Shown one piece after another: positions 1 to 54,107 of a stretch of DNA of 54,107 bases; within the stretch, counting starts at the first letter, position 1; each line of letters opens with the position of its first letter. The stretch lies in the NCBI GenBank assembly GCA_030537135.1, contig JAUNOP010000002.1, forward strand, positions 74,507 to 128,613, given 5' to 3'. The DNA comes from Eubacteriales bacterium. Lineage in GTDB: Bacteria; Bacillota; Clostridia; Lachnospirales; Lachnospiraceae. The notes under the pieces were generated by a model. It ran no database searches, was not told the origin of the DNA, and saw nothing but the letters and a program-made list of their open reading frames with translations. The position numbers and the translations under genes are program-made.

Positions 1-1
1 A

Positions 2-289
2 ATTGCAAAATACCCGGCAGTGACCCGAGACCTTAGCATGGTGGTTCCAAAAGATGTGCTGGCAGGCCAGATTGAGAAGGTTCTTATTCAGAGAGGCGGT
101 AAGATTCTGGAGAGCTTTCAGCTCTTTGACATTTATGAAGGCGCACAGATTAAGCCCGGATACAAATCTATGGCATATTCCGTGGTTTTCCGGGCAAAGG
201 ACAAAACTCTTGAGGAAGCGGAAATCACAGCGGTCATGAAGAAAATCCTGAATGGTCTTACCAGCCTTGGAATTGAGTTGAGAAGCTGA
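2..289 (+). CDS. pheT: Phenylalanine-tRNA ligase beta subunit, C-terminal end (partial)
   Basis: The gene enters from the left edge; the frame is open from base 2 and about 95 residues remain. The fragment (KYPAVTRDLSMVVPKDV near the start, RAKDKTLEEAEI later) is the C-terminal ferredoxin-fold anticodon-binding domain of PheT, which binds the tRNA-Phe anticodon stem in the alpha2beta2 enzyme that charges tRNA-Phe in the cytoplasm. Family knowledge places pheS just upstream, outside the window. The stop lies one base before the next ATG, so the phosphatase gene is probably co-transcribed. The assignment is firm although only the last domain is visible. Confidence 0.93.
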   Translation: MAKYPAVTRDLSMVVPKDVLAGQIEKVLIQRGGKILESFQLFDIYEGAQIKPGYKSMAYSVVFRAKDKTLEEAEITAVMKKILNGLTSLGIELRS

Positions 290-290
290 T

Positions 291-893
291 ATGATTTTGT
301 ATATTATACGCCATGGAGAAACAATGTGGAACGCCCTGAGAAAGGTTCAGGGCGCCACAGACATAGAACTGAATGAAAAAGGCATTGCTTATGCAAGGCT
401 TACCGGAGAGGCACTTGCACAGGTAAGTTTTGACCTTGCATTTTCCAGCCCTCTAAAGAGAGCTGTGGATACGGCGCGTTATGTCCTGAACGGAAGAGAG
501 GTTCCCCTGTATACAGACAAGAGAATTCAGGAAATCAGCTTTGGAATTATGGAGGGTACCCAGATAGACGGACCCTTTAAAAGAGAGTTTGATTATTTCT
601 TTCATGATACAAAAAAATACACTGCGCCTGAGGGCGGAGAGAGCATTGAGGATGTGTGCAGACGAACCAGAGACTTCTGGGAGGAGCTGACAGGCACAGA
701 GAGATTTCAGAATGCCACAATTCTGATTGCCACGCATGGCTGCGCAGGAAGAGCGCTTCTTCAGAGCGTGTACAAGGACGGAGACTTCTGGCATGGCTGT
801 GTGCCGCCGAACTGCTGTGTGAACATTGTGGAGGTCAAAAACGGAGAAGCCCGCCTGCTTGCAGAGGACAAGATTTACTACAAAAACAGATAG
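291..893 (+). CDS. Histidine phosphatase family protein (phosphoglycerate mutase-like)
   Basis: 200 residues. The N-terminal IIRHGETMWN carries the RHG motif with the phosphorylated histidine, and ATHGCAGRA near residue 148 supplies the second catalytic histidine. The length suits the small cofactor-dependent phosphoglycerate mutase/phosphatase branch, cytoplasmic enzymes that remove phosphate from small metabolites. The substrate cannot be told from sequence; members include alpha-ribazole phosphatase-like and sugar-phosphate phosphatases. The start is one base after the pheT stop, so translation is probably coupled. queA follows 39 bases later in the same direction. Confidence 0.85.
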   Translation: MILYIIRHGETMWNALRKVQGATDIELNEKGIAYARLTGEALAQVSFDLAFSSPLKRAVDTARYVLNGREVPLYTDKRIQEISFGIMEGTQIDGPFKREFDYFFHDTKKYTAPEGGESIEDVCRRTRDFWEELTGTERFQNATILIATHGCAGRALLQSVYKDGDFWHGCVPPNCCVNIVEVKNGEARLLAEDKIYYKNR

Positions 894-932
894 CAGGATT
901 GTTTTACACATTTTCTGAAAATGGAGGAAAGT

Positions 933-1958
933 ATGAAAACGTCAGATTTTTATTATGACCTGCCAAAGGAACTCATTGCGCAGGACCCTCTGAAGGACAG
1001 AAGCTCCTCAAGGCTTCTTCATCTGAACCCTGCAACAGGGGAAATAGAACACACGGTCTTTACCCATATTCTGGACTATCTGAATCCAGGAGACTGTCTG
1101 GTCATCAATGACACCAAGGTGATTCCTGCCAGATTATATGGTCATAAGGAAGATACTGGAGCAGTTATAGAGCTTCTTCTTCTGAAGAGACGGGAGAAGG
1201 ATATCTGGGAAACCCTTGTAAAGCCTGGAAAAAAAGCCCGGCCAGGAGCGAAAATTATCTTTGGAGACGGCATTCTGAAGGGAGAAATCCTGGATATTGT
1301 GGACGAGGGAAATCGTTTGATTCAGTTCTCTTATGAGGGAATCTTTGAGGAAATTCTGGACAAACTGGGAGAAATGCCTCTCCCTCCCTATATTACCCAC
1401 AAGCTTCAGGACAAGAACCGGTATCAGACTGTATATGCTAAAAACGAGGGGTCAGCTGCTGCTCCCACAGCAGGTCTTCATTTTACCAGAGAGCTTCTTG
1501 AGAAGGTGCAGGAAAAGGGTGTGAAAATTGCGCATGTCACCCTTCATGTAGGTCTTGGAACCTTCCGTCCTGTGAAGGTAGATGATGTGGAAAAGCACCA
1601 TATGCATTCAGAATTCTATGTGGTGGAAGAGGAGCAGGCAAGGCTTATTAATGATACAAAAAAGGCGGGAGGGCGCATTATCTCAGTCGGAACCACGAGC
1701 TGTCGGACATTGGAATCGGCAGCAGGGGAGGACGGCGTCCTGAGAGCGGGCAGCGGCTGGACAGACATTTTTATCTATCCGGGCTATCACTTTAAGATGA
1801 TTGACGGCCTGATTACAAACTTCCATCTTCCAGAGTCCACGCTTCTTATGCTGGTGTCTGCTCTGGCAGGCAAGGAGAAGATTATGAAGGCTTATGAGGA
1901 GGCTGTGAAGGAGAGATATCGCTTTTTCTCGTTTGGGGATGCGATGTTTATCGGTTAA
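933..1958 (+). CDS. queA: S-adenosylmethionine:tRNA ribosyltransferase-isomerase
   Basis: 341 residues from the ATG at 933, chosen because GGAGG (923-927) lies 5 bases upstream; an in-frame ATG at 921 would overlap that site. QueA moves the ribosyl group of SAM onto preQ1 in tRNA, giving epoxyqueuosine, in queuosine biosynthesis. Recognisable blocks are [13 protein letters not shown] at the N-terminus, [27 protein letters not shown] and [17 protein letters not shown]. The length is normal for the family. No tgt or queG is next to it in this window. It lies in one direction with pheT and the phosphatase, followed by a DUF3783 gene. Confidence 0.96.
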
Positions 1959-2020
1959 CATTGTTTTCTGACATTCCTTGGGTTCAGAGAAAAGAGAAAG
2001 CACAGTAAACAGGAGAAAAA

Positions 2021-2404
2021 ATGTACAGAGAAAGTGTTGTTTTTTATCACATGAGAAAGCTGCCGTACCTTGGAAAGCTCGGACAGGTATTAAAGGAAAT
2101 GGGAGCAGAGCTTTTGGAGAGAGGACCAGAGGACGCAGGACAGAAGATTGGCTTTCTGGTTGGCCTTCCCGGTTTTGAGAAGGCGCAGGGTGTCCTGCCC
2201 ATGAAAATTCCTGAGGAGATAATGATTCTCAACGGTTTTACCAGCTCCCGGATGGATGAACTATTCAAAAGGATGAGAGAAGCGGGAATTCCCAAAATCG
2301 CTTTAAAGGCTGCAATCACAGAGAGCAATAAAAACTGGACGCTTGGACAGCTCTATATTGAAATTCGCATGGAGCATGAAGAAATAAAGCGCAGAATGCA
2401 GTAA
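2021..2404 (+). CDS. DUF3783 domain-containing protein
   Basis: 127 residues, starting MYRESVVFYHM after AGGAG. The middle (ILNGFTSSRMDELFKRMREAGIPKIALKAAITESNKNWTL in outline) matches my memory of DUF3783, a small uncharacterised Firmicutes domain often found downstream of tRNA-modification or translation genes. There is no signal peptide or membrane segment, so it is probably cytoplasmic. It sits 62 bases after queA and ends 43 bases before a strong terminator, so it may be the last gene of the pheT-queA run. The function is unknown. Confidence 0.75.
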   Translation: MYRESVVFYHMRKLPYLGKLGQVLKEMGAELLERGPEDAGQKIGFLVGLPGFEKAQGVLPMKIPEEIMILNGFTSSRMDELFKRMREAGIPKIALKAAITESNKNWTLGQLYIEIRMEHEEIKRRMQ

Positions 2405-2447
2405 AAAAGAATTTATGAATATTGTGAAGCTCTGCTTGACCAAAGAG

Positions 2448-2483
2448 AGTACTCCAGAATAAAAATTTTGGAGTACTTTTTTT
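2448..2483 (+). terminator. Rho-independent terminator after the DUF3783 gene
   Basis: AGTACTCCA (2448-2456) pairs perfectly with TGGAGTACT (2469-2477) and is followed by a run of seven T. It closes the pheT-to-DUF3783 transcription unit. Confidence 0.9.
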
Positions 2484-2600
2484 GTGCGATAAGCCTGGAA
2501 AGTGGCTGCCATGCTTGCGACGCGAAGTTAGTCTTTTAGGGCATGAGCAGACATTTGATGGGCAATGGACAGCAAACAGCTTTGCTGTGAGCTGTCCGCG
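2484..2600. repeat. Intergenic composite repeat with hairpin
   Basis: The bases after the terminator (GCGATAAGCCTGGAAA, then a TGCCATGCTTGC block) resemble 51306-51350 after the ilvC terminator and, more weakly, 40327-40370. A perfect hairpin follows: ACAGCAAA (569-576 of the 2 kb block) pairs with TTTGCTGT (2581-2588), nested inside GGACAGC/GCTGTCC (2567-2597). This looks like a dispersed non-coding repeat; no open frame was found. Confidence 0.55.
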
Positions 2601-2626
2601 TAATGGAATCTTTTAGTAAAAATATG

Positions 2627-2655
2627 TTGACAGACGACATATATCGTGGTACGAT
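2627..2655 (+). promoter_or_regulatory. Promoter of the padR-DUF2812 operon
   Basis: TTGACA (2627-2632), a 17-base spacer, and TACGAT (2650-2655). The -10 lies inside the first of three PadR-type palindromes, which fits self-repression. Confidence 0.7.
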
Positions 2656-2701
2656 ATAGAAAAATAAATATATCGAGAGACGATATATCGTAAGACGATT
2701 G
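2641..2701. promoter_or_regulatory. Three tandem ATATCG-N5-CGATAT operators (probable PadR sites)
   Basis: Copy 1 at 2641-2657 and copy 2 at 2670-2686 are perfect ATATCG-N5-CGATAT palindromes. Copy 3 at 2685-2701 has ATATCG-N5-CGAT and overlaps copy 2 by two bases. They run from the -10 to the ribosome site of the PadR gene. PadR proteins are dimeric winged-helix repressors that often control their own operon, so autoregulation is the natural reading. Confidence 0.75.
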
Positions 2702-2716
2702 AAAGGAGAAGATTGG

Positions 2717-3061
2717 TTGAAGCAGGAGCCTTTGACAGAGAGTTATTTTTATATTTTGTTGTGTCTGGCGCACGGACCGAATCATGGCTATGGAATTATG
2801 CAGGAGACAGCCGCTCTGTCGAACGGCAGAGTGAAAATCGGTTCAGGTACCATGTACGGAGCTACCAGCAACATGCTGAAGAAGAAGTGGATTGCAGATT
2901 ATGGGAATGAACAGGGTCAGGAGAGACGGAGACTCTACCAGCTTCTTCCGGCAGGAAGGGAGGTTCTGGAGGTGGAAATTCAGCGCCTGAGAAGTCTTGT
3001 GGAAAATGCAGATTTGATTTTAGGAGGAAGAGCTTATGTCAAGAATAAAGATTTGCCATGA
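2717..3061 (+). CDS. PadR family transcriptional regulator
   Basis: 114 residues from the TTG at 2717, chosen because AAGGAG (2703-2708) is 8 bases upstream. The segment TESYFYILLCLAHGPNHGYGIMQ and the later RRLYQLLPAGREVL are the PadR winged-helix signature: HTH followed by a wing of the YxLTxxG type. It is a short, single-domain PadR of the kind usually paired with a membrane or transport gene. Its stop lies inside the next gene (3036), so the DUF2812 protein is translationally coupled and is its likely partner. Three palindromic operators overlap its promoter and leader. The inducing signal is unknown. Confidence 0.9.
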   Translation: MKQEPLTESYFYILLCLAHGPNHGYGIMQETAALSNGRVKIGSGTMYGATSNMLKKKWIADYGNEQGQERRRLYQLLPAGREVLEVEIQRLRSLVENADLILGGRAYVKNKDLP

Positions 3062-3956
3062 TGCCTATGCAGCATGGGATTATGAGAAGGAAGTTGAGGA
3101 TTTGAATAAAAAATCAGAAGAAGGGTGGCAATTAATCCATGGCGGCTGTTTTCACAGTAAGTTTGAGGAGAATCCTGCTGTTCGTTATCGCTATCAGCTT
3201 GATTTTCAACTACATGTAGAGAATAAAATGCGTTACAGAGAGCTTTTCAAGGAGCAGGGATGGGAATATATTAATTCCAGCTTTAATGGATGGCACTTTT
3301 TCCGAAAGCCCTATAACCCGGAGCTTCCAGAGGAAGAGTATGAGATTTATATGGATAAAATATCAAAGACAGAGATTGCCCAGAGATGGTTTCGGATGTA
3401 TGCGCCTCTGGAAGCTGTGCTTTTGATAGTGTTTCTGATATGCACGGTTCGATTAATCATAGCTCCTGAGCTTTTGAGATTGGGTATTCTTATTGAAACA
3501 GCAGGTGTTCTGGCTCTGGGAAGCAAAGGGCTGATAGATTCCTTCCGAGTGATAAAGGGAGGCGAGAGCAGAGGAGCTAAGACCAATATAACCAGATATA
3601 TTCTGGTAGTGCTTTTGGGCTTTGCTATTCTTACAGCAGCCTCCTTTGGAAGGGCTTCAGGAATTGCTGTAAGTTGGGAAAACGCTGCTTTTGAGAATTC
3701 AGGGGAATGGTTTGGAGAAGTAGAGGTTGTTATACCGGATTTCTATTATGTAGATGCAGACTGCAGCAGCGAGATACCTATGCATGTCATTCTCATGGAT
3801 GAGGAGGGAGAGCCTCTATTCGAGAAAGCAGGAGAGAGCTTCACTATTAAAAACAGGAGAGTATTTTTGCAAAAGGGTGTTTATACTCTGGTATGCAGGA
3901 CAGATGAAGAGAATATACAGAATAAAACTGTGAATCTCAAGGTGAATATAAGCTAA
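3036..3956 (+). CDS. DUF2812 domain-containing membrane protein
   Basis: 306 residues. Residues 1-110 (DYEKEVEDLNKKSEEGWQL, YRELFKEQGWEYI, GWHFFRKP) match DUF2812, a domain commonly encoded directly after PadR regulators in Firmicutes. Three hydrophobic segments follow: about 121-143, 145-165 and 190-207. After them comes an extracytoplasmic-looking tail rich in beta-type sequence (residues 210-306). The start overlaps the padR stop by 26 bases. The pair is probably a regulator with a membrane-located response protein. The biochemical role is not known; the C-terminal tail after the membrane segments is longer than I would expect for a bare DUF2812 protein. Confidence 0.8.
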   Translation: MSRIKICHDAYAAWDYEKEVEDLNKKSEEGWQLIHGGCFHSKFEENPAVRYRYQLDFQLHVENKMRYRELFKEQGWEYINSSFNGWHFFRKPYNPELPEEEYEIYMDKISKTEIAQRWFRMYAPLEAVLLIVFLICTVRLIIAPELLRLGILIETAGVLALGSKGLIDSFRVIKGGESRGAKTNITRYILVVLLGFAILTAASFGRASGIAVSWENAAFENSGEWFGEVEVVIPDFYYVDADCSSEIPMHVILMDEEGEPLFEKAGESFTIKNRRVFLQKGVYTLVCRTDEENIQNKTVNLKVNIS

Positions 3957-3963
3957 GAGAGAA

Positions 3964-4016
3964 AAGCCTTACACTTGTGTTTCCCTTCTGGAAAACACAG
4001 AGGTGTAAGGCTTTTT
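3964..4016. terminator. Bidirectional terminator
   Basis: AAGCCTTACAC (3964-3974) pairs with GTGTAAGGCTT (4003-4013), with T runs on both strands. It sits between the convergent DUF2812 gene and the endonuclease IV gene and can serve both. Confidence 0.88.
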
Positions 4017-4031
4017 GAATGAAAATAAGCA

Positions 4032-4865
4032 TCATTCTATATAATTGTTCCTGAAAAACGCGATTTCCCTGGCCCATCCTTCATTGTCATTCGGAGTTTC
4101 CAGAATAAAGGGAAGAGACCTAAGCGCCGGATGATTCACAAGACGAATCAATGCAGGCGCGCCGATTTTTCCCTCACCGATTCTGGCGTGACGGTCCTTG
4201 TGCGATCCCAGGTCATTGAGGCTGTCATTAAGATGAACGGCCTTTAGCCTGGAAAGGCCGACAACCCGGTCAAATTCATCAAGAACATTGTCCAGGCTAT
4301 GAACAATGTCATAGCCCCCATCCCATACATGGCAGGTATCCAGACAAACCCCCATTTTTTCTGTGAGTGTTACTCTGTCCAGGATTTCCCGAAGCTCCTC
4401 AAAGCAGCGCCCTACCTCAGAACCCTTTCCTGACATGGTTTCAAGAAGAATGGTCGTGCTTTGGTCAGGAGTCAGCACCTGGTTTAAAAGATCTGCAATT
4501 CTTTCAATTCCAATCCTGCTTCCCTGACCTACATGGCTTCCCGGATGAAAGTTATAATAATTTCCTGGCGTGTATTCCATTCTCTTCAGGTCGTTTGAGA
4601 AAATGTCGGCCGCAAATTCCCGGAGATTCTCTCTGGCAGCACAGGCGTTAAGCGTGTAAGGGGCGTGTGCCACCAGCTTTCCAAAGGAATTTTCATGGGC
4701 AAGCTTCAGAAGCTTTTCCACATCTGCGGGCTTGATTTCTTTTGCCCTTCCTCCCCTGGGATTTCTGGTAAAAAAGGCAAAGGTATTTCCTCCATTAGCG
4801 ATCGTTTGCCTGCCCATAGCCTCATAGCCGCCAGAGGAGGAGGTATGATTTCCAATAAACAGCAT
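4032..4865 (-). CDS. nfo: Deoxyribonuclease IV (apurinic/apyrimidinic endonuclease)
   Basis: 277 residues, normal for the family. Endonuclease IV is a zinc-dependent TIM-barrel enzyme that nicks DNA 5' to abasic sites in base-excision repair. Metal-ligand motifs are all visible in order: HAPYTLN (about residue 66), NFHPGSHVG (105), LLETMSGKGSE (140), CLDTCHVWDGGYD (173), AVHLNDS (209), KDRHARIGEG (224) and FILETPND (259). It begins 17 bases after the dehydrogenase gene, so it is likely in a Rex-controlled unit. The ribosome site (AGAGG about 15 bases upstream) is rather distant. Confidence 0.95.
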   Translation of the reverse strand: MLFIGNHTSSSGGYEAMGRQTIANGGNTFAFFTRNPRGGRAKEIKPADVEKLLKLAHENSFGKLVAHAPYTLNACAARENLREFAADIFSNDLKRMEYTPGNYYNFHPGSHVGQGSRIGIERIADLLNQVLTPDQSTTILLETMSGKGSEVGRCFEELREILDRVTLTEKMGVCLDTCHVWDGGYDIVHSLDNVLDEFDRVVGLSRLKAVHLNDSLNDLGSHKDRHARIGEGKIGAPALIRLVNHPALRSLPFILETPNDNEGWAREIAFFRNNYIE

Positions 4866-4882
4866 CTTTTGTATGAATCCTC

Positions 4883-5872
4883 TTAGGAGAGAACCTCGTT
4901 CTTTAGCTCTTCGCCGTTTAGGAAGGCCTGAGCATTGTTCAGGGTAGTCTCTGCAATAGAGGAGAGTGCCTCATGCGTGAAGAAGCCCTGATGGGAGGTC
5001 ATGGTAACATTCGGGAAGGAGAGAAGTCTCTGAATGGTGGACGTAGGGAGGATTCTCTCTGACATATCCTCATACACGTAATCGGTCTCTTCTTCATACA
5101 CGTCCAGACCAATGGCAAAGAATTTATTCTTGCGGATACCCTCAATCAGAGCATCTGTCTTAATCAGACCGCCTCTGGAGGTGTTTACCAGAATCACGCC
5201 GTCCTTCATTTTATTAATGGTATCTGAATTAATCAGATGGCGAGTCTCATCTGTGAGAGGGCAGTGCAGGCTGATTAAGTCACTCTGCGCCAGAAGCTCA
5301 TCCAGACTCACATAGGTGACAAAATCAAGGGATTTGTTTGGATAGGCGTCATAGCCAATCACCTTCATGCCAAAGCCGTGGCAGATACGCGCCATAGCTG
5401 CGCCGATTTTACCGGTTCCCACGATTCCGGCAGTCTTTTGAAACAGGTTCACTCCCATAAGACCGTTGAGGGCGAAATTATTCTCACGGCATTTGATATA
5501 AGCCTTGTGGGTGTGACGGTTTGCGGTCAGAGCCAGAGCCATGGCGTGTTCTGCAACAGCCTCAGGAGAATAGCTTGGAACACGAAGAACCTTAATTCCA
5601 TATTTGTGCGCTGTCTCAAGGTCTACATTATTGTAGCCTGCACAGCGCATAAGAATCAGCTTTACGCCAGCAGTGTGGAGTTCTTCCATAACATTTTTCC
5701 CAAGATCAGCATTCACAAAAGCGCAGATAGCGTCATAGCCTGCAGCCAGAGTAGCGGTTTCCTCGTGGATATTGGCTTCCAGAAATTTTATTGTGATATC
5801 TGGATACTGAGGAAGCAGCTTTTCAAAGAACTGTTCATCATAGCTTTTGGTTCCGTAAAATAAAATTTTCAT
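4883..5872 (-). CDS. ldhA: D-2-hydroxyacid dehydrogenase (probable D-lactate dehydrogenase)
   Basis: 329 residues. The Rossmann motif GIVGTGKIG (about residue 149) binds NAD. The catalytic set of the D-2-hydroxyacid dehydrogenase family is present: Arg in VNTSRGGLIKTDAL (near 235), Glu in GLDVYEEE (near 264) and His in MTSHQGFFTHE (near 296). The N-terminus MKILFYGTKSYDEQFF is typical of fermentative D-LDH, which reduces pyruvate to D-lactate and regenerates NAD in the cytoplasm. The Rex box over its promoter fits an NADH-responsive fermentation enzyme. A hydroxyisocaproate or other 2-ketoacid reductase cannot be excluded. AAAGGGG lies 8 bases before the ATG, and nfo follows. Confidence 0.85.
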   Translation of the reverse strand: MKILFYGTKSYDEQFFEKLLPQYPDITIKFLEANIHEETATLAAGYDAICAFVNADLGKNVMEELHTAGVKLILMRCAGYNNVDLETAHKYGIKVLRVPSYSPEAVAEHAMALALTANRHTHKAYIKCRENNFALNGLMGVNLFQKTAGIVGTGKIGAAMARICHGFGMKVIGYDAYPNKSLDFVTYVSLDELLAQSDLISLHCPLTDETRHLINSDTINKMKDGVILVNTSRGGLIKTDALIEGIRKNKFFAIGLDVYEEETDYVYEDMSERILPTSTIQRLLSFPNVTMTSHQGFFTHEALSSIAETTLNNAQAFLNGEELKNEVLS

Positions 5873-5910
5873 GTAAAAAACCCCTTTCTTGTTAAAAAAA
5901 TATCAATCTG

Positions 5911-5930
5911 TTTGTTAATATATTAACAAA
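5911..5930. promoter_or_regulatory. Rex-box operator
   Basis: TTTGTTAATATATTAACAAA is a perfect 20-base palindrome that fits the Rex consensus TTGTTAA-N4-TTAACAA. Rex is the NADH/NAD-sensing repressor of fermentation genes in Firmicutes. A weaker match (TTGTTAA then ATATCAA) starts at 5889, between the box and the gene. Confidence 0.88.
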
Positions 5931-5948
5931 AAATTTCTCTTTTGGCAA
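5915..5948 (-). promoter_or_regulatory. Promoter of the dehydrogenase-nfo unit
   Basis: On the minus strand TTGCCA, a 17-base spacer and TAATAT. The -10 hexamer falls inside the Rex palindrome, so bound Rex would block RNA polymerase. An alternative TATAAT sits further upstream at 5957-5962. Confidence 0.6.
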
Positions 5949-5962
5949 GATACAATATTATA

Positions 5963-6184
5963 CAAAGATTTATAGAAAAATCAGAGGATAGTTATCTATA
6001 ACTCACAGTTTACAAAAGCAATGCTGTATGGGATGAATTTTCAAAGCAATGCTTTTGACAACAGAAATCCTTCTGTAAGTATGCGCCAAAGCTCTTTTAT
6101 TTATACAAAACTTGACTCCTCTGATACTGAATTGCTCTGTGCTTTGCGCTCTCGCAATCCTCGAAAACATGAGTAAAGCTTATC
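5963..6184. other. Intergenic stretch without recognised features
   Basis: Together with the dehydrogenase promoter, 5873-6269 is the gap between the aroA operon and the dehydrogenase gene. In this part I see no open frame with a ribosome site, no RNA gene and no clear palindrome. Confidence 0.5.
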
Positions 6185-6225
6185 AAAAAAGGTTTGAAAA
6201 CAGCAATAACTGTTTCAAACCTTTT
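6185..6225 (-). terminator. Terminator of the tyrA-aroA operon
   Basis: GGTTTGAAAACAG (6191-6203) pairs with CTGTTTCAAACC (6210-6221) with one bulged base. Read on the minus strand it ends in a run of six T, correctly placed after aroA. Confidence 0.85.
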
Positions 6226-6269
6226 ATTTCTCTGTAAGCAGACCAAGTGAGTATGCCGCGCAGGTTCCT

Positions 6270-7547
6270 TTATTCTCCCAGGGAGTATAAATCCCTGTAA
6301 AATTCAGGATAGGAAATATTCACACACTCCCCGTCCAGAATCTCTACCTCTCCTTCGCAGGCCTGTGCAGCCACTGCAAAGCTCATGGCAATGCGGTGAT
6401 CCTTATGGGAATCAATCACTGCTCCATGGAGAGGACGGCCTCCGCGGATAATCATTCCGTCAGGAGTTCCTTCAATGTCTGCTCCCATTTTTGAAAGATT
6501 TTCTACCATAACGGCAATGCGGTCAGATTCCTTGACCTTTAATTCCGCTGCGTCCCGAATGATGGTCTCTCCCTGCGCAAAGGCTCCCAGAATGGCAATC
6601 ATGGGAACTTCATCTATCAGAGTGGGGATGATATCACCTTCTACTACAGTTCCATGAAGGGAGCTTGCTTTTACAAGAATATCTGCCACTGGCTCTCCCC
6701 CTGAGATTCTTTCATTGAGAAGGGTAAGGGAGCCTCCCATGGCCTGACATACGCGGAGCATTCCATCTCTGGTAGGGTTGATTCCCACATTTGTGAGCAA
6801 AATCTCACTTTCAGGTACCAGAAGGCCAGCAGCAAGAAAATAGGCGGCAGAGGAAATATCTCCTGGCACAGGAATCTCCATTCCGCAAAGCGCAGGGGCT
6901 GGAAGAATGGAAGCAGTATTTCCCTCTGAGAATACCTCTGCTCCAAAGGCTCGCAGCATTCGCTCTGTATGGTCCCTGGACAGAGCGGGTTCTGTGACAG
7001 AGGTAGGGCCGTCTGCGTAGAGTCCTGCCAGAAGAACGCAGGATTTTACCTGAGCCGATGCAACAGGAGATGCATAATCAATCCCGTGCAGTCTCTTTCC
7101 GCAAATGGCAAGAGGAGCGCAGTCATTTCCCCGAATGCTGGAGATAGCTCCTCCCATCAAGGTGAGAGGGGTGATAATTCGCTTCATAGGCCGACTCTGG
7201 ATGGAGGCGTCTCCGTTTAGCTCGCAGGAAAAACGCTGTCCAGCCAGAATGCCGGAAATTAATCGTGTGGTAGTGCCGCTGTTTCCTACATCCAGAACAC
7301 TGTGAGGCTCTGAGAGGCCGTGCAGTCCCTTTCCATGTATAAGTACTTCGTCTCCAAAGCGCTCGATATGGATTCCCATTTTGCGGAAGCAGGAAATCGT
7401 GGAGAGACAGTCTGCTCCCTCCAGAAAATGAGTAATCCGTGTCGTACCCTGAGCAAGAGAGCCGAACATAACAGCCCGATGGGAAATGGACTTATCTCCA
7501 GGCACAGGGAGTTCTCCCTGTAAGCGGGAAAATTGTTTTATTTTCAT
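6270..7547 (-). CDS. aroA: 3-phosphoshikimate 1-carboxyvinyltransferase (EPSP synthase)
   Basis: 425 residues from the ATG at 7547 (MKIKQFSRLQGEL); a longer frame from 7568 has no ribosome site and would overlap tyrA. The enzyme joins shikimate-3-phosphate and PEP in the shikimate pathway. Motifs: PGDKSISHRA with the substrate lysine, GNSGTTTRLI, PVASAQVKSC, LIDEVPMIAILG, KVKESDRI and DHRIAMSFAV. It begins 10 bases after the tyrA stop, so the two form an operon feeding tyrosine synthesis. The Gly-rich active-site loop reads GNSGTTTR, with no Ala substitution at the glycine associated with glyphosate tolerance. Confidence 0.95.
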   Translation of the reverse strand: MKIKQFSRLQGELPVPGDKSISHRAVMFGSLAQGTTRITHFLEGADCLSTISCFRKMGIHIERFGDEVLIHGKGLHGLSEPHSVLDVGNSGTTTRLISGILAGQRFSCELNGDASIQSRPMKRIITPLTLMGGAISSIRGNDCAPLAICGKRLHGIDYASPVASAQVKSCVLLAGLYADGPTSVTEPALSRDHTERMLRAFGAEVFSEGNTASILPAPALCGMEIPVPGDISSAAYFLAAGLLVPESEILLTNVGINPTRDGMLRVCQAMGGSLTLLNERISGGEPVADILVKASSLHGTVVEGDIIPTLIDEVPMIAILGAFAQGETIIRDAAELKVKESDRIAVMVENLSKMGADIEGTPDGMIIRGGRPLHGAVIDSHKDHRIAMSFAVAAQACEGEVEILDGECVNISYPEFYRDLYSLGE

Positions 7548-7557
7548 GATATTATAC

Positions 7558-8646
7558 CTACCGTTCATAAATGATATAATTACGCTTCTTCAGAAGCACT
7601 ACAGCCTTTGAGAGAGCTTGCTCATCGTAAAAGGCGATTTTCAGAACACCCTCTTCAAACTCACGATTATGGATGATGCCGATGTTTTTGATGTTAATGC
7701 CGTCCATAGCCAGGATGGTAGCAATGGTGGCAATGCCTCCGGCTTCATCCACGATATCGCAGTACAGGACATGAGCCTTGTGCAGAAGACCCTTGGAGGT
7801 CTCGTCAATAGAATCTCTGTAATCCCTGGAACTTGCAAACATTTCATAAATGCTTTCGGAGTCTCTGCTGTCTACAGAGAGCCGGACCTGGATGAGCATA
7901 CGGATGAACTCGTCCAGAAAAAAGGAAATGTTTTTGTCATTTTCCAGGCAAATCTGCTGCCACATCACAGGAGAGGAGGAGGCGATTCGTGTGATATCCT
8001 TGAAGCCTCCGGCAGCGATTGCCTTCATGTAGTCGTGCGTATCCAGCTTTTTTACCAGATTCACAAGAGAGGAAGCAATCAGGTGGGGAAGGTGGCTGAC
8101 GCCTGCCGTGATGTAATCATGCTCCTGGGCTGTAAGAACCATGGGAATTGCAGCAAGGGAAGAGACAAGCTCTGTGTAGGCACTGAGCTTGTCCACAGAA
8201 ATTTCCTCTCCTGGAGTAAGAATATAGTATGCATTTTCAAAAAGATGGTCAGAGGAATTCTCAAAGCCTGTCCGCTCAGAGCCGGCCATAGGATGTCCGC
8301 CTATGAAGCGGGAGGACATGTTAAGCTCCTTGACTTTGTCATGGATGCTTCCCTTTACACTGCCAACGTCAGAGAGAATACAGGAATCGGGAACCGTATC
8401 GCGAAAATAGGCAAGATATTCCAGGTTGGTTTCCACAGGCGCGCAGAGAAAAATGAAATCGCATTCTGCAAAACGGGAATCCCTTGCTTCGCACACACCG
8501 TTTATGATATTGTCTGCCACAGCAGAGGCGAGCGTGTCCTTGTTCGGGTCAAACGCGAGAAGCGCATAATCCGGATGAACTTTATGGATGGACTTGGCCA
8601 GAGAGCCTCCGATTAAGCCAAGTCCTATGAAACCGATTGTACACAT
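7558..8646 (-). CDS. tyrA: Prephenate dehydrogenase with C-terminal ACT domain
   Basis: 362 residues. The Rossmann motif GFIGLGLIGGSLA opens the protein; GGHPMAGSERTGFE and GVSHLPHLIASSL carry catalytic and substrate-binding histidines. Residues about 290-362 (HVLYCDIVDEAGGIATIATILAM, IKNIGIIHN) form an ACT domain that usually gives tyrosine feedback inhibition. It converts prephenate to 4-hydroxyphenylpyruvate with NAD. AAAGGG precedes the ATG. It is the first gene of the minus-strand tyrA-aroA unit. Confidence 0.94.
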   Translation of the reverse strand: MCTIGFIGLGLIGGSLAKSIHKVHPDYALLAFDPNKDTLASAVADNIINGVCEARDSRFAECDFIFLCAPVETNLEYLAYFRDTVPDSCILSDVGSVKGSIHDKVKELNMSSRFIGGHPMAGSERTGFENSSDHLFENAYYILTPGEEISVDKLSAYTELVSSLAAIPMVLTAQEHDYITAGVSHLPHLIASSLVNLVKKLDTHDYMKAIAAGGFKDITRIASSSPVMWQQICLENDKNISFFLDEFIRMLIQVRLSVDSRDSESIYEMFASSRDYRDSIDETSKGLLHKAHVLYCDIVDEAGGIATIATILAMDGINIKNIGIIHNREFEEGVLKIAFYDEQALSKAVVLLKKRNYIIYER

Positions 8647-8880
8647 AATAAGAACCCTTTCTATGCTGAATTAGAGTAAGCAGCAGGTAAATACTATTCA
8701 CGGGCGGTTGCATCCCGAAGTGTATCGCCGCAGCAAATAGTAAGAGGCGAGCTGTTATTCCAGCATTGATATTGTCTTTTATTGTAAAATAGATAGGCAA
8801 AAATGTCAATTGCGCGTAGAAAAACCGGAAAATTGTGAGAAAATTCCAGGACGTTCAAAAGAAATCAAAAAAATAATTGT
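8647..8880. other. Leader/promoter side of tyrA, no clear element
   Basis: This 234-base stretch should contain the tyrA promoter on the minus strand. A short CGGG...CCCG inverted repeat lies near 8700-8720, but I find no T-box, terminator or convincing -35/-10 pair. Confidence 0.4.
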
Positions 8881-8898
8881 TAAAAATATATAAAATGC

Positions 8899-8927
8899 TT
8901 GAAATGTACCTGGATTTTTAGTAAAAT
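8899..8927 (+). promoter_or_regulatory. Promoter of the EF-G-like gene
   Basis: TTGAAA (8899-8904), a 17-base spacer and TAAAAT (8922-8927). Transcription would start near 8934, giving a leader of about 120 bases. Confidence 0.75.
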
Positions 8928-8940
8928 ATGGACAGACTCA

Positions 8941-9027
8941 GTTGCTGCTCTGGAGTAAGGTTTTTATAGATACCGAGAACAGCAGCGCTTTATAAAGCGT
9001 ACTGCAGACGATGCGGTGGGCAGCAAC
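8941..9027 (+). promoter_or_regulatory. Structured 5' leader of the EF-G-like gene
   Basis: GTTGCTGC (8941-8948) can pair with GCAGCAAC (9020-9027), closing a domain that contains the perfect palindrome CGCTTTATAAAGCG (8986-8999). GCTGCT (8944-8949) can instead pair with AGCAGC (8981-8986), so the two folds exclude each other. No T run follows, so it is not a simple attenuator. I do not recognise a known riboswitch class. Confidence 0.45.
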
Positions 9028-9056
9028 GATATTAGACAAACAGGGAGGTATTACAT

Positions 9057-11141
9057 ATGGACGTTTTTAGAACAGACCGAATAAGAAATGTAGTCCTATT
9101 AGGTCACGGTGGCGCAGGCAAGACGACTCTGGTAGAGGCTATGGCATATCTGGCAGGTATGACTAGCCGACTGGGAAGAGTAGAGGACGGCAATACCATC
9201 AGTGATTATGATAAGGAAGAAATAAAGAGACACTTTTCCACCTCTACCACATTGATCCCCGTTCCGTGGCAGAAGGTGAAGATTAATATTCTGGATACTC
9301 CTGGATATTTTGATTTTGTCGGAGAGGTAGAAGAAGCAGTCAGCGCAGCAGACGCTGCCATCATCGTGGTATCTGGTAAGGCCGGCGTCCAGGTCGGCAC
9401 ACAGAAGGCATGGAATCTGTGCGAGAAATACAACCTGCCGAGAATGATTTTTGTCACAGACATGGATGTGGATGATGTAAGCTACCGTAAGGTTGTAGAG
9501 CAGCTGACCGAGCTGTATGGCAAGAAGATTGCACCTCTGCATTTCCCAATTCGTGAAAACGGCAAGTTCGTGGGCTATGTGAATGTTGTGAAAAAGGCCG
9601 GAAGAAAATATATTGACAAGGGTAAAAAGGAAGAATGTGAAATTCCTGCATACCTGGAGGAATATCTGGAGAAATACAGAGAAATCCTTCTGGAATCTGT
9701 GGCAGAGACCAGCGAAGAATTCATGGAGCGCTATTTTGAAGGAGACGAATTCTCCATTGCAGAGATTTCCGCTGCCCTGGCTACCAATATTCATGAATCC
9801 TCGATTGTTCCTGTGTGCATGGGTTCCCCTGTGAACCTTCGCGGCGTGTCCAACCTTCTGGATGATATCTGCGGCTATTTCCCAAGCCCTGACAAACGTC
9901 CGTGTAATGGTATCTCTCAGAAGACTAACAGCATTTTTGAGGCAAACTATGATTTTGCCAAGGCGAAATCCGCCTATGTATGGAAGACAATTGTAGATCC
10001 CTTCCTTGGAAAATATTCTCTTATCAAGGTATGCTCAGGCGTTATCAAGTCCGACGACACGCTGCTTAATGTAGAGAAGGGCAATGAAGAGAAATTAAAT
10101 AAGCTCTATGTACTGGAGGGTTCCAAGCCGCAGGAGGTTTCTGAGCTTCATGCGGGCGATATCGGCGCTATTGCAAAGCTTGCGAGCGTGCAGACCGGAG
10201 ACTGTCTGGCTACAAAGGCCAATCCTATCGTATACCCGAAGGCAGTTCTTTCTACGCCGTATACGTACAAGAGATACAAGGCAAAGAACAAGGGCGATGA
10301 TGATAAGATTGCCCAGGCATTGTCCAAGCTGATGAGCGAGGATAAGACTCTGAAGGTTGTCAACGACGCGGCAAATCGTCAGACCCTGATTTATGGTATT
10401 GGAGATCAGCAGCTGGATCTGGTGTGCAGCAAGCTCAAGGAGCGTTATAAGGTGGAAATTGAGCTTTCCAAGCCAAAGGTAGCCTTCCGTGAGACTCTTC
10501 GCAAGAAATCTGATGTAGAAGGAAAGCACAAGAAGCAGTCCGGCGGCCATGGACAGTATGGTCATGTGAAGATGCGCTTTGAGCCGAGCGGTGATTTGGA
10601 GACGCCATTTGTATTTGAACAGGTAGTGGTAGGCGGAGCTGTTCCGAAGAACTACTTCCCGGCAGTGGAAAAGGGACTCCAGGAATGTGTTCAGAAGGGA
10701 CCTGTGGCTGCTTATCCGGTTGTCGGTGTGAAGGCAACACTGTACGATGGTTCCTATCATCCGGTAGATTCTTCGGAAATGGCCTTTAAGATGGCTACGA
10801 TTCTGGCCTTTAAGAAGGGCTTCATGGAGGCGTCCCCTGTCCTTCTTGAGCCGATTGTAAGTATGAAGGTGACTGTTCCGGACAGGTATACCGGTGATGT
10901 CATGGGTGATCTGAACAAGCGCAGAGGCCGTGTGCTGGGTATGAATCCGGATCATCAGGGAAATACCATTATTGAGGCAGATGTTCCTATGCTGGAGATC
11001 TATGGATATTCCACAGACCTTCGTTCCATGACAGGCGGAAGCGGAGAATATGCGTATGAGTTCGCCCGTTACGAGCAGGCTCCGTCTGATATTCAGGCAA
11101 AGGAAATTGAGGCAAGAGCAAAAGCAGGCGAGGATGAATAA
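9057..11141 (+). CDS. Elongation factor G-like protein (FusA2 type)
   Basis: 694 residues with the whole EF-G domain order: G domain, domain II, then III-V including FRETLRKKSDVEGKHKKQSGGHGQYGHV and the C-terminal fold. The GTPase motifs are not canonical. G1 is GHGGAGKTTL, switch II reads DTPGYFDF (Tyr at the place of the catalytic His in DTPGHVDF), and G4 reads VTDMD in place of NKMD. Similar changes occur in FusA2-type paralogues, which are separate from the housekeeping EF-G. It probably binds the ribosome, but whether it translocates or acts as a stress factor cannot be read from sequence. It stands alone with its own promoter, a structured leader and a terminator. Its ribosome site is GGGAGG. 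Confidence 0.88.
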   Translation: MDVFRTDRIRNVVLLGHGGAGKTTLVEAMAYLAGMTSRLGRVEDGNTISDYDKEEIKRHFSTSTTLIPVPWQKVKINILDTPGYFDFVGEVEEAVSAADAAIIVVSGKAGVQVGTQKAWNLCEKYNLPRMIFVTDMDVDDVSYRKVVEQLTELYGKKIAPLHFPIRENGKFVGYVNVVKKAGRKYIDKGKKEECEIPAYLEEYLEKYREILLESVAETSEEFMERYFEGDEFSIAEISAALATNIHESSIVPVCMGSPVNLRGVSNLLDDICGYFPSPDKRPCNGISQKTNSIFEANYDFAKAKSAYVWKTIVDPFLGKYSLIKVCSGVIKSDDTLLNVEKGNEEKLNKLYVLEGSKPQEVSELHAGDIGAIAKLASVQTGDCLATKANPIVYPKAVLSTPYTYKRYKAKNKGDDDKIAQALSKLMSEDKTLKVVNDAANRQTLIYGIGDQQLDLVCSKLKERYKVEIELSKPKVAFRETLRKKSDVEGKHKKQSGGHGQYGHVKMRFEPSGDLETPFVFEQVVVGGAVPKNYFPAVEKGLQECVQKGPVAAYPVVGVKATLYDGSYHPVDSSEMAFKMATILAFKKGFMEASPVLLEPIVSMKVTVPDRYTGDVMGDLNKRRGRVLGMNPDHQGNTIIEADVPMLEIYGYSTDLRSMTGGSGEYAYEFARYEQAPSDIQAKEIEARAKAGEDE

Positions 11142-11201
11142 ATCCCGGAGCTGAACAAGAAAAGATAAATATACAGACACAAGGCTGTGCCTGTCAGAAA
11201 A

Positions 11202-11253
11202 AACCGCCTGACTTCCCGGACGATTTGTGCAGGGAAATCAGGCGGTTCTCTTT
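11202..11253 (+). terminator. Terminator of the EF-G-like gene
   Basis: AACCGCCTGA (11202-11211) pairs with TCAGGCGGTT (11238-11247), followed by CTCTTT. The loop is long and contains a weak TTCCC/GGGAA pairing. Confidence 0.8.
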
Positions 11254-11352
11254 AGTGGAGGGTCTTGTAACAAAAATTCAGGCAAAATCAGGCGTAAACT
11301 GGAAAAGACGGATCAGCAAATGCACATGCAGGCTGAAAAGGGCATAAAAAAA

Positions 11353-11426
11353 TGGAAGCAATGGGGCTCGAACCCATGACCTCTCGCGTGTGAGGCGAAC
11401 GCTCATCCCAGCTGAGCTATGCTTCC
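11353..11426 (-). tRNA. tRNA-Val (anticodon CAC)
   Basis: On the minus strand a full cloverleaf can be drawn: a 7-bp acceptor stem GGAAGCA/TGCTTCC, a D arm with AGCTCAGCTGGGATGAGC, an anticodon loop CTCACAC giving CAC (reads GUG), and a T arm with GGTTCGAGCC. The length is 74 bases. CCA is not encoded; the discriminator A is followed at once by seven T, which may end transcription. Confidence 0.95.
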
Positions 11427-11435
11427 ATGAATCTA

Positions 11436-11463
11436 ATTATAGCACTTTTTTTGCAAAAAGCAA
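11436..11463 (-). promoter_or_regulatory. Promoter of tRNA-Val
   Basis: On the minus strand TTGCTT (11463-11458), a 16-base spacer and TATAAT (11441-11436), about 10 bases before the mature tRNA. Confidence 0.75.
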
Positions 11464-11783
11464 GATAAATTTGCAATGATGAACAGTAACTATGAATACT
11501 CTTTGTAAATCATTTGCATAAAAAGGTAATTGTTGGAATTTCGCATCAGTATAAAGAGAAGGAGGGCCGGGTCTCTTGGGGAAAGAGTCCCGGCTTAAAT
11601 ATGAAAAAGAAAAAATAAGTGTCAGCTCTGCAGTTTCTGCTCTGCATCGCTGCGAATCTATATAAAAAAGTCTGATTGGCTTTGTTTGATTCATAGAATA
11701 CACAATATTTGTGACCATTTTGTGATAGAAATTTGAAAAAAATGTGGAAAAACGTTCAGATTTGTTCTGAACGAGGAAATCTT
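11464..11783. other. Intergenic region before cysK with two inverted repeats
   Basis: A hairpin GCCGGG-t-CTCTT / AAGAG-t-CCCGGC spans 11566-11594. A perfect 8-bp inverted repeat, CGTTCAGA-N5-TCTGAACG, spans 11753-11773, about 45 bases upstream of the cysK -35, and could be an operator. No open frame or RNA gene was recognised otherwise. Confidence 0.5.
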
Positions 11784-11817
11784 ATGAAAAAAGACCAAAA
11801 AAACCCATCAGATGTAG

Positions 11818-11846
11818 TTGACAAACAAGTGGGGAAGTCATATAAT
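11818..11846 (+). promoter_or_regulatory. Promoter of cysK
   Basis: A perfect consensus: TTGACA (11818-11823), 17 bases, TATAAT (11841-11846). Transcription should begin near 11853, leaving a leader of about 40 bases. Confidence 0.88.
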
Positions 11847-11895
11847 ATAACCAGCAAAAACATATTAACTTGATAGGAATAATAGGAGGATAGAC

Positions 11896-12828
11896 ATGCC
11901 AAATATTTATAGAGGAACCTTGGGCTTGATTGGAAATACACCGCTGGTAGAAGTCGTAAACGTAGAAAAGGAGCTTAATCTGGAAGCAAGACTTCTGGTA
12001 AAGCTGGAATATTTTAATCCGGCAGGCAGCGTAAAGGACAGAATTGCAAAGGCTATGATTGAGGACGCAGAGGAAAAGGGAATTTTAAAAGAGGGTTCTG
12101 TGATTATTGAGCCAACCTCAGGCAACACAGGAATCGGTCTGGCCTCCATTGCAGCGGCAAAGGGATATCGGATTATTCTCACCATGCCTGAGACCATGAG
12201 CGTTGAGAGAAGGAATATATTGAAGGCCTATGGAGCTGAGCTGGTTTTAACAGAGGGCTCTAAGGGAATGAAAGGAGCTATTGAAAAGGCAGAGGCTCTT
12301 GCAAAGGAGATTCCAGGAAGCTTTCTTGCCGGACAATTTGTAAATCCTGCCAATCCCGCCATTCATAGAAAAACCACAGGACCTGAGATCTGGAACGATA
12401 CTGACGGAGAGGTTGACATTTTCCTGGCAGGCGTAGGAACCGGCGGGACGCTGACCGGTGTTGGTGAATATCTGAAATCTCAGAATCCAGACATACAGAT
12501 TGTAGCCATTGAGCCGGCGAACTCTCCGGTTTTGTCAGAGGGAAGGAGCGGCGCTCACCAGATTCAGGGAATTGGAGCAGGCTTTGTTCCAAAGGTATTG
12601 AACACAGAGATTTATGATGAGATTTTTAAGGTGCAGAACGAAGATGCTTTTACAGCGGCAAAGCTTCTGGCAAAGAAAGAGGGAGTTCTTGTTGGAATTT
12701 CATCAGGAGCTGCTCTCCATGCGGCCATTGAAGTAGCAAAGCGTCCGGAAAATAAGGGAAAGACCATAGTGGCGCTTCTTCCGGATACAGGAGACAGATA
12801 TTATTCTACTCCATTGTTTGCAAACTAA
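11896..12828 (+). CDS. cysK: Cysteine synthase A (O-acetylserine sulfhydrylase)
   Basis: 310 residues. The pyridoxal-phosphate lysine lies in [11 protein letters not shown] (about residue 44), the substrate loop is [11 protein letters not shown], the phosphate-binding glycine loop is [12 protein letters not shown], and [11 protein letters not shown] closes the fold. It makes cysteine from O-acetylserine and sulfide in the cytoplasm. The start follows AGGAGG closely. It is expressed from a perfect consensus promoter and is followed 91 bases later by a homoserine sulfhydrylase gene, so this is a sulfur-assimilation pair. I saw no S-box or T-box leader. Confidence 0.95.
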
Positions 12829-12922
12829 AGATTTGGAAATTCGGTTCCTGCTTTAGAGGGGAAAATCTTCGGAAACATAGAACATTACTAGAAACGAAAG
12901 GCAAAAAGAAAGGAAGAAGATG

Positions 12923-14233
12923 ATGAGCGAGAAAATTACAAGACAAAACAGAAAATTCAAATTCGAGACATTACAGCTCCATGTAGGGCAGGAGAACCCG
13001 GATCCGGTAACAGATGCAAGAGCAGTGCCGATTTATCAGACTTCCTCCTATGTTTTCCGCAACAGCGACCATGCGGCTGCACGCTTTGGACTGACGGATG
13101 CAGGAAATATTTATGGAAGACTGACGAATCCCACAGAGGATGTATTTGAGAAGAGAATCGCAGCCCTGGAGGGAGGCGTGGCAGCCCTGGCTGTGGCGTC
13201 CGGCGCAGCGGCGATTACCTATACCATTCAGAACTTGGCGCAAAATGGCGACCATATTGTGTCTGCCAAGAATATTTACGGAGGCTCCTATAACCTTCTG
13301 GCACATACGCTGCCTCAGTATGGAATTACTACGACCTTTGTGAACATCTTTGATTATGAGGCAGTGGGAAATGCTATCCAGGAAAACACAAAGGCAATAT
13401 TTATTGAGACTCTGGGAAACCCAAATTCTGATGTAGTGGATATTGAGGCTATTGCGAGAATTGCCCATGCACATAAGATTCCTCTTGTAATTGATAACAC
13501 CTTTGCCACGCCCTATCTTGTGCGCCCGATTGAATATGGAGCAGACATTGTGGTACACTCGGCAACCAAGTTTATCGGAGGACATGGAACCACGATTGGC
13601 GGTGTGATTGTGGACAGCGGAAAATTTGACTGGGAGGCTTCTGGAAAATTCCCGTCTCTGGTAGAGCCGAATCCCAGCTATCATGGAGTAAGCTTTACAA
13701 AGGCAGTGGGACCTGCGGCCTTTGTGACAAAAATTCGTGCGATTCTTCTGAGAGATACTGGCGCCACGCTTTCTCCATTTCATGCCTTTTTCTTTCTTCA
13801 GGGCTTGGAAACTTTGTCTCTGCGAGTGGAGCGCCATGTGGAAAATGCCTTAAAGGTGGTAGAATATCTGAATCAGCATCCGCAGGTAGAGGCTGTACAT
13901 CATCCGTCTGTTTCCGAAGACCCTGTGCAGAAGGAGCTTTATGCAAAGTATTTCCCCAATGGCGGAGGCTCTATCTTTACCTTTGAAATCAAGGGCGACG
14001 CGCAGAAGGCAAAGGACTTTATTGATAACCTGGAGCTGTTTTCCCTGCTGGCAAATGTGGCGGACGTGAAATCTCTGGTGATTCATCCGGCAACCACTAC
14101 GCACAGCCAATGCACAGAGGAGGAGCTTTTGGACCAGGGAATTAAGCCAAATACGATTCGTCTGTCTATTGGTACAGAGAATATTGCGGACATTATCCAG
14201 GATCTGGAGGAGGCATTTAAGCAAGTTAAGTAA
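12923..14233 (+). CDS. metY: O-acetylhomoserine aminocarboxypropyltransferase/cysteine synthase family
   Basis: 436 residues from the ATG at 12923 (the ATG at 12920 is equally possible) behind GGAAG. It is a fold-type I PLP enzyme of the Cys/Met metabolism family. The PLP lysine is in [17 protein letters not shown], and [16 protein letters not shown] plus [23 protein letters not shown] are the usual N-terminal motifs. The long form (over 420 residues) and [16 protein letters not shown] point to direct sulfhydrylation of O-acetylhomoserine rather than cystathionine synthesis. It is likely co-transcribed with cysK. Confidence 0.92.
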
Positions 14234-14313
14234 GTCCCCTGCTTCAATTGTGAAAAGTAATAAACAGTGGGTTGGGACTTGTTTGATACATTAAATTTTT
14301 TACAAAAATGATA

Positions 14314-14341
14314 AAAAATATCCCCCCGGGAGGCTTGTGCA
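14314..14341. repeat. C6 repeat, copy 1 (AAAAATATCCCCCC...CTTGTGCA)
   Basis: About 28 bases, repeated at 19165-19193 with two single-base indels. The copies bracket the methyltransferase/metal ATPase part of the accessory block. Confidence 0.6.
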
Positions 14342-14359
14342 GACAGGCCTCCTTTTTTA
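14329..14359 (+). terminator. Terminator after metY
   Basis: GGAGGC (14330-14335) pairs with GCCTCC and six T follow. The 5' part is one of two copies of an AAAAATATCCCCCC...CTTGTGCA repeat. Confidence 0.75.
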
Positions 14360-14436
14360 TACTGTTTTATGAGAATGTCAGGGCTTAAGGTCATGTATGA
14401 CAGCAGACAAAACCGTGACCTTTATATTTTTGAGAC

Positions 14437-14492
14437 ACCAGGGTCAAAAGGTCAGGAATCTGATGCAAGCTTGCTTGCAAGAGGATTTTTGA
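14437..14492. repeat. 56-bp dispersed repeat, copy 1
   Basis: Starts ACCAGGGTCAAAAGGTCA, contains the palindrome GCAAGCTTGC, and ends GAGGATTTTTGA. Copy 2 at 24531-24586 has the same length and 50 of 56 identical bases. Both lie upstream of a gene start and may be in the leader. Confidence 0.8.
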
Positions 14493-14554
14493 GATTGGGG
14501 TCAAAATACCCTTTACAATGTCATTTGAGAAAGACGATATAAATGGAGGCAGAT

Positions 14555-15316
14555 ATGGAAGCAGAGGAAAAGATAACAGCCAGATGGAATTACTGCGCAG
14601 AGGGCTATGATGATATTATTCAGGAGGAGTTGGGCAGTTTTCGGCCGCAGGCATGGCTTGCTTTGTTGGAAAAGGAGCTTCCTGGAGAAGCGCCTCTGAA
14701 AATTCTGGACGTAGGCACAGGCCCCGGATTTTTTACAATTCTTCTCTCTTCCAGGGGACACAAAGTCACGGCGATTGACAGCAGCAGAGAAATGCTTGCG
14801 CGTGCAGAACAGAATGTCACAGCAGCTGGCTTTCAGGCAGAATTCTATCAGATGGACGCACAGGAGCCGAGCTTTGAGAAAAATACCTTTGACGTGATTA
14901 TCAGCCGAAATGTGACATGGACGCTCCTGGACGGAGAAAAGGCCTATAAAAACTGGAAGAGAATCCTGAAAAAGGGAGGCAGGCTTCTGATATTTGATGC
15001 CAACTGGGGAAAGCCTGGGTGGAACGCGGAGGAAGCAGAGGATTACAGGAGAAGGGAAGAGCTTTTTCGCGAAAGGTATGGAGAACCCTACGATACCTTT
15101 AAGGGACCGGATGAGCTTAGAGAGCTGAATATCCATTATCCCATGTATGAGAGGCAGAGACCAGAGTGGGATGTGAGGATGCTGGAAAAGCTTGGATATT
15201 GCACAATACATACAGACACAGATATAATAGGGCAGCTCTGGGACGAAAAGGAAAAGCTTTTGTACGGAGGAACCCCCTTGTTTATGATTGCAGGAGAAAA
15301 GGAGCGAGAAGAATGA
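14555..15316 (+). CDS. Class I SAM-dependent methyltransferase (first of a tandem pair)
   Basis: 253 residues from the ATG at 14555, since GGAGG (14545-14549) is 5 bases upstream; the earlier ATG at 14543 would include that site. Motif I is LDVGTGPGFF (binds SAM), the acidic loop end is VTAIDSS, and motif post-I is YQMDAQEPSF. SRNVTWTL, LLIFDANWG and RPEWDV are shared with the next gene. Substrate unknown. It overlaps the second methyltransferase by four bases (ATGA). The metal ATPase and Nik/Dpp-type transporter downstream hint at a metal-chelator or small-molecule role, but that is inference only. Confidence 0.85.
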   Translation: MEAEEKITARWNYCAEGYDDIIQEELGSFRPQAWLALLEKELPGEAPLKILDVGTGPGFFTILLSSRGHKVTAIDSSREMLARAEQNVTAAGFQAEFYQMDAQEPSFEKNTFDVIISRNVTWTLLDGEKAYKNWKRILKKGGRLLIFDANWGKPGWNAEEAEDYRRREELFRERYGEPYDTFKGPDELRELNIHYPMYERQRPEWDVRMLEKLGYCTIHTDTDIIGQLWDEKEKLLYGGTPLFMIAGEKEREE

Positions 15317-16050
15317 GCAGACAGAATGCACAGAAACAACCGATTGTTTCCTATTGGGGAAAAAGAGCCGGAGATTTTGCCGCGCTAAGGCAGGAAGAGC
15401 TTAGAAGCAAGAAAGCAGAGCGCTGGAAAAGAGAGCTGCTTCCCTTCCTTCCAAGAGACAAGAGGGCTTCGATTCTGGATATTGGTACAGGCAGCGGCTT
15501 TTTTTCTATCCTTTTGGCAGAGGAGGGCTATGAAAATGTGACAGGAATTGATCTGACCCCTCAGATGATTGAAAGAGCCAGAGAGATGGTTGTTGGCATG
15601 AAAAATGCTCCCTCCTTCTATGTGATGGATGCGGAAAAGCTGAAATTTCCCTCCGAATCCTTTCAGGCAATCGTAACAAGAAACCTGACCTGGACACTTC
15701 CTCACATGGAGCAGGCCTATGGAGAATGGTACCGTGTGCTGAAAAAAAACGGCGTTCTTCTGAATTTTGACGCCAATTATGGAAATGAGGAGGAAGAACT
15801 GCCAAAAGAAGAGCTTCCGCAAAATCATGCGCATAAAATGATAAGCGAGGAATTAAACATTGAATATGAGAAAATTATAAAGAGCCTTCCTGCAACCTAT
15901 ATGAGCAGGCCTGCCAGGGATGTGGAAATGATGAAAAATACAGGATATCGAAGAATTCTTCTGGATTTCCAGCTCAGCGACAGAATTTATCAGGAGGTGG
16001 ACGAGTTCTATAATCCGGTGAGAATGTTTGCCATCCAGGCTCTGAAGTGA
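15313..16050 (+). CDS. Class I SAM-dependent methyltransferase (second of a tandem pair)
   Basis: 245 residues from the ATG at 15313, 8 bases after GGAG; a longer in-frame extension to 15166 is only the overlap with the first gene. SAM motif I is LDIGTGSGFFSILLAEEG, motif II is VTGIDLTPQMI, then YVMDAEKLKFP. TRNLTWTLPHMEQAY, LLNFDANYG and MSRPARDVEMM correspond block by block to the upstream paralogue, so the pair arose by duplication. ATGA overlap implies coupled translation. The product and substrate are unknown; UbiE/BioC-like small-molecule methylation is the general family role. Confidence 0.85.
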   Translation: MSRQNAQKQPIVSYWGKRAGDFAALRQEELRSKKAERWKRELLPFLPRDKRASILDIGTGSGFFSILLAEEGYENVTGIDLTPQMIERAREMVVGMKNAPSFYVMDAEKLKFPSESFQAIVTRNLTWTLPHMEQAYGEWYRVLKKNGVLLNFDANYGNEEEELPKEELPQNHAHKMISEELNIEYEKIIKSLPATYMSRPARDVEMMKNTGYRRILLDFQLSDRIYQEVDEFYNPVRMFAIQALK

Positions 16051-16056
16051 AGAAAA

Positions 16057-16093
16057 CAAACGGCTTTCCTTTGAAGGGAGGCCGTTTGCTTTT
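16057..16093 (+). terminator. Terminator of the methyltransferase pair
   Basis: CAAACGGC (16057-16064) pairs with GCCGTTTG (16081-16088), followed by CTTTT. Confidence 0.85.
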
Positions 16094-16224
16094 GTATAGT
16101 AAACCTTGGTTTGCATATAAGAATACCTTATGGAGAAGGTTAAGCTGCGCTCTGTGAGGGAATGTGCTGAAGGCATATTTTGAGTATAAAATGATAGAAT
16201 TTCTCAATAAACAGAAAAAAGTAG

Positions 16225-16250
16225 CAAACCTCTATTTAGAGAAGTATAAT
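16225..16250 (+). promoter_or_regulatory. Probable promoter of the DUF6110/ATPase unit
   Basis: TATAAT at 16245-16250 with a weak -35 (TAGCAA) 17 bases before. The palindrome CTCTATTTAGAG (16231-16242) sits in the spacer and could be an operator. Confidence 0.45.
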
Positions 16251-16293
16251 GGAACCCAAGCACCAGAAGCATCAGAAAAGAGGGAAGATTCGT

Positions 16294-16374
16294 ATGAAAA
16301 AACATAAGTTTTGGGCATGGGCATTGATTGTATGTCTCTTCATGACAGTGTACACAGGCTATGAACACAAATAG
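16294..16374 (+). CDS. 26-residue hydrophobic peptide
   Basis: A small gene: GAGGGA 8 bases upstream of the ATG, 26 residues starting MKKHKFWAWAL and ending YTGYEHK. It has a positive N-terminus, one membrane-spanning core and a polar tail, which suggests a single-pass membrane peptide. It lies 25 bases before the DUF6110 gene. I have an impression that similar peptides accompany such ATPases in related gut bacteria, but cannot verify it. Function unknown; a regulatory subunit of the metal ATPase is possible. Confidence 0.6.
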   Translation: MKKHKFWAWALIVCLFMTVYTGYEHK

Positions 16375-16399
16375 CCGTTAAGAAAAGGAGGAATTCATT

Positions 16400-16714
16400 A
16401 TGTTTGAATGTCTTGGGAAAATCGACAGCAAGAAAACAGGAATTTTTGCAGCTGGGGTTCTGTTTGGAACAGCCGGAATCAAGCTTCTGTGCAGCAAGGA
16501 TGCAAAGAAGGTATATACGCATTGCACAGCAGCCGCTTTGAGAGTAAAGGATTATGTGATGAATACAGCCGCTGTGCTTCAGGAGAATGCCGAGGATATC
16601 TATGCAGAGGCCCAGCTCATCAATGAGGAGAGAGCAGCAGAAGAGGATGTAGAGTTTGACGAAGAGGATTTCTGCGAAAAAGATGCTTCTGAGGATGCAG
16701 AGGAAGAAAAATAA
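16400..16714 (+). CDS. DUF6110 family protein
   Basis: 104 residues behind AAAGGAGG. Residues about 14-32 (GIFAAGVLFGTAGIKLLCS) form one glycine-rich membrane segment. The following helix (VKDYVMNTAAVLQENAEDIYAEAQLINEE) ends in a highly acidic tail rich in Glu and Asp. I recognise it as DUF6110, a family seen beside heavy-metal P-type ATPases in Clostridia. The acidic tail may bind cations, which is inference. It lies between a short membrane peptide and a P1B-type ATPase, but a terminator separates it from the ATPase. Confidence 0.75.
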   Translation: MFECLGKIDSKKTGIFAAGVLFGTAGIKLLCSKDAKKVYTHCTAAALRVKDYVMNTAAVLQENAEDIYAEAQLINEERAAEEDVEFDEEDFCEKDASEDAEEEK

Positions 16715-16783
16715 GCAATTTTCGTTAGTCGCTTGCCGGGACGTCCGGCAGCAGCGTGTCTGCAAACGGATCATGAACAATAA

Positions 16784-16819
16784 ACAAAACACCTGCAGAA
16801 GCCTGCAGGTGTTTTGTTT
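16784..16819 (+). terminator. Terminator after the DUF6110 gene
   Basis: ACAAAACACCTGCAG (16784-16798) pairs perfectly with CTGCAGGTGTTTTGT (16803-16817) around a 4-base loop, followed by TT. Confidence 0.85.
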
Positions 16820-16930
16820 GAACGCAGATATGCATTCCCCCATCAAGTGCGGGAAGCGCCAAGCAGTGGCAGGGAGTTGCTTATGTGAGTGAATGCTCTC
16901 GCCCACGGCCGAGCAAAGGACTGTGTTTAT

Positions 16931-16966
16931 GAGCATGTAGCGTAGCGGAATGCGAACGTCCGCTCC
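16931..16966. repeat. REP-like repeat, copy A (diverged)
   Basis: GAGCATGTAGCGTAGCGGAA...CGTCCGCT follows the AGCGAAGCGGATTGCGAATNTCCGCT family found at 21102, 40370 and 53405; the stem AGCGGA/TCCGCT is preserved. Confidence 0.6.
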
Positions 16967-17000
16967 TTGTACATGACAAATGAAAGGAATGTAAAATTTT

Positions 17001-19076
17001 ATGAAATTTATCATCAAGCATGAAATAAAAGGCAGAATGCGAGTGCATCTTGTCAGAAAGCGCATGAGCTGTCAGGAGGCAGAGCTTCTGGAAACTTATC
17101 TTGCAGCGCAGGAGGGAATTCTCGATGTAAAGATACAGGAAAGAACGCTGGATATGGTTCTGCGCTATACGTGTAAACGGGATGCACTTTTAAGGCTTCT
17201 TGCAGGACTTTGCCCGGAACGGATAGAATCCTTTGACTGTTCTGCTTCTGTTTTCGGAAGGAAACTCAACCAGAGGTACTGGGAAAAGCTAGTGGAAAAG
17301 GTAGTGCTTCGTATGGGAAGCAGGTTGTTTCTTCCTGGCTCAGTGAGAGGAGTCATTACCGCTTTGAAATCCATCAAATACATAAAAAAAGGTCTCTGCA
17401 CACTGGCAAAAGGAAAAATAGAGGTTCCTGTTTTGGATGGAACAGCAATTGGCGTGTCTATTTTCCGGGGAGATATGGATACGGCTGGCTCTGTGATGTT
17501 CCTTCTTGGAATCGGAGAGATTCTGGAAGAATGGACACACAAGAAATCAGTAGATGACCTTGCAAGAAGCATGGCCTTGCAGGTGGAGAAGGTATGGCTC
17601 CTGGAAAACGGTCAGGAGCTTCTTGTTCCGGTGAGCCAGATAAAGGCAGGAGACGAGGTTGTGGTGAGAATGGGAAATGTGGTTCCCTTTGACGGATTGG
17701 TTTCTGTGGGAGACGCCATGGTAAACCAGTCTTCCCTAACAGGAGAATCTGTTCCTGTACACAAAACCCAAGGAGGCTTTGTATATGCAGGAACGGTTCT
17801 TGAGGAAGGAGAGGTGACCATTCAGGTTAAGGAGTTGAATGGCTCCAGCAAATTTGAAAAAATTGTCACCATGATTGAAGAATCAGAAAAGCTCAAATCC
17901 TCCCTTGAAGGAAAGGCAGAGCATCTTGCAGACAAGCTGGTTCCTTATACCCTGGCAGGAGCCGGAATCACTTGGCTTTTAACCAGAAATGCCACAAAGG
18001 CGGTTTCTGTGCTTATGGTGGATTTTTCCTGCGCTTTGAAGCTGGCAATGCCGATCTCTGTCCTCTCTGCTATCCGCGAGGCAAGTCATTATCAGACAAC
18101 AGTCAAGGGAGGACGGTATCTGGAAGCAGTTGCAGAAGCAGATACGGTTGTCTTTGACAAGACAGGAACCCTCACAAAGGCCTGCCCTTCTGTTGCGAAA
18201 ATCATTTCCTTCCATGGAAGAAGCGAAGATGAGCTGCTTCGTATAGCAGCATGCATAGAAGAGCATTTTCCGCATTCCATGGCAAAGGCAGTGGTGGACG
18301 CGGCCAGGAGCAGGAAGCTGGTGCATGAGGAGATGCATACAAAGGTAGAATACATTGTAGCGCATGGAATCGTGACCACGATTGAGGGGCAAAGGACGGT
18401 TATTGGAAGCCATCACTTTGTACTGGAGGACGAAAAATGCCGGGTTCCTGAAGAAACAAGAGAGCTTTTTGAAAGCCTTCCAGAGGAATATTCTCATCTG
18501 TATCTGGCAGTGGAAAATACTCTTGAGGCAGTTATCTGTATTGAAGATCCACTAAGAGAAGAAGCAGGCGAGATGATAAGGGAGCTTAGAAAAGCTGGAA
18601 TCAGCAAGGTGGTGATGATGACTGGAGACAGTGAGCGGACGGCCTGTGCGATTGCAAGGCGTGTGGGAGTGGATGAATATTACTCTGAGGTTCTTCCAGA
18701 GGATAAGGCGAGCTTTGTGGAAAGAGAAAAAGCAAAGGGACGCCGTGTCATGATGATAGGAGACGGCATCAACGATTCTCCTGCACTTTCAGCAGCAGAT
18801 GTAGGAATTGCCATAAGCGACGGAGCGCAGCTTGCCAGAGAGATTGCTGATATCACCATTGGAGCAGATGATTTGTATGGAATTGTTACCCTCAAGCACA
18901 TCAGTGATGCGCTTATGAAGAGAATTCACAAAAATTACCGCGTGATTGTAGGCTTTAATACCGGGCTGATTCTCCTTGGAATTGCGGGAATTCTTCCCCC
19001 TACAACCTCCGCGCTTCTGCATAATACCTCCACACTTGTGATTGGGCTAAAGAGCATGGAGAGGCTTTTGCCGTAA
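17001..19076 (+). CDS. Heavy-metal translocating P-type (P1B) ATPase
   Basis: 691 residues. An N-terminal region of about 75 residues resembles a metal-binding-domain fold without the CxxC pair. The core motifs follow: SSLTGESVPVHK (actuator), FDKTGTLT (phosphorylated Asp), VVMMTGD, and GDGINDSPALSAADVGIA. The transmembrane metal motif is FSCALKLAMP where copper pumps have CPC, and the nucleotide-domain motif reads FPHSMAKAV where HP is usual. These point to a subgroup of P1B ATPases with a non-copper or unassigned substrate. It pumps a metal ion across the membrane. DUF6110 and a hydrophobic peptide precede it, and a Nik/Dpp-type importer follows. Confidence 0.88.
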   Translation: MKFIIKHEIKGRMRVHLVRKRMSCQEAELLETYLAAQEGILDVKIQERTLDMVLRYTCKRDALLRLLAGLCPERIESFDCSASVFGRKLNQRYWEKLVEKVVLRMGSRLFLPGSVRGVITALKSIKYIKKGLCTLAKGKIEVPVLDGTAIGVSIFRGDMDTAGSVMFLLGIGEILEEWTHKKSVDDLARSMALQVEKVWLLENGQELLVPVSQIKAGDEVVVRMGNVVPFDGLVSVGDAMVNQSSLTGESVPVHKTQGGFVYAGTVLEEGEVTIQVKELNGSSKFEKIVTMIEESEKLKSSLEGKAEHLADKLVPYTLAGAGITWLLTRNATKAVSVLMVDFSCALKLAMPISVLSAIREASHYQTTVKGGRYLEAVAEADTVVFDKTGTLTKACPSVAKIISFHGRSEDELLRIAACIEEHFPHSMAKAVVDAARSRKLVHEEMHTKVEYIVAHGIVTTIEGQRTVIGSHHFVLEDEKCRVPEETRELFESLPEEYSHLYLAVENTLEAVICIEDPLREEAGEMIRELRKAGISKVVMMTGDSERTACAIARRVGVDEYYSEVLPEDKASFVEREKAKGRRVMMIGDGINDSPALSAADVGIAISDGAQLAREIADITIGADDLYGIVTLKHISDALMKRIHKNYRVIVGFNTGLILLGIAGILPPTTSALLHNTSTLVIGLKSMERLLP

Positions 19077-19103
19077 ATGCTTCTAAATTCCAGAAACTAT
19101 AAA

Positions 19104-19148
19104 AGAAAAACAACAGTACCTTTGCATGGCTGTTGTTTTTCTTTTTTT
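19104..19148 (+). terminator. Strong terminator after the metal ATPase
   Basis: AGAAAAACAACAG (19104-19116) pairs perfectly with CTGTTGTTTTTCT (19130-19142), followed by a T run to 19148. Confidence 0.92.
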
Positions 19149-19164
19149 GTGTAAAAATATTGTT

Positions 19165-19193
19165 GAAAAATATCCCCCCAGGGAGCTTGTGCA
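19165..19193. repeat. C6 repeat, copy 2
   Basis: Second copy of the AAAAATATCCCCCC...CTTGTGCA sequence. Here it is followed by TTGTGC and, 18 bases on, TATAAT, so it may contribute the -35 of the ABC-transporter promoter. Confidence 0.55.
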
Positions 19194-19248
19194 TAAACAG
19201 TGTATAAAACTATAATAAAAGAAATCAAAAAACAGAAAGAGAGCAGCT

Positions 19249-20193
19249 ATGGGTAAGTATATTATCAAACGATTCTTGCAGCTGATACCAATTCTTTTGG
19301 GAATTACCTTCTTGTCTTTTGGAATGATGCGGCTGGCAGGCGGCGATGCAGTCACTTATATGTATGAGAGAATGGGGACAGCTGTTTCACAGGAGCTTGT
19401 GGACGAAGCAAAAAAGGAATATGGTCTGGACAAACCCTTTCTTGTTCAGTACGCAGCGTGGCTTAAGGGAATGATGACAGGAGATATGGGGGAGAGCTAT
19501 GTGTCTCATAAGGATGTGTTTGACACCTTTGTATCAAAGCTCCCGGCAACACTGATGCTGACATTATCCTCTATTATTCTTACTGTATTGATTGCAATTC
19601 CTCTGGGAATCTTATCAGCGGTCAAGCATAACAAATGGGTAGATTATCTGATACGTTTTCTGAGCTTTATCGGAAATTCCATGCCGAACTTTTTTGCGGC
19701 GCTGGTGCTGATGTATTTTTTCTCTATTCGCCTGAAATTGCTTCCGGTGATTACCACGAACAATGTAGTGCTTAGTCTGGTGCTTCCGACCTTGACGCTG
19801 ACGGTTTCCATGGCTTCCAAATACACCAGACAGGTCAGGGCAACTGTGCTGGAGGAACTGAATAAGGATTATGTGGCAGGTGCGCGGGCCAGAGGCGTGA
19901 GAGGCTCGGTTATTATCTGGAAGAGTGTTATGAAGTCCTCCATGCTTACGATTATTACTCTGCTGGCTCTGTCTATTGGAAGTCTGCTGGGAGGAACTGC
20001 GATTGTAGAGAATATCTTTATGTGGGATGGAGTTGGAAAGCTGGCAGTCGATGCGATTACCATGCGCGATTATCCGATGATTCAGGCATATGTTGCATGG
20101 ATGGCGATTATTTATGTGATCGTGAATCTGGCAACAGACATTATTTATCATTATCTGGATCCGCGTGTAAGATTGGGAGGCAATGGGGCATGA
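19249..20193 (+). CDS. ABC transporter permease (DppB/NikB family)
   Basis: 314 residues. The N-terminus MGKYIIKRFLQLIPILLGITFLSF and the following GDAVTYMYERMG are typical of the B-type permease of peptide/nickel importers. About six membrane segments can be placed, and the ATPase-coupling EAA-like loop is AGARARGVRGSVIIWKSVMKSS. With the next gene it forms the membrane channel. It is the first gene of a five-gene unit (permease, permease, binding protein, two ATPases). The stop overlaps the next start by four bases. Confidence 0.9.
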   Translation: MGKYIIKRFLQLIPILLGITFLSFGMMRLAGGDAVTYMYERMGTAVSQELVDEAKKEYGLDKPFLVQYAAWLKGMMTGDMGESYVSHKDVFDTFVSKLPATLMLTLSSIILTVLIAIPLGILSAVKHNKWVDYLIRFLSFIGNSMPNFFAALVLMYFFSIRLKLLPVITTNNVVLSLVLPTLTLTVSMASKYTRQVRATVLEELNKDYVAGARARGVRGSVIIWKSVMKSSMLTIITLLALSIGSLLGGTAIVENIFMWDGVGKLAVDAITMRDYPMIQAYVAWMAIIYVIVNLATDIIYHYLDPRVRLGGNGA

Positions 20194-21062
20194 ATGAAAA
20201 TACAATCCAAATGGAACACATAACGATCCGCGAACAGAAGGTCAGGAAAAACCATATGAAGGCAAAATTGATTTTTTTCCTTACATTGGCGGTGATTCTT
20301 TTATTGGTTGCAGTTTTTGCAAAGTATCTTTGTCCGTATGATCCTTATGCACAGGACTTAATGAGCGCCCAGAAGCCTCCCAGTGCAGAGCATCTCATGG
20401 GAACAGACCGATATGGGCGAGATATGCTCTCAAGAGTGATTATGGGAAGCACAATCAGTATTTTTGCTACTTTGATATTAGTAGCGGTTGTTGCAATAAC
20501 AGGGACAGCGATTGGAATTATCTGCGGTTGGAACGGTGGAAAAGTTGATACAATTTTGATGCGTATTTCTGATTTGTTTCTTGCATTTCCGAGTTTGGTA
20601 TTTGCGTTGGCAGTAGCCGGCGTACTCGGCGGGGGCGTACAGAACGCGATTATTGCGCTGGCTGTGATTAGCTGGCCAAAGTTTGCCAGACTTGCGCGTG
20701 GACTTACGCTGGCGCAGAAGGCTTCGCCTTATTTGATGGCAGCGAGACTGGCAGGAAGCAGTACGCCAAAGCTTCTGGCAAAGCACATTCTTCCAAATAT
20801 TGCAGGACCGATTCTGGTCACAGCAGTGCTGGATATTGGAACCACGATGATGGAGCTGGCAGGCTTATCCTTCCTGGGACTGGGAGTCAAGCCGCCTATG
20901 GCAGAGTGGGGCAGTATGATCAGCGACGGCCGGGTAATGCTCCAGACAGCGCCTTGGATGGTTCTATCTCCCGGAGGCGCGATCTTTGTAACGGTTATGA
21001 TTTTCAATCTTCTTGGAGACACTGTCCGGGATTACATGGATCCAAAGGAAAGAAACCAATAA
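20190..21062 (+). CDS. ABC transporter permease (DppC/NikC family)
   Basis: 290 residues from the ATG at 20190, behind GGGAGG and overlapping the previous stop (ATGA). A cytoplasmic N-terminal stretch leads into KAKLIFFLTLAVILLLVAVFA; then come HLMGTDRYGRDMLSRVIMG, the C-type signature, and the coupling loop MAARLAGSSTPKLLAKHILPN. FLGLGVKPPMAEWGSMI is also typical. It pairs with the NikB/DppB-like subunit. Substrate class: peptides, nickel or a metal chelate. Confidence 0.9.
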   Translation: MNENTIQMEHITIREQKVRKNHMKAKLIFFLTLAVILLLVAVFAKYLCPYDPYAQDLMSAQKPPSAEHLMGTDRYGRDMLSRVIMGSTISIFATLILVAVVAITGTAIGIICGWNGGKVDTILMRISDLFLAFPSLVFALAVAGVLGGGVQNAIIALAVISWPKFARLARGLTLAQKASPYLMAARLAGSSTPKLLAKHILPNIAGPILVTAVLDIGTTMMELAGLSFLGLGVKPPMAEWGSMISDGRVMLQTAPWMVLSPGGAIFVTVMIFNLLGDTVRDYMDPKERNQ

Positions 21063-21101
21063 GCTGCATGAAAAAACACACATAGTTTTTATAAATAGTT
21101 T

Positions 21102-21143
21102 AACGTATCAAGTAGCGAAGCGGATTGCGAATATCCGCTTGAC
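21102..21143. repeat. REP-like repeat, copy B, inside an operon
   Basis: AACGTATCAAGTAGCGAAGC then GGATTGCGAATATCCGCTTGAC; the stem AAGCGGA/TCCGCTT is perfect. It sits between the second permease and the binding-protein gene and could stabilise or punctuate the transcript. Confidence 0.75.
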
Positions 21144-21165
21144 AAAGAAAGGCAGGAAAAAACAG

Positions 21166-22716
21166 ATGAAAAGAAAGATGTTAGCAGCACTTATGGCAGG
21201 CACCATACTATCCTCTATGGCGGCGGCGCCAGCGTATGCAGAAGAGAAAACCTTTGTCTATGGAACAACCGGTTATGGAGTTCAGATGGGTGATGAGGGA
21301 TTAAATCCGCATAACAGCTATTCCGGATGGAGTGCAATTCGCTATGGCGTTGGGGAGACTTTGTTTAAATACAATGACGATATGGAGATTGAACCCTGGC
21401 TTGCCACAGAATATGAGTATGTGGATGAGCAGACTGTAAAGATTACCCTTCGTGACGGCGTACAGTTTACAAGCGGTCGTGCCATGGATGCCAAGGCAGT
21501 GAAGGAGTGCCTGGATCACCTGATTGAGGTGCATGACCGCGCACCAGGAGATCTGAAGATCGAAAGCATTGAAGCAGACGGCATGACACTTACTATCCAC
21601 ACCACAGAACCCTGCCCGTCTCTGCTCAATTACCTGGGCGATCCTTATGCAGCGATTATTGATATGCAGTTTGGTACAGACGGAGTGGAAGGAGACAGTG
21701 CCGGTACCTCCAATGTGGCCGGAACCGGTCCTTACATTGCAACCAATGTAACAGAGACGCAGATTAACCTGGTAAAAAATGAGAACTATTGGGGCGGAGA
21801 GGTAAATGTAGATAATGTTGTGGTAAAGACCTTTGGCGATGCCAGCTCTCTGTCTGCATCTCTTCAGACAGGAGACATTCAGGGAACCTATGGATTGTCT
21901 TATGACAGCTATTCCCTGTTTGACGGAAATCCTGAATATACTATTAATTCCTGTGCTACCAGCCGCTGCTTCTTTGGACAGTTTAATTATGATTCAGAGA
22001 TTGTCAAGGATCAGGCTGTGCGCAAGGCAATCAGCATGGGCATTGATAAGGAAGGATTCTGCAGTGTATTAATGGAAGGCCGCGGCATTCCGGCTGTCGG
22101 CGCATTCCCAAGTTCGTTTAGTTATGGTAATGAAGCCCTGACAACACCAGGCTATGATCCAGAGGGGGCAAAGGCTGTTCTTGAGGAGGCAGGCTGGACA
22201 GATACAGACGGCGACGGATATGTAGACAAGGATGGGCAGAAGCTCGCTATTCGCTGGCTGACCTATCCAGGACGTCTGGAACAGCCGAAGCTGGCAGAAT
22301 ATGCACAGGCAACCTTAAAGGATATTGGCATTGAGGTGGATGTGAACTGTACAGAGAACTGCGCAAGCTATGTGGATTCTGGTGATTATGACGTCTATGT
22401 CAGTTCCCTGACCACTGCGCCTACCGGTGATCCTGAGTATTTCTTTACCACCTGTGCTCTGGAAAGCTCTGCAAAGAACTGCTCTCACAATTCTATTCCA
22501 GAGGTAGAGGATTTGTATACACAGCTGCATACAGAGTTTGATAAGGATAAGAGAAGTGATTTGGCTATTCAGATGCAGCAGGCATTATTGGATGAGAATC
22601 AGATGTTCTTTGTATCCCATTTGAATATGGGTATTGTTACAAAATCGAATGTGACCGGTATGGAGGCACATCCGTGCGATTATTATGAGATTACAGCAGA
22701 CCTGAACATAGAATAA
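21166..22716 (+). CDS. ABC transporter substrate-binding protein (family 5, Dpp/Nik type)
   Basis: 516 residues from the ATG at 21166 (the upstream in-frame extension runs through the repeat). Residues 1-25 are a signal peptide ending AYA before EEKTF, with no lipobox cysteine, so it looks secreted rather than lipid-anchored. The body is family-5 solute-binding: GETLFKYNDDMEIEPWLATEYEY, TLRDGVQFTSGRAMDAKAVK, GTGPYIATNVT, VRKAISMGIDKEGF and GYDPEGAKAVLEEAGW. The family binds oligopeptides, nickel, haem or metallophore complexes. The ligand here is not decided by sequence; metal chelate is suggested only by the neighbourhood. Confidence 0.88.
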   Translation: MKRKMLAALMAGTILSSMAAAPAYAEEKTFVYGTTGYGVQMGDEGLNPHNSYSGWSAIRYGVGETLFKYNDDMEIEPWLATEYEYVDEQTVKITLRDGVQFTSGRAMDAKAVKECLDHLIEVHDRAPGDLKIESIEADGMTLTIHTTEPCPSLLNYLGDPYAAIIDMQFGTDGVEGDSAGTSNVAGTGPYIATNVTETQINLVKNENYWGGEVNVDNVVVKTFGDASSLSASLQTGDIQGTYGLSYDSYSLFDGNPEYTINSCATSRCFFGQFNYDSEIVKDQAVRKAISMGIDKEGFCSVLMEGRGIPAVGAFPSSFSYGNEALTTPGYDPEGAKAVLEEAGWTDTDGDGYVDKDGQKLAIRWLTYPGRLEQPKLAEYAQATLKDIGIEVDVNCTENCASYVDSGDYDVYVSSLTTAPTGDPEYFFTTCALESSAKNCSHNSIPEVEDLYTQLHTEFDKDKRSDLAIQMQQALLDENQMFFVSHLNMGIVTKSNVTGMEAHPCDYYEITADLNIE

Positions 22717-22749
22717 AGTCAAGGGGCGGCTGGATAGAGGAGTTGGATT

Positions 22750-23532
22750 ATGGAGCCTTTGCTGCAAGTGGAGCATGTTACGATTAGTTATAATGGAAAG
22801 CCGGTTGTGCAGGATGTAAGCTTTACACTGCAGCCAGAAGAAATTCTGGGTGTTGTGGGAGAGTCTGGCAGTGGGAAGAGTACAATTATCAAGGCTATTA
22901 TGGGACTTCTGGGAGAGGGAGGAATGGTTACCAGAGGGGACATTTATTATAAAGGACAAAACGTAGTGGATATGCCTGAAAAAGAACGCAGAAGGCTCCT
23001 GGGTCCGGAAATCGGTATGGTATTCCAGGATTGTAAGGCTTCCTTGTGTCCGATTCGTACTGTGGGAGCGCAGATTTATGAGAGCCTTTCAGAGCATGAG
23101 AGGGTTACAAGGGAAGAAGCCTATGAGCGTGCCGGAGAGCTGATGCAGAAAATCGGGCTGACAGATTACCGAAGAACTCTGAACTCCTATCCCTTTGAGT
23201 TGTCGGGAGGCATGAACCAGCGCGTCGGCATCTGCAGCGCCATGCTGATGAAGCCCTCACTTCTTCTTGCCGACGAGCCTACCAGTGCGCTGGATGTGAC
23301 GGTGCAGAAGCAGGTAGTTGAGGAAATGAAGCTGATGCGCCGGGATTATGGAACAGCCATGATCCTGGTAACGCACAATATTGGCGTGGTCGGGGTAATG
23401 GCCGATCAGGTGCTTGTGCTGCAGCAGGGAAGGATGATGGACTATGGACCTTCTGATCAGGTGCTGAACCATTCCAAAAATAAATATACAAAGCAGCTGA
23501 TGGATTCGGTATTGCATTTACGGAGGGCATAG
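22750..23532 (+). CDS. ABC transporter ATP-binding protein (DppD/NikD type)
   Basis: 260 residues. Walker A GESGSGKSTI, Q loop GMVFQDCKASLCPI, signature LSGGMNQRVGI, Walker B LLLADEPTSALDVT, and H loop LVTHNIG are all intact. The D-type ATPase usually ends with a short extension; here it is reduced, since the gene stops soon after the ATPase core. It energises import through the two permeases encoded upstream. The next ATPase gene begins 2 bases after the stop. Confidence 0.92.
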   Translation: MEPLLQVEHVTISYNGKPVVQDVSFTLQPEEILGVVGESGSGKSTIIKAIMGLLGEGGMVTRGDIYYKGQNVVDMPEKERRRLLGPEIGMVFQDCKASLCPIRTVGAQIYESLSEHERVTREEAYERAGELMQKIGLTDYRRTLNSYPFELSGGMNQRVGICSAMLMKPSLLLADEPTSALDVTVQKQVVEEMKLMRRDYGTAMILVTHNIGVVGVMADQVLVLQQGRMMDYGPSDQVLNHSKNKYTKQLMDSVLHLRRA

Positions 23533-23534
23533 AA

Positions 23535-24293
23535 ATGGAGGAAATCGTATTAAAGGCAGAAAACCTGAAAAAGATATTTGCATCACATAAGAAAGCCTTT
23601 ACCGCAGTGGATGATGTAAGTTTTACTGTGCGAAAGGGCGAGTGCCTGGGAATTGTGGGAGAATCTGGTTCGGGAAAAAGCACTATAGCGAAAATGATTA
23701 CCCGCCTTGTGGATGTAACAGAAGGCAGGGTGATTCTGATGGGAAAGGATATTACCCGGATAAAGGGGAAAGAGCTAAGAGAAGCCTACCAGAATATGCA
23801 GATGGTGTTTCAGATGCCGACAGAATCCTTTGACCCAAGATGCACACTTGGGGACGGCATAGGAGAGAGTCTTCGGAACAGGGGAGTGAGTCGGGAAGAG
23901 ACAAGAAAAAGAACAGCAGAGCTTTTGGAAGAATGTGGGCTTTCGCCAGAATTTGCCAGGAGATATCCGCATGAGGTGAGCGGAGGACAGTGCCAGAGGG
24001 CAGCAATCGCAAGAGCGCTGGCAGTGGAGCCAACGCTCCTGATTTGCGATGAGGCAACCAGCGCGCTGGATGTGACAGTGCAGAAGCAGGTGCTTGAGCT
24101 GCTTATTCGGCTTAAAAAGGAGAAGAATCTGTCGTTTCTTCTTATTTGTCATGACCTTGCCCTGGTGCAGGCATTCTGCGACAGGGTGCTGGTGCTGTAT
24201 CAGGGAAAAGCTGTGGAAACGGGAACACCGGATGAGGTGATCTGTCATCCGAAAATGGATTATACGAAGAGACTGGTTGAGTCGGTGCTGTAG
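23535..24293 (+). CDS. ABC transporter ATP-binding protein (DppF/NikE type)
   Basis: 252 residues. Walker A GESGSGKSTIAKMI, signature VSGGQCQRAAIARAL, Walker B LLICDEATSALDVTVQ, and H loop LLICHDLALVQ. It is a heterodimer partner of the preceding ATPase. It closes the five-gene transporter unit; a tandem degenerate repeat starts at its stop codon, and a hairpin follows at 24460. Confidence 0.92.
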   Translation: MEEIVLKAENLKKIFASHKKAFTAVDDVSFTVRKGECLGIVGESGSGKSTIAKMITRLVDVTEGRVILMGKDITRIKGKELREAYQNMQMVFQMPTESFDPRCTLGDGIGESLRNRGVSREETRKRTAELLEECGLSPEFARRYPHEVSGGQCQRAAIARALAVEPTLLICDEATSALDVTVQKQVLELLIRLKKEKNLSFLLICHDLALVQAFCDRVLVLYQGKAVETGTPDEVICHPKMDYTKRLVESVL

Positions 24294-24428
24294 GAATATA
24301 CAAGAAATGCACAGTGTAAAACGCTGATAAGAGCAGAGAAACGCCTGAAGAAAATCCAGGAATATATAACAAATATGCAGTGCAAAGCGCCGTAGGGCAG
24401 GGACTGCCCGAATGAACGCCTGGAGATA
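24292..24428. repeat. Two degenerate tandem repeats of about 66-70 bp
   Basis: Copy 1 (24292-24357) and copy 2 (24358-24428) both begin AGGAATATA, carry an ATGCA(C)AGTG(T/C)AAA block, and end with ACGCCTG(A/G)AGA. Copy 1 overlaps the stop codon of the last transporter gene. Function unknown. Confidence 0.6.
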
Positions 24429-24459
24429 GTAAATTGCGAGGTTCATGAAAAGGTTTTGA

Positions 24460-24494
24460 GAAGAGAATCCTGTTTTGGGGGATTCTCTTCTTGC
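24460..24494 (+). terminator. Terminator-like hairpin after the ABC transporter
   Basis: GAAGAGAATCC (24460-24470) pairs perfectly with GGATTCTCTTC (24480-24490). The T run after it is short. Confidence 0.7.
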
Positions 24495-24519
24495 GTTGTA
24501 GAAAAAACCTGTATATAAT
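24491..24519 (+). promoter_or_regulatory. Promoter of proA
   Basis: TTGCGT (24491-24496), 17 bases, TATAAT (24514-24519). Transcription would start near 24526, which puts the 56-bp repeat in the leader. Confidence 0.75.
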
Positions 24520-24530
24520 ATAGCGAAGAT

Positions 24531-24586
24531 ACCAGGGGCAAAAGGTCAAAAATTCGATGCAAGCTTGCCTGCAAGAGGATTTTTGA
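24531..24586. repeat. 56-bp dispersed repeat, copy 2
   Basis: Matches 14437-14492 at 50 of 56 bases without gaps; the palindrome GCAAGCTTGC and the end GAGGATTTTTGA are conserved. It lies 5 bases after the predicted proA transcription start. Confidence 0.8.
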
Positions 24587-24674
24587 CTCCAACATCTAGT
24601 AAAGGATAAACAAGAAGAGGGAAGAAAGGAAAGGATTATTTACGGCGCAGAGCTGTGAATAATAGGAAGAAAAT

Positions 24675-25955
24675 ATGAATATCAGAGAAGAAGTTCGTAA
24701 AATGAAGATAGACGCTCCAGAGCTTGCGGCGTCTTCTGTGGAAAAGAGAAATCTTGCGCTTTCCATGGCAGCAGAGGCGCTTAAGGCGCATAAGGAGGAG
24801 ATTTTTGAAGCAAACAGGGAGGACATGGAGGCAGCGGACAGGCTTGGAATTTTGCCCTCTGTCAAGAAGAGACTGAAGTTTGACGAGGGGAAGCTTGCAG
24901 ATGTGTGCAGCGGCATAGAGCAGCTCATCTCCCTTCCAGACCCGCTTTCCAGAGTGCAGCTTTCCAGAGAGCTTGATGAAGGGCTCACTCTGTATCGGGT
25001 GAGCTGCCCGATTGGCGTTATTGGGATTATTTTTGAGGCAAGACCAGATGCACTGGTTCAGATTTCCTCTCTGTGCATAAAAAGCGGAAACTGCGCGGTC
25101 TTAAAGGGAGGAAAGGAAACCGTTCGCACGAACCGGGTATTGTTCTCTCTGATTCACCAGGCAGCAGTGGAGGCGGGACTTCCAGAGGAGTGCATGCTTC
25201 AGGCAGAGCAGCATAATGAAATCAGCGAGCTGCTCTCCTGCCATGACTGTGTGGATCTTCTGATTCCCAGAGGCTCCAATTCGTTTGTGCAGTATATTAT
25301 GAATAACACAAAGATTCCGGTTATGGGTCATGCGGATGGTGTGTGCCACATTTATGTGGATGAGGAAGCAGACCTTCAGATGGCTCTCTCTGTGATTGTG
25401 GATGCGAAAACGCAGTATACAGCCGCCTGCAATGCAGCAGAGACGCTGCTGGTGAACAGAAAAATCGCCAAAGAGTTTCTCCCTGTCCTTGCCAGAACGC
25501 TCTCGGAAAACGGCGTAAAAATACGGGGAACAGAAGAGGTGAACAATCTTATCTCCTGTGAAATAATGGAGGAGGATGCGTTTAATACTGAGTATCTGGA
25601 TCTCATTGTCTCCGTAAAGCTGGTGGAGGATGTGGAGGAAGCTATTAGCCATATTAATCGTTTTGGCTCGCATCATACAGACAGCATCCTCACAGAGAAT
25701 GCACAGACAGCAGAGCGCTTTATGCAGATGGTGGACTCAGCCGGCGTGTACCAGAACTGCTCCACCAGATTTGCAGACGGATTCAGGTACGGGTTTGGCG
25801 CAGAGGTGGGAATCAGCACAGGCAAGATTCACGCCAGAGGACCAGTTGGTCTTGAGGGGCTGGTGACATACAAGTATCGTCTGTTTGGAAAGGGACATAT
25901 TGTGGGAGATTATGCTTCCGGAGCAAAGCAGTTCCATTTTAAAGATCTGCAGTGA
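24675..25955 (+). CDS. proA: Gamma-glutamyl phosphate reductase
   Basis: 426 residues. The aldehyde-dehydrogenase-superfamily enzyme reduces gamma-glutamyl phosphate to glutamate semialdehyde in proline synthesis. Motifs: GVIGIIFEARPDALVQ, NCAVLKGGKETVRTN, LLIPRGSNSFVQYI, the catalytic cysteine in YTAACNAAETLLVN, and HHTDSILTEN. A C-terminal FADGFRYGFGAEVGISTGKIHARGP block is also typical. proB is not next to it. It has its own promoter and a leader containing a dispersed repeat. Confidence 0.96.
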   Translation: MNIREEVRKMKIDAPELAASSVEKRNLALSMAAEALKAHKEEIFEANREDMEAADRLGILPSVKKRLKFDEGKLADVCSGIEQLISLPDPLSRVQLSRELDEGLTLYRVSCPIGVIGIIFEARPDALVQISSLCIKSGNCAVLKGGKETVRTNRVLFSLIHQAAVEAGLPEECMLQAEQHNEISELLSCHDCVDLLIPRGSNSFVQYIMNNTKIPVMGHADGVCHIYVDEEADLQMALSVIVDAKTQYTAACNAAETLLVNRKIAKEFLPVLARTLSENGVKIRGTEEVNNLISCEIMEEDAFNTEYLDLIVSVKLVEDVEEAISHINRFGSHHTDSILTENAQTAERFMQMVDSAGVYQNCSTRFADGFRYGFGAEVGISTGKIHARGPVGLEGLVTYKYRLFGKGHIVGDYASGAKQFHFKDLQ

Positions 25956-25984
25956 GCGGCGTGAAATTTTTTCACCTGTGCGGC

Positions 25985-26006
25985 TGAGGCATCTAAAGCT
26001 GCCTCA
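25985..26006 (+). terminator. Possible terminator after proA
   Basis: TGAGGCA pairs with TGCCTCA around an 8-base loop, but no T run follows. The rest of the gap up to 26169 holds only short hairpins, such as GCGTC/GACGC near 26050. Confidence 0.4.
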
Positions 26007-26169
26007 ACCCTCCGTTTACATTATTCGCAAAACTCGGGCTTACGTTACATGCGTCTGCTGACGCAGCCATGTTTTGCTCATTAAAAGACGGCTGCTAATC
26101 CCAAAAATCCCAAAAGCCTACTGTTGGATTGCAGCCGCGCAGGAGGAATACAAAACCTCCTTGTCTCTT

Positions 26170-27042
26170 CTAGTGAATGGTCATGACATAGGACTTATCA
26201 TAGGTCTGCTCTGCATTCAGGGACAGGATACCGGGCTTTTCGCTGATTTCTCCTGCAAAGCCCACATTGTCACACCTTCCGTCCCATGGCTCCAGGCAGA
26301 CAAAGGGCGCTCCTGGAGCAGCCCAAATCCCGAAGTTTGGAAAGCCGGGGCAGGACATGGATACATAGGGAGTACCGTCCGGCAGGGCAATCTGCGCCCA
26401 CTCAATCTGATGGTCAAAGATAAGAGCGTCTCTGGCAAACATATCTTCTGCTATGCGGCACTCTCTGTTTTCCAGGGCAAGAGGATAGAAAGGCTCTGGA
26501 ATAGCGGTCCCTGACGCGCTGTCAAGGAGAAGGTAGTTCAGCTCATCTCTCTGAAAACGGAGAATATAATCGCTCTGTCTGGTGCCGGGAAGAATGGGAA
26601 CATGAAAGGCAGGATGAGCGCCGATGCAGAAATACATGGTCTGCTCCCCCTTATTTTCCACCTGCCATTTTACTGTGATGTTTCTTTCTTCCAGTATATG
26701 CGTCACAGTGAGTACAAAGGCAAAGGGGTATTTTTTGAGAGTCTCCTCTGAGGCTGCAAGGCGGTGGGTGACAGAAGAGGCGGTTTGCTCAACAATAGTA
26801 AACACGCTGTCTCTGGCAAACCCGTGCTGAGAGGTCTGGTACTGTGTGCCCTGATAGAGAAAATGGCCGCCATAATTTTTTCCTACCTGCGGAAAGAGTA
26901 TGGGCGCATGACGCTTCCAGTATGCAGGGTCTGCAGACCACAAAACCTCTCTGTCCTTGGTTTTGTCAAAAATACTGCAAAGCTCTGCGCCCAGGTCATC
27001 AATAGTGATGGAAAGAAATTCATTTTCAATAGTATGCTTCAT
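26170..27042 (-). CDS. Aldose 1-epimerase family protein (LacX-like)
   Basis: 290 residues. The galactose-mutarotase fold is indicated by the N-terminal IENEFLSITIDDLGAELCSI, RHAPILFPQVGKN, the catalytic-type His in TSQHGFARD, and FCIGAHPAFHVPI with the second His. It belongs to the LacX-like branch, which interconverts anomers of a sugar or sugar phosphate; the exact sugar is unknown. It is divergent from the channel gene at 27231. No carbohydrate operon partner adjoins it, though the GH94 gene is 1 kb away. Confidence 0.85.
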   Translation of the reverse strand: MKHTIENEFLSITIDDLGAELCSIFDKTKDREVLWSADPAYWKRHAPILFPQVGKNYGGHFLYQGTQYQTSQHGFARDSVFTIVEQTASSVTHRLAASEETLKKYPFAFVLTVTHILEERNITVKWQVENKGEQTMYFCIGAHPAFHVPILPGTRQSDYILRFQRDELNYLLLDSASGTAIPEPFYPLALENRECRIAEDMFARDALIFDHQIEWAQIALPDGTPYVSMSCPGFPNFGIWAAPGAPFVCLEPWDGRCDNVGFAGEISEKPGILSLNAEQTYDKSYVMTIH

Positions 27043-27230
27043 AAAAACCCTCCCTGTTATAGATATTTGACAGAAGCTGTGATGTGAAACGTTTATTGAT
27101 TTGTAAAGGCTTCTGAGGGTATTGTATCATAAGTGAAGGAAAATGGACAGAAAAGATTGGATGACTGTCAAAAATTTGCTGACAGAGTATGATAACAAAA
27201 AGGAGGGCCGGAAGGTTCGGCAGATAAAAA

Positions 27231-27905
27231 ATGGAATATCAGACAACAATTACCTTTATAATGGAAATGGCAGGTACAGTTGCCTTTGCCTCATCAGGAG
27301 CTCTGGTAGCTCTGGAGAAAAATATGGATATTTTCGGAATCAGCGTTCTTGGGGTTGTGACGGCCTGCGGGGGCGGCATGATTCGAGATTTGATATTAGG
27401 CGTGATTCCGCCGAGCGTGTTTATTCATGCAGTGTATGCAACTGTGGCTATGGTGACGTCGTGCCTTGTGTTTTTGCTGTTTTATCTGAAGAGGGAGCTT
27501 CTGGGAGGACATTTTCGGGAGACCTTTGACAGAATTATGCTGATTATGGATTCTATTGGCCTTGCTATTTTTACAGTGGTGGGAGTGAACACAGGGATTC
27601 AGCAGGGGTATGGGGATAATACCTTTTTGCTGATTTTTGTGGGAACCATCACAGGCGTGGGCGGAGGCGTACTCAGAGACATGATGGCAGGGGTGCCGCC
27701 TTATATTTTTGTGCGTCATGTGTATGCCTGCGCGTCTATTGTAGGGGCTGGCGTGTGCGTGCTTTTGCAGAGATACTTCGGGGCAGTGGAGGCTATGATA
27801 GGAGCGTCTTTTGTAGTGATGCTCATGAGATATCTGGCTGCTCATTATCATTGGAATCTCCCCAGACTGCAGAGAGAAAAAGGTGTGAGAGAACACGGAA
27901 AATAA
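27231..27905 (+). CDS. TRIC-type cation channel family membrane protein
   Basis: 224 residues with about seven membrane segments. Two homologous halves carry the paired signatures: GALVALEKNMDIFGISVLG with ACGGGMIRDLILG, and IGLAIFTVVGVNTG with GTITGVGGGVLRDMMAG. This repeat is diagnostic of the UPF0126/TRIC family, trimeric monovalent-cation (K) channels with bacterial members. It is a single gene ending at a strong terminator. Some bacterial members may act as amino-acid exporters, so the transported species is not certain. Confidence 0.9.
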   Translation: MEYQTTITFIMEMAGTVAFASSGALVALEKNMDIFGISVLGVVTACGGGMIRDLILGVIPPSVFIHAVYATVAMVTSCLVFLLFYLKRELLGGHFRETFDRIMLIMDSIGLAIFTVVGVNTGIQQGYGDNTFLLIFVGTITGVGGGVLRDMMAGVPPYIFVRHVYACASIVGAGVCVLLQRYFGAVEAMIGASFVVMLMRYLAAHYHWNLPRLQREKGVREHGK

Positions 27906-27913
27906 GAAAGCTG

Positions 27914-27945
27914 TCAAAAGCCGGAAGAATCCTTCCGGCTTTTGA
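27914..27945 (+). terminator. Terminator of the TRIC gene
   Basis: TCAAAAGCCGGAAG (27914-27927) pairs with CTTCCGGCTTTTGA (27932-27945). It is symmetrical enough to act on both strands. Confidence 0.88.
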
Positions 27946-27958
27946 TAATAAATAGGAA

Positions 27959-28026
27959 CTTGGCAAGCTCAGCGGAAATTCGCAATACCCACAGGGTACG
28001 ACCTCCGTTTCGCTGCTTGCGCAAAA
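27959..28026 (-). repeat. REP-like repeat, copy C (minus orientation, interrupted)
   Basis: On the minus strand GCAAGCAGCGAAACGG and ATTGCGAATTTCCGCT match the two arms of the family, separated by an 18-20 base insert containing a small ACCCTGTGGGT hairpin. Confidence 0.6.
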
Positions 28027-28051
28027 CGATAAAATTTTGCTCCAGGCCTGC

Positions 28052-30487
28052 TTAAGACATGAGAGCAATGACTTTATAGCAGGATACGCCCTCTTCTCTT
28101 GGAACAATGTTTCCAGGAACTTCTTTTCCATTTACAATAAGCTTTGCAACGCCCTTTTCCACATGATTTGGATTCAAAACAGTGATATCATAGTTAGCGC
28201 CCTGGTATTTACGTACAACGCGGAAATCTCCGAAATCCCCAGGAACACAGGGGTTAATGCACAGACCGTCAAAGGTAGGACAAATGCCAAGGATTGCCTG
28301 GGAAATATTCACAAAGGTCCAGGCAGCAGTTCCTGTGAGCCAGCTGTTTTTGGCTTCTCCGTGGAAGCGAGCATTTCTTCCGGCTACCATCTGGGAATAA
28401 ATGTAGGGCTCTGTTCTGTGGATCTCGCTCTTTTCCTCCAGATAAGCAGGACAGGTTTTCCGGTAAATTTCAAAAGCACGTTCGCCCCGTCCAATGACAG
28501 TCTCTGCAATGGAAACCCAGGGGTTGTTGTGGCAGAAAATACCTGCGTTCTCCTTATATCCTGGCGGATAGGATGAGATTTCACCAAGGTTCAGATGATA
28601 GGTGCTGTAGGGCGGCTGCTGAAGCATAATGCCATATTCTGTATCAAGACGTTCCTTGACAGAATTCAACGCCATTTCCGCTTTTCCTTCTGATACACCG
28701 ATTCCGGCCAATACACAGAAGCCCTGAGGCTCAATGAAGATCTGACCTTCTGCGCATTCACTGGAGCCTACCTTTTTGGAGGCAGCGTCATAAGCGCGCA
28801 GGAACCATGCGCCGTCCCAGCCAGCATCTAGTACTGTGTCGTACATAGACCTTACAGCAGCTCTGGCTTCCGTCTCAAGCTCCTTGAAGCCCTTGTGTGC
28901 AGCAAGCTCTGCAAATTCCTGACCATATTTTACAAACATGCCTGCAATAAATACAGATTCTGCAACAGGTCCTTCAGATGGCCCTGTTGTCTGGAAGGGT
29001 TCTCCCGGTTCTCTTGAGAAGCAGTTCAAATTCAGACAGTCATTCCAGTCAGCGCGCCCGATTAAGGGGAGCCCGTGAGGTCCAAGATGTGTGCAGATGT
29101 AGCTAAAGGAGCGGTGCAGATGCTCAAACAGTGTATCAGAGAGCGCCTCGTCATTGTCAAATGGAACCTGCTCCTCCAGGATGGAGAAATCTCCGCTTTC
29201 CTTAATATAGGCGGCAGTGGCGGCAATCAGCCACAATGGGTCGTCATTAAAGCCGCTTCCAATGTCAAGATTTCCTTTTTTGGTGAGAGGCTGATACTGA
29301 TGATAAGCGCTTCCATCCGGGAATTGAGTGGCAGCAATATCCAGGATACGCTCTCTTGCTCTCTCTGGAATCAGATGCACAAAGCCCAGAATGTCCTGAC
29401 AGGAGTCACGAAAGCCCATGCCGCGGCCTGTGCCGGACTCATAATAAGAAGCAGAACGGGACATGTTAAAGGTTACCATGCATTGATATTGGTTCCAGAT
29501 ATTTACCATGCGGTTTATCTTGTCATTGGCAGTCTCTACATAATAGTGAGACAAAAGCTCGTCCCAGTATGCATTTAAGGCATGAAAAGCTTCTTCTACC
29601 TTCTCTCTGGTAGAAAAACGGGAGATCATGTCTCTTGCCTGGGTCTTTTTGATAACATCCAGGGCTTCCCATTTATCCTCACGAGGATTTTCACAATAGC
29701 CAAGAAGAAACACAAAATCCCTGGATTCTCCTGGAGAGAGTGTGATATCAATCTGATGGCAGGCACAGGGGAACCAGCCGCTTGCCATGGAATTACGGCA
29801 TTTTCCTTCTTGAACAGCCAGAGGAAGAGCATTGCTGCTATAGGCACCCAAAAATTCGTCTCTGCTGGTATCGAAACCGTTTACGGGAACATTGACAGAG
29901 AATACAGCATAATGGCTGCGGCGCTCTCTGTATTCGGTTTTATGATAAATGGCAGAGCCCTCCACCTCGACCTCTCCGATGCTTAAATTTCTCTGGAAAT
30001 TGGTCATATCATCCATGGCATTCCAGAGACAAAATTCCACATAGGAAAACAGGGACAGTGTTTTGGGCTGCGTGGATTTATTTTCCAATGTGACAAGATT
30101 GAGTTCACAGGAGGCGTCCACAGGAACAAAGGCAAGAAGCTCTGCATGAAGATCGTTTTTGGAAGAGTGAAAACGGCTGTAGCCCATGCCGTGTCTGCAC
30201 TCATAGGAATCCAGCGCTGTCATGGAGGGCTTCCATCCAGGATTCCAGATAGAATCGCCTTCCTTAATATAGTAGTATTTTCCATTGCTGTCCATGGGGA
30301 TGTCATTATAGCGGTAGCGCGTCAGGCGGAGCAGCTTGGCGTCTTTATAAAAGCTGTAGCCTCCGCAGGTGTTGGAGATAAGGGAGAAAAAGTCCCGGCT
30401 TCCAAGGTAATTAATCCAGGGAAGAGGGGTCTTGGCATTGGTGATGACATATTCCTTTGCGACGTCGTCAAAATATCCGTATTTCAT
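28052..30487 (-). CDS. Cellobiose phosphorylase (GH94)
   Basis: 811 residues, the usual length of GH94 cellobiose phosphorylase. The N-terminus [21 protein letters not shown] and the substrate region [18 protein letters not shown] are diagnostic, and the general-acid Asp lies in [12 protein letters not shown] (near residue 480). No signal peptide, so it is cytoplasmic. It cleaves imported cellobiose with phosphate to glucose-1-phosphate and glucose. A chitobiose or laminaribiose phosphorylase is less likely given the close match to my memory of the cellobiose branch. AAGGAGG lies 6 bases before the ATG. It is divergent from a LacI-type regulator, probably its controller. Confidence 0.92.
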
Positions 30488-30573
30488 AAAAAACCTCCTT
30501 GTTGTTTTTCGTTATATGAAGCTAAAAGAATCTTTCTTATAAAACCCTTGTCTTATGTTGGCTTTCATTAGAC

Positions 30574-30602
30574 AGTATAGCGAAGGCAGGTTGAAAAAAC
30601 AA
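30574..30602 (-). promoter_or_regulatory. Promoter of the GH94 gene
   Basis: On the minus strand TTGTTT, 17 bases, TATACT. The palindrome at 30613-30628 lies just upstream of the -35. Confidence 0.6.
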
Positions 30603-30612
30603 GATTTTAGGA

Positions 30613-30628
30613 ACGAAAACAATTTCGT
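30613..30628. promoter_or_regulatory. Candidate operator between the GH94 and lacI genes
   Basis: ACGAAA-N4-TTTCGT is a perfect inverted repeat. Single ACGAAA or TTTCGT half-sites also occur near 30508 and 30775, next to both gene starts. It could be the site of the LacI-type regulator, although the usual central CG is absent. Confidence 0.45.
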
Positions 30629-30728
30629 AAATTCCATAGAAATATGTGCATAATAATGAAAGCAAATATTTGAATTTAAAATTAACCAGAGATTTATTAG
30701 ATATTTTATTAAATAATACACAAATAAA

Positions 30729-30756
30729 TTGCATAATTTAGGAAAAAGTGTATAAT
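30729..30756 (+). promoter_or_regulatory. Promoter of the LacI-type gene
   Basis: TTGCAT (30729-30734), 16 bases, TATAAT (30751-30756). Confidence 0.75.
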
Positions 30757-30815
30757 TAATGGAAAAGAATCAATACGAAACAGTTAAGGAAATTTGCCTG
30801 TAAAGGAGCAGAGGT

Positions 30816-31844
30816 GTGTGTATGGTATCTATGAGAGAGATTGCAAAAAAATGCCATGTGTCTGTTGCAACAGTGAGTAAGGCGTTGAATGGCTACCATG
30901 ACATCAGTCAGGAAACAAAAGAAATGATTTTAAAGACAGCAGAGGCTATGGGGTATTATCCGAATTCCTCTGCAAGAGCGCTCAAGACAAAGAAGACCTA
31001 CAATATAGGAGTATTGTTTGTTGACGAGGCAATGAGCGGTCTTACCCATGATTACTTTAACCATGTTCTGGAAAGCTTTAAGCTTGAGGCAGAGTCCAGA
31101 GGGTATGATATTACTTTTACAAACCGGAATGTTGCAAAACGGTGGATGAGCTATTATGAACACTGCAAATACAGGGGCGTGGACGGCGTTGTCATTGCCT
31201 GTGTGGATTTTTATGCAGAGGAGGTGCAGGAGCTGGTGCGCAGTGAGATTCCGGTTGTCACAATCGATCATACCTTTGATGAGCGGATTTCTGTGGTGTC
31301 TGACAATGTACAGGGAATGGAAGCGCTTGTGACCTATATTTATGAGATGGGACACAGAAAAATCGCGTATATTCATGGGGATGATTCTGCTGTCACCAGA
31401 AACCGCGTAGCCAGCTTTTACAGGACAGCCAGAGAACTGGGGCTTTCTATACCAGATGTGTATGTCAGACAATCTCCTTATAGAGATGCAGACGGTGCGC
31501 AGGAGGAGACTGCGCAGCTTCTGAATCTTTCTAAGCCTCCTACCTGTATCTTATATCCAGATGATTACGCTGCGCTTGGAGGAATCAATGAAATCAGGGA
31601 GAGAGGGCTTCGTATACCAGAGGATATCTCTGTGGCAGGCTATGACGGAATGGAGGTGGCAAAGATTCTGCGTCCCAGTCTGACTACGATTTGTCAGGAC
31701 ACGGCTGTGATTGGACGGCTGGCAGCCGGGAAGCTCATTGATCTTATCGAAAATCCTAAAATGACTCTTATCGATAAATATATAGTCAGGGGAACACTGT
31801 TTAAGGGAAATTCTGTGAAGAAACTGCCTGAGAGACCTCTCTGA
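30816..31844 (+). CDS. LacI family transcriptional regulator
   Basis: 342 residues from GTG at 30816 (7 bases after AAAGGAG); ATG at 30822 is an equal alternative because GAGG lies 7 bases before it. The DNA-binding HTH is MREIAKKCHVSVATVSKALNG, with the hinge helix SSARALKTKK. The periplasmic-binding-like sensor domain follows (IGVLFVDEAMSGLTHDYFNHVL, VVTIDHTFDERISVVSDNVQG, PEDISVAGYDGMEVAK). It probably responds to a cello-oligosaccharide or glucose derivative and controls the divergent GH94 gene. Confidence 0.9.
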   Translation: MCMVSMREIAKKCHVSVATVSKALNGYHDISQETKEMILKTAEAMGYYPNSSARALKTKKTYNIGVLFVDEAMSGLTHDYFNHVLESFKLEAESRGYDITFTNRNVAKRWMSYYEHCKYRGVDGVVIACVDFYAEEVQELVRSEIPVVTIDHTFDERISVVSDNVQGMEALVTYIYEMGHRKIAYIHGDDSAVTRNRVASFYRTARELGLSIPDVYVRQSPYRDADGAQEETAQLLNLSKPPTCILYPDDYAALGGINEIRERGLRIPEDISVAGYDGMEVAKILRPSLTTICQDTAVIGRLAAGKLIDLIENPKMTLIDKYIVRGTLFKGNSVKKLPERPL

Positions 31845-31854
31845 CGTATCTCGG

Positions 31855-31889
31855 GCAGATAAGCTCTGACACAGAGCTTATCTGCTTTA
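31855..31889 (+). terminator. Terminator after the LacI gene
   Basis: GCAGATAAGCTCTG (31855-31868) pairs perfectly with CAGAGCTTATCTGC (31872-31885) around a 3-base loop, followed by TTTAC. Confidence 0.8.
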
Positions 31890-32029
31890 CGGAAAGCCGT
31901 TTTCTCATCAGTGGAAATAATCCTGTACGAATTCGGAGATTTGAGATATACTATAAAAGCCCTGAGCTGTGTCTGCGTACACAGCCAAAAGACGTCAGAG
32001 ACAAAACAACAAGGAAAAGAGGAAGTTTT

Positions 32030-33298
32030 ATGTATCGCAAAACAGCAGAAGAATTACTTGGATTTATTGAGAAAAGTCCCACAAGCTTTCAATGCATAGC
32101 TTCTATAAAAGAGACTTTGAGGACGCATGGCTTTGAGGAGAGGCAGGAGAATCAAAGATGGAAGCTTTGTCCGGGGGGAAATTATTTTGTGACAAGGAAC
32201 AGCTCCGCGCTCATTGCCTTTTCCATTCCAGAGAAGGGGGCGAATAAATTTCATATTTTAGCTGCACACAGCGATTCGCCGAGCTTTGTTATCAAGGAAA
32301 ATCCTGAGATGGAGGTGGACAAGACTTATATCAGGCTCAATGTGGAACCCTATGGAGGAATGCTGATGGCTCCCTGGTTTGACCGTCCCCTGTCTGTAGC
32401 GGGAAGGCTGATTGTCAGGGGAGACGAGGGATTGTCAGAGGTTCTTGTGAAGGTGGATAGGGACCTTTTGCTTATTCCGAATCTCGCCATACACATGAAC
32501 AGGGAGGCAAACCAGGGAGTGGCATATAAGCCTCAGATAGATATGCTTCCTCTGTTTGGAGGAAAAGAAGCAAAGGGAAGATTTTGGGAAATCCTTGCAG
32601 AGGAGGCCAAGGTATCTCCGGATGCTATTATGGGGCATGACTTGTATCTCTACAATCGGATGAAGGGCTGCATCTGGGGAGCAAACGAGGAATTTCTTTC
32701 AGCCCCAAGGCTTGATGATTTGCAGTGCGTGTTTGGCGGAATGAAGGGCTTTCTGGGGGCGGAGAGGGAAAAAAGCCTTTCCGTACTCTGCATTCTGGAC
32801 AATGAGGAGGTTGGGAGCAGCACAAAGCAGGGAGCAGCCTCTACCTTTTTACAGGACACGCTGCTTCGGATACGCGAGTGCCTTGGCCTTTCTTATGAAG
32901 CGTATTTGTGTATGCTTGCAGACAGCTTTATGCTTTCAGCAGACAATGCGCATGGAATCCATCCCAATCATGCAGACAAGGCAGACCCTGTAAACCGTCC
33001 GTATTTAAATGGAGGAATTGTATTAAAATTCAGTGCTGCGCAGAAATACTGCACAGAGGGAATGGCAGGAGCCATTCTGAGGGATATCTGTGCAAGAGCC
33101 GACGTGCCAGTGCAGGTTTTCAGAAACCGTTCGGACATACCAGGAGGCTCCACACTTGGGAATATCTCTGCAAACCGTGTGGCAGTAAGGGCAGCAGACA
33201 TAGGACTTGCCCAGCTTGCCATGCATTCTCCTTATGAAACCTGCGGCGTAAAGGATACCGAGTACCTGGCCAGGGCAGTAAGAGAATTTTTCAGATAA
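32030..33298 (+). CDS. M18 family aminopeptidase
   Basis: 422 residues. Zinc ligands and catalytic residues are in the expected order: HILAAHSDSPSFVI (His-x-Asp), LSAPRLDDLQCVFGG (Asp), CILDNEEVGSSTKQGA (Glu-Glu), and MLSADNAHGIHPNHADK. GGSTLGNISANR and MHSPYETCGVKDTEYL complete the fold. M18 enzymes are cytoplasmic dodecameric metallo-aminopeptidases, often preferring acidic N-terminal residues. GAGGAAG lies 6 bases before the ATG. The next gene follows after 35 bases and may be co-transcribed. Confidence 0.93.
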   Translation: MYRKTAEELLGFIEKSPTSFQCIASIKETLRTHGFEERQENQRWKLCPGGNYFVTRNSSALIAFSIPEKGANKFHILAAHSDSPSFVIKENPEMEVDKTYIRLNVEPYGGMLMAPWFDRPLSVAGRLIVRGDEGLSEVLVKVDRDLLLIPNLAIHMNREANQGVAYKPQIDMLPLFGGKEAKGRFWEILAEEAKVSPDAIMGHDLYLYNRMKGCIWGANEEFLSAPRLDDLQCVFGGMKGFLGAEREKSLSVLCILDNEEVGSSTKQGAASTFLQDTLLRIRECLGLSYEAYLCMLADSFMLSADNAHGIHPNHADKADPVNRPYLNGGIVLKFSAAQKYCTEGMAGAILRDICARADVPVQVFRNRSDIPGGSTLGNISANRVAVRAADIGLAQLAMHSPYETCGVKDTEYLARAVREFFR

Positions 33299-33333
33299 AT
33301 CCCACAAAAAAGAAAACAAGGAGGAAAAAACCT

Positions 33334-33693
33334 ATGCTGTTTATAGAATATCCAAAATGCACTACCTGTCAAAAGGCCAAGAAATGGCTCAGGGAAAGAA
33401 ATGCAGAATTTGAGGAGAGACATATTGTGGAGGACACTCCCTCTGCTGAGGAACTCAGGGAATGGGCAGGCAGAAGCCGCCTTCCGCTAAAACGCTTTTT
33501 TAATACCAGCGGAATGAAATACAAGGAGCTGAAGCTAAAAGAAAAATTGCCGGAGATGAGCGTGGAGGAGCAGCTTGTGCTTCTTGCCTCAGATGGAATG
33601 CTGATAAAGCGTCCTCTTCTGGTATCAGAGAGCTTTGTGCTTACAGGGTTTAAGGAAAAGGAATGGGAAGAGGCCTTAGAAAGTCTCAAATAA
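33334..33693 (+). CDS. ArsC/Spx family protein (arsenate reductase-like)
   Basis: 119 residues, thioredoxin-like fold. The N-terminal YPKCTTCQKAKKWL carries the Cys-x-x-Cys pair (Cys9, Cys12). SRLPLKRFFNTSGMKYKEL and DGMLIKRPLLV are typical of the YffB/Spx-like branch rather than a true arsenate reductase. No ars genes are nearby. It could be a glutathione- or thiol-dependent reductase, or an RNA-polymerase-binding regulator. GGAGG lies upstream. Ends near a bidirectional terminator shared with the AEC gene. Confidence 0.85.
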   Translation: MLFIEYPKCTTCQKAKKWLRERNAEFEERHIVEDTPSAEELREWAGRSRLPLKRFFNTSGMKYKELKLKEKLPEMSVEEQLVLLASDGMLIKRPLLVSESFVLTGFKEKEWEEALESLK

Positions 33694-33714
33694 AAAGATT
33701 GCTTTTGGAGGAAA

Positions 33715-33747
33715 AAAAGCCTGGGATCAGATAAATCCCAGGCTTTT
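33715..33747. terminator. Bidirectional terminator overlapping an AEC gene end
   Basis: AAAAGCCTGGGAT (33715-33727) pairs perfectly with ATCCCAGGCTTTT (33735-33747). The minus-strand arm encodes the last codons and stop of the transporter gene, so the terminator is part of the coding sequence. Confidence 0.9.
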
Positions 33748-34671
33748 CAAAATATAGAGCCACACGGTCAGAGTAAAGGAGCTGAAGAAGGTAGTGAGCG
33801 CAATGACGCACGAGGAAAGATGCCCTTCATAGCCCATGTTCTTTGCCATAATAAAACAGGTGACCGTTGTGGCAGAGCCGAGCATAACGAGAATTGCGAT
33901 CAGCTGATCGTTTCGATAACCAAAGAATACGGCAAGAGGCAGAAACAGGGCTACAAAGCCCACGAGCTTCAGAAAGGCGCAGAGAATTCCGGTCTTTAGC
34001 TGAGAAGCGCCTTCCTTAAAGGAAAAGGAGCCGCCCATGGCCATCAGCCCCAGAGGGGTAGTCAAAACGCCGAGGTTATGTACGGTTTTTTGAAGAATCA
34101 CCGGCTGCGAAAGAGAAAAAAGAGACCACAGCATTCCTATGAGAATTCCCAGAATAATGGGATTTGTGGCAATTCCCTTCAGCGTTTTCTGGATCAGCTT
34201 TTTGTCGAGCCTTCCTCTTCCAGGGCAGAACAGGGAGAGTACTGTGACTGCGCATACATTATACAGAGGAACACTGGCAATAATCATCATAGGCGCCATC
34301 CCTGCATTTCCATAGATATTTTGGATAAAGGCGATTCCCAGAATGGCGGCGCTGCTTCTGTAGGAGGCCTGTATAAATTCTCCCTGAACAGAGCGGTCCT
34401 TTAAAAGCCAGGAGATGCCAAGAGAAATAAGAATACAAAGGACAGTAACACAGAAGCAGAAAAGAACAAAGCCCCCGTCCCAGGAATGGACAAAATCTGT
34501 TCCTGCAATGTCTTCAAAGAGAAGGGCAGGGAGCGTCACTTTAAACACAAATTTGTTCATGCGGTCAAGAAAGGCGTCGTCAAAAAAGCCTTTTCTTCGG
34601 AAAAGGTAGCCCAAAACCATGGTAAAGAAAATAGGCATGGTTGCGTTCAGACTAAACATAAGATTTTCCAT
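33727..34671 (-). CDS. AEC family transporter (auxin efflux carrier-like)
   Basis: 314 residues from the ATG at 34671 (MENLMFSLNATMPIFFTMVLG), which has GGAG 7 bases upstream; the ATG two codons earlier touches that site. About ten hydrophobic segments in two halves with the typical FFTMVLGYLFRRKGFFDDAFLDRMNKFVFKV start and the central NPIILGILIGMLW. Members export or import organic acids such as malate, malonate or lactate across the membrane. Substrate unknown. It stands alone between convergent and divergent genes. Confidence 0.87.
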   Translation of the reverse strand: MENLMFSLNATMPIFFTMVLGYLFRRKGFFDDAFLDRMNKFVFKVTLPALLFEDIAGTDFVHSWDGGFVLFCFCVTVLCILISLGISWLLKDRSVQGEFIQASYRSSAAILGIAFIQNIYGNAGMAPMMIIASVPLYNVCAVTVLSLFCPGRGRLDKKLIQKTLKGIATNPIILGILIGMLWSLFSLSQPVILQKTVHNLGVLTTPLGLMAMGGSFSFKEGASQLKTGILCAFLKLVGFVALFLPLAVFFGYRNDQLIAILVMLGSATTVTCFIMAKNMGYEGHLSSCVIALTTFFSSFTLTVWLYILKSLGFI

Positions 34672-34833
34672 AATCATTCTCCTCTCAAACAGCTATTCTT
34701 GTATAAGTATAGCTTCTTTTTCTAAAATGTAAATAGGAAATGGAAATACCCGGAACAAAATCAAAGAAAACAGTTCCTCAGAGGCGGAAAGTGTGGTATG
34801 ATAAAAAAAGTGCAAGGCAAAGGGGGAGAGAAC

Positions 34834-35889
34834 GTGCAGTATGGAAAAATCCGCATAGAGGGCGGACAACTGATTTTTAAAAAACATATGATAGACAACA
34901 GCCTTCCCTGCTGCGACATTGTATGGGCCTATCGCAGAAAGGAATACAAACAGGAGGAAGGAACAGACAATTACAGTGTGAGAACCTCTTTGGTAGCGGT
35001 TACCAGGAGAAAGAAAAAGTACAAGTTTGATATGACAGAGAGGGAGGCCATCGCCTGTCTGGAACAGATTCAGAAGGAAAGCCCCATGGCAACGGTTGGG
35101 TTTCCCACGGGCTCCAGGATTCCCCTTGTGAGTCTTCCAAATACCAGAGATCTCTCTGCGCTCGGTACTGTAGACGGCAGACATATTCTTCCGGGAAGAT
35201 TAATCCGGAGCGGAGAACTCTACCATGTATCAAAGGACGACCAGAAAATACTCCTTGAAGAATACCATTTGCGCACAGTAGTGGATTTTCGGACAGAGGC
35301 AGAGAGAAAGGAGAAGCCAGATACCTTTATGAAGGGCGTCCGCTACATAAAAAACCCGATTCTGGATGAGGATTCTATAGGAATCACGCATGAAAAGTCT
35401 GTTTTGGATCTTGTACTGGAATTTCCGGGAGATGCAGAGATTTTTATGGAAAAGCAATACAGGAATCTGGTTTTTGATGAGATCTGCACCAGACAATATG
35501 CCAAGTTTTTTGACATTGTACTCAATCATGAGGAAGGAGCTATTTTGTGGCATTGCTCGGCAGGAAAGGACAGGGTAGGAGTGGCAACCGCTCTTCTTTT
35601 GAGCGCGCTGGGAGTGCCAAGAGCTGCTATTATGGCGGATTTTATGCGGAGCAACAAATATTTTCAGGATGAAGCAGAATACATGGTACGCTACATTGGC
35701 CTTGGCAGAGAATTGACAGAGGAAATGGAGAAAAACCTTTGGATGATGTTCCAGGTAAAGGAAAGATGGCTCCTCACAGTATTTGAGGAAATTGAGAGGG
35801 AATATGGTACGGTGGAGCAGTATCTGAGGAAGAGAATGTACCTGACGGTAAAGGCAATAGAAGAACTTAAGCAAAAGTACCTTATATAA
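34834..35889 (+). CDS. Tyrosine-protein phosphatase with extra N-terminal domain
   Basis: 351 residues from GTG at 34834, with GGAG 5 bases before; an ATG at 34798 is possible but has a poor ribosome site. Residues about 90-350 form the LipA/Y_phosphatase3 type: NTRDLSALG, GRLIRSGEL, VDFRTEAER, and the active site HCSAGKDRVG with Cys241 and Arg247. Residues 1-85 (GKIRIEGGQLIFKKHM, SLVAVTRRKKKYKFDM) look like a small beta-rich, perhaps PH-like domain not usual for the family. No signal peptide. The target is unknown. Confidence 0.85.
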   Translation: MQYGKIRIEGGQLIFKKHMIDNSLPCCDIVWAYRRKEYKQEEGTDNYSVRTSLVAVTRRKKKYKFDMTEREAIACLEQIQKESPMATVGFPTGSRIPLVSLPNTRDLSALGTVDGRHILPGRLIRSGELYHVSKDDQKILLEEYHLRTVVDFRTEAERKEKPDTFMKGVRYIKNPILDEDSIGITHEKSVLDLVLEFPGDAEIFMEKQYRNLVFDEICTRQYAKFFDIVLNHEEGAILWHCSAGKDRVGVATALLLSALGVPRAAIMADFMRSNKYFQDEAEYMVRYIGLGRELTEEMEKNLWMMFQVKERWLLTVFEEIEREYGTVEQYLRKRMYLTVKAIEELKQKYLI

Positions 35890-35894
35890 TAAGA

Positions 35895-35934
35895 AGCAGG
35901 CAGGGCAGGAAGAGAGCTGTTCTGTCTGTTTTTG
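35895..35934 (+). terminator. Imperfect terminator after the phosphatase gene
   Basis: GCAGGCAGGGCAG can fold back on CTGTTCTGTCTG with a few mismatches and GU pairs; TTTTT follows. Confidence 0.55.
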
Positions 35935-35974
35935 GCTTGAAAAAAATTCTCAAAATCTGTCTTTTATGAAGAAA

Positions 35975-36003
35975 TAAAATACTTTATAAAAAGATAAAAT
36001 AAC
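35975..36003. promoter_or_regulatory. Tandem TAAAATAA boxes before the GH51 gene
   Basis: TAAAATACT (35975-35983) and TAAAATAAC (35995-36003) are exactly 20 bp apart. The proximal one ends 2 bp before the -35. The sugar importer promoter at 41596-41624 has the same spacing and distance. Confidence 0.7.
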
Positions 36004-36005
36004 AG

Positions 36006-36033
36006 TTGATATTTTTTTATTTTCCGTTATAAT
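36006..36033 (+). promoter_or_regulatory. Promoter of the first GH51 gene
   Basis: TTGATA (36006-36011), 16 bases, TATAAT (36028-36033). Confidence 0.8.
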
Positions 36034-36071
36034 GGGCTATGAACATGTTTTTTGAGAAAAGGAGAAATAGT

Positions 36072-37574
36072 ATGGCAAAATTAGTCATTAATCCAGACAA
36101 AAAGCTAAGTAAAATTAATAAAGAAATTTATGGGCACTTTTCCGAGCATCTGGGAAGGTGTATTTATGAAGGAATTTATGTGGGAGAGGATTCGCCGATT
36201 CCGAATAAAAAGGGAATGCGTACAGATGTTGTAGAGGCGCTGAAAAAAATCAAGGTTCCTGTACTGCGCTGGCCGGGCGGCTGCTTTGCAGACGAATATC
36301 ACTGGATGGACGGAGTGGGACCAAAGGAAGGCCGCAAGAAGATGATTAACACAAACTGGGGCGGTGTTGTGGAAGACAACAGCTTTGGAACGCATGAATT
36401 CTTTGAGCTGTGCGAGCAGCTTGGATGCGAGGCCTATATCAATGGAAACCTTGGAAGCGGAACCGTTCAGGAAATGTCTGAGTGGGTAGAATACATGACC
36501 TTTGACGGGATTTCTCCTATGGCAGACTGGCGAGCAAAGAATGGTCATGAAAAGCCCTGGAAGGTGAAGTTCTTTGGTGTGGGTAATGAGAACTGGGGAT
36601 GCGGCGGCAACATGAATCCTGACTACTATGCGAACGAATACCGCAGATATCAGACCTATGTAAGAAATTATAATGAGGATGAGCCGATTTATAAAATCTG
36701 CTGCGGCCCGAATGTAGATGATTATGAGTGGACAGAGGGAGTTTTAAAGACTTGCTTCAGCCATTGTGAGGAGAAGTATCATGGATTTATGGATGGTCTC
36801 TCTTTGCATTATTATGTGCATCCAGAAGGCTGGGATATCAAAGGAAGCGCCACAGACTTTGACGAGAAGACATGGTATAAGACGCTCTTTAAGGCACTGT
36901 ATATGGAAGAACTGATTGTGCGCCATGGAAATCTCATGGATCAGTATGACCCAGACAAGAAGCTTGGAATGATAGTGGATGAGTGGGGAACCTGGTACAC
37001 GGTAGAGCCTGGAACAAATCCAGGATTTTTGTACCAGCAGAATACCATAAGGGACGCTCTGGTTGCCGGTGTGACACTAAATATTTTCAATAAGCACAGC
37101 GACCGGGTAAAGATGGCAAACCTTGCACAGATTGTGAATGTACTGCAGGCTGTGATTCTCACAGAGGGAGCAGACATGATTCTTACTCCTACCTATCATG
37201 TGTTTGATATGTATAAGGCTCATCAGGATGCAATGCTTCTTGACAGCTTTGTGGAGAGCCATGAAATCGGCGCAGACGATGAGTATTGTGTTCCAAACCT
37301 CAGTGAATCGGTATCCATGGATGCAGAGGGAGCGATTCATTTGACCTTGGCGAATTTGTCGGCCACAGAGAGCTACCCGATTGAGTCAATTATCTTTGAC
37401 TTTAAGGTAAAAGAGGCTGTCGGAGAAATCGTAACAGGAGAGATGCACGACAAAAACACCTTTGAGAATCCAGAGTGTGTAAAGGTTCAGAAATTTACAG
37501 ATGTAACAGTTACAGATGAGGGAGTGAATTTCACAATTCCTGCCTGCTCTGTTCTTCATCTGACAATCCGATAA
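36072..37574 (+). CDS. abfA: Alpha-N-arabinofuranosidase (GH51), first copy
   Basis: 500 residues from the ATG at 36072 (GGAG 7 bases before). No signal peptide, so it is cytoplasmic. The GH51 TIM barrel is clear: [37 protein letters not shown], acid/base Glu173 in GVGNENWG, and nucleophile Glu304 in [12 protein letters not shown]-terminal beta domain follows. It removes terminal L-arabinofuranose from imported arabino-oligosaccharides. It opens the arabinan locus, with a DUF6171 gene directly behind. The second GH51 at 45249 belongs to a clearly different subgroup, so the two likely split different linkages. Confidence 0.93.
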
Positions 37575-37602
37575 ACATAAGGGGCTGTGCCGGAAGAAAG
37601 CT

Positions 37603-37863
37603 ATGAGTGAACACCTGCGAGTGTGCAGAAAGTGTCTTCTCAGAGAAGAGACACAAGAAGCATATTTTAAAAAACTGGATGTGTATATTGCAAATTTAAA
37701 TGAGGATGACAGGGTGGAACAGAAGGAGTATGAGTCTCGCCTTGCTGCATGTGCATCCTGCCCGCGCCTTGTGAAGGGTATGTGCCGTGTGTGCGGCTGC
37801 TTTGTGGAGCTGAGAGCAGCGCTGAGAGTGCAGAAATGCCCGGATATTCCCAGAAGATGGTAG
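37603..37863 (+). CDS. DUF6171 family cysteine-rich protein
   Basis: 86 residues with eight or more cysteines in pairs: VCRKCLLRE, CASCPRL, and MCRVCGCFVEL, plus a late QKC. This looks like a small zinc-ribbon-type or metal-binding protein, which I assign to DUF6171, an uncharacterised Lachnospiraceae family. It begins 28 bases after the GH51 stop and is likely co-transcribed. The ribosome site (GGAAG) is weak. Its link to arabinose use is only positional. Confidence 0.75.
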   Translation: MSEHLRVCRKCLLREETQEAYFKKLDVYIANLNEDDRVEQKEYESRLAACASCPRLVKGMCRVCGCFVELRAALRVQKCPDIPRRW

Positions 37864-38000
37864 AAAAGGCATCCTTAGAGCAGCATCCAAAGAGGCATAC
37901 AGAAGCAGAGAAAACATATGCTGCCCTCTCTGCTTCTGGTATGCGCCTAATAGGAAAAATCTGCTTTTCCTTAAGAGACTGTCTTGACAAAGCTGTTTGT

Positions 38001-38924
38001 TTAGCTGATGGAACTGTAATCTACCCGAACCTTTATGTCCTGATTGTAGTTTCCGAAATTTTTCCCAAACAGGGAGATTCCGCCTACATTTTTGGAAGGC
38101 TCCAGAACCTGAAAGCGAAAACAGAGACTGTCCTGCGAAGTGAGAAAAAGCTGTTTGGTTGAAACATTGGAGATCTTCAGTCCATCAATAAAGGTTCCCT
38201 TTCTGTTGAGAACCAGCATTTTCAGCAGGCCGTATTGATTCCAGTTGGGAAACCACCAGTCAGGAGTGAACATCCCGTGAATATCCCCGAAATCGCCGGG
38301 ACTGGTCCAGGTTCCAAGCTTATTGCCGTTGAGAAAAAATGTAATGTCTGAGGGCCAGTCAGAATTAACGCCTGGGGCTTCGCTTCCGATTTCAAAGGCA
38401 AAGGTAATCTGATCGATTTTCCGTCCGGGCGGAAGCATATTGGGAATGAGATACTCAATATAACCCTTACCGAACCACAGAATCTGCGCATCCACATGGC
38501 TGGGATGGGCAAAATATCGTGGGTCATCCACTTCTCCGATAAGCCGCTTTGGCGTGGATAGGCCGCAGGTAGGAAATACGGAAAAATTGGAATAATTACC
38601 GATTGGAATATCAATGGAATAGCTGTCCTGAGAGTCCTCATTTGTTTCGGATGCAACATCTACCAGGATTTTGTCCACATTCACGCGGCATACCTTCTGA
38701 TTGCCGTGACCGGAATGCTCGTTGAGAATTGCAACAATGCCGCTTTCTTCCAGCTTTTTTATGTGACTGGTCAGGGCGCCGTTTGTAATGCCAAGACAGG
38801 AAGCCAGTTCATTCATATTCATTTCTTTTTTTTCCAGCAAAAGCTGTATGACTTTAATGCGAAGTTCAGATCCCAGTGCTTTGAAAACAGGAATGGCCTC
38901 ATCAAGATTTTTGATATAGAGCAT
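38001..38924 (-). CDS. ArsR-like HTH regulator with large C-terminal domain, paralogue 1
   Basis: 307 residues from the ATG at 38924 (MLYIKNLDEAIPVFKALGSE), matching the start of its paralogue; the ATG three codons earlier abuts the GGGGG site. Residues about 12-75 are a winged-helix HTH: ELRIKVIQLLLEKKEMNMNELASCLGITNGALTSHIKKLEESG. Residues 105-305 form a separate, probably beta-sandwich domain with strong blocks shared with the second regulator: IPIGNYSNFSVFPTCGL, DDPRYFAHPSHVDAQILWF, FEIGSEAPG, WPSDITFFLNG, SPGDFGD and NQYGLLK. I do not know this domain; a ligand (sugar) sensor is inferred from the gene context. It is divergent from GH43. Confidence 0.8.
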   Translation of the reverse strand: MLYIKNLDEAIPVFKALGSELRIKVIQLLLEKKEMNMNELASCLGITNGALTSHIKKLEESGIVAILNEHSGHGNQKVCRVNVDKILVDVASETNEDSQDSYSIDIPIGNYSNFSVFPTCGLSTPKRLIGEVDDPRYFAHPSHVDAQILWFGKGYIEYLIPNMLPPGRKIDQITFAFEIGSEAPGVNSDWPSDITFFLNGNKLGTWTSPGDFGDIHGMFTPDWWFPNWNQYGLLKMLVLNRKGTFIDGLKISNVSTKQLFLTSQDSLCFRFQVLEPSKNVGGISLFGKNFGNYNQDIKVRVDYSSIS

Positions 38925-39034
38925 AGAAAACATCCCCCTTCATGCAATGGACGGCAATACAAATAAACTGTCTCATTGTGATTTACTTAATCAAATCAAT
39001 GCTACAGTGTATCAGAGGCCGCTTCAGTGCTTTC

Positions 39035-39063
39035 ATTATATACAATTCTGAGCCATTTCGCAA
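39035..39063 (-). promoter_or_regulatory. Promoter of regulator 1
   Basis: On the minus strand TTGCGA (39063-39058), 17 bases, TATAAT (39040-39035). Confidence 0.7.
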
Positions 39064-39089
39064 CTGAAAAATATAAAATCTCATAAAAA

Positions 39090-39205
39090 ACAAAATTATT
39101 TTAGATTTTTATTCACAAAGAAAATCATAAAATTCATAAGTTTTTCTTGCATCTTTATAGGAAATGCTTTATAATTTAATATATACAAAATTATTTTAGA
39201 TTTTT
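39090..39205. repeat. Pair of 21-bp direct repeats in the GH43 promoter
   Basis: Positions 39090-39110 and 39185-39205 are identical over 21 bases (ACAAAATTATTTTAG followed by ATTTTT). They start 95 bp apart, about nine helical turns. One lies upstream of the -35, the other just after the predicted start of transcription. The reverse complement contains CTAAAATAAT, also present in the importer promoter. Confidence 0.8.
39147..39175 (+). promoter_or_regulatory. Promoter of the GH43 gene
   Basis: TTGCAT (39147-39152), 17 bases, TATAAT (39170-39175). Confidence 0.8.
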
Positions 39206-39228
39206 GTAAAAATAAGAGAGGTATCAGG

Positions 39229-40191
39229 ATGAGTAGAGAAACAGAATTGAAGTACAATGAACCATGGATTCTGCAGCGCGCAGATCCCTATGTGTATAAG
39301 CACATTGACGGGACTTATTATTTCACAGCATCCATCCCTGCTTATGATGGAATCGTAATCCGTCATTCCAGCACGCTGGCTGGTCTTCCGGATGCTGAAG
39401 AGGTGGAAGTGTGGCATAAGCATGAAAAGGGAATCATGAGCAAGCATATATGGGCTCCGGAGATTCACTACCTGGATGGAAGGTGGTATATCTATTATTC
39501 AGGCGGAGACATTGATGATGAATGGGAAATCCGCCCTTATGTTCTGGAGTGCCAGGGGCAGGATCCGATGAAGGATCCCTGGGTGGAGAGAGGCAAAATG
39601 GTCAGAGCAGAGGGAGATGTATTTTCCTTTGAGGCCTTTTCTCTGGATGCGACTGTTTTTGAAAATAAAGGAAAGCATTATTATGTATGGGCAGAGAAGG
39701 TGAGTGTATATCCTCAGATATCCAATCTGTATATTGCCGAAATGGAGAATCCATGCAAGCTGAAAACTGTTCAGGTAATGCTGACAACGCCGGACTATGA
39801 CTGGGAGAGAGTTGGCTTCTGGGTAGATGAAGGTCCGGCAGTGATTAAGCATAATGGGAAGATTTATCTGACCTTCTCTGCGTCAGAGACCGGCGTCCAT
39901 TATTGCATGGGTATGCTGACAGCAGATGAGGATGCAGATCTTCTGGATCCCAAGTCCTGGGACAAGGATCGTTATCCGGTTCTTAAGACGGATGCGTCCA
40001 GGGGCATTTATGGTCCAGGGCATAATTGCTTTACACAGGATGAGGATGGCAATCCTCTGATGGTATATCATGCCAGAACAGAGGAGAAGATAGAAGGGAA
40101 TCCTCTTTACAATCCGAACCGCCATGCTATGCTCATGAAGATTCGTTTTGATGAGAAGACGGGAAGACCGATTTTCTCTTATGATGAATAA
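39229..40191 (+). CDS. GH43 family arabinosidase
   Basis: 320 residues; five-bladed beta-propeller hydrolase. The three acidic catalytic residues are visible: Asp in LQRADPYVYKHIDGTYYFTAS (near residue 18), Asp in AFSLDATVFENKGKHYYVWAE, and Glu in FWVDEGPAVIKHNGK. HIWAPEIHYLDGRWYIYYSGG is a standard blade motif. No signal peptide, so it acts on imported oligosaccharides. It likely removes arabinose from arabinan or arabinoxylan oligomers; the subfamily cannot be fixed by eye. It is a single gene divergent from regulator 1 and ends at a long hairpin. Confidence 0.9.
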   Translation: MSRETELKYNEPWILQRADPYVYKHIDGTYYFTASIPAYDGIVIRHSSTLAGLPDAEEVEVWHKHEKGIMSKHIWAPEIHYLDGRWYIYYSGGDIDDEWEIRPYVLECQGQDPMKDPWVERGKMVRAEGDVFSFEAFSLDATVFENKGKHYYVWAEKVSVYPQISNLYIAEMENPCKLKTVQVMLTTPDYDWERVGFWVDEGPAVIKHNGKIYLTFSASETGVHYCMGMLTADEDADLLDPKSWDKDRYPVLKTDASRGIYGPGHNCFTQDEDGNPLMVYHARTEEKIEGNPLYNPNRHAMLMKIRFDEKTGRPIFSYDE

Positions 40192-40240
40192 GACCAGAAT
40201 AAATTTGTAAGTCAGATTCCATTTGTGGGTTTTTACATCA

Positions 40241-40326
40241 GGCTCCTGCATTTTCGGAAAAAAGCACAGGGCTGTCTGCCGGAATGAGGACAGCTCTGGC
40301 GCTGTGCCGAAAAGCAGGAGCCTTTT
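40241..40326 (+). terminator. Long imperfect hairpin/terminator after GH43
   Basis: GGCTCCTGC (40241-40249) pairs with GCAGGAGCC (40314-40322); inside, TTTTCGG/CCGAAAA, GCACAG/CTGTGC and GCTGTC/GACAGC continue the stem. TTTT follows. It is much longer than an ordinary terminator. Confidence 0.75.
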
Positions 40327-40416
40327 GCGCACAATAAAACCATCATGCATCTGGCGCGTACAGACTTTTAACGTATCAAGCAAGTAGCGAAAGCGAATTG
40401 CGAATTTCCGCTTGAC
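40327..40416. repeat. REP-like repeat, copy D, with flanking composite sequence
   Basis: AACGTATCAAGCAAG (40370-40384) is followed by TAGCGAAAGCGAATTGCGAA and TTTCCGCTTGAC. The preceding TTTTGCGC...ATAAAACC...TCATGC resembles the sequence after the ilvC and DUF3783 terminators. Confidence 0.7.
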
Positions 40417-40473
40417 TAGTCAGGTACAGCGAGCAGACAAAATGTGTGGGCTCTAGTCTGTCCGGCTGCTTTG

Positions 40474-41430
40474 TCAGACAAGAGGAGGGTGTACAGGAAG
40501 CATGCTATCCAGCTTTTCCTTGGAATCATAGTGAATAGAAAGCAGGATGTGCTGATCATGGTTTCCAAAACCCCGTCCATACAAGGTAAGTCCCCGCGGA
40601 TTATCGGAGTTTGGGAAGACAGTCATTCTAAAGCGCAGAATGGACTGGTCTGTGAGTGCAAAATCCTGAATGGTCATTGGGGAAAGCTGAACACTGTCTA
40701 TCCAGGTTCCGTTCTCGTCAATCGTGATTTTCTTTAGCAGACCATATTGATTGATAAAGGAATACCACCATTTGGGATTGAGCTCTCCAGGCTTGTCCCC
40801 GAAGTCTCCGGGGCTGACCCATTTGCCCAAAGGAATTCCATTCAGGAAAAAGGAAATGTCAGAGGGCCATTGGTTATTGTATTTGGGCGCCTCTGAGGAA
40901 ATCTCAAAGGACAGGGAGAGCTTGGTGATTCTGCTCTGCCTGGGAATCAGGTTTGGAAGAATATATTCTACATATCCTGTGGTGAACCACAAAATTCCTG
41001 CCTGATAACGATTGGGATGCGCAAAATAGCGCGGCTCGTCCAATCTGCCAAGAAAGGAGGTGGAGGCGGCAAGCCCACAGGTGGGAGTTACGGAGAAATC
41101 ACTGTAATTGCCAATAGGGATTTCTGCCTGATACACAGGCACTGTGTTGCTCCGAACATCAAAATCAATATAAATCTGATCCAGAGAGGTGTAGCACAGC
41201 TTTTGAAGACCGTGCGAGGCAGGGATATCGTGAAAGGTGATGAGCCCACATTCCTTCAGCTTATTAATGTGGGGACTTAAGGTACTCATCGGAATATTTA
41301 AGATATCAGATATTTGCTTTACATTCAGTCCGGGAGTAGAGGATAAAAGCTTAATAATATCCACTCTCACCTCTGAACTCAAAGCCTGAAAAACAGGCAG
41401 ATTAGCATTCAGAGACTTAATATATATCAT
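40474..41430 (-). CDS. ArsR-like HTH regulator with large C-terminal domain, paralogue 2
   Basis: 318 residues. HTH at about 10-75: LSSEVRVDIIKLLSSTPGLNVKQISDILNIPMSTLSPHINKLKECG. Residues 100-305 repeat the domain of paralogue 1: IPIGNYSDFSVTPTCGL, DEPRYFAHPNRYQAGILWF, FEISSEAPK, WPSDISFFLNG, WVSPGDFGDKPGELNPKWW and NQYGLLK. Aromatic residues in these blocks would suit a sugar-binding face, which is inference. GGAGG lies before the ATG. It is divergent from the sugar importer genes and is their likely regulator. The known family is only ArsR-like for the HTH; I cannot name the sensor domain. Confidence 0.82.
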   Translation of the reverse strand: MIYIKSLNANLPVFQALSSEVRVDIIKLLSSTPGLNVKQISDILNIPMSTLSPHINKLKECGLITFHDIPASHGLQKLCYTSLDQIYIDFDVRSNTVPVYQAEIPIGNYSDFSVTPTCGLAASTSFLGRLDEPRYFAHPNRYQAGILWFTTGYVEYILPNLIPRQSRITKLSLSFEISSEAPKYNNQWPSDISFFLNGIPLGKWVSPGDFGDKPGELNPKWWYSFINQYGLLKKITIDENGTWIDSVQLSPMTIQDFALTDQSILRFRMTVFPNSDNPRGLTLYGRGFGNHDQHILLSIHYDSKEKLDSMLPVHPPLV

Positions 41431-41503
41431 GAAAATGCCTCCTTTTCTGTCGGGTATAGGTAAAGAATTTTGTTTTTGATTTTCACGAAATAGTATAATT
41501 TAC

Positions 41504-41531
41504 ATTATAGTAAAATGTACGAAAAAGTCAA
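41504..41531 (-). promoter_or_regulatory. Promoter of regulator 2
   Basis: On the minus strand TTGACT (41531-41526), 16 bases, TATAAT (41509-41504). Confidence 0.75.
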
Positions 41532-41595
41532 TAAAAAAGCTACTTTACAGGACATTTTGACGATGGGAAAAACAGGAATTTATTTTAATAAACAC

Positions 41596-41624
41596 TAAAA
41601 TAATAAAAAAAAGTTTAAAATAAT
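41596..41624. promoter_or_regulatory. Tandem TAAAATAAT boxes before the sugar importer
   Basis: TAAAATAAT at 41596-41604 and 41616-41624, exactly 20 bp apart; the second ends 2 bp before the -35. This is the same geometry as 35975-36003. Confidence 0.72.
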
Positions 41625-41626
41625 TC

Positions 41627-41655
41627 TTGACAAAATCGAAATAGGATTGTACAAT
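41627..41655 (+). promoter_or_regulatory. Promoter of the sugar importer operon
   Basis: TTGACA (41627-41632), 17 bases, TACAAT (41650-41655). Transcription should start near 41662, giving a leader of about 155 bases. Confidence 0.82.
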
Positions 41656-41660
41656 ATCAA

Positions 41661-41674
41661 CATAACCGGTAACA
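41661..41674. promoter_or_regulatory. Candidate cre site (CcpA)
   Basis: CATAACCGGTAACA fits 12 of 14 positions of the cre consensus TGWAANCGNTNWCA and covers the expected transcription start, the usual place for glucose repression. Confidence 0.5.
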
Positions 41675-41818
41675 AAAAAAGAAAAAAATATGCAATTTGC
41701 TAAAAATAATGGGGGAATCTCAAAAAAGCGTTTGTGACTTTAGCAAAAAGAGATTTTTTTTGAAAAACCGGAAAGAAAGCGGTGCGTAGGCACGATATAA
41801 AAAAAGGAGGAAGCATTT

Positions 41819-43183
41819 ATGAAGAAAAAATGGCTGGCACTTTTAATGTGTGGAGCAATGGCAGCATCTATGGGCGTAAGCGTATACGCAGATGAGGAAG
41901 CTGATGCAGCCGAGGCAGAGGCAACTGCTGTTACTACTGTAGGACCAGAGGATGGAACACATTTTGAGCTGTGGACATTCGTAGACTTACATAATGAGTT
42001 CTACGCAAAGATGGTTGAGGAGTGGAACGAGCTGAACCCAGACAAACAGCTTAATGTTACCTTCAGTACTTATCCATATGGAGATATGCACAACAAGCTG
42101 ATGATGTCCCTGCAGGCAGGCTCAGGAGCTCCTGACATCTGCGATATCGAGATCGGACAGTTCCCGAACTACACAGGCGTTGACTGCCCTCTGTACGACC
42201 TGACAGACGCTCTGGCTCCATATGAAGACACAATGGTTCAGTCAAGACTTGATGTATATTCCAAGGAAGACGGTACCAGAGTTGGTGTTCCGACACACGT
42301 TGGTGCTACTGTTATGTACTGGAATGCAGAGATTTTTGAAGAGTATGGTCTGGATTACAAGTCTGTAAAGACATGGGACGACTATACCGCACTCGGCGAG
42401 CAGCTGAAGGAAGCCTCCAACGGCGAAGTATATCTGACATCTGTAGATACCGGCGGTGTTGACTGGATGTGGATTGCTATGGCTGAGTATGGCGAGGACT
42501 GGACAGGCGGCCCTGGCGGAACCCCGAACGTACAGCTGGAGTCTGTTGAGAAGATGATGACCATGCAGCAGCAGTGGCTGAACGATGGAATCGCGATGAT
42601 TTCCACAGACGGACATACTGATACAGACGGATGCCGTGTTCCGATTTCTGAAGGCAAGATTGCTTCCTTCCCGAAGGCCATGTGGTACATGAGCCGTTTC
42701 ACAGGCTATGAAGCTATGAAGACCTTGGAAGGCAAGTTTGACATTACTACAGTTCCTGTATTTGAGGAAGGCCAGAAGTGCTCTGTAGGTATTGGCGGTA
42801 CTGGTACTGTTGTTACAAACGAGTGCGAGAATCCTGAGTTGGCAGCAGAGTGGCTGGCATGGGCAAAATGCTCACCAGAAGGTGAAGCTCACATCTGGGC
42901 AGACCTTGGATTTGATGTCTGCAACACAGCTCTGTGGTCTGATGAAGAGTTTGCTTATGATGAATCCAATATTTACAATACCTTCTTCCGCGTAAAGCCA
43001 TATGAGGTTCTGAACGAGCTGGCTGAGGCAGACGCTATCGGTACTGTATATACAACATCTGCATCTCCGACAATCAACGACTATATGTGTACCACAACTC
43101 TGAACTATGTGTTTGAGGATGGCATGGATGTAGCTGAGGCTCTTCAGGATGCTCAGGACTACATTGATATGGAACTTAGCTAA
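41819..43183 (+). CDS. Sugar ABC transporter substrate-binding protein
   Basis: 454 residues. Residues 1-24 are a signal peptide ending VYA before DEEADAAEAE; Cys11 is not in a proper lipobox, so lipid anchoring is doubtful. The mature protein is a family-1 solute-binding protein (FELWTFVDLHNEFYAKMVEEWNE, MMSLQAGSGAPDICDIEIGQF, VPTHVGATVMYWNAEIFEEYGL, KTWDDYTALGEQL, MWYMSRFTGYEAMK). The position between two permease genes and GH51 enzymes suggests arabino-oligosaccharides, like AraN. Very strong AAAGGAGG ribosome site. A hairpin follows before the permease genes. Confidence 0.9.
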   Translation: MKKKWLALLMCGAMAASMGVSVYADEEADAAEAEATAVTTVGPEDGTHFELWTFVDLHNEFYAKMVEEWNELNPDKQLNVTFSTYPYGDMHNKLMMSLQAGSGAPDICDIEIGQFPNYTGVDCPLYDLTDALAPYEDTMVQSRLDVYSKEDGTRVGVPTHVGATVMYWNAEIFEEYGLDYKSVKTWDDYTALGEQLKEASNGEVYLTSVDTGGVDWMWIAMAEYGEDWTGGPGGTPNVQLESVEKMMTMQQQWLNDGIAMISTDGHTDTDGCRVPISEGKIASFPKAMWYMSRFTGYEAMKTLEGKFDITTVPVFEEGQKCSVGIGGTGTVVTNECENPELAAEWLAWAKCSPEGEAHIWADLGFDVCNTALWSDEEFAYDESNIYNTFFRVKPYEVLNELAEADAIGTVYTTSASPTINDYMCTTTLNYVFEDGMDVAEALQDAQDYIDMELS

Positions 43184-43247
43184 GCTGTTTTTCCATAAGA
43201 TATAAGGCGAATATAATTGTTCTGCCAATGAATAGGAAATAGTAGGG

Positions 43248-43280
43248 GAGGCCTGGGAATCGCATTCCCAGGCCTCTTTT
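43248..43280 (+). terminator. Intra-operon terminator/attenuator after the binding protein
   Basis: GAGGCCTGGGAAT (43248-43260) pairs perfectly with ATTCCCAGGCCTC (43264-43276), followed by TTTT. It would lower expression of the permeases relative to the binding protein. Confidence 0.85.
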
Positions 43281-43318
43281 GCGCAAATGGAAAGAGAAAA
43301 AGAAAGGAGGAATACATC

Positions 43319-44224
43319 GTGAACAAGGCGAAAAAGTTATTGTATTCCCAGAAAGTTGCACCGTATGTGTTTGTGCTTCCCTTTGTTTTGAGTTTGTTGA
43401 TTTTCTGGCTGTATCCGCTGATCAGCGGTATTGTCATGAGCTTCCAGGAGGTTTCCTTTGGGGGAAAGACCTTTGTAGGAATGACAAACTATCAGAAGCT
43501 TGCCGGAGATAAATTCTTCTCCACAGCCGTAAAAAACAGTGTTGAGTATATGATTCTTACATTGATTCTTATGATTCCGATTCCTATGGTTCTTGCAGTT
43601 CTGATGGAAAGCCGTCTGACAAAGGCAAGAGGCGTATGGAAGGTTATCATGTATGTTCCGGCTCTGACTTCTGTAGTTATTTCTGGTTTGATGTTCCGTT
43701 TGATGTTCTCTGAGGGCGACAATGGTCAGATGAACGTATTGTTACATATGTTTGGTCAGCCCAGCTTTGCATGGCTGAAGACAAAGTCCACTGCCTGGTG
43801 CGCGCTGCTTCTTCTGTGTCTGTGGAGATGGACAGGAGTAAACATGCTGTACTTTATATCTGGTCTGAAGGCTATTGATACCTCTCTCTATGAGTCAGCA
43901 AGTATTGACGGAGCAAACTCCAAGCAGCAGTTCTGGTATATCACACTTCCGCTTTTGAAACCAACAACCATTTATGTGCTTACAATTTCCGTATTCGCAG
44001 GCTTGTCCATGTTCCTTGAGAGCTTTATGCTGTGGAATGGCAACTCCTCGCCAAAGAATATCGGTTTGACCATTGTAGGTTATCTATATAAGCGAGGTAT
44101 TGAGAAAAACGATATGGGTTATGCCTGTGCAGTTGGTGTGGTTCTGATGATCATCGCTCTGATTATCAACTTTATCCAGCTTTTTGCTACTGGCACAATG
44201 AGCTTCAAGAAGAAGGAGGATTAG
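43319..44224 (+). CDS. Sugar ABC transporter permease (AraP-like)
   Basis: 301 residues from GTG behind AAAGGAGG. Six membrane segments can be drawn, starting at YVFVLPFVLSLLIFWLYPL. The coupling loop ESASIDGANSKQQFWYITLPLLKP is the EAA motif that contacts the ATPase. It is a MalF/UgpA-type subunit and pairs with the next gene. No ATPase gene is in the locus, so a shared MsmX-type ATPase is likely. Confidence 0.92.
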   Translation: MNKAKKLLYSQKVAPYVFVLPFVLSLLIFWLYPLISGIVMSFQEVSFGGKTFVGMTNYQKLAGDKFFSTAVKNSVEYMILTLILMIPIPMVLAVLMESRLTKARGVWKVIMYVPALTSVVISGLMFRLMFSEGDNGQMNVLLHMFGQPSFAWLKTKSTAWCALLLLCLWRWTGVNMLYFISGLKAIDTSLYESASIDGANSKQQFWYITLPLLKPTTIYVLTISVFAGLSMFLESFMLWNGNSSPKNIGLTIVGYLYKRGIEKNDMGYACAVGVVLMIIALIINFIQLFATGTMSFKKKED

Positions 44225-44228
44225 TGAT

Positions 44229-45131
44229 ATGGCAGCGAATACTCCAAAACAGAAAACAATGGAATCCAATCATAAGGTGGGAACCTTTTTATCTACAGGC
44301 TTGTTTGTGATTGTGTGTGGCTTTATTGCCTTTCCTCTGGTTGCAGGCTTTCTCGGTTCCTTCCGTCCAGGTTCAGAGGTCGTGACAAAGGGTCTGTCTC
44401 TTGACTTTAAGTCACCGCTCAGCCTGAACAATTATAAGTACCTCTTTGCAATGTTTAATCCGAACAATAAGGACCAGACAGCTCTGGTAGACTCCAGAAA
44501 ATATTTTATGTGGTATAAGAACAGTCTGGTTCTGACCATTACGACTGTAATTTTAACCCTTTTGGTCTGCTACTTTATTGCCTATGGTCTGACCATGTAC
44601 AAGTTCAAGCTTGGCGGATTTTTGTTCTTCATGGTTATTGCAACAATGTCCGTACCATTTGAAATCCTGATGCTTCCTCTGTACCAGGAGATCACGGTTC
44701 TTGGAATTATCAACTCCAATGCAGGTGTTATTCTGCCGGGACTATGTGCGGCCGGAACGATATTCTTCTTCCGACAATACATGACGACTCTTCCAAAAGA
44801 GCTTCTGGATGCTGCCCGTGTTGACGGCTGTACAGAGTATGGTATCAGCGTAAAGATTATGATGCCGATTACAAAACCGGCTTTTGCTTCTCAGGCAATC
44901 ATGTGCGCAATGGGTTCCTGGAACAATATGCTGTGGCCGATGATGGTGTTCCGTGATACAAGCAAGTTTACCCTTCAGATTGGTCTGAATACATTATTAA
45001 CTCCATATGGAAACAACTATGATTTGCTGATTGCAGGTTCTATGTTTGGTATTCTTCCAATCCTGGTTATCTATTTGATTTTTAATAGATATCTGGTTGA
45101 TGGTATGACGTCTGGTGCTGTAAAGGGTTAA
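44229..45131 (+). CDS. Carbohydrate ABC transporter permease (AraQ-like)
   Basis: 300 residues, MalG/UgpE type. A first membrane segment at about 20-40 (STGLFVIVCGFIAFPLVAGFLG) is followed by five more, and the EAA loop is DAARVDGCTEYGISVKIMMPITKPA. It begins 4 bases after the upstream permease stop. With that protein it forms the channel for arabino-oligosaccharides or a related sugar. Confidence 0.92.
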   Translation: MAANTPKQKTMESNHKVGTFLSTGLFVIVCGFIAFPLVAGFLGSFRPGSEVVTKGLSLDFKSPLSLNNYKYLFAMFNPNNKDQTALVDSRKYFMWYKNSLVLTITTVILTLLVCYFIAYGLTMYKFKLGGFLFFMVIATMSVPFEILMLPLYQEITVLGIINSNAGVILPGLCAAGTIFFFRQYMTTLPKELLDAARVDGCTEYGISVKIMMPITKPAFASQAIMCAMGSWNNMLWPMMVFRDTSKFTLQIGLNTLLTPYGNNYDLLIAGSMFGILPILVIYLIFNRYLVDGMTSGAVKG

Positions 45132-45168
45132 ACAGCATAGGCCTGAATATACAGGCGGCTTGGAAAAT

Positions 45169-46763
<1,595 letters not shown>

Positions 46764-46844
46764 GAGAATTGTTCTTTCAGGGATAAGCTTTGAAAAACAA
46801 TTTTTCATCAGAAGTATGATTTTTACATATGTGCCAATACTAAA

Positions 46845-46877
46845 CGTGTCTGGGAGAAATCTCAGACACGCTTTTTA
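46845..46877 (+). terminator. Terminator after the second GH51 gene
   Basis: CGTGTCTG (46845-46852) pairs with CAGACACG (46863-46870), followed by CTTTTT. Confidence 0.85.
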
Positions 46878-46885
46878 TATTAAAC

Positions 46886-47012
46886 GATAAAAGGTAATAC
46901 CTTTTGACTCAAGCATCTATGTTTGCTGTTTAATATAAAACCTTCGGGGAATGCGCACGATTTTTGCTGCGCTTAAGCGCAGGAAACATCAGAAAGAAAG
47001 CATTTATGATGT
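46886..47012. promoter_or_regulatory. Three inverted repeats before the 143-residue protein
   Basis: AAAAGGT-N3-ACCTTTT lies near 46887-46903; CTGCGCTTAAGCGCAG (46967-46982) is a perfect 16-base palindrome; GGAAACATCA and TGATGTTTCC (about 46982-47015) form a 10-bp stem. They may be operators or leader structures; no clear promoter was found. Confidence 0.5.
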
Positions 47013-47054
47013 TTCCTATATGTATAAAGAAATAGAAGAAAGAAGGGACAGCAT

Positions 47055-47486
47055 ATGGAAGCACAGTCAAGAAAGCTTCTGGAGGAATGTAATTCCGGAT
47101 GCAAGATGGCAGTAAACAGTATGAATCAGGTAGGGGAATATGTGACAGACAAGAAATTAAATGCAGTCCTTGCCGATTATAAGCAAAAGCATGAGGCGCT
47201 TCAGAGAGAATCTGCAAGGCTTCTTCATGCGGACGGAGAAAAGGAAAAACAGCCAGGGGCTATGGCTTCAGCGTTTTCCTGGATGACAACGGAAATGAAA
47301 ATGATGCTCAACGATGACAGCAATCAGGTTGCAAAACTCATGATGGACGGCTGCAACATGGGCATTCAGTCTATCAGTGAATGCGAGAACCAGTGTCCGG
47401 ACGCTTCTCCTGAAAGCCGTTCTCTGGCTCGCAGACTGGTACAGACAGAGCAGAATTTTATGCAGGAGATGCAGCAGTTCCTCTGA
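47055..47486 (+). CDS. Uncharacterised helical protein with cysteines
   Basis: 143 residues, almost entirely helical in appearance. Cysteine pairs occur in EECNSGCKMAV and SECENQCPD, plus GCNMG between. QVGEYVTDKKLNAVLADYKQKHEALQRES and NDDSNQVAKLMMDGCNMGIQSI suggest an antiparallel four-helix bundle, like DUF2383- or ferritin-type proteins, but metal-binding Glu/His spacing is not obvious. I do not recognise the family with certainty. It is a single gene with three palindromes upstream and a terminator shared with the convergent MutS-like gene. Confidence 0.65.
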   Translation: MEAQSRKLLEECNSGCKMAVNSMNQVGEYVTDKKLNAVLADYKQKHEALQRESARLLHADGEKEKQPGAMASAFSWMTTEMKMMLNDDSNQVAKLMMDGCNMGIQSISECENQCPDASPESRSLARRLVQTEQNFMQEMQQFL

Positions 47487-47499
47487 TGTAAACAGCAGG

Positions 47500-47544
47500 A
47501 AAGTCCTCCTCTTTGAATATTCTGTGACAAGAGGAGGACTTTTC
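47500..47544. terminator. Bidirectional terminator
   Basis: AAAGTCCTCCTCTT (47500-47513) pairs with AAGAGGAGGACTTT (47529-47542); T or A runs flank it on both strands. It serves two convergent genes. Confidence 0.88.
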
Positions 47545-47556
47545 TCAAGACACGCT

Positions 47557-49188
47557 CTAGCGCCTTTGGCAGAGCTGTTCAAAGGTAACGCCGTATTTTT
47601 CAGCAATATCCCTTGCATAGCTCTGACCCTCAGGAGGAGACAAAAGTACCTTGTAAGAGCGGTTCCCTCCTTCCATTGCCACAATCAGGCTGGCAGCCTC
47701 GCTGTCACTTGGAAGGGAAGCATTGAATTCGTCCAGATTCTCGGCAAGCTTGTGCATATGACTGTTGAAAATGGTTCTGGCTCCAAGTACTTTCAGAGCC
47801 TTCAGAGCATCGTGGGCAATGTAAAAGCCTTCCTCAAAGGAAGTAGTGGAAAAGGATTCATTAAGAAGAATGAGGCTCTTGTCTGTGGCAGACAGATACA
47901 GGTCACGGAAACGCCTGGACTCTTCTCCGAGCCGTCCAAAATCCACGGTTTTGTTCTCATCTGCCGGAAAATGTGTAAAAATATTGTCAACAGGGCTGAA
48001 AGCAAAGCGCTCTGCCGGAACATAGATACCGTTCTGTGCAAGCCAGAAAGCCAGGGCAACTCCCTGAGTGATGGTTGTCTTACCTCCCCGGTTGGCTCCT
48101 GTGAGGACATAGATGCGTCTCTTGGAACAAAAATCCAGGTCATTGGCTACGATTGCTTCTGGGGCATGCTTTACAAGCTTAAGATTGTAGACTCCCTTTG
48201 CCTCCATAGAACGCAAAGAGGTGTCCAGTATTTCGGACTTACAAAAGGAATAGCCCTCCTTTATCCGCGCTTCTATCCAGTCAGCCCATCTTACATAATA
48301 GAGAAATTCCGGGATAAGCGAGGAAAGCTCATAAATACTCACATCCACATGACGGGAAAGCACGTTTTTAAGCTTTTTTACGGTCGAAGAGAGCATGTGC
48401 GAGGTGATTCGGTCCAGAATCTGCAGCGGACTGTCAGAGGTAGCATCCTGGTTGAATCTGGGAAGAATGTCGTCAGGCCCTTCCATGTAGGTACGGAAGC
48501 TTCGGGGATTCTCTGGACCGGTTCCCTTGCTTATGGCGTCTCCGCGAACAAGAAAATCACAGAAATGGGAGAGTACTCCGGTCTTTGTAAAGGGCTTCTC
48601 ATTTACAGAGACAATTCCCACGCCGTTTGGCTCAAAGCGCTCATTGATGTTCACTCCCAGTGTGACGCTCTTGATCTGATTGATATCTCTGGAAAGCTTG
48701 GCAGTATCCTCGCGGAGGGCGCTAAAGCCCTCTTTGTCATAGAGACCCTGCACATAGTCCCGAAGACCAATAAGCCCCTCTGAATGAAGGTCTGCATGGG
48801 AGAGACAGGCAGAAATATCGTCTACACAGACAATGTAATCCCGGATTTCAGAAAGGCGGTGTACCAAATCCCACACGCTGGCTGTGTCTGTCTCCTCATG
48901 AAAGCCCTTGTAGCTCTCAAGAAAGTTTACCTTTTCCAGAAGCTCAAGGAGACTGCTTCGCAGAGAAGGGTTGTCCATGATGTCCTGGAAAATGTCGCTT
49001 CTGTAGCGGCATACCTGTGCATTGTCAGTCATGGAAATCATGAAGCTTTTGAAAAGATTCTGTTCCTTCTTATCTTCTGTAATCAATGAGCAGATTTGCT
49101 CGACAGACAGATCGTTGATAGTCTCAGCAGGAAGCGGATGGAAAGCAGTATCCACTCCTCTGGGGCATAGCAGGCTCAATTTTCTCAT
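47557..49188 (-). CDS. MutS-like ATPase (DNA mismatch repair MutS homologue)
   Basis: 543 residues. The C-terminal part (about 350-540) is a MutS domain V ATPase: Walker A TGANRGGKTTITQ, a long switch region TVDFGRLGEESRRFRDLYLSATDKS, Walker B-type LILLNESFSTTSFEEG, and ARTIFNSHMHKL. The N-terminal 340 residues are lever/clamp-like helices; the mismatch-reading domain I (with FxE) is absent. Walker B has Asn-Glu where MutS has Asp-Glu. Such short MutS homologues are not standard mismatch repair, and their target is unknown. There is no partner gene: the neighbour is convergent. Confidence 0.82.
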   Translation of the reverse strand: MRKLSLLCPRGVDTAFHPLPAETINDLSVEQICSLITEDKKEQNLFKSFMISMTDNAQVCRYRSDIFQDIMDNPSLRSSLLELLEKVNFLESYKGFHEETDTASVWDLVHRLSEIRDYIVCVDDISACLSHADLHSEGLIGLRDYVQGLYDKEGFSALREDTAKLSRDINQIKSVTLGVNINERFEPNGVGIVSVNEKPFTKTGVLSHFCDFLVRGDAISKGTGPENPRSFRTYMEGPDDILPRFNQDATSDSPLQILDRITSHMLSSTVKKLKNVLSRHVDVSIYELSSLIPEFLYYVRWADWIEARIKEGYSFCKSEILDTSLRSMEAKGVYNLKLVKHAPEAIVANDLDFCSKRRIYVLTGANRGGKTTITQGVALAFWLAQNGIYVPAERFAFSPVDNIFTHFPADENKTVDFGRLGEESRRFRDLYLSATDKSLILLNESFSTTSFEEGFYIAHDALKALKVLGARTIFNSHMHKLAENLDEFNASLPSDSEAASLIVAMEGGNRSYKVLLSPPEGQSYARDIAEKYGVTFEQLCQRR

Positions 49189-49304
49189 ATGCGATACCTC
49201 TTCCTATGTATATATAAACGAGATTGTTTACTTTATATAGCTTTAGTATATCGAAAAAAGCAGAAAAATACAAGCAAAGAACAGCTGATATTGCGGATGG
49301 CGTC

Positions 49305-49470
49305 TGCCTACGTGTTACTGTTCACTCCGTTCTCAGTAACGAGGCCAAAATTCATTCCAGATTGCCTGCAGCAATGGAATTTTGGCTTGTATGTCTCGGG
49401 ATTTTGGCATATACATGCCAAAACACCTCGCGGGACAGTAGCCGTGTGAACAGTAACGCCTACGTTACTG
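49305..49470. repeat. Structured intergenic element with nested inverted repeats
   Basis: Outer arms GTTACTGTTCAC (49314-49325) and GTGAACAGTAAC (49446-49457) are perfect inverted repeats; CAGTAACG (49334-49341) and CGTTACTG (49463-49470) add a second pair. Inside, GCCAAAATTC/GAATTTTGGC and TTTTGGCAT/ATGCCAAAA form two hairpins. It looks like a MITE-like or RNA-structured unit. It lies between the MutS-like gene and the ilvN promoter. Confidence 0.7.
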
Positions 49471-49571
49471 GGAACAGCAACCTGCCTATTGCTTACTGTA
49501 TCAAGTTAAAGTGATAATTTTTATAAAAACAGATGTTCCTCACACAAACACATTTTTTTTGGCTTTGCGCA

Positions 49572-49599
49572 TTGACAAAATTGGGATTGTTGGTATAAT
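49572..49599 (+). promoter_or_regulatory. Promoter of the ilvN operon
   Basis: TTGACA (49572-49577), 16 bases, TATAAT (49594-49599). The leader is only about 35 bases, so no room exists for a T-box. Confidence 0.85.
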
Positions 49600-49639
49600 G
49601 AATAAAGTGTACTTATTGAAAAGATAAAGGAAGGGTATT

Positions 49640-50143
49640 ATGCAGAAGAGAATTATATCATTGCTTGTAGATAATACATCCGGTGTACTGAGCCGGGTTT
49701 CCGGCCTGTTCAGCCGCCGTGGCTATAACATTGACAGCCTCACAGTAGGCGTAACCGCAGACACCAGATATTCCCGTATGACAGTAGCCTGCAGCGGAGA
49801 CGAGCTGATTCTGGAGCAGATTGTAAAGCAGCTGGCCAAGCTTGTGGATGTGAGAGATATCAAGGTTCTTGCGCGCGACAACAGTGTGGTGAGAGAGCTT
49901 TTGCTTGCCAAGATTGCAGCAAAGCCGTCAGAGAGACAGGGCGTTATTGCGGTAGCAGATATTTTTCGCGCCAAGATTGTGGATGTGACTCCAGAGTCTA
50001 TTACTATGGAGCTGACAGGAAATAAGAGCAAGCTTGAGGCCTTTCTCAGGCTTTTGGCAGATTATGAAATCCTGGAGCTGGCTCGTACAGGTATCACAGC
50101 CCTGTCCAGAGGCTCTGAGGATGTAACTGTGCTGGATGATTGA
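49640..50143 (+). CDS. ilvN: Acetolactate synthase small (regulatory) subunit
   Basis: 167 residues. An ACT domain begins at once (RIISLLVDNTSGVLSRVSGLFSRRGYNIDSLTVG), followed by the second ACT-like domain (AVADIFRAKIVDVTPESITMELTGNKSKLEAFLRLL). This subunit gives valine feedback control to the catalytic IlvB subunit, which is not in the window. AAGGAAGGG precedes the ATG. It is first in the branched-chain amino-acid run; ilvC follows 73 bases later. Confidence 0.95.
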   Translation: MQKRIISLLVDNTSGVLSRVSGLFSRRGYNIDSLTVGVTADTRYSRMTVACSGDELILEQIVKQLAKLVDVRDIKVLARDNSVVRELLLAKIAAKPSERQGVIAVADIFRAKIVDVTPESITMELTGNKSKLEAFLRLLADYEILELARTGITALSRGSEDVTVLDD

Positions 50144-50204
50144 CAGCAGAGAAGGTTAGCTAGGGGTTTTTGCCCTTAACATATTTTTTTTACATAATTT
50201 TTAG

Positions 50205-51230
<1,026 letters not shown>

Positions 51231-51261
51231 TTCAGACAAACAGCTGGTTTGGCAGCAGATA

Positions 51262-51305
51262 AAAGGGAAGGCAGAGCTTTAGACAGCAGATGGCCTTCCC
51301 TTTTT
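51262..51305 (+). terminator. Terminator after ilvC
   Basis: GGGAAGGC (51265-51272) pairs with GCCTTCCC (51293-51300), followed by five T. Confidence 0.85.
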
Positions 51306-51380
51306 GCGCGATAAACCCGGAAAAGGACTGTCATGCTAGCACGGGCAGACGTTTTCCGAGCAACGAATTGCGAACAGCAA
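51306..51380. repeat. Composite dispersed repeat before leuC
   Basis: GCGCGATAAACCCGGAAA and the following TGTCATGCTAGC block resemble 2484-2530, and CGAATTGCGAACAGC near 51360 resembles the right part of the REP-like family. No gene is seen between here and leuC. Confidence 0.55.
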
Positions 51381-51492
51381 CCAACCTTTCTTTTGAAACG
51401 AACATCATGATATATGGGCTTGTAATAAGGCTCTTAGTTATGATAAAATCAGGAATGGAGATTACAAAAATAGATTTAGGAGGAAAATTAAC

Positions 51493-52761
51493 ATGGGAAT
51501 GACAATGACACAGAAGATTCTGGCTGCCCATGCAGGACTGGATTATGTAGAAGCCGGACAGCTCATTGAGGCAGATCTGGATCTGGTGCTGGGAAATGAC
51601 ATTACCTCGCCGGTGGCAATCCACGAGATGGATAAGATGACTGTTCAGACTGTGTTTGATAAGGATAAAATCGCGCTTGTTATGGACCATTTTATCCCGA
51701 ATAAGGATATTAAATCAGCAGAACACTGTAAGTGTGTCCGCGATTTTGCCTGTCGGCATGATATCACCAACTATTTTGATGTGGGACAGATGGGAATTGA
51801 GCATGCGCTGCTTCCTGAGCAGGGACTTACAGTGGCCGGAGATGTGATTATCGGAGCAGATTCTCACACCTGTACATATGGAGCCCTCGGCGCCTTTTCC
51901 ACAGGCGTGGGAAGCACAGACATGGCAGCTGGCATGGCAACTGGAAAAGCCTGGTTTAAGGTTCCGTCTGCTATTAAATTCAATATTGTTGGAAAGCCCC
52001 GAAAATGGGTCAGCGGAAAGGACGTGATTCTGCATATCATCGGCCTCATCGGCGTAGACGGAGCGCTCTATAAATCCATGGAATTTGTGGGAGAGGGCAT
52101 CAAAAATCTGACAATGGACGACCGCTTCACCATCGCGAATATGGCGATTGAGGCAGGCGGAAAGAATGGCATTTTCCCTGTGGACGAGCTTGCAGAAAGC
52201 TATATGAAGGAGCATTCCAAGCGTTCATACAAGGTGTACGAGGCAGATGAGGATGCTGTTTATGATGCAGAATATACGATTGATTTGACTGCTCTGGAGC
52301 CTACCGTTGCTTTCCCGCACCTGCCGGAAAATACCAGAGTTATGAGCGAAATCAAGGATGAGGTTGTGATAGACCAGGCAGTTATCGGCTCCTGTACAAA
52401 CGGAAGAATCGACGACCTGCGCACAGCAGCAGAGATTCTTAAGGGACGGAAGGTAAAGAAGGGAGTCCGCTGCATCATTATTCCAGCCACGCAGTCCATC
52501 TATCTTCAGGCAATGGAGGAAGGGCTTCTGAAAATCTTCATTGAAGCAGGCGCTGTGGTAAGCACTCCTACCTGCGGTCCGTGCCTGGGAGGCTATATGG
52601 GAATTCTGGCAGCAGGAGAGCGCTGTATCTCCACCACAAACCGCAACTTTGTGGGACGTATGGGACATGTGGAATCAGAGGTTTATCTGGCAAGCCCAGC
52701 AGTAGCGGCAGCAAGCGCTGTTACCGGCAAAATCTGCGCGCCGGATGTACTGGGATTATAG
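51493..52761 (+). CDS. leuC: 3-isopropylmalate dehydratase large subunit
   Basis: 422 residues, the shorter HacA/LeuC type common in Firmicutes and archaea. The three cysteines that hold the 4Fe-4S cluster lie in [11 protein letters not shown] and [13 protein letters not shown]. Also [23 protein letters not shown] and [26 protein letters not shown]. With LeuD it isomerises 2- to 3-isopropylmalate in leucine synthesis; a homoaconitase or citramalate role is possible. RBS AGGAGG before the ATG; leuD starts 12 bases after the stop. Confidence 0.95.
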
Positions 52762-52773
52762 GAGGAAAAAGAA

Positions 52774-53265
52774 ATGAAGGCAAACGGAACGGTTTTTAAA
52801 TATGGAGATAATGTAGACACAGATGTAATCATTCCCGCACGTTATTTAAATTCCTCTGACCCTGCAGAGCTTGCTGCCCATTGCATGGAGGATATTGACA
52901 GAGAATTTGTGGGAAAGGTAAAGAAGGGCGATATTATTGTTGCAGACAAGAACTTTGGCTGCGGCTCATCCAGAGAGCATGCTCCCATTGCCATCAAGGC
53001 AGCCGGCGTAAGCTGCGTAATTGCAGAGACCTTTGCGCGCATTTTTTATCGCAATGCCATCAACATTGGTCTTCCGATTATCGAGTGTCCGGAGGCTTCC
53101 AGGGGAATCGAAGCAGGAGACCAGGTTGAGGTGGATTTTGATTCTGGAATGATTTATAACCGCACAAAGGGAACCCAGTTCAAGGGACAGGCTTTCCCTG
53201 AATTCATGCAGAGAATTATCAAAGCAGAGGGACTGGTGAACTATATTAATCAGAAGAATGCGTAA
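52774..53265 (+). CDS. leuD: 3-isopropylmalate dehydratase small subunit
   Basis: 163 residues. The swivel domain carries [38 protein letters not shown] with the substrate-binding Ser-Arg, and [18 protein letters not shown]. It is the partner of LeuC and lies 12 bases after it (RBS AGGAGG). After it the operon ends in repeats and a terminator-like hairpin; leuB, ilvB and ilvD, often linked in relatives, are not here. Confidence 0.95.
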
Positions 53266-53281
53266 TGTACTCCCGCTACTT

Positions 53282-53440
53282 AACGTATCAAGCAAGTCTT
53301 CCGCTTCAATTTCGCAGAGAAATAAGCGGTGAGTGGAGGATTTGCTTGTCTCAGAAGGGGTGAGGACCCCTTCTGAGAAGCTGCGACAGCAGCTATACAG
53401 TTATGAGCAAGTAGCGAAGCGGATTGCGAATTTCCGCTTA
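53282..53440. repeat. REP-like repeats, copies E and F, with hairpins
   Basis: AACGTATCAAGCAAG (53282-53296) opens one copy whose middle differs. A perfect 13-bp hairpin TCTCAGAAGGGGT/ACCCCTTCTGAGA lies at 53349-53378. A full core GAGCAAGTAGCGAAGCGGAT then TGCGAATTTCCGCTTA lies at 53405-53440. Confidence 0.7.
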
Positions 53441-53508
53441 CCTTAAGAATCGGAGACGCTCCGCCGCATGAAGATAAAAAAACATGCTGTAAATAAGTGC
53501 GGACAAAT

Positions 53509-53550
53509 AGCCCTGTATGGAACACATAGTCTGTACAGGGCTGTCTTTTT
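53509..53550 (+). terminator. Terminator downstream of leuD
   Basis: AGCCCTGTA (53509-53517) pairs with TACAGGGCT (53534-53542), followed by GTCTTTTT. Confidence 0.8.
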
Positions 53551-53617
53551 AGGAAAATATCTCTCAGAAGATAATTTCCGAAATAAACGCACATTATACT
53601 CTGACAGAGTGATTTAG

Positions 53618-54049
53618 AATACTGCGCACGGTGAAAAGGTAATCAAAAAAATAAAGGCCTTCAATGAGACATTCCAAAGAGGCAGTGACATGGGAAAAAC
53701 CAACAACCAGACGTTTGTAAACATCCCATATGGACAACTGCGCTCTAAATTGGAGTATCTGTGTGAGTTAAACAGCATTTTGTTTGTAAAGCAGGAAGAA
53801 AGCTATACATCCAGGGCATCTTTCTGGGATAAAGACAAAATTCCAGTATACAATGATGATAACCCAAAGAAATACATCTTCAGTGGAAAAAGAATCCATC
53901 GTGGAATGTATCAGTGTGCGAATGGCAAATGCCTGAATGCCGATGTAAACGGTGCATTAAACATACTACGCAAAAGTAAAGTTGTGTCCCTTGAGGGACT
54001 ATACAATAGGGGCGAAGTGGACACGCCCGTAAGAATAAGGATTGCCTAA
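53618..54049 (+). pseudogene. TnpB/OrfB-type transposase remnant (IS200/IS605 family), 5' truncated
   Basis: The frame is open from 53618 (after TAG at 53615) to 54049; an ATG occurs at 53690. Only the C-terminal part of TnpB is recognised: MGKTNNQTFVNIPYGQL, KQEESYTSRASF with the RuvC glutamate, FSGKRIHRGMYQCANGKC, and NADVNGALNILRK with the RuvC aspartate. The N-terminal two thirds (about 250 residues) and the first RuvC Asp are absent upstream, so no active RNA-guided nuclease can be made. Only one Cys of the zinc-finger pair is evident (CANGKC), and it too may be decayed. No TnpA is seen. Confidence 0.85.
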
Positions 54050-54107
54050 TAATAGGTGGAAACTTAAATATCAAACTTCTTAAATAGGAGCGTTAGCTCC
54101 TTAGAAG
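54050..54107 (+). mobile_element. Right end of the IS605-type element
   Basis: After the TnpB stop, CTTCT...AGAAG (54076-54107) encloses GGAGC-N4-GCTCC, a subterminal hairpin of the type found at IS200/IS605 ends and in the 3' part of TnpB guide RNA. The window ends inside or at the end of the element. Confidence 0.6.

Follow-up and report, generated by a model that had tools for sequence, protein, structure and literature searches.

The window analysed here is a 54,107-nucleotide stretch of DNA from a gut-type Eubacteriales bacterium. It carries two regulator genes, regA and regB, beside a GH43 enzyme gene, an importer operon and two alpha-L-arabinofuranosidase genes (Table 1). The original prediction of two paralogues between 38001 and 41430, each with a short winged helix and a conserved domain of about 200 residues, is confirmed: the proteins share 45% identity over 305 residues (E 3e-103), and both translations contain the blocks IPIGNYS-FSV-PTCGL, PRYFAHP, WPSDI-FFLNG, SPGDFGD and NQYGLLK. 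The predicted divergent arrangement also holds, with the GH43 gene facing regB and a run of solute-binding protein, permease, permease and arabinofuranosidase genes facing regA. The labels GH51 and 'CUT1-type' for window genes are our assumption from their Pfam domains.

The listed start of regB adds three residues, and homologues, which begin at the ATG at 38924, suggest that this is the true start. The listed start of the 36039 arabinofuranosidase gene lies 6 bp past a promoter-like TATAAT, and translation more likely begins at an inner ATG (MAKLV...). An 86-aa Cys-rich ORF (37603-37863, plus strand) separates this gene from regB.

Table 1. Genes, domains and candidate regulatory sites at the locus (window coordinates)
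Feature	Position	Strand	Remarks
Predicted operator, 36039 arabinofuranosidase promoter	35981..36002	+	top window score, 22.3; promoter in neither training set
Second alpha-L-arabinofuranosidase (GH51-type)	36039..37574	+	predicted target
regB	38001..38933	-	310 aa; ArsR-type winged helix and C-terminal jelly-roll domain
CTD of regB	38013..38627	-	no Pfam/NCBIfam family over it
Second copy of half-site TTATTTTAGATTTTT, regB-GH43 gap	39096..39117	-	
Predicted operator before GH43 gene	39191..39214	+	score 21.9; 15 bp downstream of TATAAT 39170-39175
GH43 enzyme	39229..40191	+	divergent from regB; predicted target
regA	40474..41430	-	318 aa; paralogue of regB, divergent from importer operon
CTD of regA (residues 98-302)	40525..41139	-	modelled alone, pLDDT 94.4
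Weaker operator-like site	41494..41515	+	over TATAAT 41504-41509 (-) of regA promoter-like site
Predicted operator, regA-importer gap	41580..41603	+	score 16.1; 1 mismatch to TTATTTTAGN6CTAAAATAA
Solute-binding protein SBP_bac_1 of importer	41819..43183	+	divergent from regA; predicted target
Importer permease A	43319..44224	+	
Importer permease B	44229..45131	+	
Alpha-L-arabinofuranosidase (GH51-type)	45198..46763	+	last listed importer-operon gene

Winged helix and C-terminal domain

The N-terminal part of both proteins has the fold and the profile of an ArsR-type winged helix, placing them by this domain in the ArsR/SmtB family; the ArsR-like helix-turn-helix originally proposed is thus supported by profile matches and PDB folds alike. 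Pfam matches at E<=1 stop by residue 91, PDB sequence matches with regA as query end by residue 89, and the NCBIfam matches (the best 25 of 26 for regB) cover the same N-terminal part, with weak ones extending to residues 99, 102 and 118.

Many of the top winged-helix models and PDB folds are metalloregulators, as expected if regA and regB were ordinary ArsR/SmtB metal sensors that adjoin sugar genes by coincidence. We regard this explanation as very improbable. ArsR/SmtB metal sensors carry a metal-binding Cys pair in alpha3, a site that would presumably lie at positions 33-42. No such pair was found: across 95 aligned sequences Cys is never the commonest residue at these positions, and regA and regB have no Cys anywhere within them. 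The NCBIfam metalloregulator model NF033788 falls short of its cut-off of 55 bits for the two regulators (44.7 and 43.8 bits), and the linkage to glycan genes recurs across phyla. Compared to the metalloregulators CadC, CzrA and ArsR, regA and regB differ by an extra 205-residue C-terminal domain (CTD) and their glycan-gene context, as well as by having no alpha3 Cys pair.

Beyond the N-terminal part, no Pfam or NCBIfam family matches regA or regB at E<=1, in keeping with the original view of the C-terminal region as unassigned. When the CTD alone was searched against Pfam, 23 of 24 homologues had no match at E<=1 and the remaining one matched DUF7424 (E 0.2), while a CTD profile compared with the PDB returned only two rows (E 0.4 and 0.53). 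In the predicted structure the CTD is an all-beta jelly roll like that of carbohydrate-binding modules, sharing the fold of CBM6, CBM35 and CBM36. Of the all-beta sugar-sensing module first proposed, the all-beta, CBM-like fold is supported by structure comparison and sugar binding is what we infer from it. The CTD differs from CBM6, CBM35 and CBM36 in having no sequence match to them (no CBM family appeared among 24 CTD members at E<=1 in Pfam), in being about 80 residues longer, and in serving as a regulator's effector domain, whereas they are modules of secreted enzymes. Profile comparison did not support homology to CBM6 (hhalign probability 0.2, with only 4 rows on the CBM6 side). Across 95 aligned sequences, conservation is higher in the CTD than in the winged helix (mean majority 0.60 versus 0.50). 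Its highly conserved residues include Cys118, Trp148, Glu176, Glu180 and Asp209.

A CTD-like domain was also observed in a 710-aa ORF of genome G273 (L082:184-2316), with a lipoprotein-type signal by eye, no winged helix and no Pfam match; among 63 genomes of its class, just one has this architecture. The CTD can therefore exist outside a regulator, and the ORF is possibly an extracellular form of it.

Gene neighbourhoods and the proposed mechanism

We tabulated the neighbourhoods of 81 regulators, of which 6 lie at contig edges and 75 are usable; gene calls were mechanical and include some shadow frames. A divergent upstream neighbour is present for 61 of the 75: 21 solute-binding proteins, 13 arabinofuranosidases, 9 GH43 enzymes and 18 unlabelled genes. 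Scanning 12 of these 18 identified six GH43, two GH2, two solute-binding proteins, one HAD hydrolase and one gene without a family. Within a fixed 1.6 kb to either side, 52 of 75 complete-flank loci encode a relative of the window's GH43 enzyme, arabinofuranosidases, solute-binding protein or permeases, as do 8 of 12 CTD loci with cut flanks, compared to 0 of 15 ArsR winged-helix control loci without the CTD, which come mostly from other genomes. Among nine annotated plasmid regions, selected by hand from 260 and 259 records, carbohydrate genes are annotated beside or near the regulator in eight, including an arabinofuranosidase in four (S. meliloti pSymB, Sinorhizobium sp. B11, R. leguminosarum and R. 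tumorigenes) and a GH43 gene in two; the ninth, from E. faecalis, has none. A tenth region matched only weakly, in two pieces, and no gene is annotated where the match lies. Linkage to arabinan and other glycan genes repeats in three phyla. Most of the identified neighbours are glycan genes, and they vary from clade to clade, suggesting that glycan specificity varies too.

We propose that regA and regB are probably one-component repressors that share an operator and sense an arabinan ligand through the CTD. The winged-helix dimer would bind the conserved palindrome TTATTTTAG-N6-CTAAAATAA, while the CTD, of about 205 residues, would act in the cytoplasm, where it would bind L-arabinose or an oligosaccharide derived from arabinan. 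Three promoters, those of the GH43 gene, the second arabinofuranosidase gene and the importer operon, would be repressed in the absence of ligand, with the protein positioned on them or next to them; the ligand would release it from the DNA. RegB may act mainly on the GH43 side and regA on the importer side, with probable cross-talk through the shared operator. Repression has been argued for ArbA too, in the accessible text of PMC8579813. Relatives in other bacteria are often neighbours of arabinan-digestion genes and most likely turn these on when plant arabinose chains arrive.

The CTD could instead be a dimer, oligomer or polymerase-contact platform in regulators of these same genes, with a redox signal (Cys118, Cys79) or another regulator providing the input. 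Cys118 is identical throughout the 95 aligned sequences (gap rows there excluded), Cys79 is present in 89% of the aligned family, the CTD is also found in a protein that lacks a winged helix, and jelly rolls also serve in protein contacts. Such a role is unlikely given neighbours that are mostly glycan genes and vary by clade.

Candidate operator

An EM motif search was performed on 76 of 86 upstream regions, those sharing 11-mers having been removed, and found ATTTTAGAAAAA.CTAAAATAA (fitted fraction 0.68; LLR 244.8, compared to 86.7-109.4 in ten shuffles). At widths of 14 and 18 bases the search had picked up artefacts, either the ribosome-binding site or GC-rich stretches, and the first 20 bases were then excluded; a width of 24 converged on a GC-rich pattern, not a palindrome. 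In a held-out run, the motif was retrained on 74 regions without the window and scored on both strands of the 54 kb, yielding the predicted operators in Table 1. None of 40 simulated windows reached 20 and their largest maximum was 17.6; consequently, the importer-gap site alone is within chance. Autoregulation of regA through the weaker operator-like site is possible.

The positions of these sites bear on the direction of control. The site at the 36039 promoter ends 3 bp before a promoter-like -35 hexamer at 36006, and the importer-gap site ends 23 bp before one at 41627, just upstream of -35 in both cases, as if the same sensor were an activator or dual regulator at these two promoters. We consider this quite unlikely: the site at 39191 is downstream of the TATAAT before GH43, in genome G023 a site stops 20 bp short of the called start of an arabinofuranosidase gene, and repression is inferred from mapped start sites in the accessible text of PMC8579813. 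Repression by regA and regB remains our preferred reading.

When at most one mismatch to the strict pattern is allowed, the window's own genome has two sites: one is in the importer gap, and the other lies 238 bp ahead of a GH43 gene whose start resembles a signal peptide. Three-mismatch sites precede the window's GH43 gene and, by 110 bp, an arabinofuranosidase gene with a signal-peptide-like start; another lies between glyA and a gene resembling thioredoxin reductase by eye, and three fall within genes. At three mismatches there are 9 sites compared to 6 for a control pattern, and these sites therefore count little. One lies 49 bp upstream of uxuA (L145 1501-1524; C7:10773-10796) and may be chance.

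Across 61 relatives, at most one mismatch gave 8 sites in 6 genomes and the control pattern 6 sites in 6 genomes. Sites occurred in 4 of 15 CTD genomes versus 2 of 46 others, compared to 1 of 15 versus 5 of 46 for the control. All 6 sites in CTD genomes adjoin a regulator or an arabinan-type enzyme, though the training set included four of these regions or a close copy of them; the untrained sites are those at the outlying GH43 gene and the G023 arabinofuranosidase gene. At the S. meliloti locus the best operator score was 12.7, ending 22 bp before the arabinofuranosidase start. Sinorhizobium sp. B11 reached no more than 4.3, scores at the remaining plasmid loci scanned were poor, and no operator is claimed in other phyla.

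Known systems and family distribution

The GH48 domain of genome G238 is identical to PDB 4l0g over 638 residues; we take 4l0g to be CelA of Caldicellulosiruptor bescii, and G238 hence to be this species. The single CTD match in G238 is 55% identical to regB (residues 4-309), is similar to the window's regulators over its full length, lies divergent from an arabinofuranosidase gene, and falls with regA and regB in one 58-row clade. AraR, a GntR-family arabinose repressor, represses arabinose and arabinan genes, as proposed for regA and regB, and its DNA-binding and effector domains differ from theirs.

The accessible text of PMC8579813, where AraR is also named, describes an ArsR-family regulator, ArbA, predicted to repress the arabinofuranosidase gene abfA in Caldicellulosiruptor, with arbA and abfA divergent like the pair in G238. 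Divergent arabinofuranosidase or arabinan genes with conserved sites between are found for regA and regB as well. ArbA of C. bescii very probably belongs to the regA/regB family; the window has instead two paralogues and three candidate target promoters, the importer's included. The regulator class was thus foreseen for one genus, and the proposal of an undescribed class of sugar sensor is not fully new. No description of its CTD was found in the accessible text of PMC8579813 or in the parts of the open-access literature covered. The accessible parts of PMC4428132 and PMC4855831 list ArsR genes near arabinose clusters in Geobacillus and L. rossiae, and no ArsR-type sugar regulator was found in those of PMC11575207, PMC3616900 and PMC4765114. 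COG4189, a possible COG for the family, was set aside; the term is absent from the accessible main text of one paper carrying it.

One scan of genome contigs gave 26 loci. Of 61 relatives, 15 match at E<1e-70; the window's genus, represented by 37 genomes, accounts for 12 of these, and the other 30 matching genomes match mainly the winged helix. Of 398 genomes in the phylum, 24 contain the CTD, and five of these 24 carry between 4 and 7 copies; it also occurs in 260 of 72,556 plasmid records, mostly Rhizobium (149) and Sinorhizobium (68), many being related strains, and also Deinococcus (6) and Enterococcus (6). Viral contigs held 4 pattern stretches, none a relative. Filtering 103 matching frames by length, score and identity left 95 sequences for a tree, in which the regA clade (15 rows, 100/100) and the regB clade (12 rows, 100/99) are separate and supported, and several Lachnospiraceae loci hold both kinds together.

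We lean slightly towards a broader reading, in which a CBM-type jelly roll was taken intracellular as an ArsR effector, creating one-component glycan sensors that form a large class, so far unrecognised, across Bacillota, Alphaproteobacteria and Deinococcota. Its paralogues would have diversified for plant-wall oligosaccharides (arabinan, xylan, GH2 substrates), with many Bacillota members keeping one operator of the TTATTTTAG-N6-CTAAAATAA type. Filed as 'ArsR family', such proteins are easily read as metal sensors; if the reading is true, their annotation in bacteria of gut, soil and root nodules would change to glycan regulator. The CTD would then define a new family of sensory domains whose ligand can be tested and for which an operator is at hand, aiding the prediction of plant-fibre-use regulons and the building of arabino-oligosaccharide biosensors.

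Two members stand out by their setting. An E. faecalis plasmid (VRE-WC031, L158:7716-8606) has one near IS1216 and NAD-salvage genes, with no carbohydrate neighbours annotated. G082, a large genome of family f56 (L101-L106), has seven CTD copies, several adjoining arabinofuranosidase, GH43 or GH2 genes.
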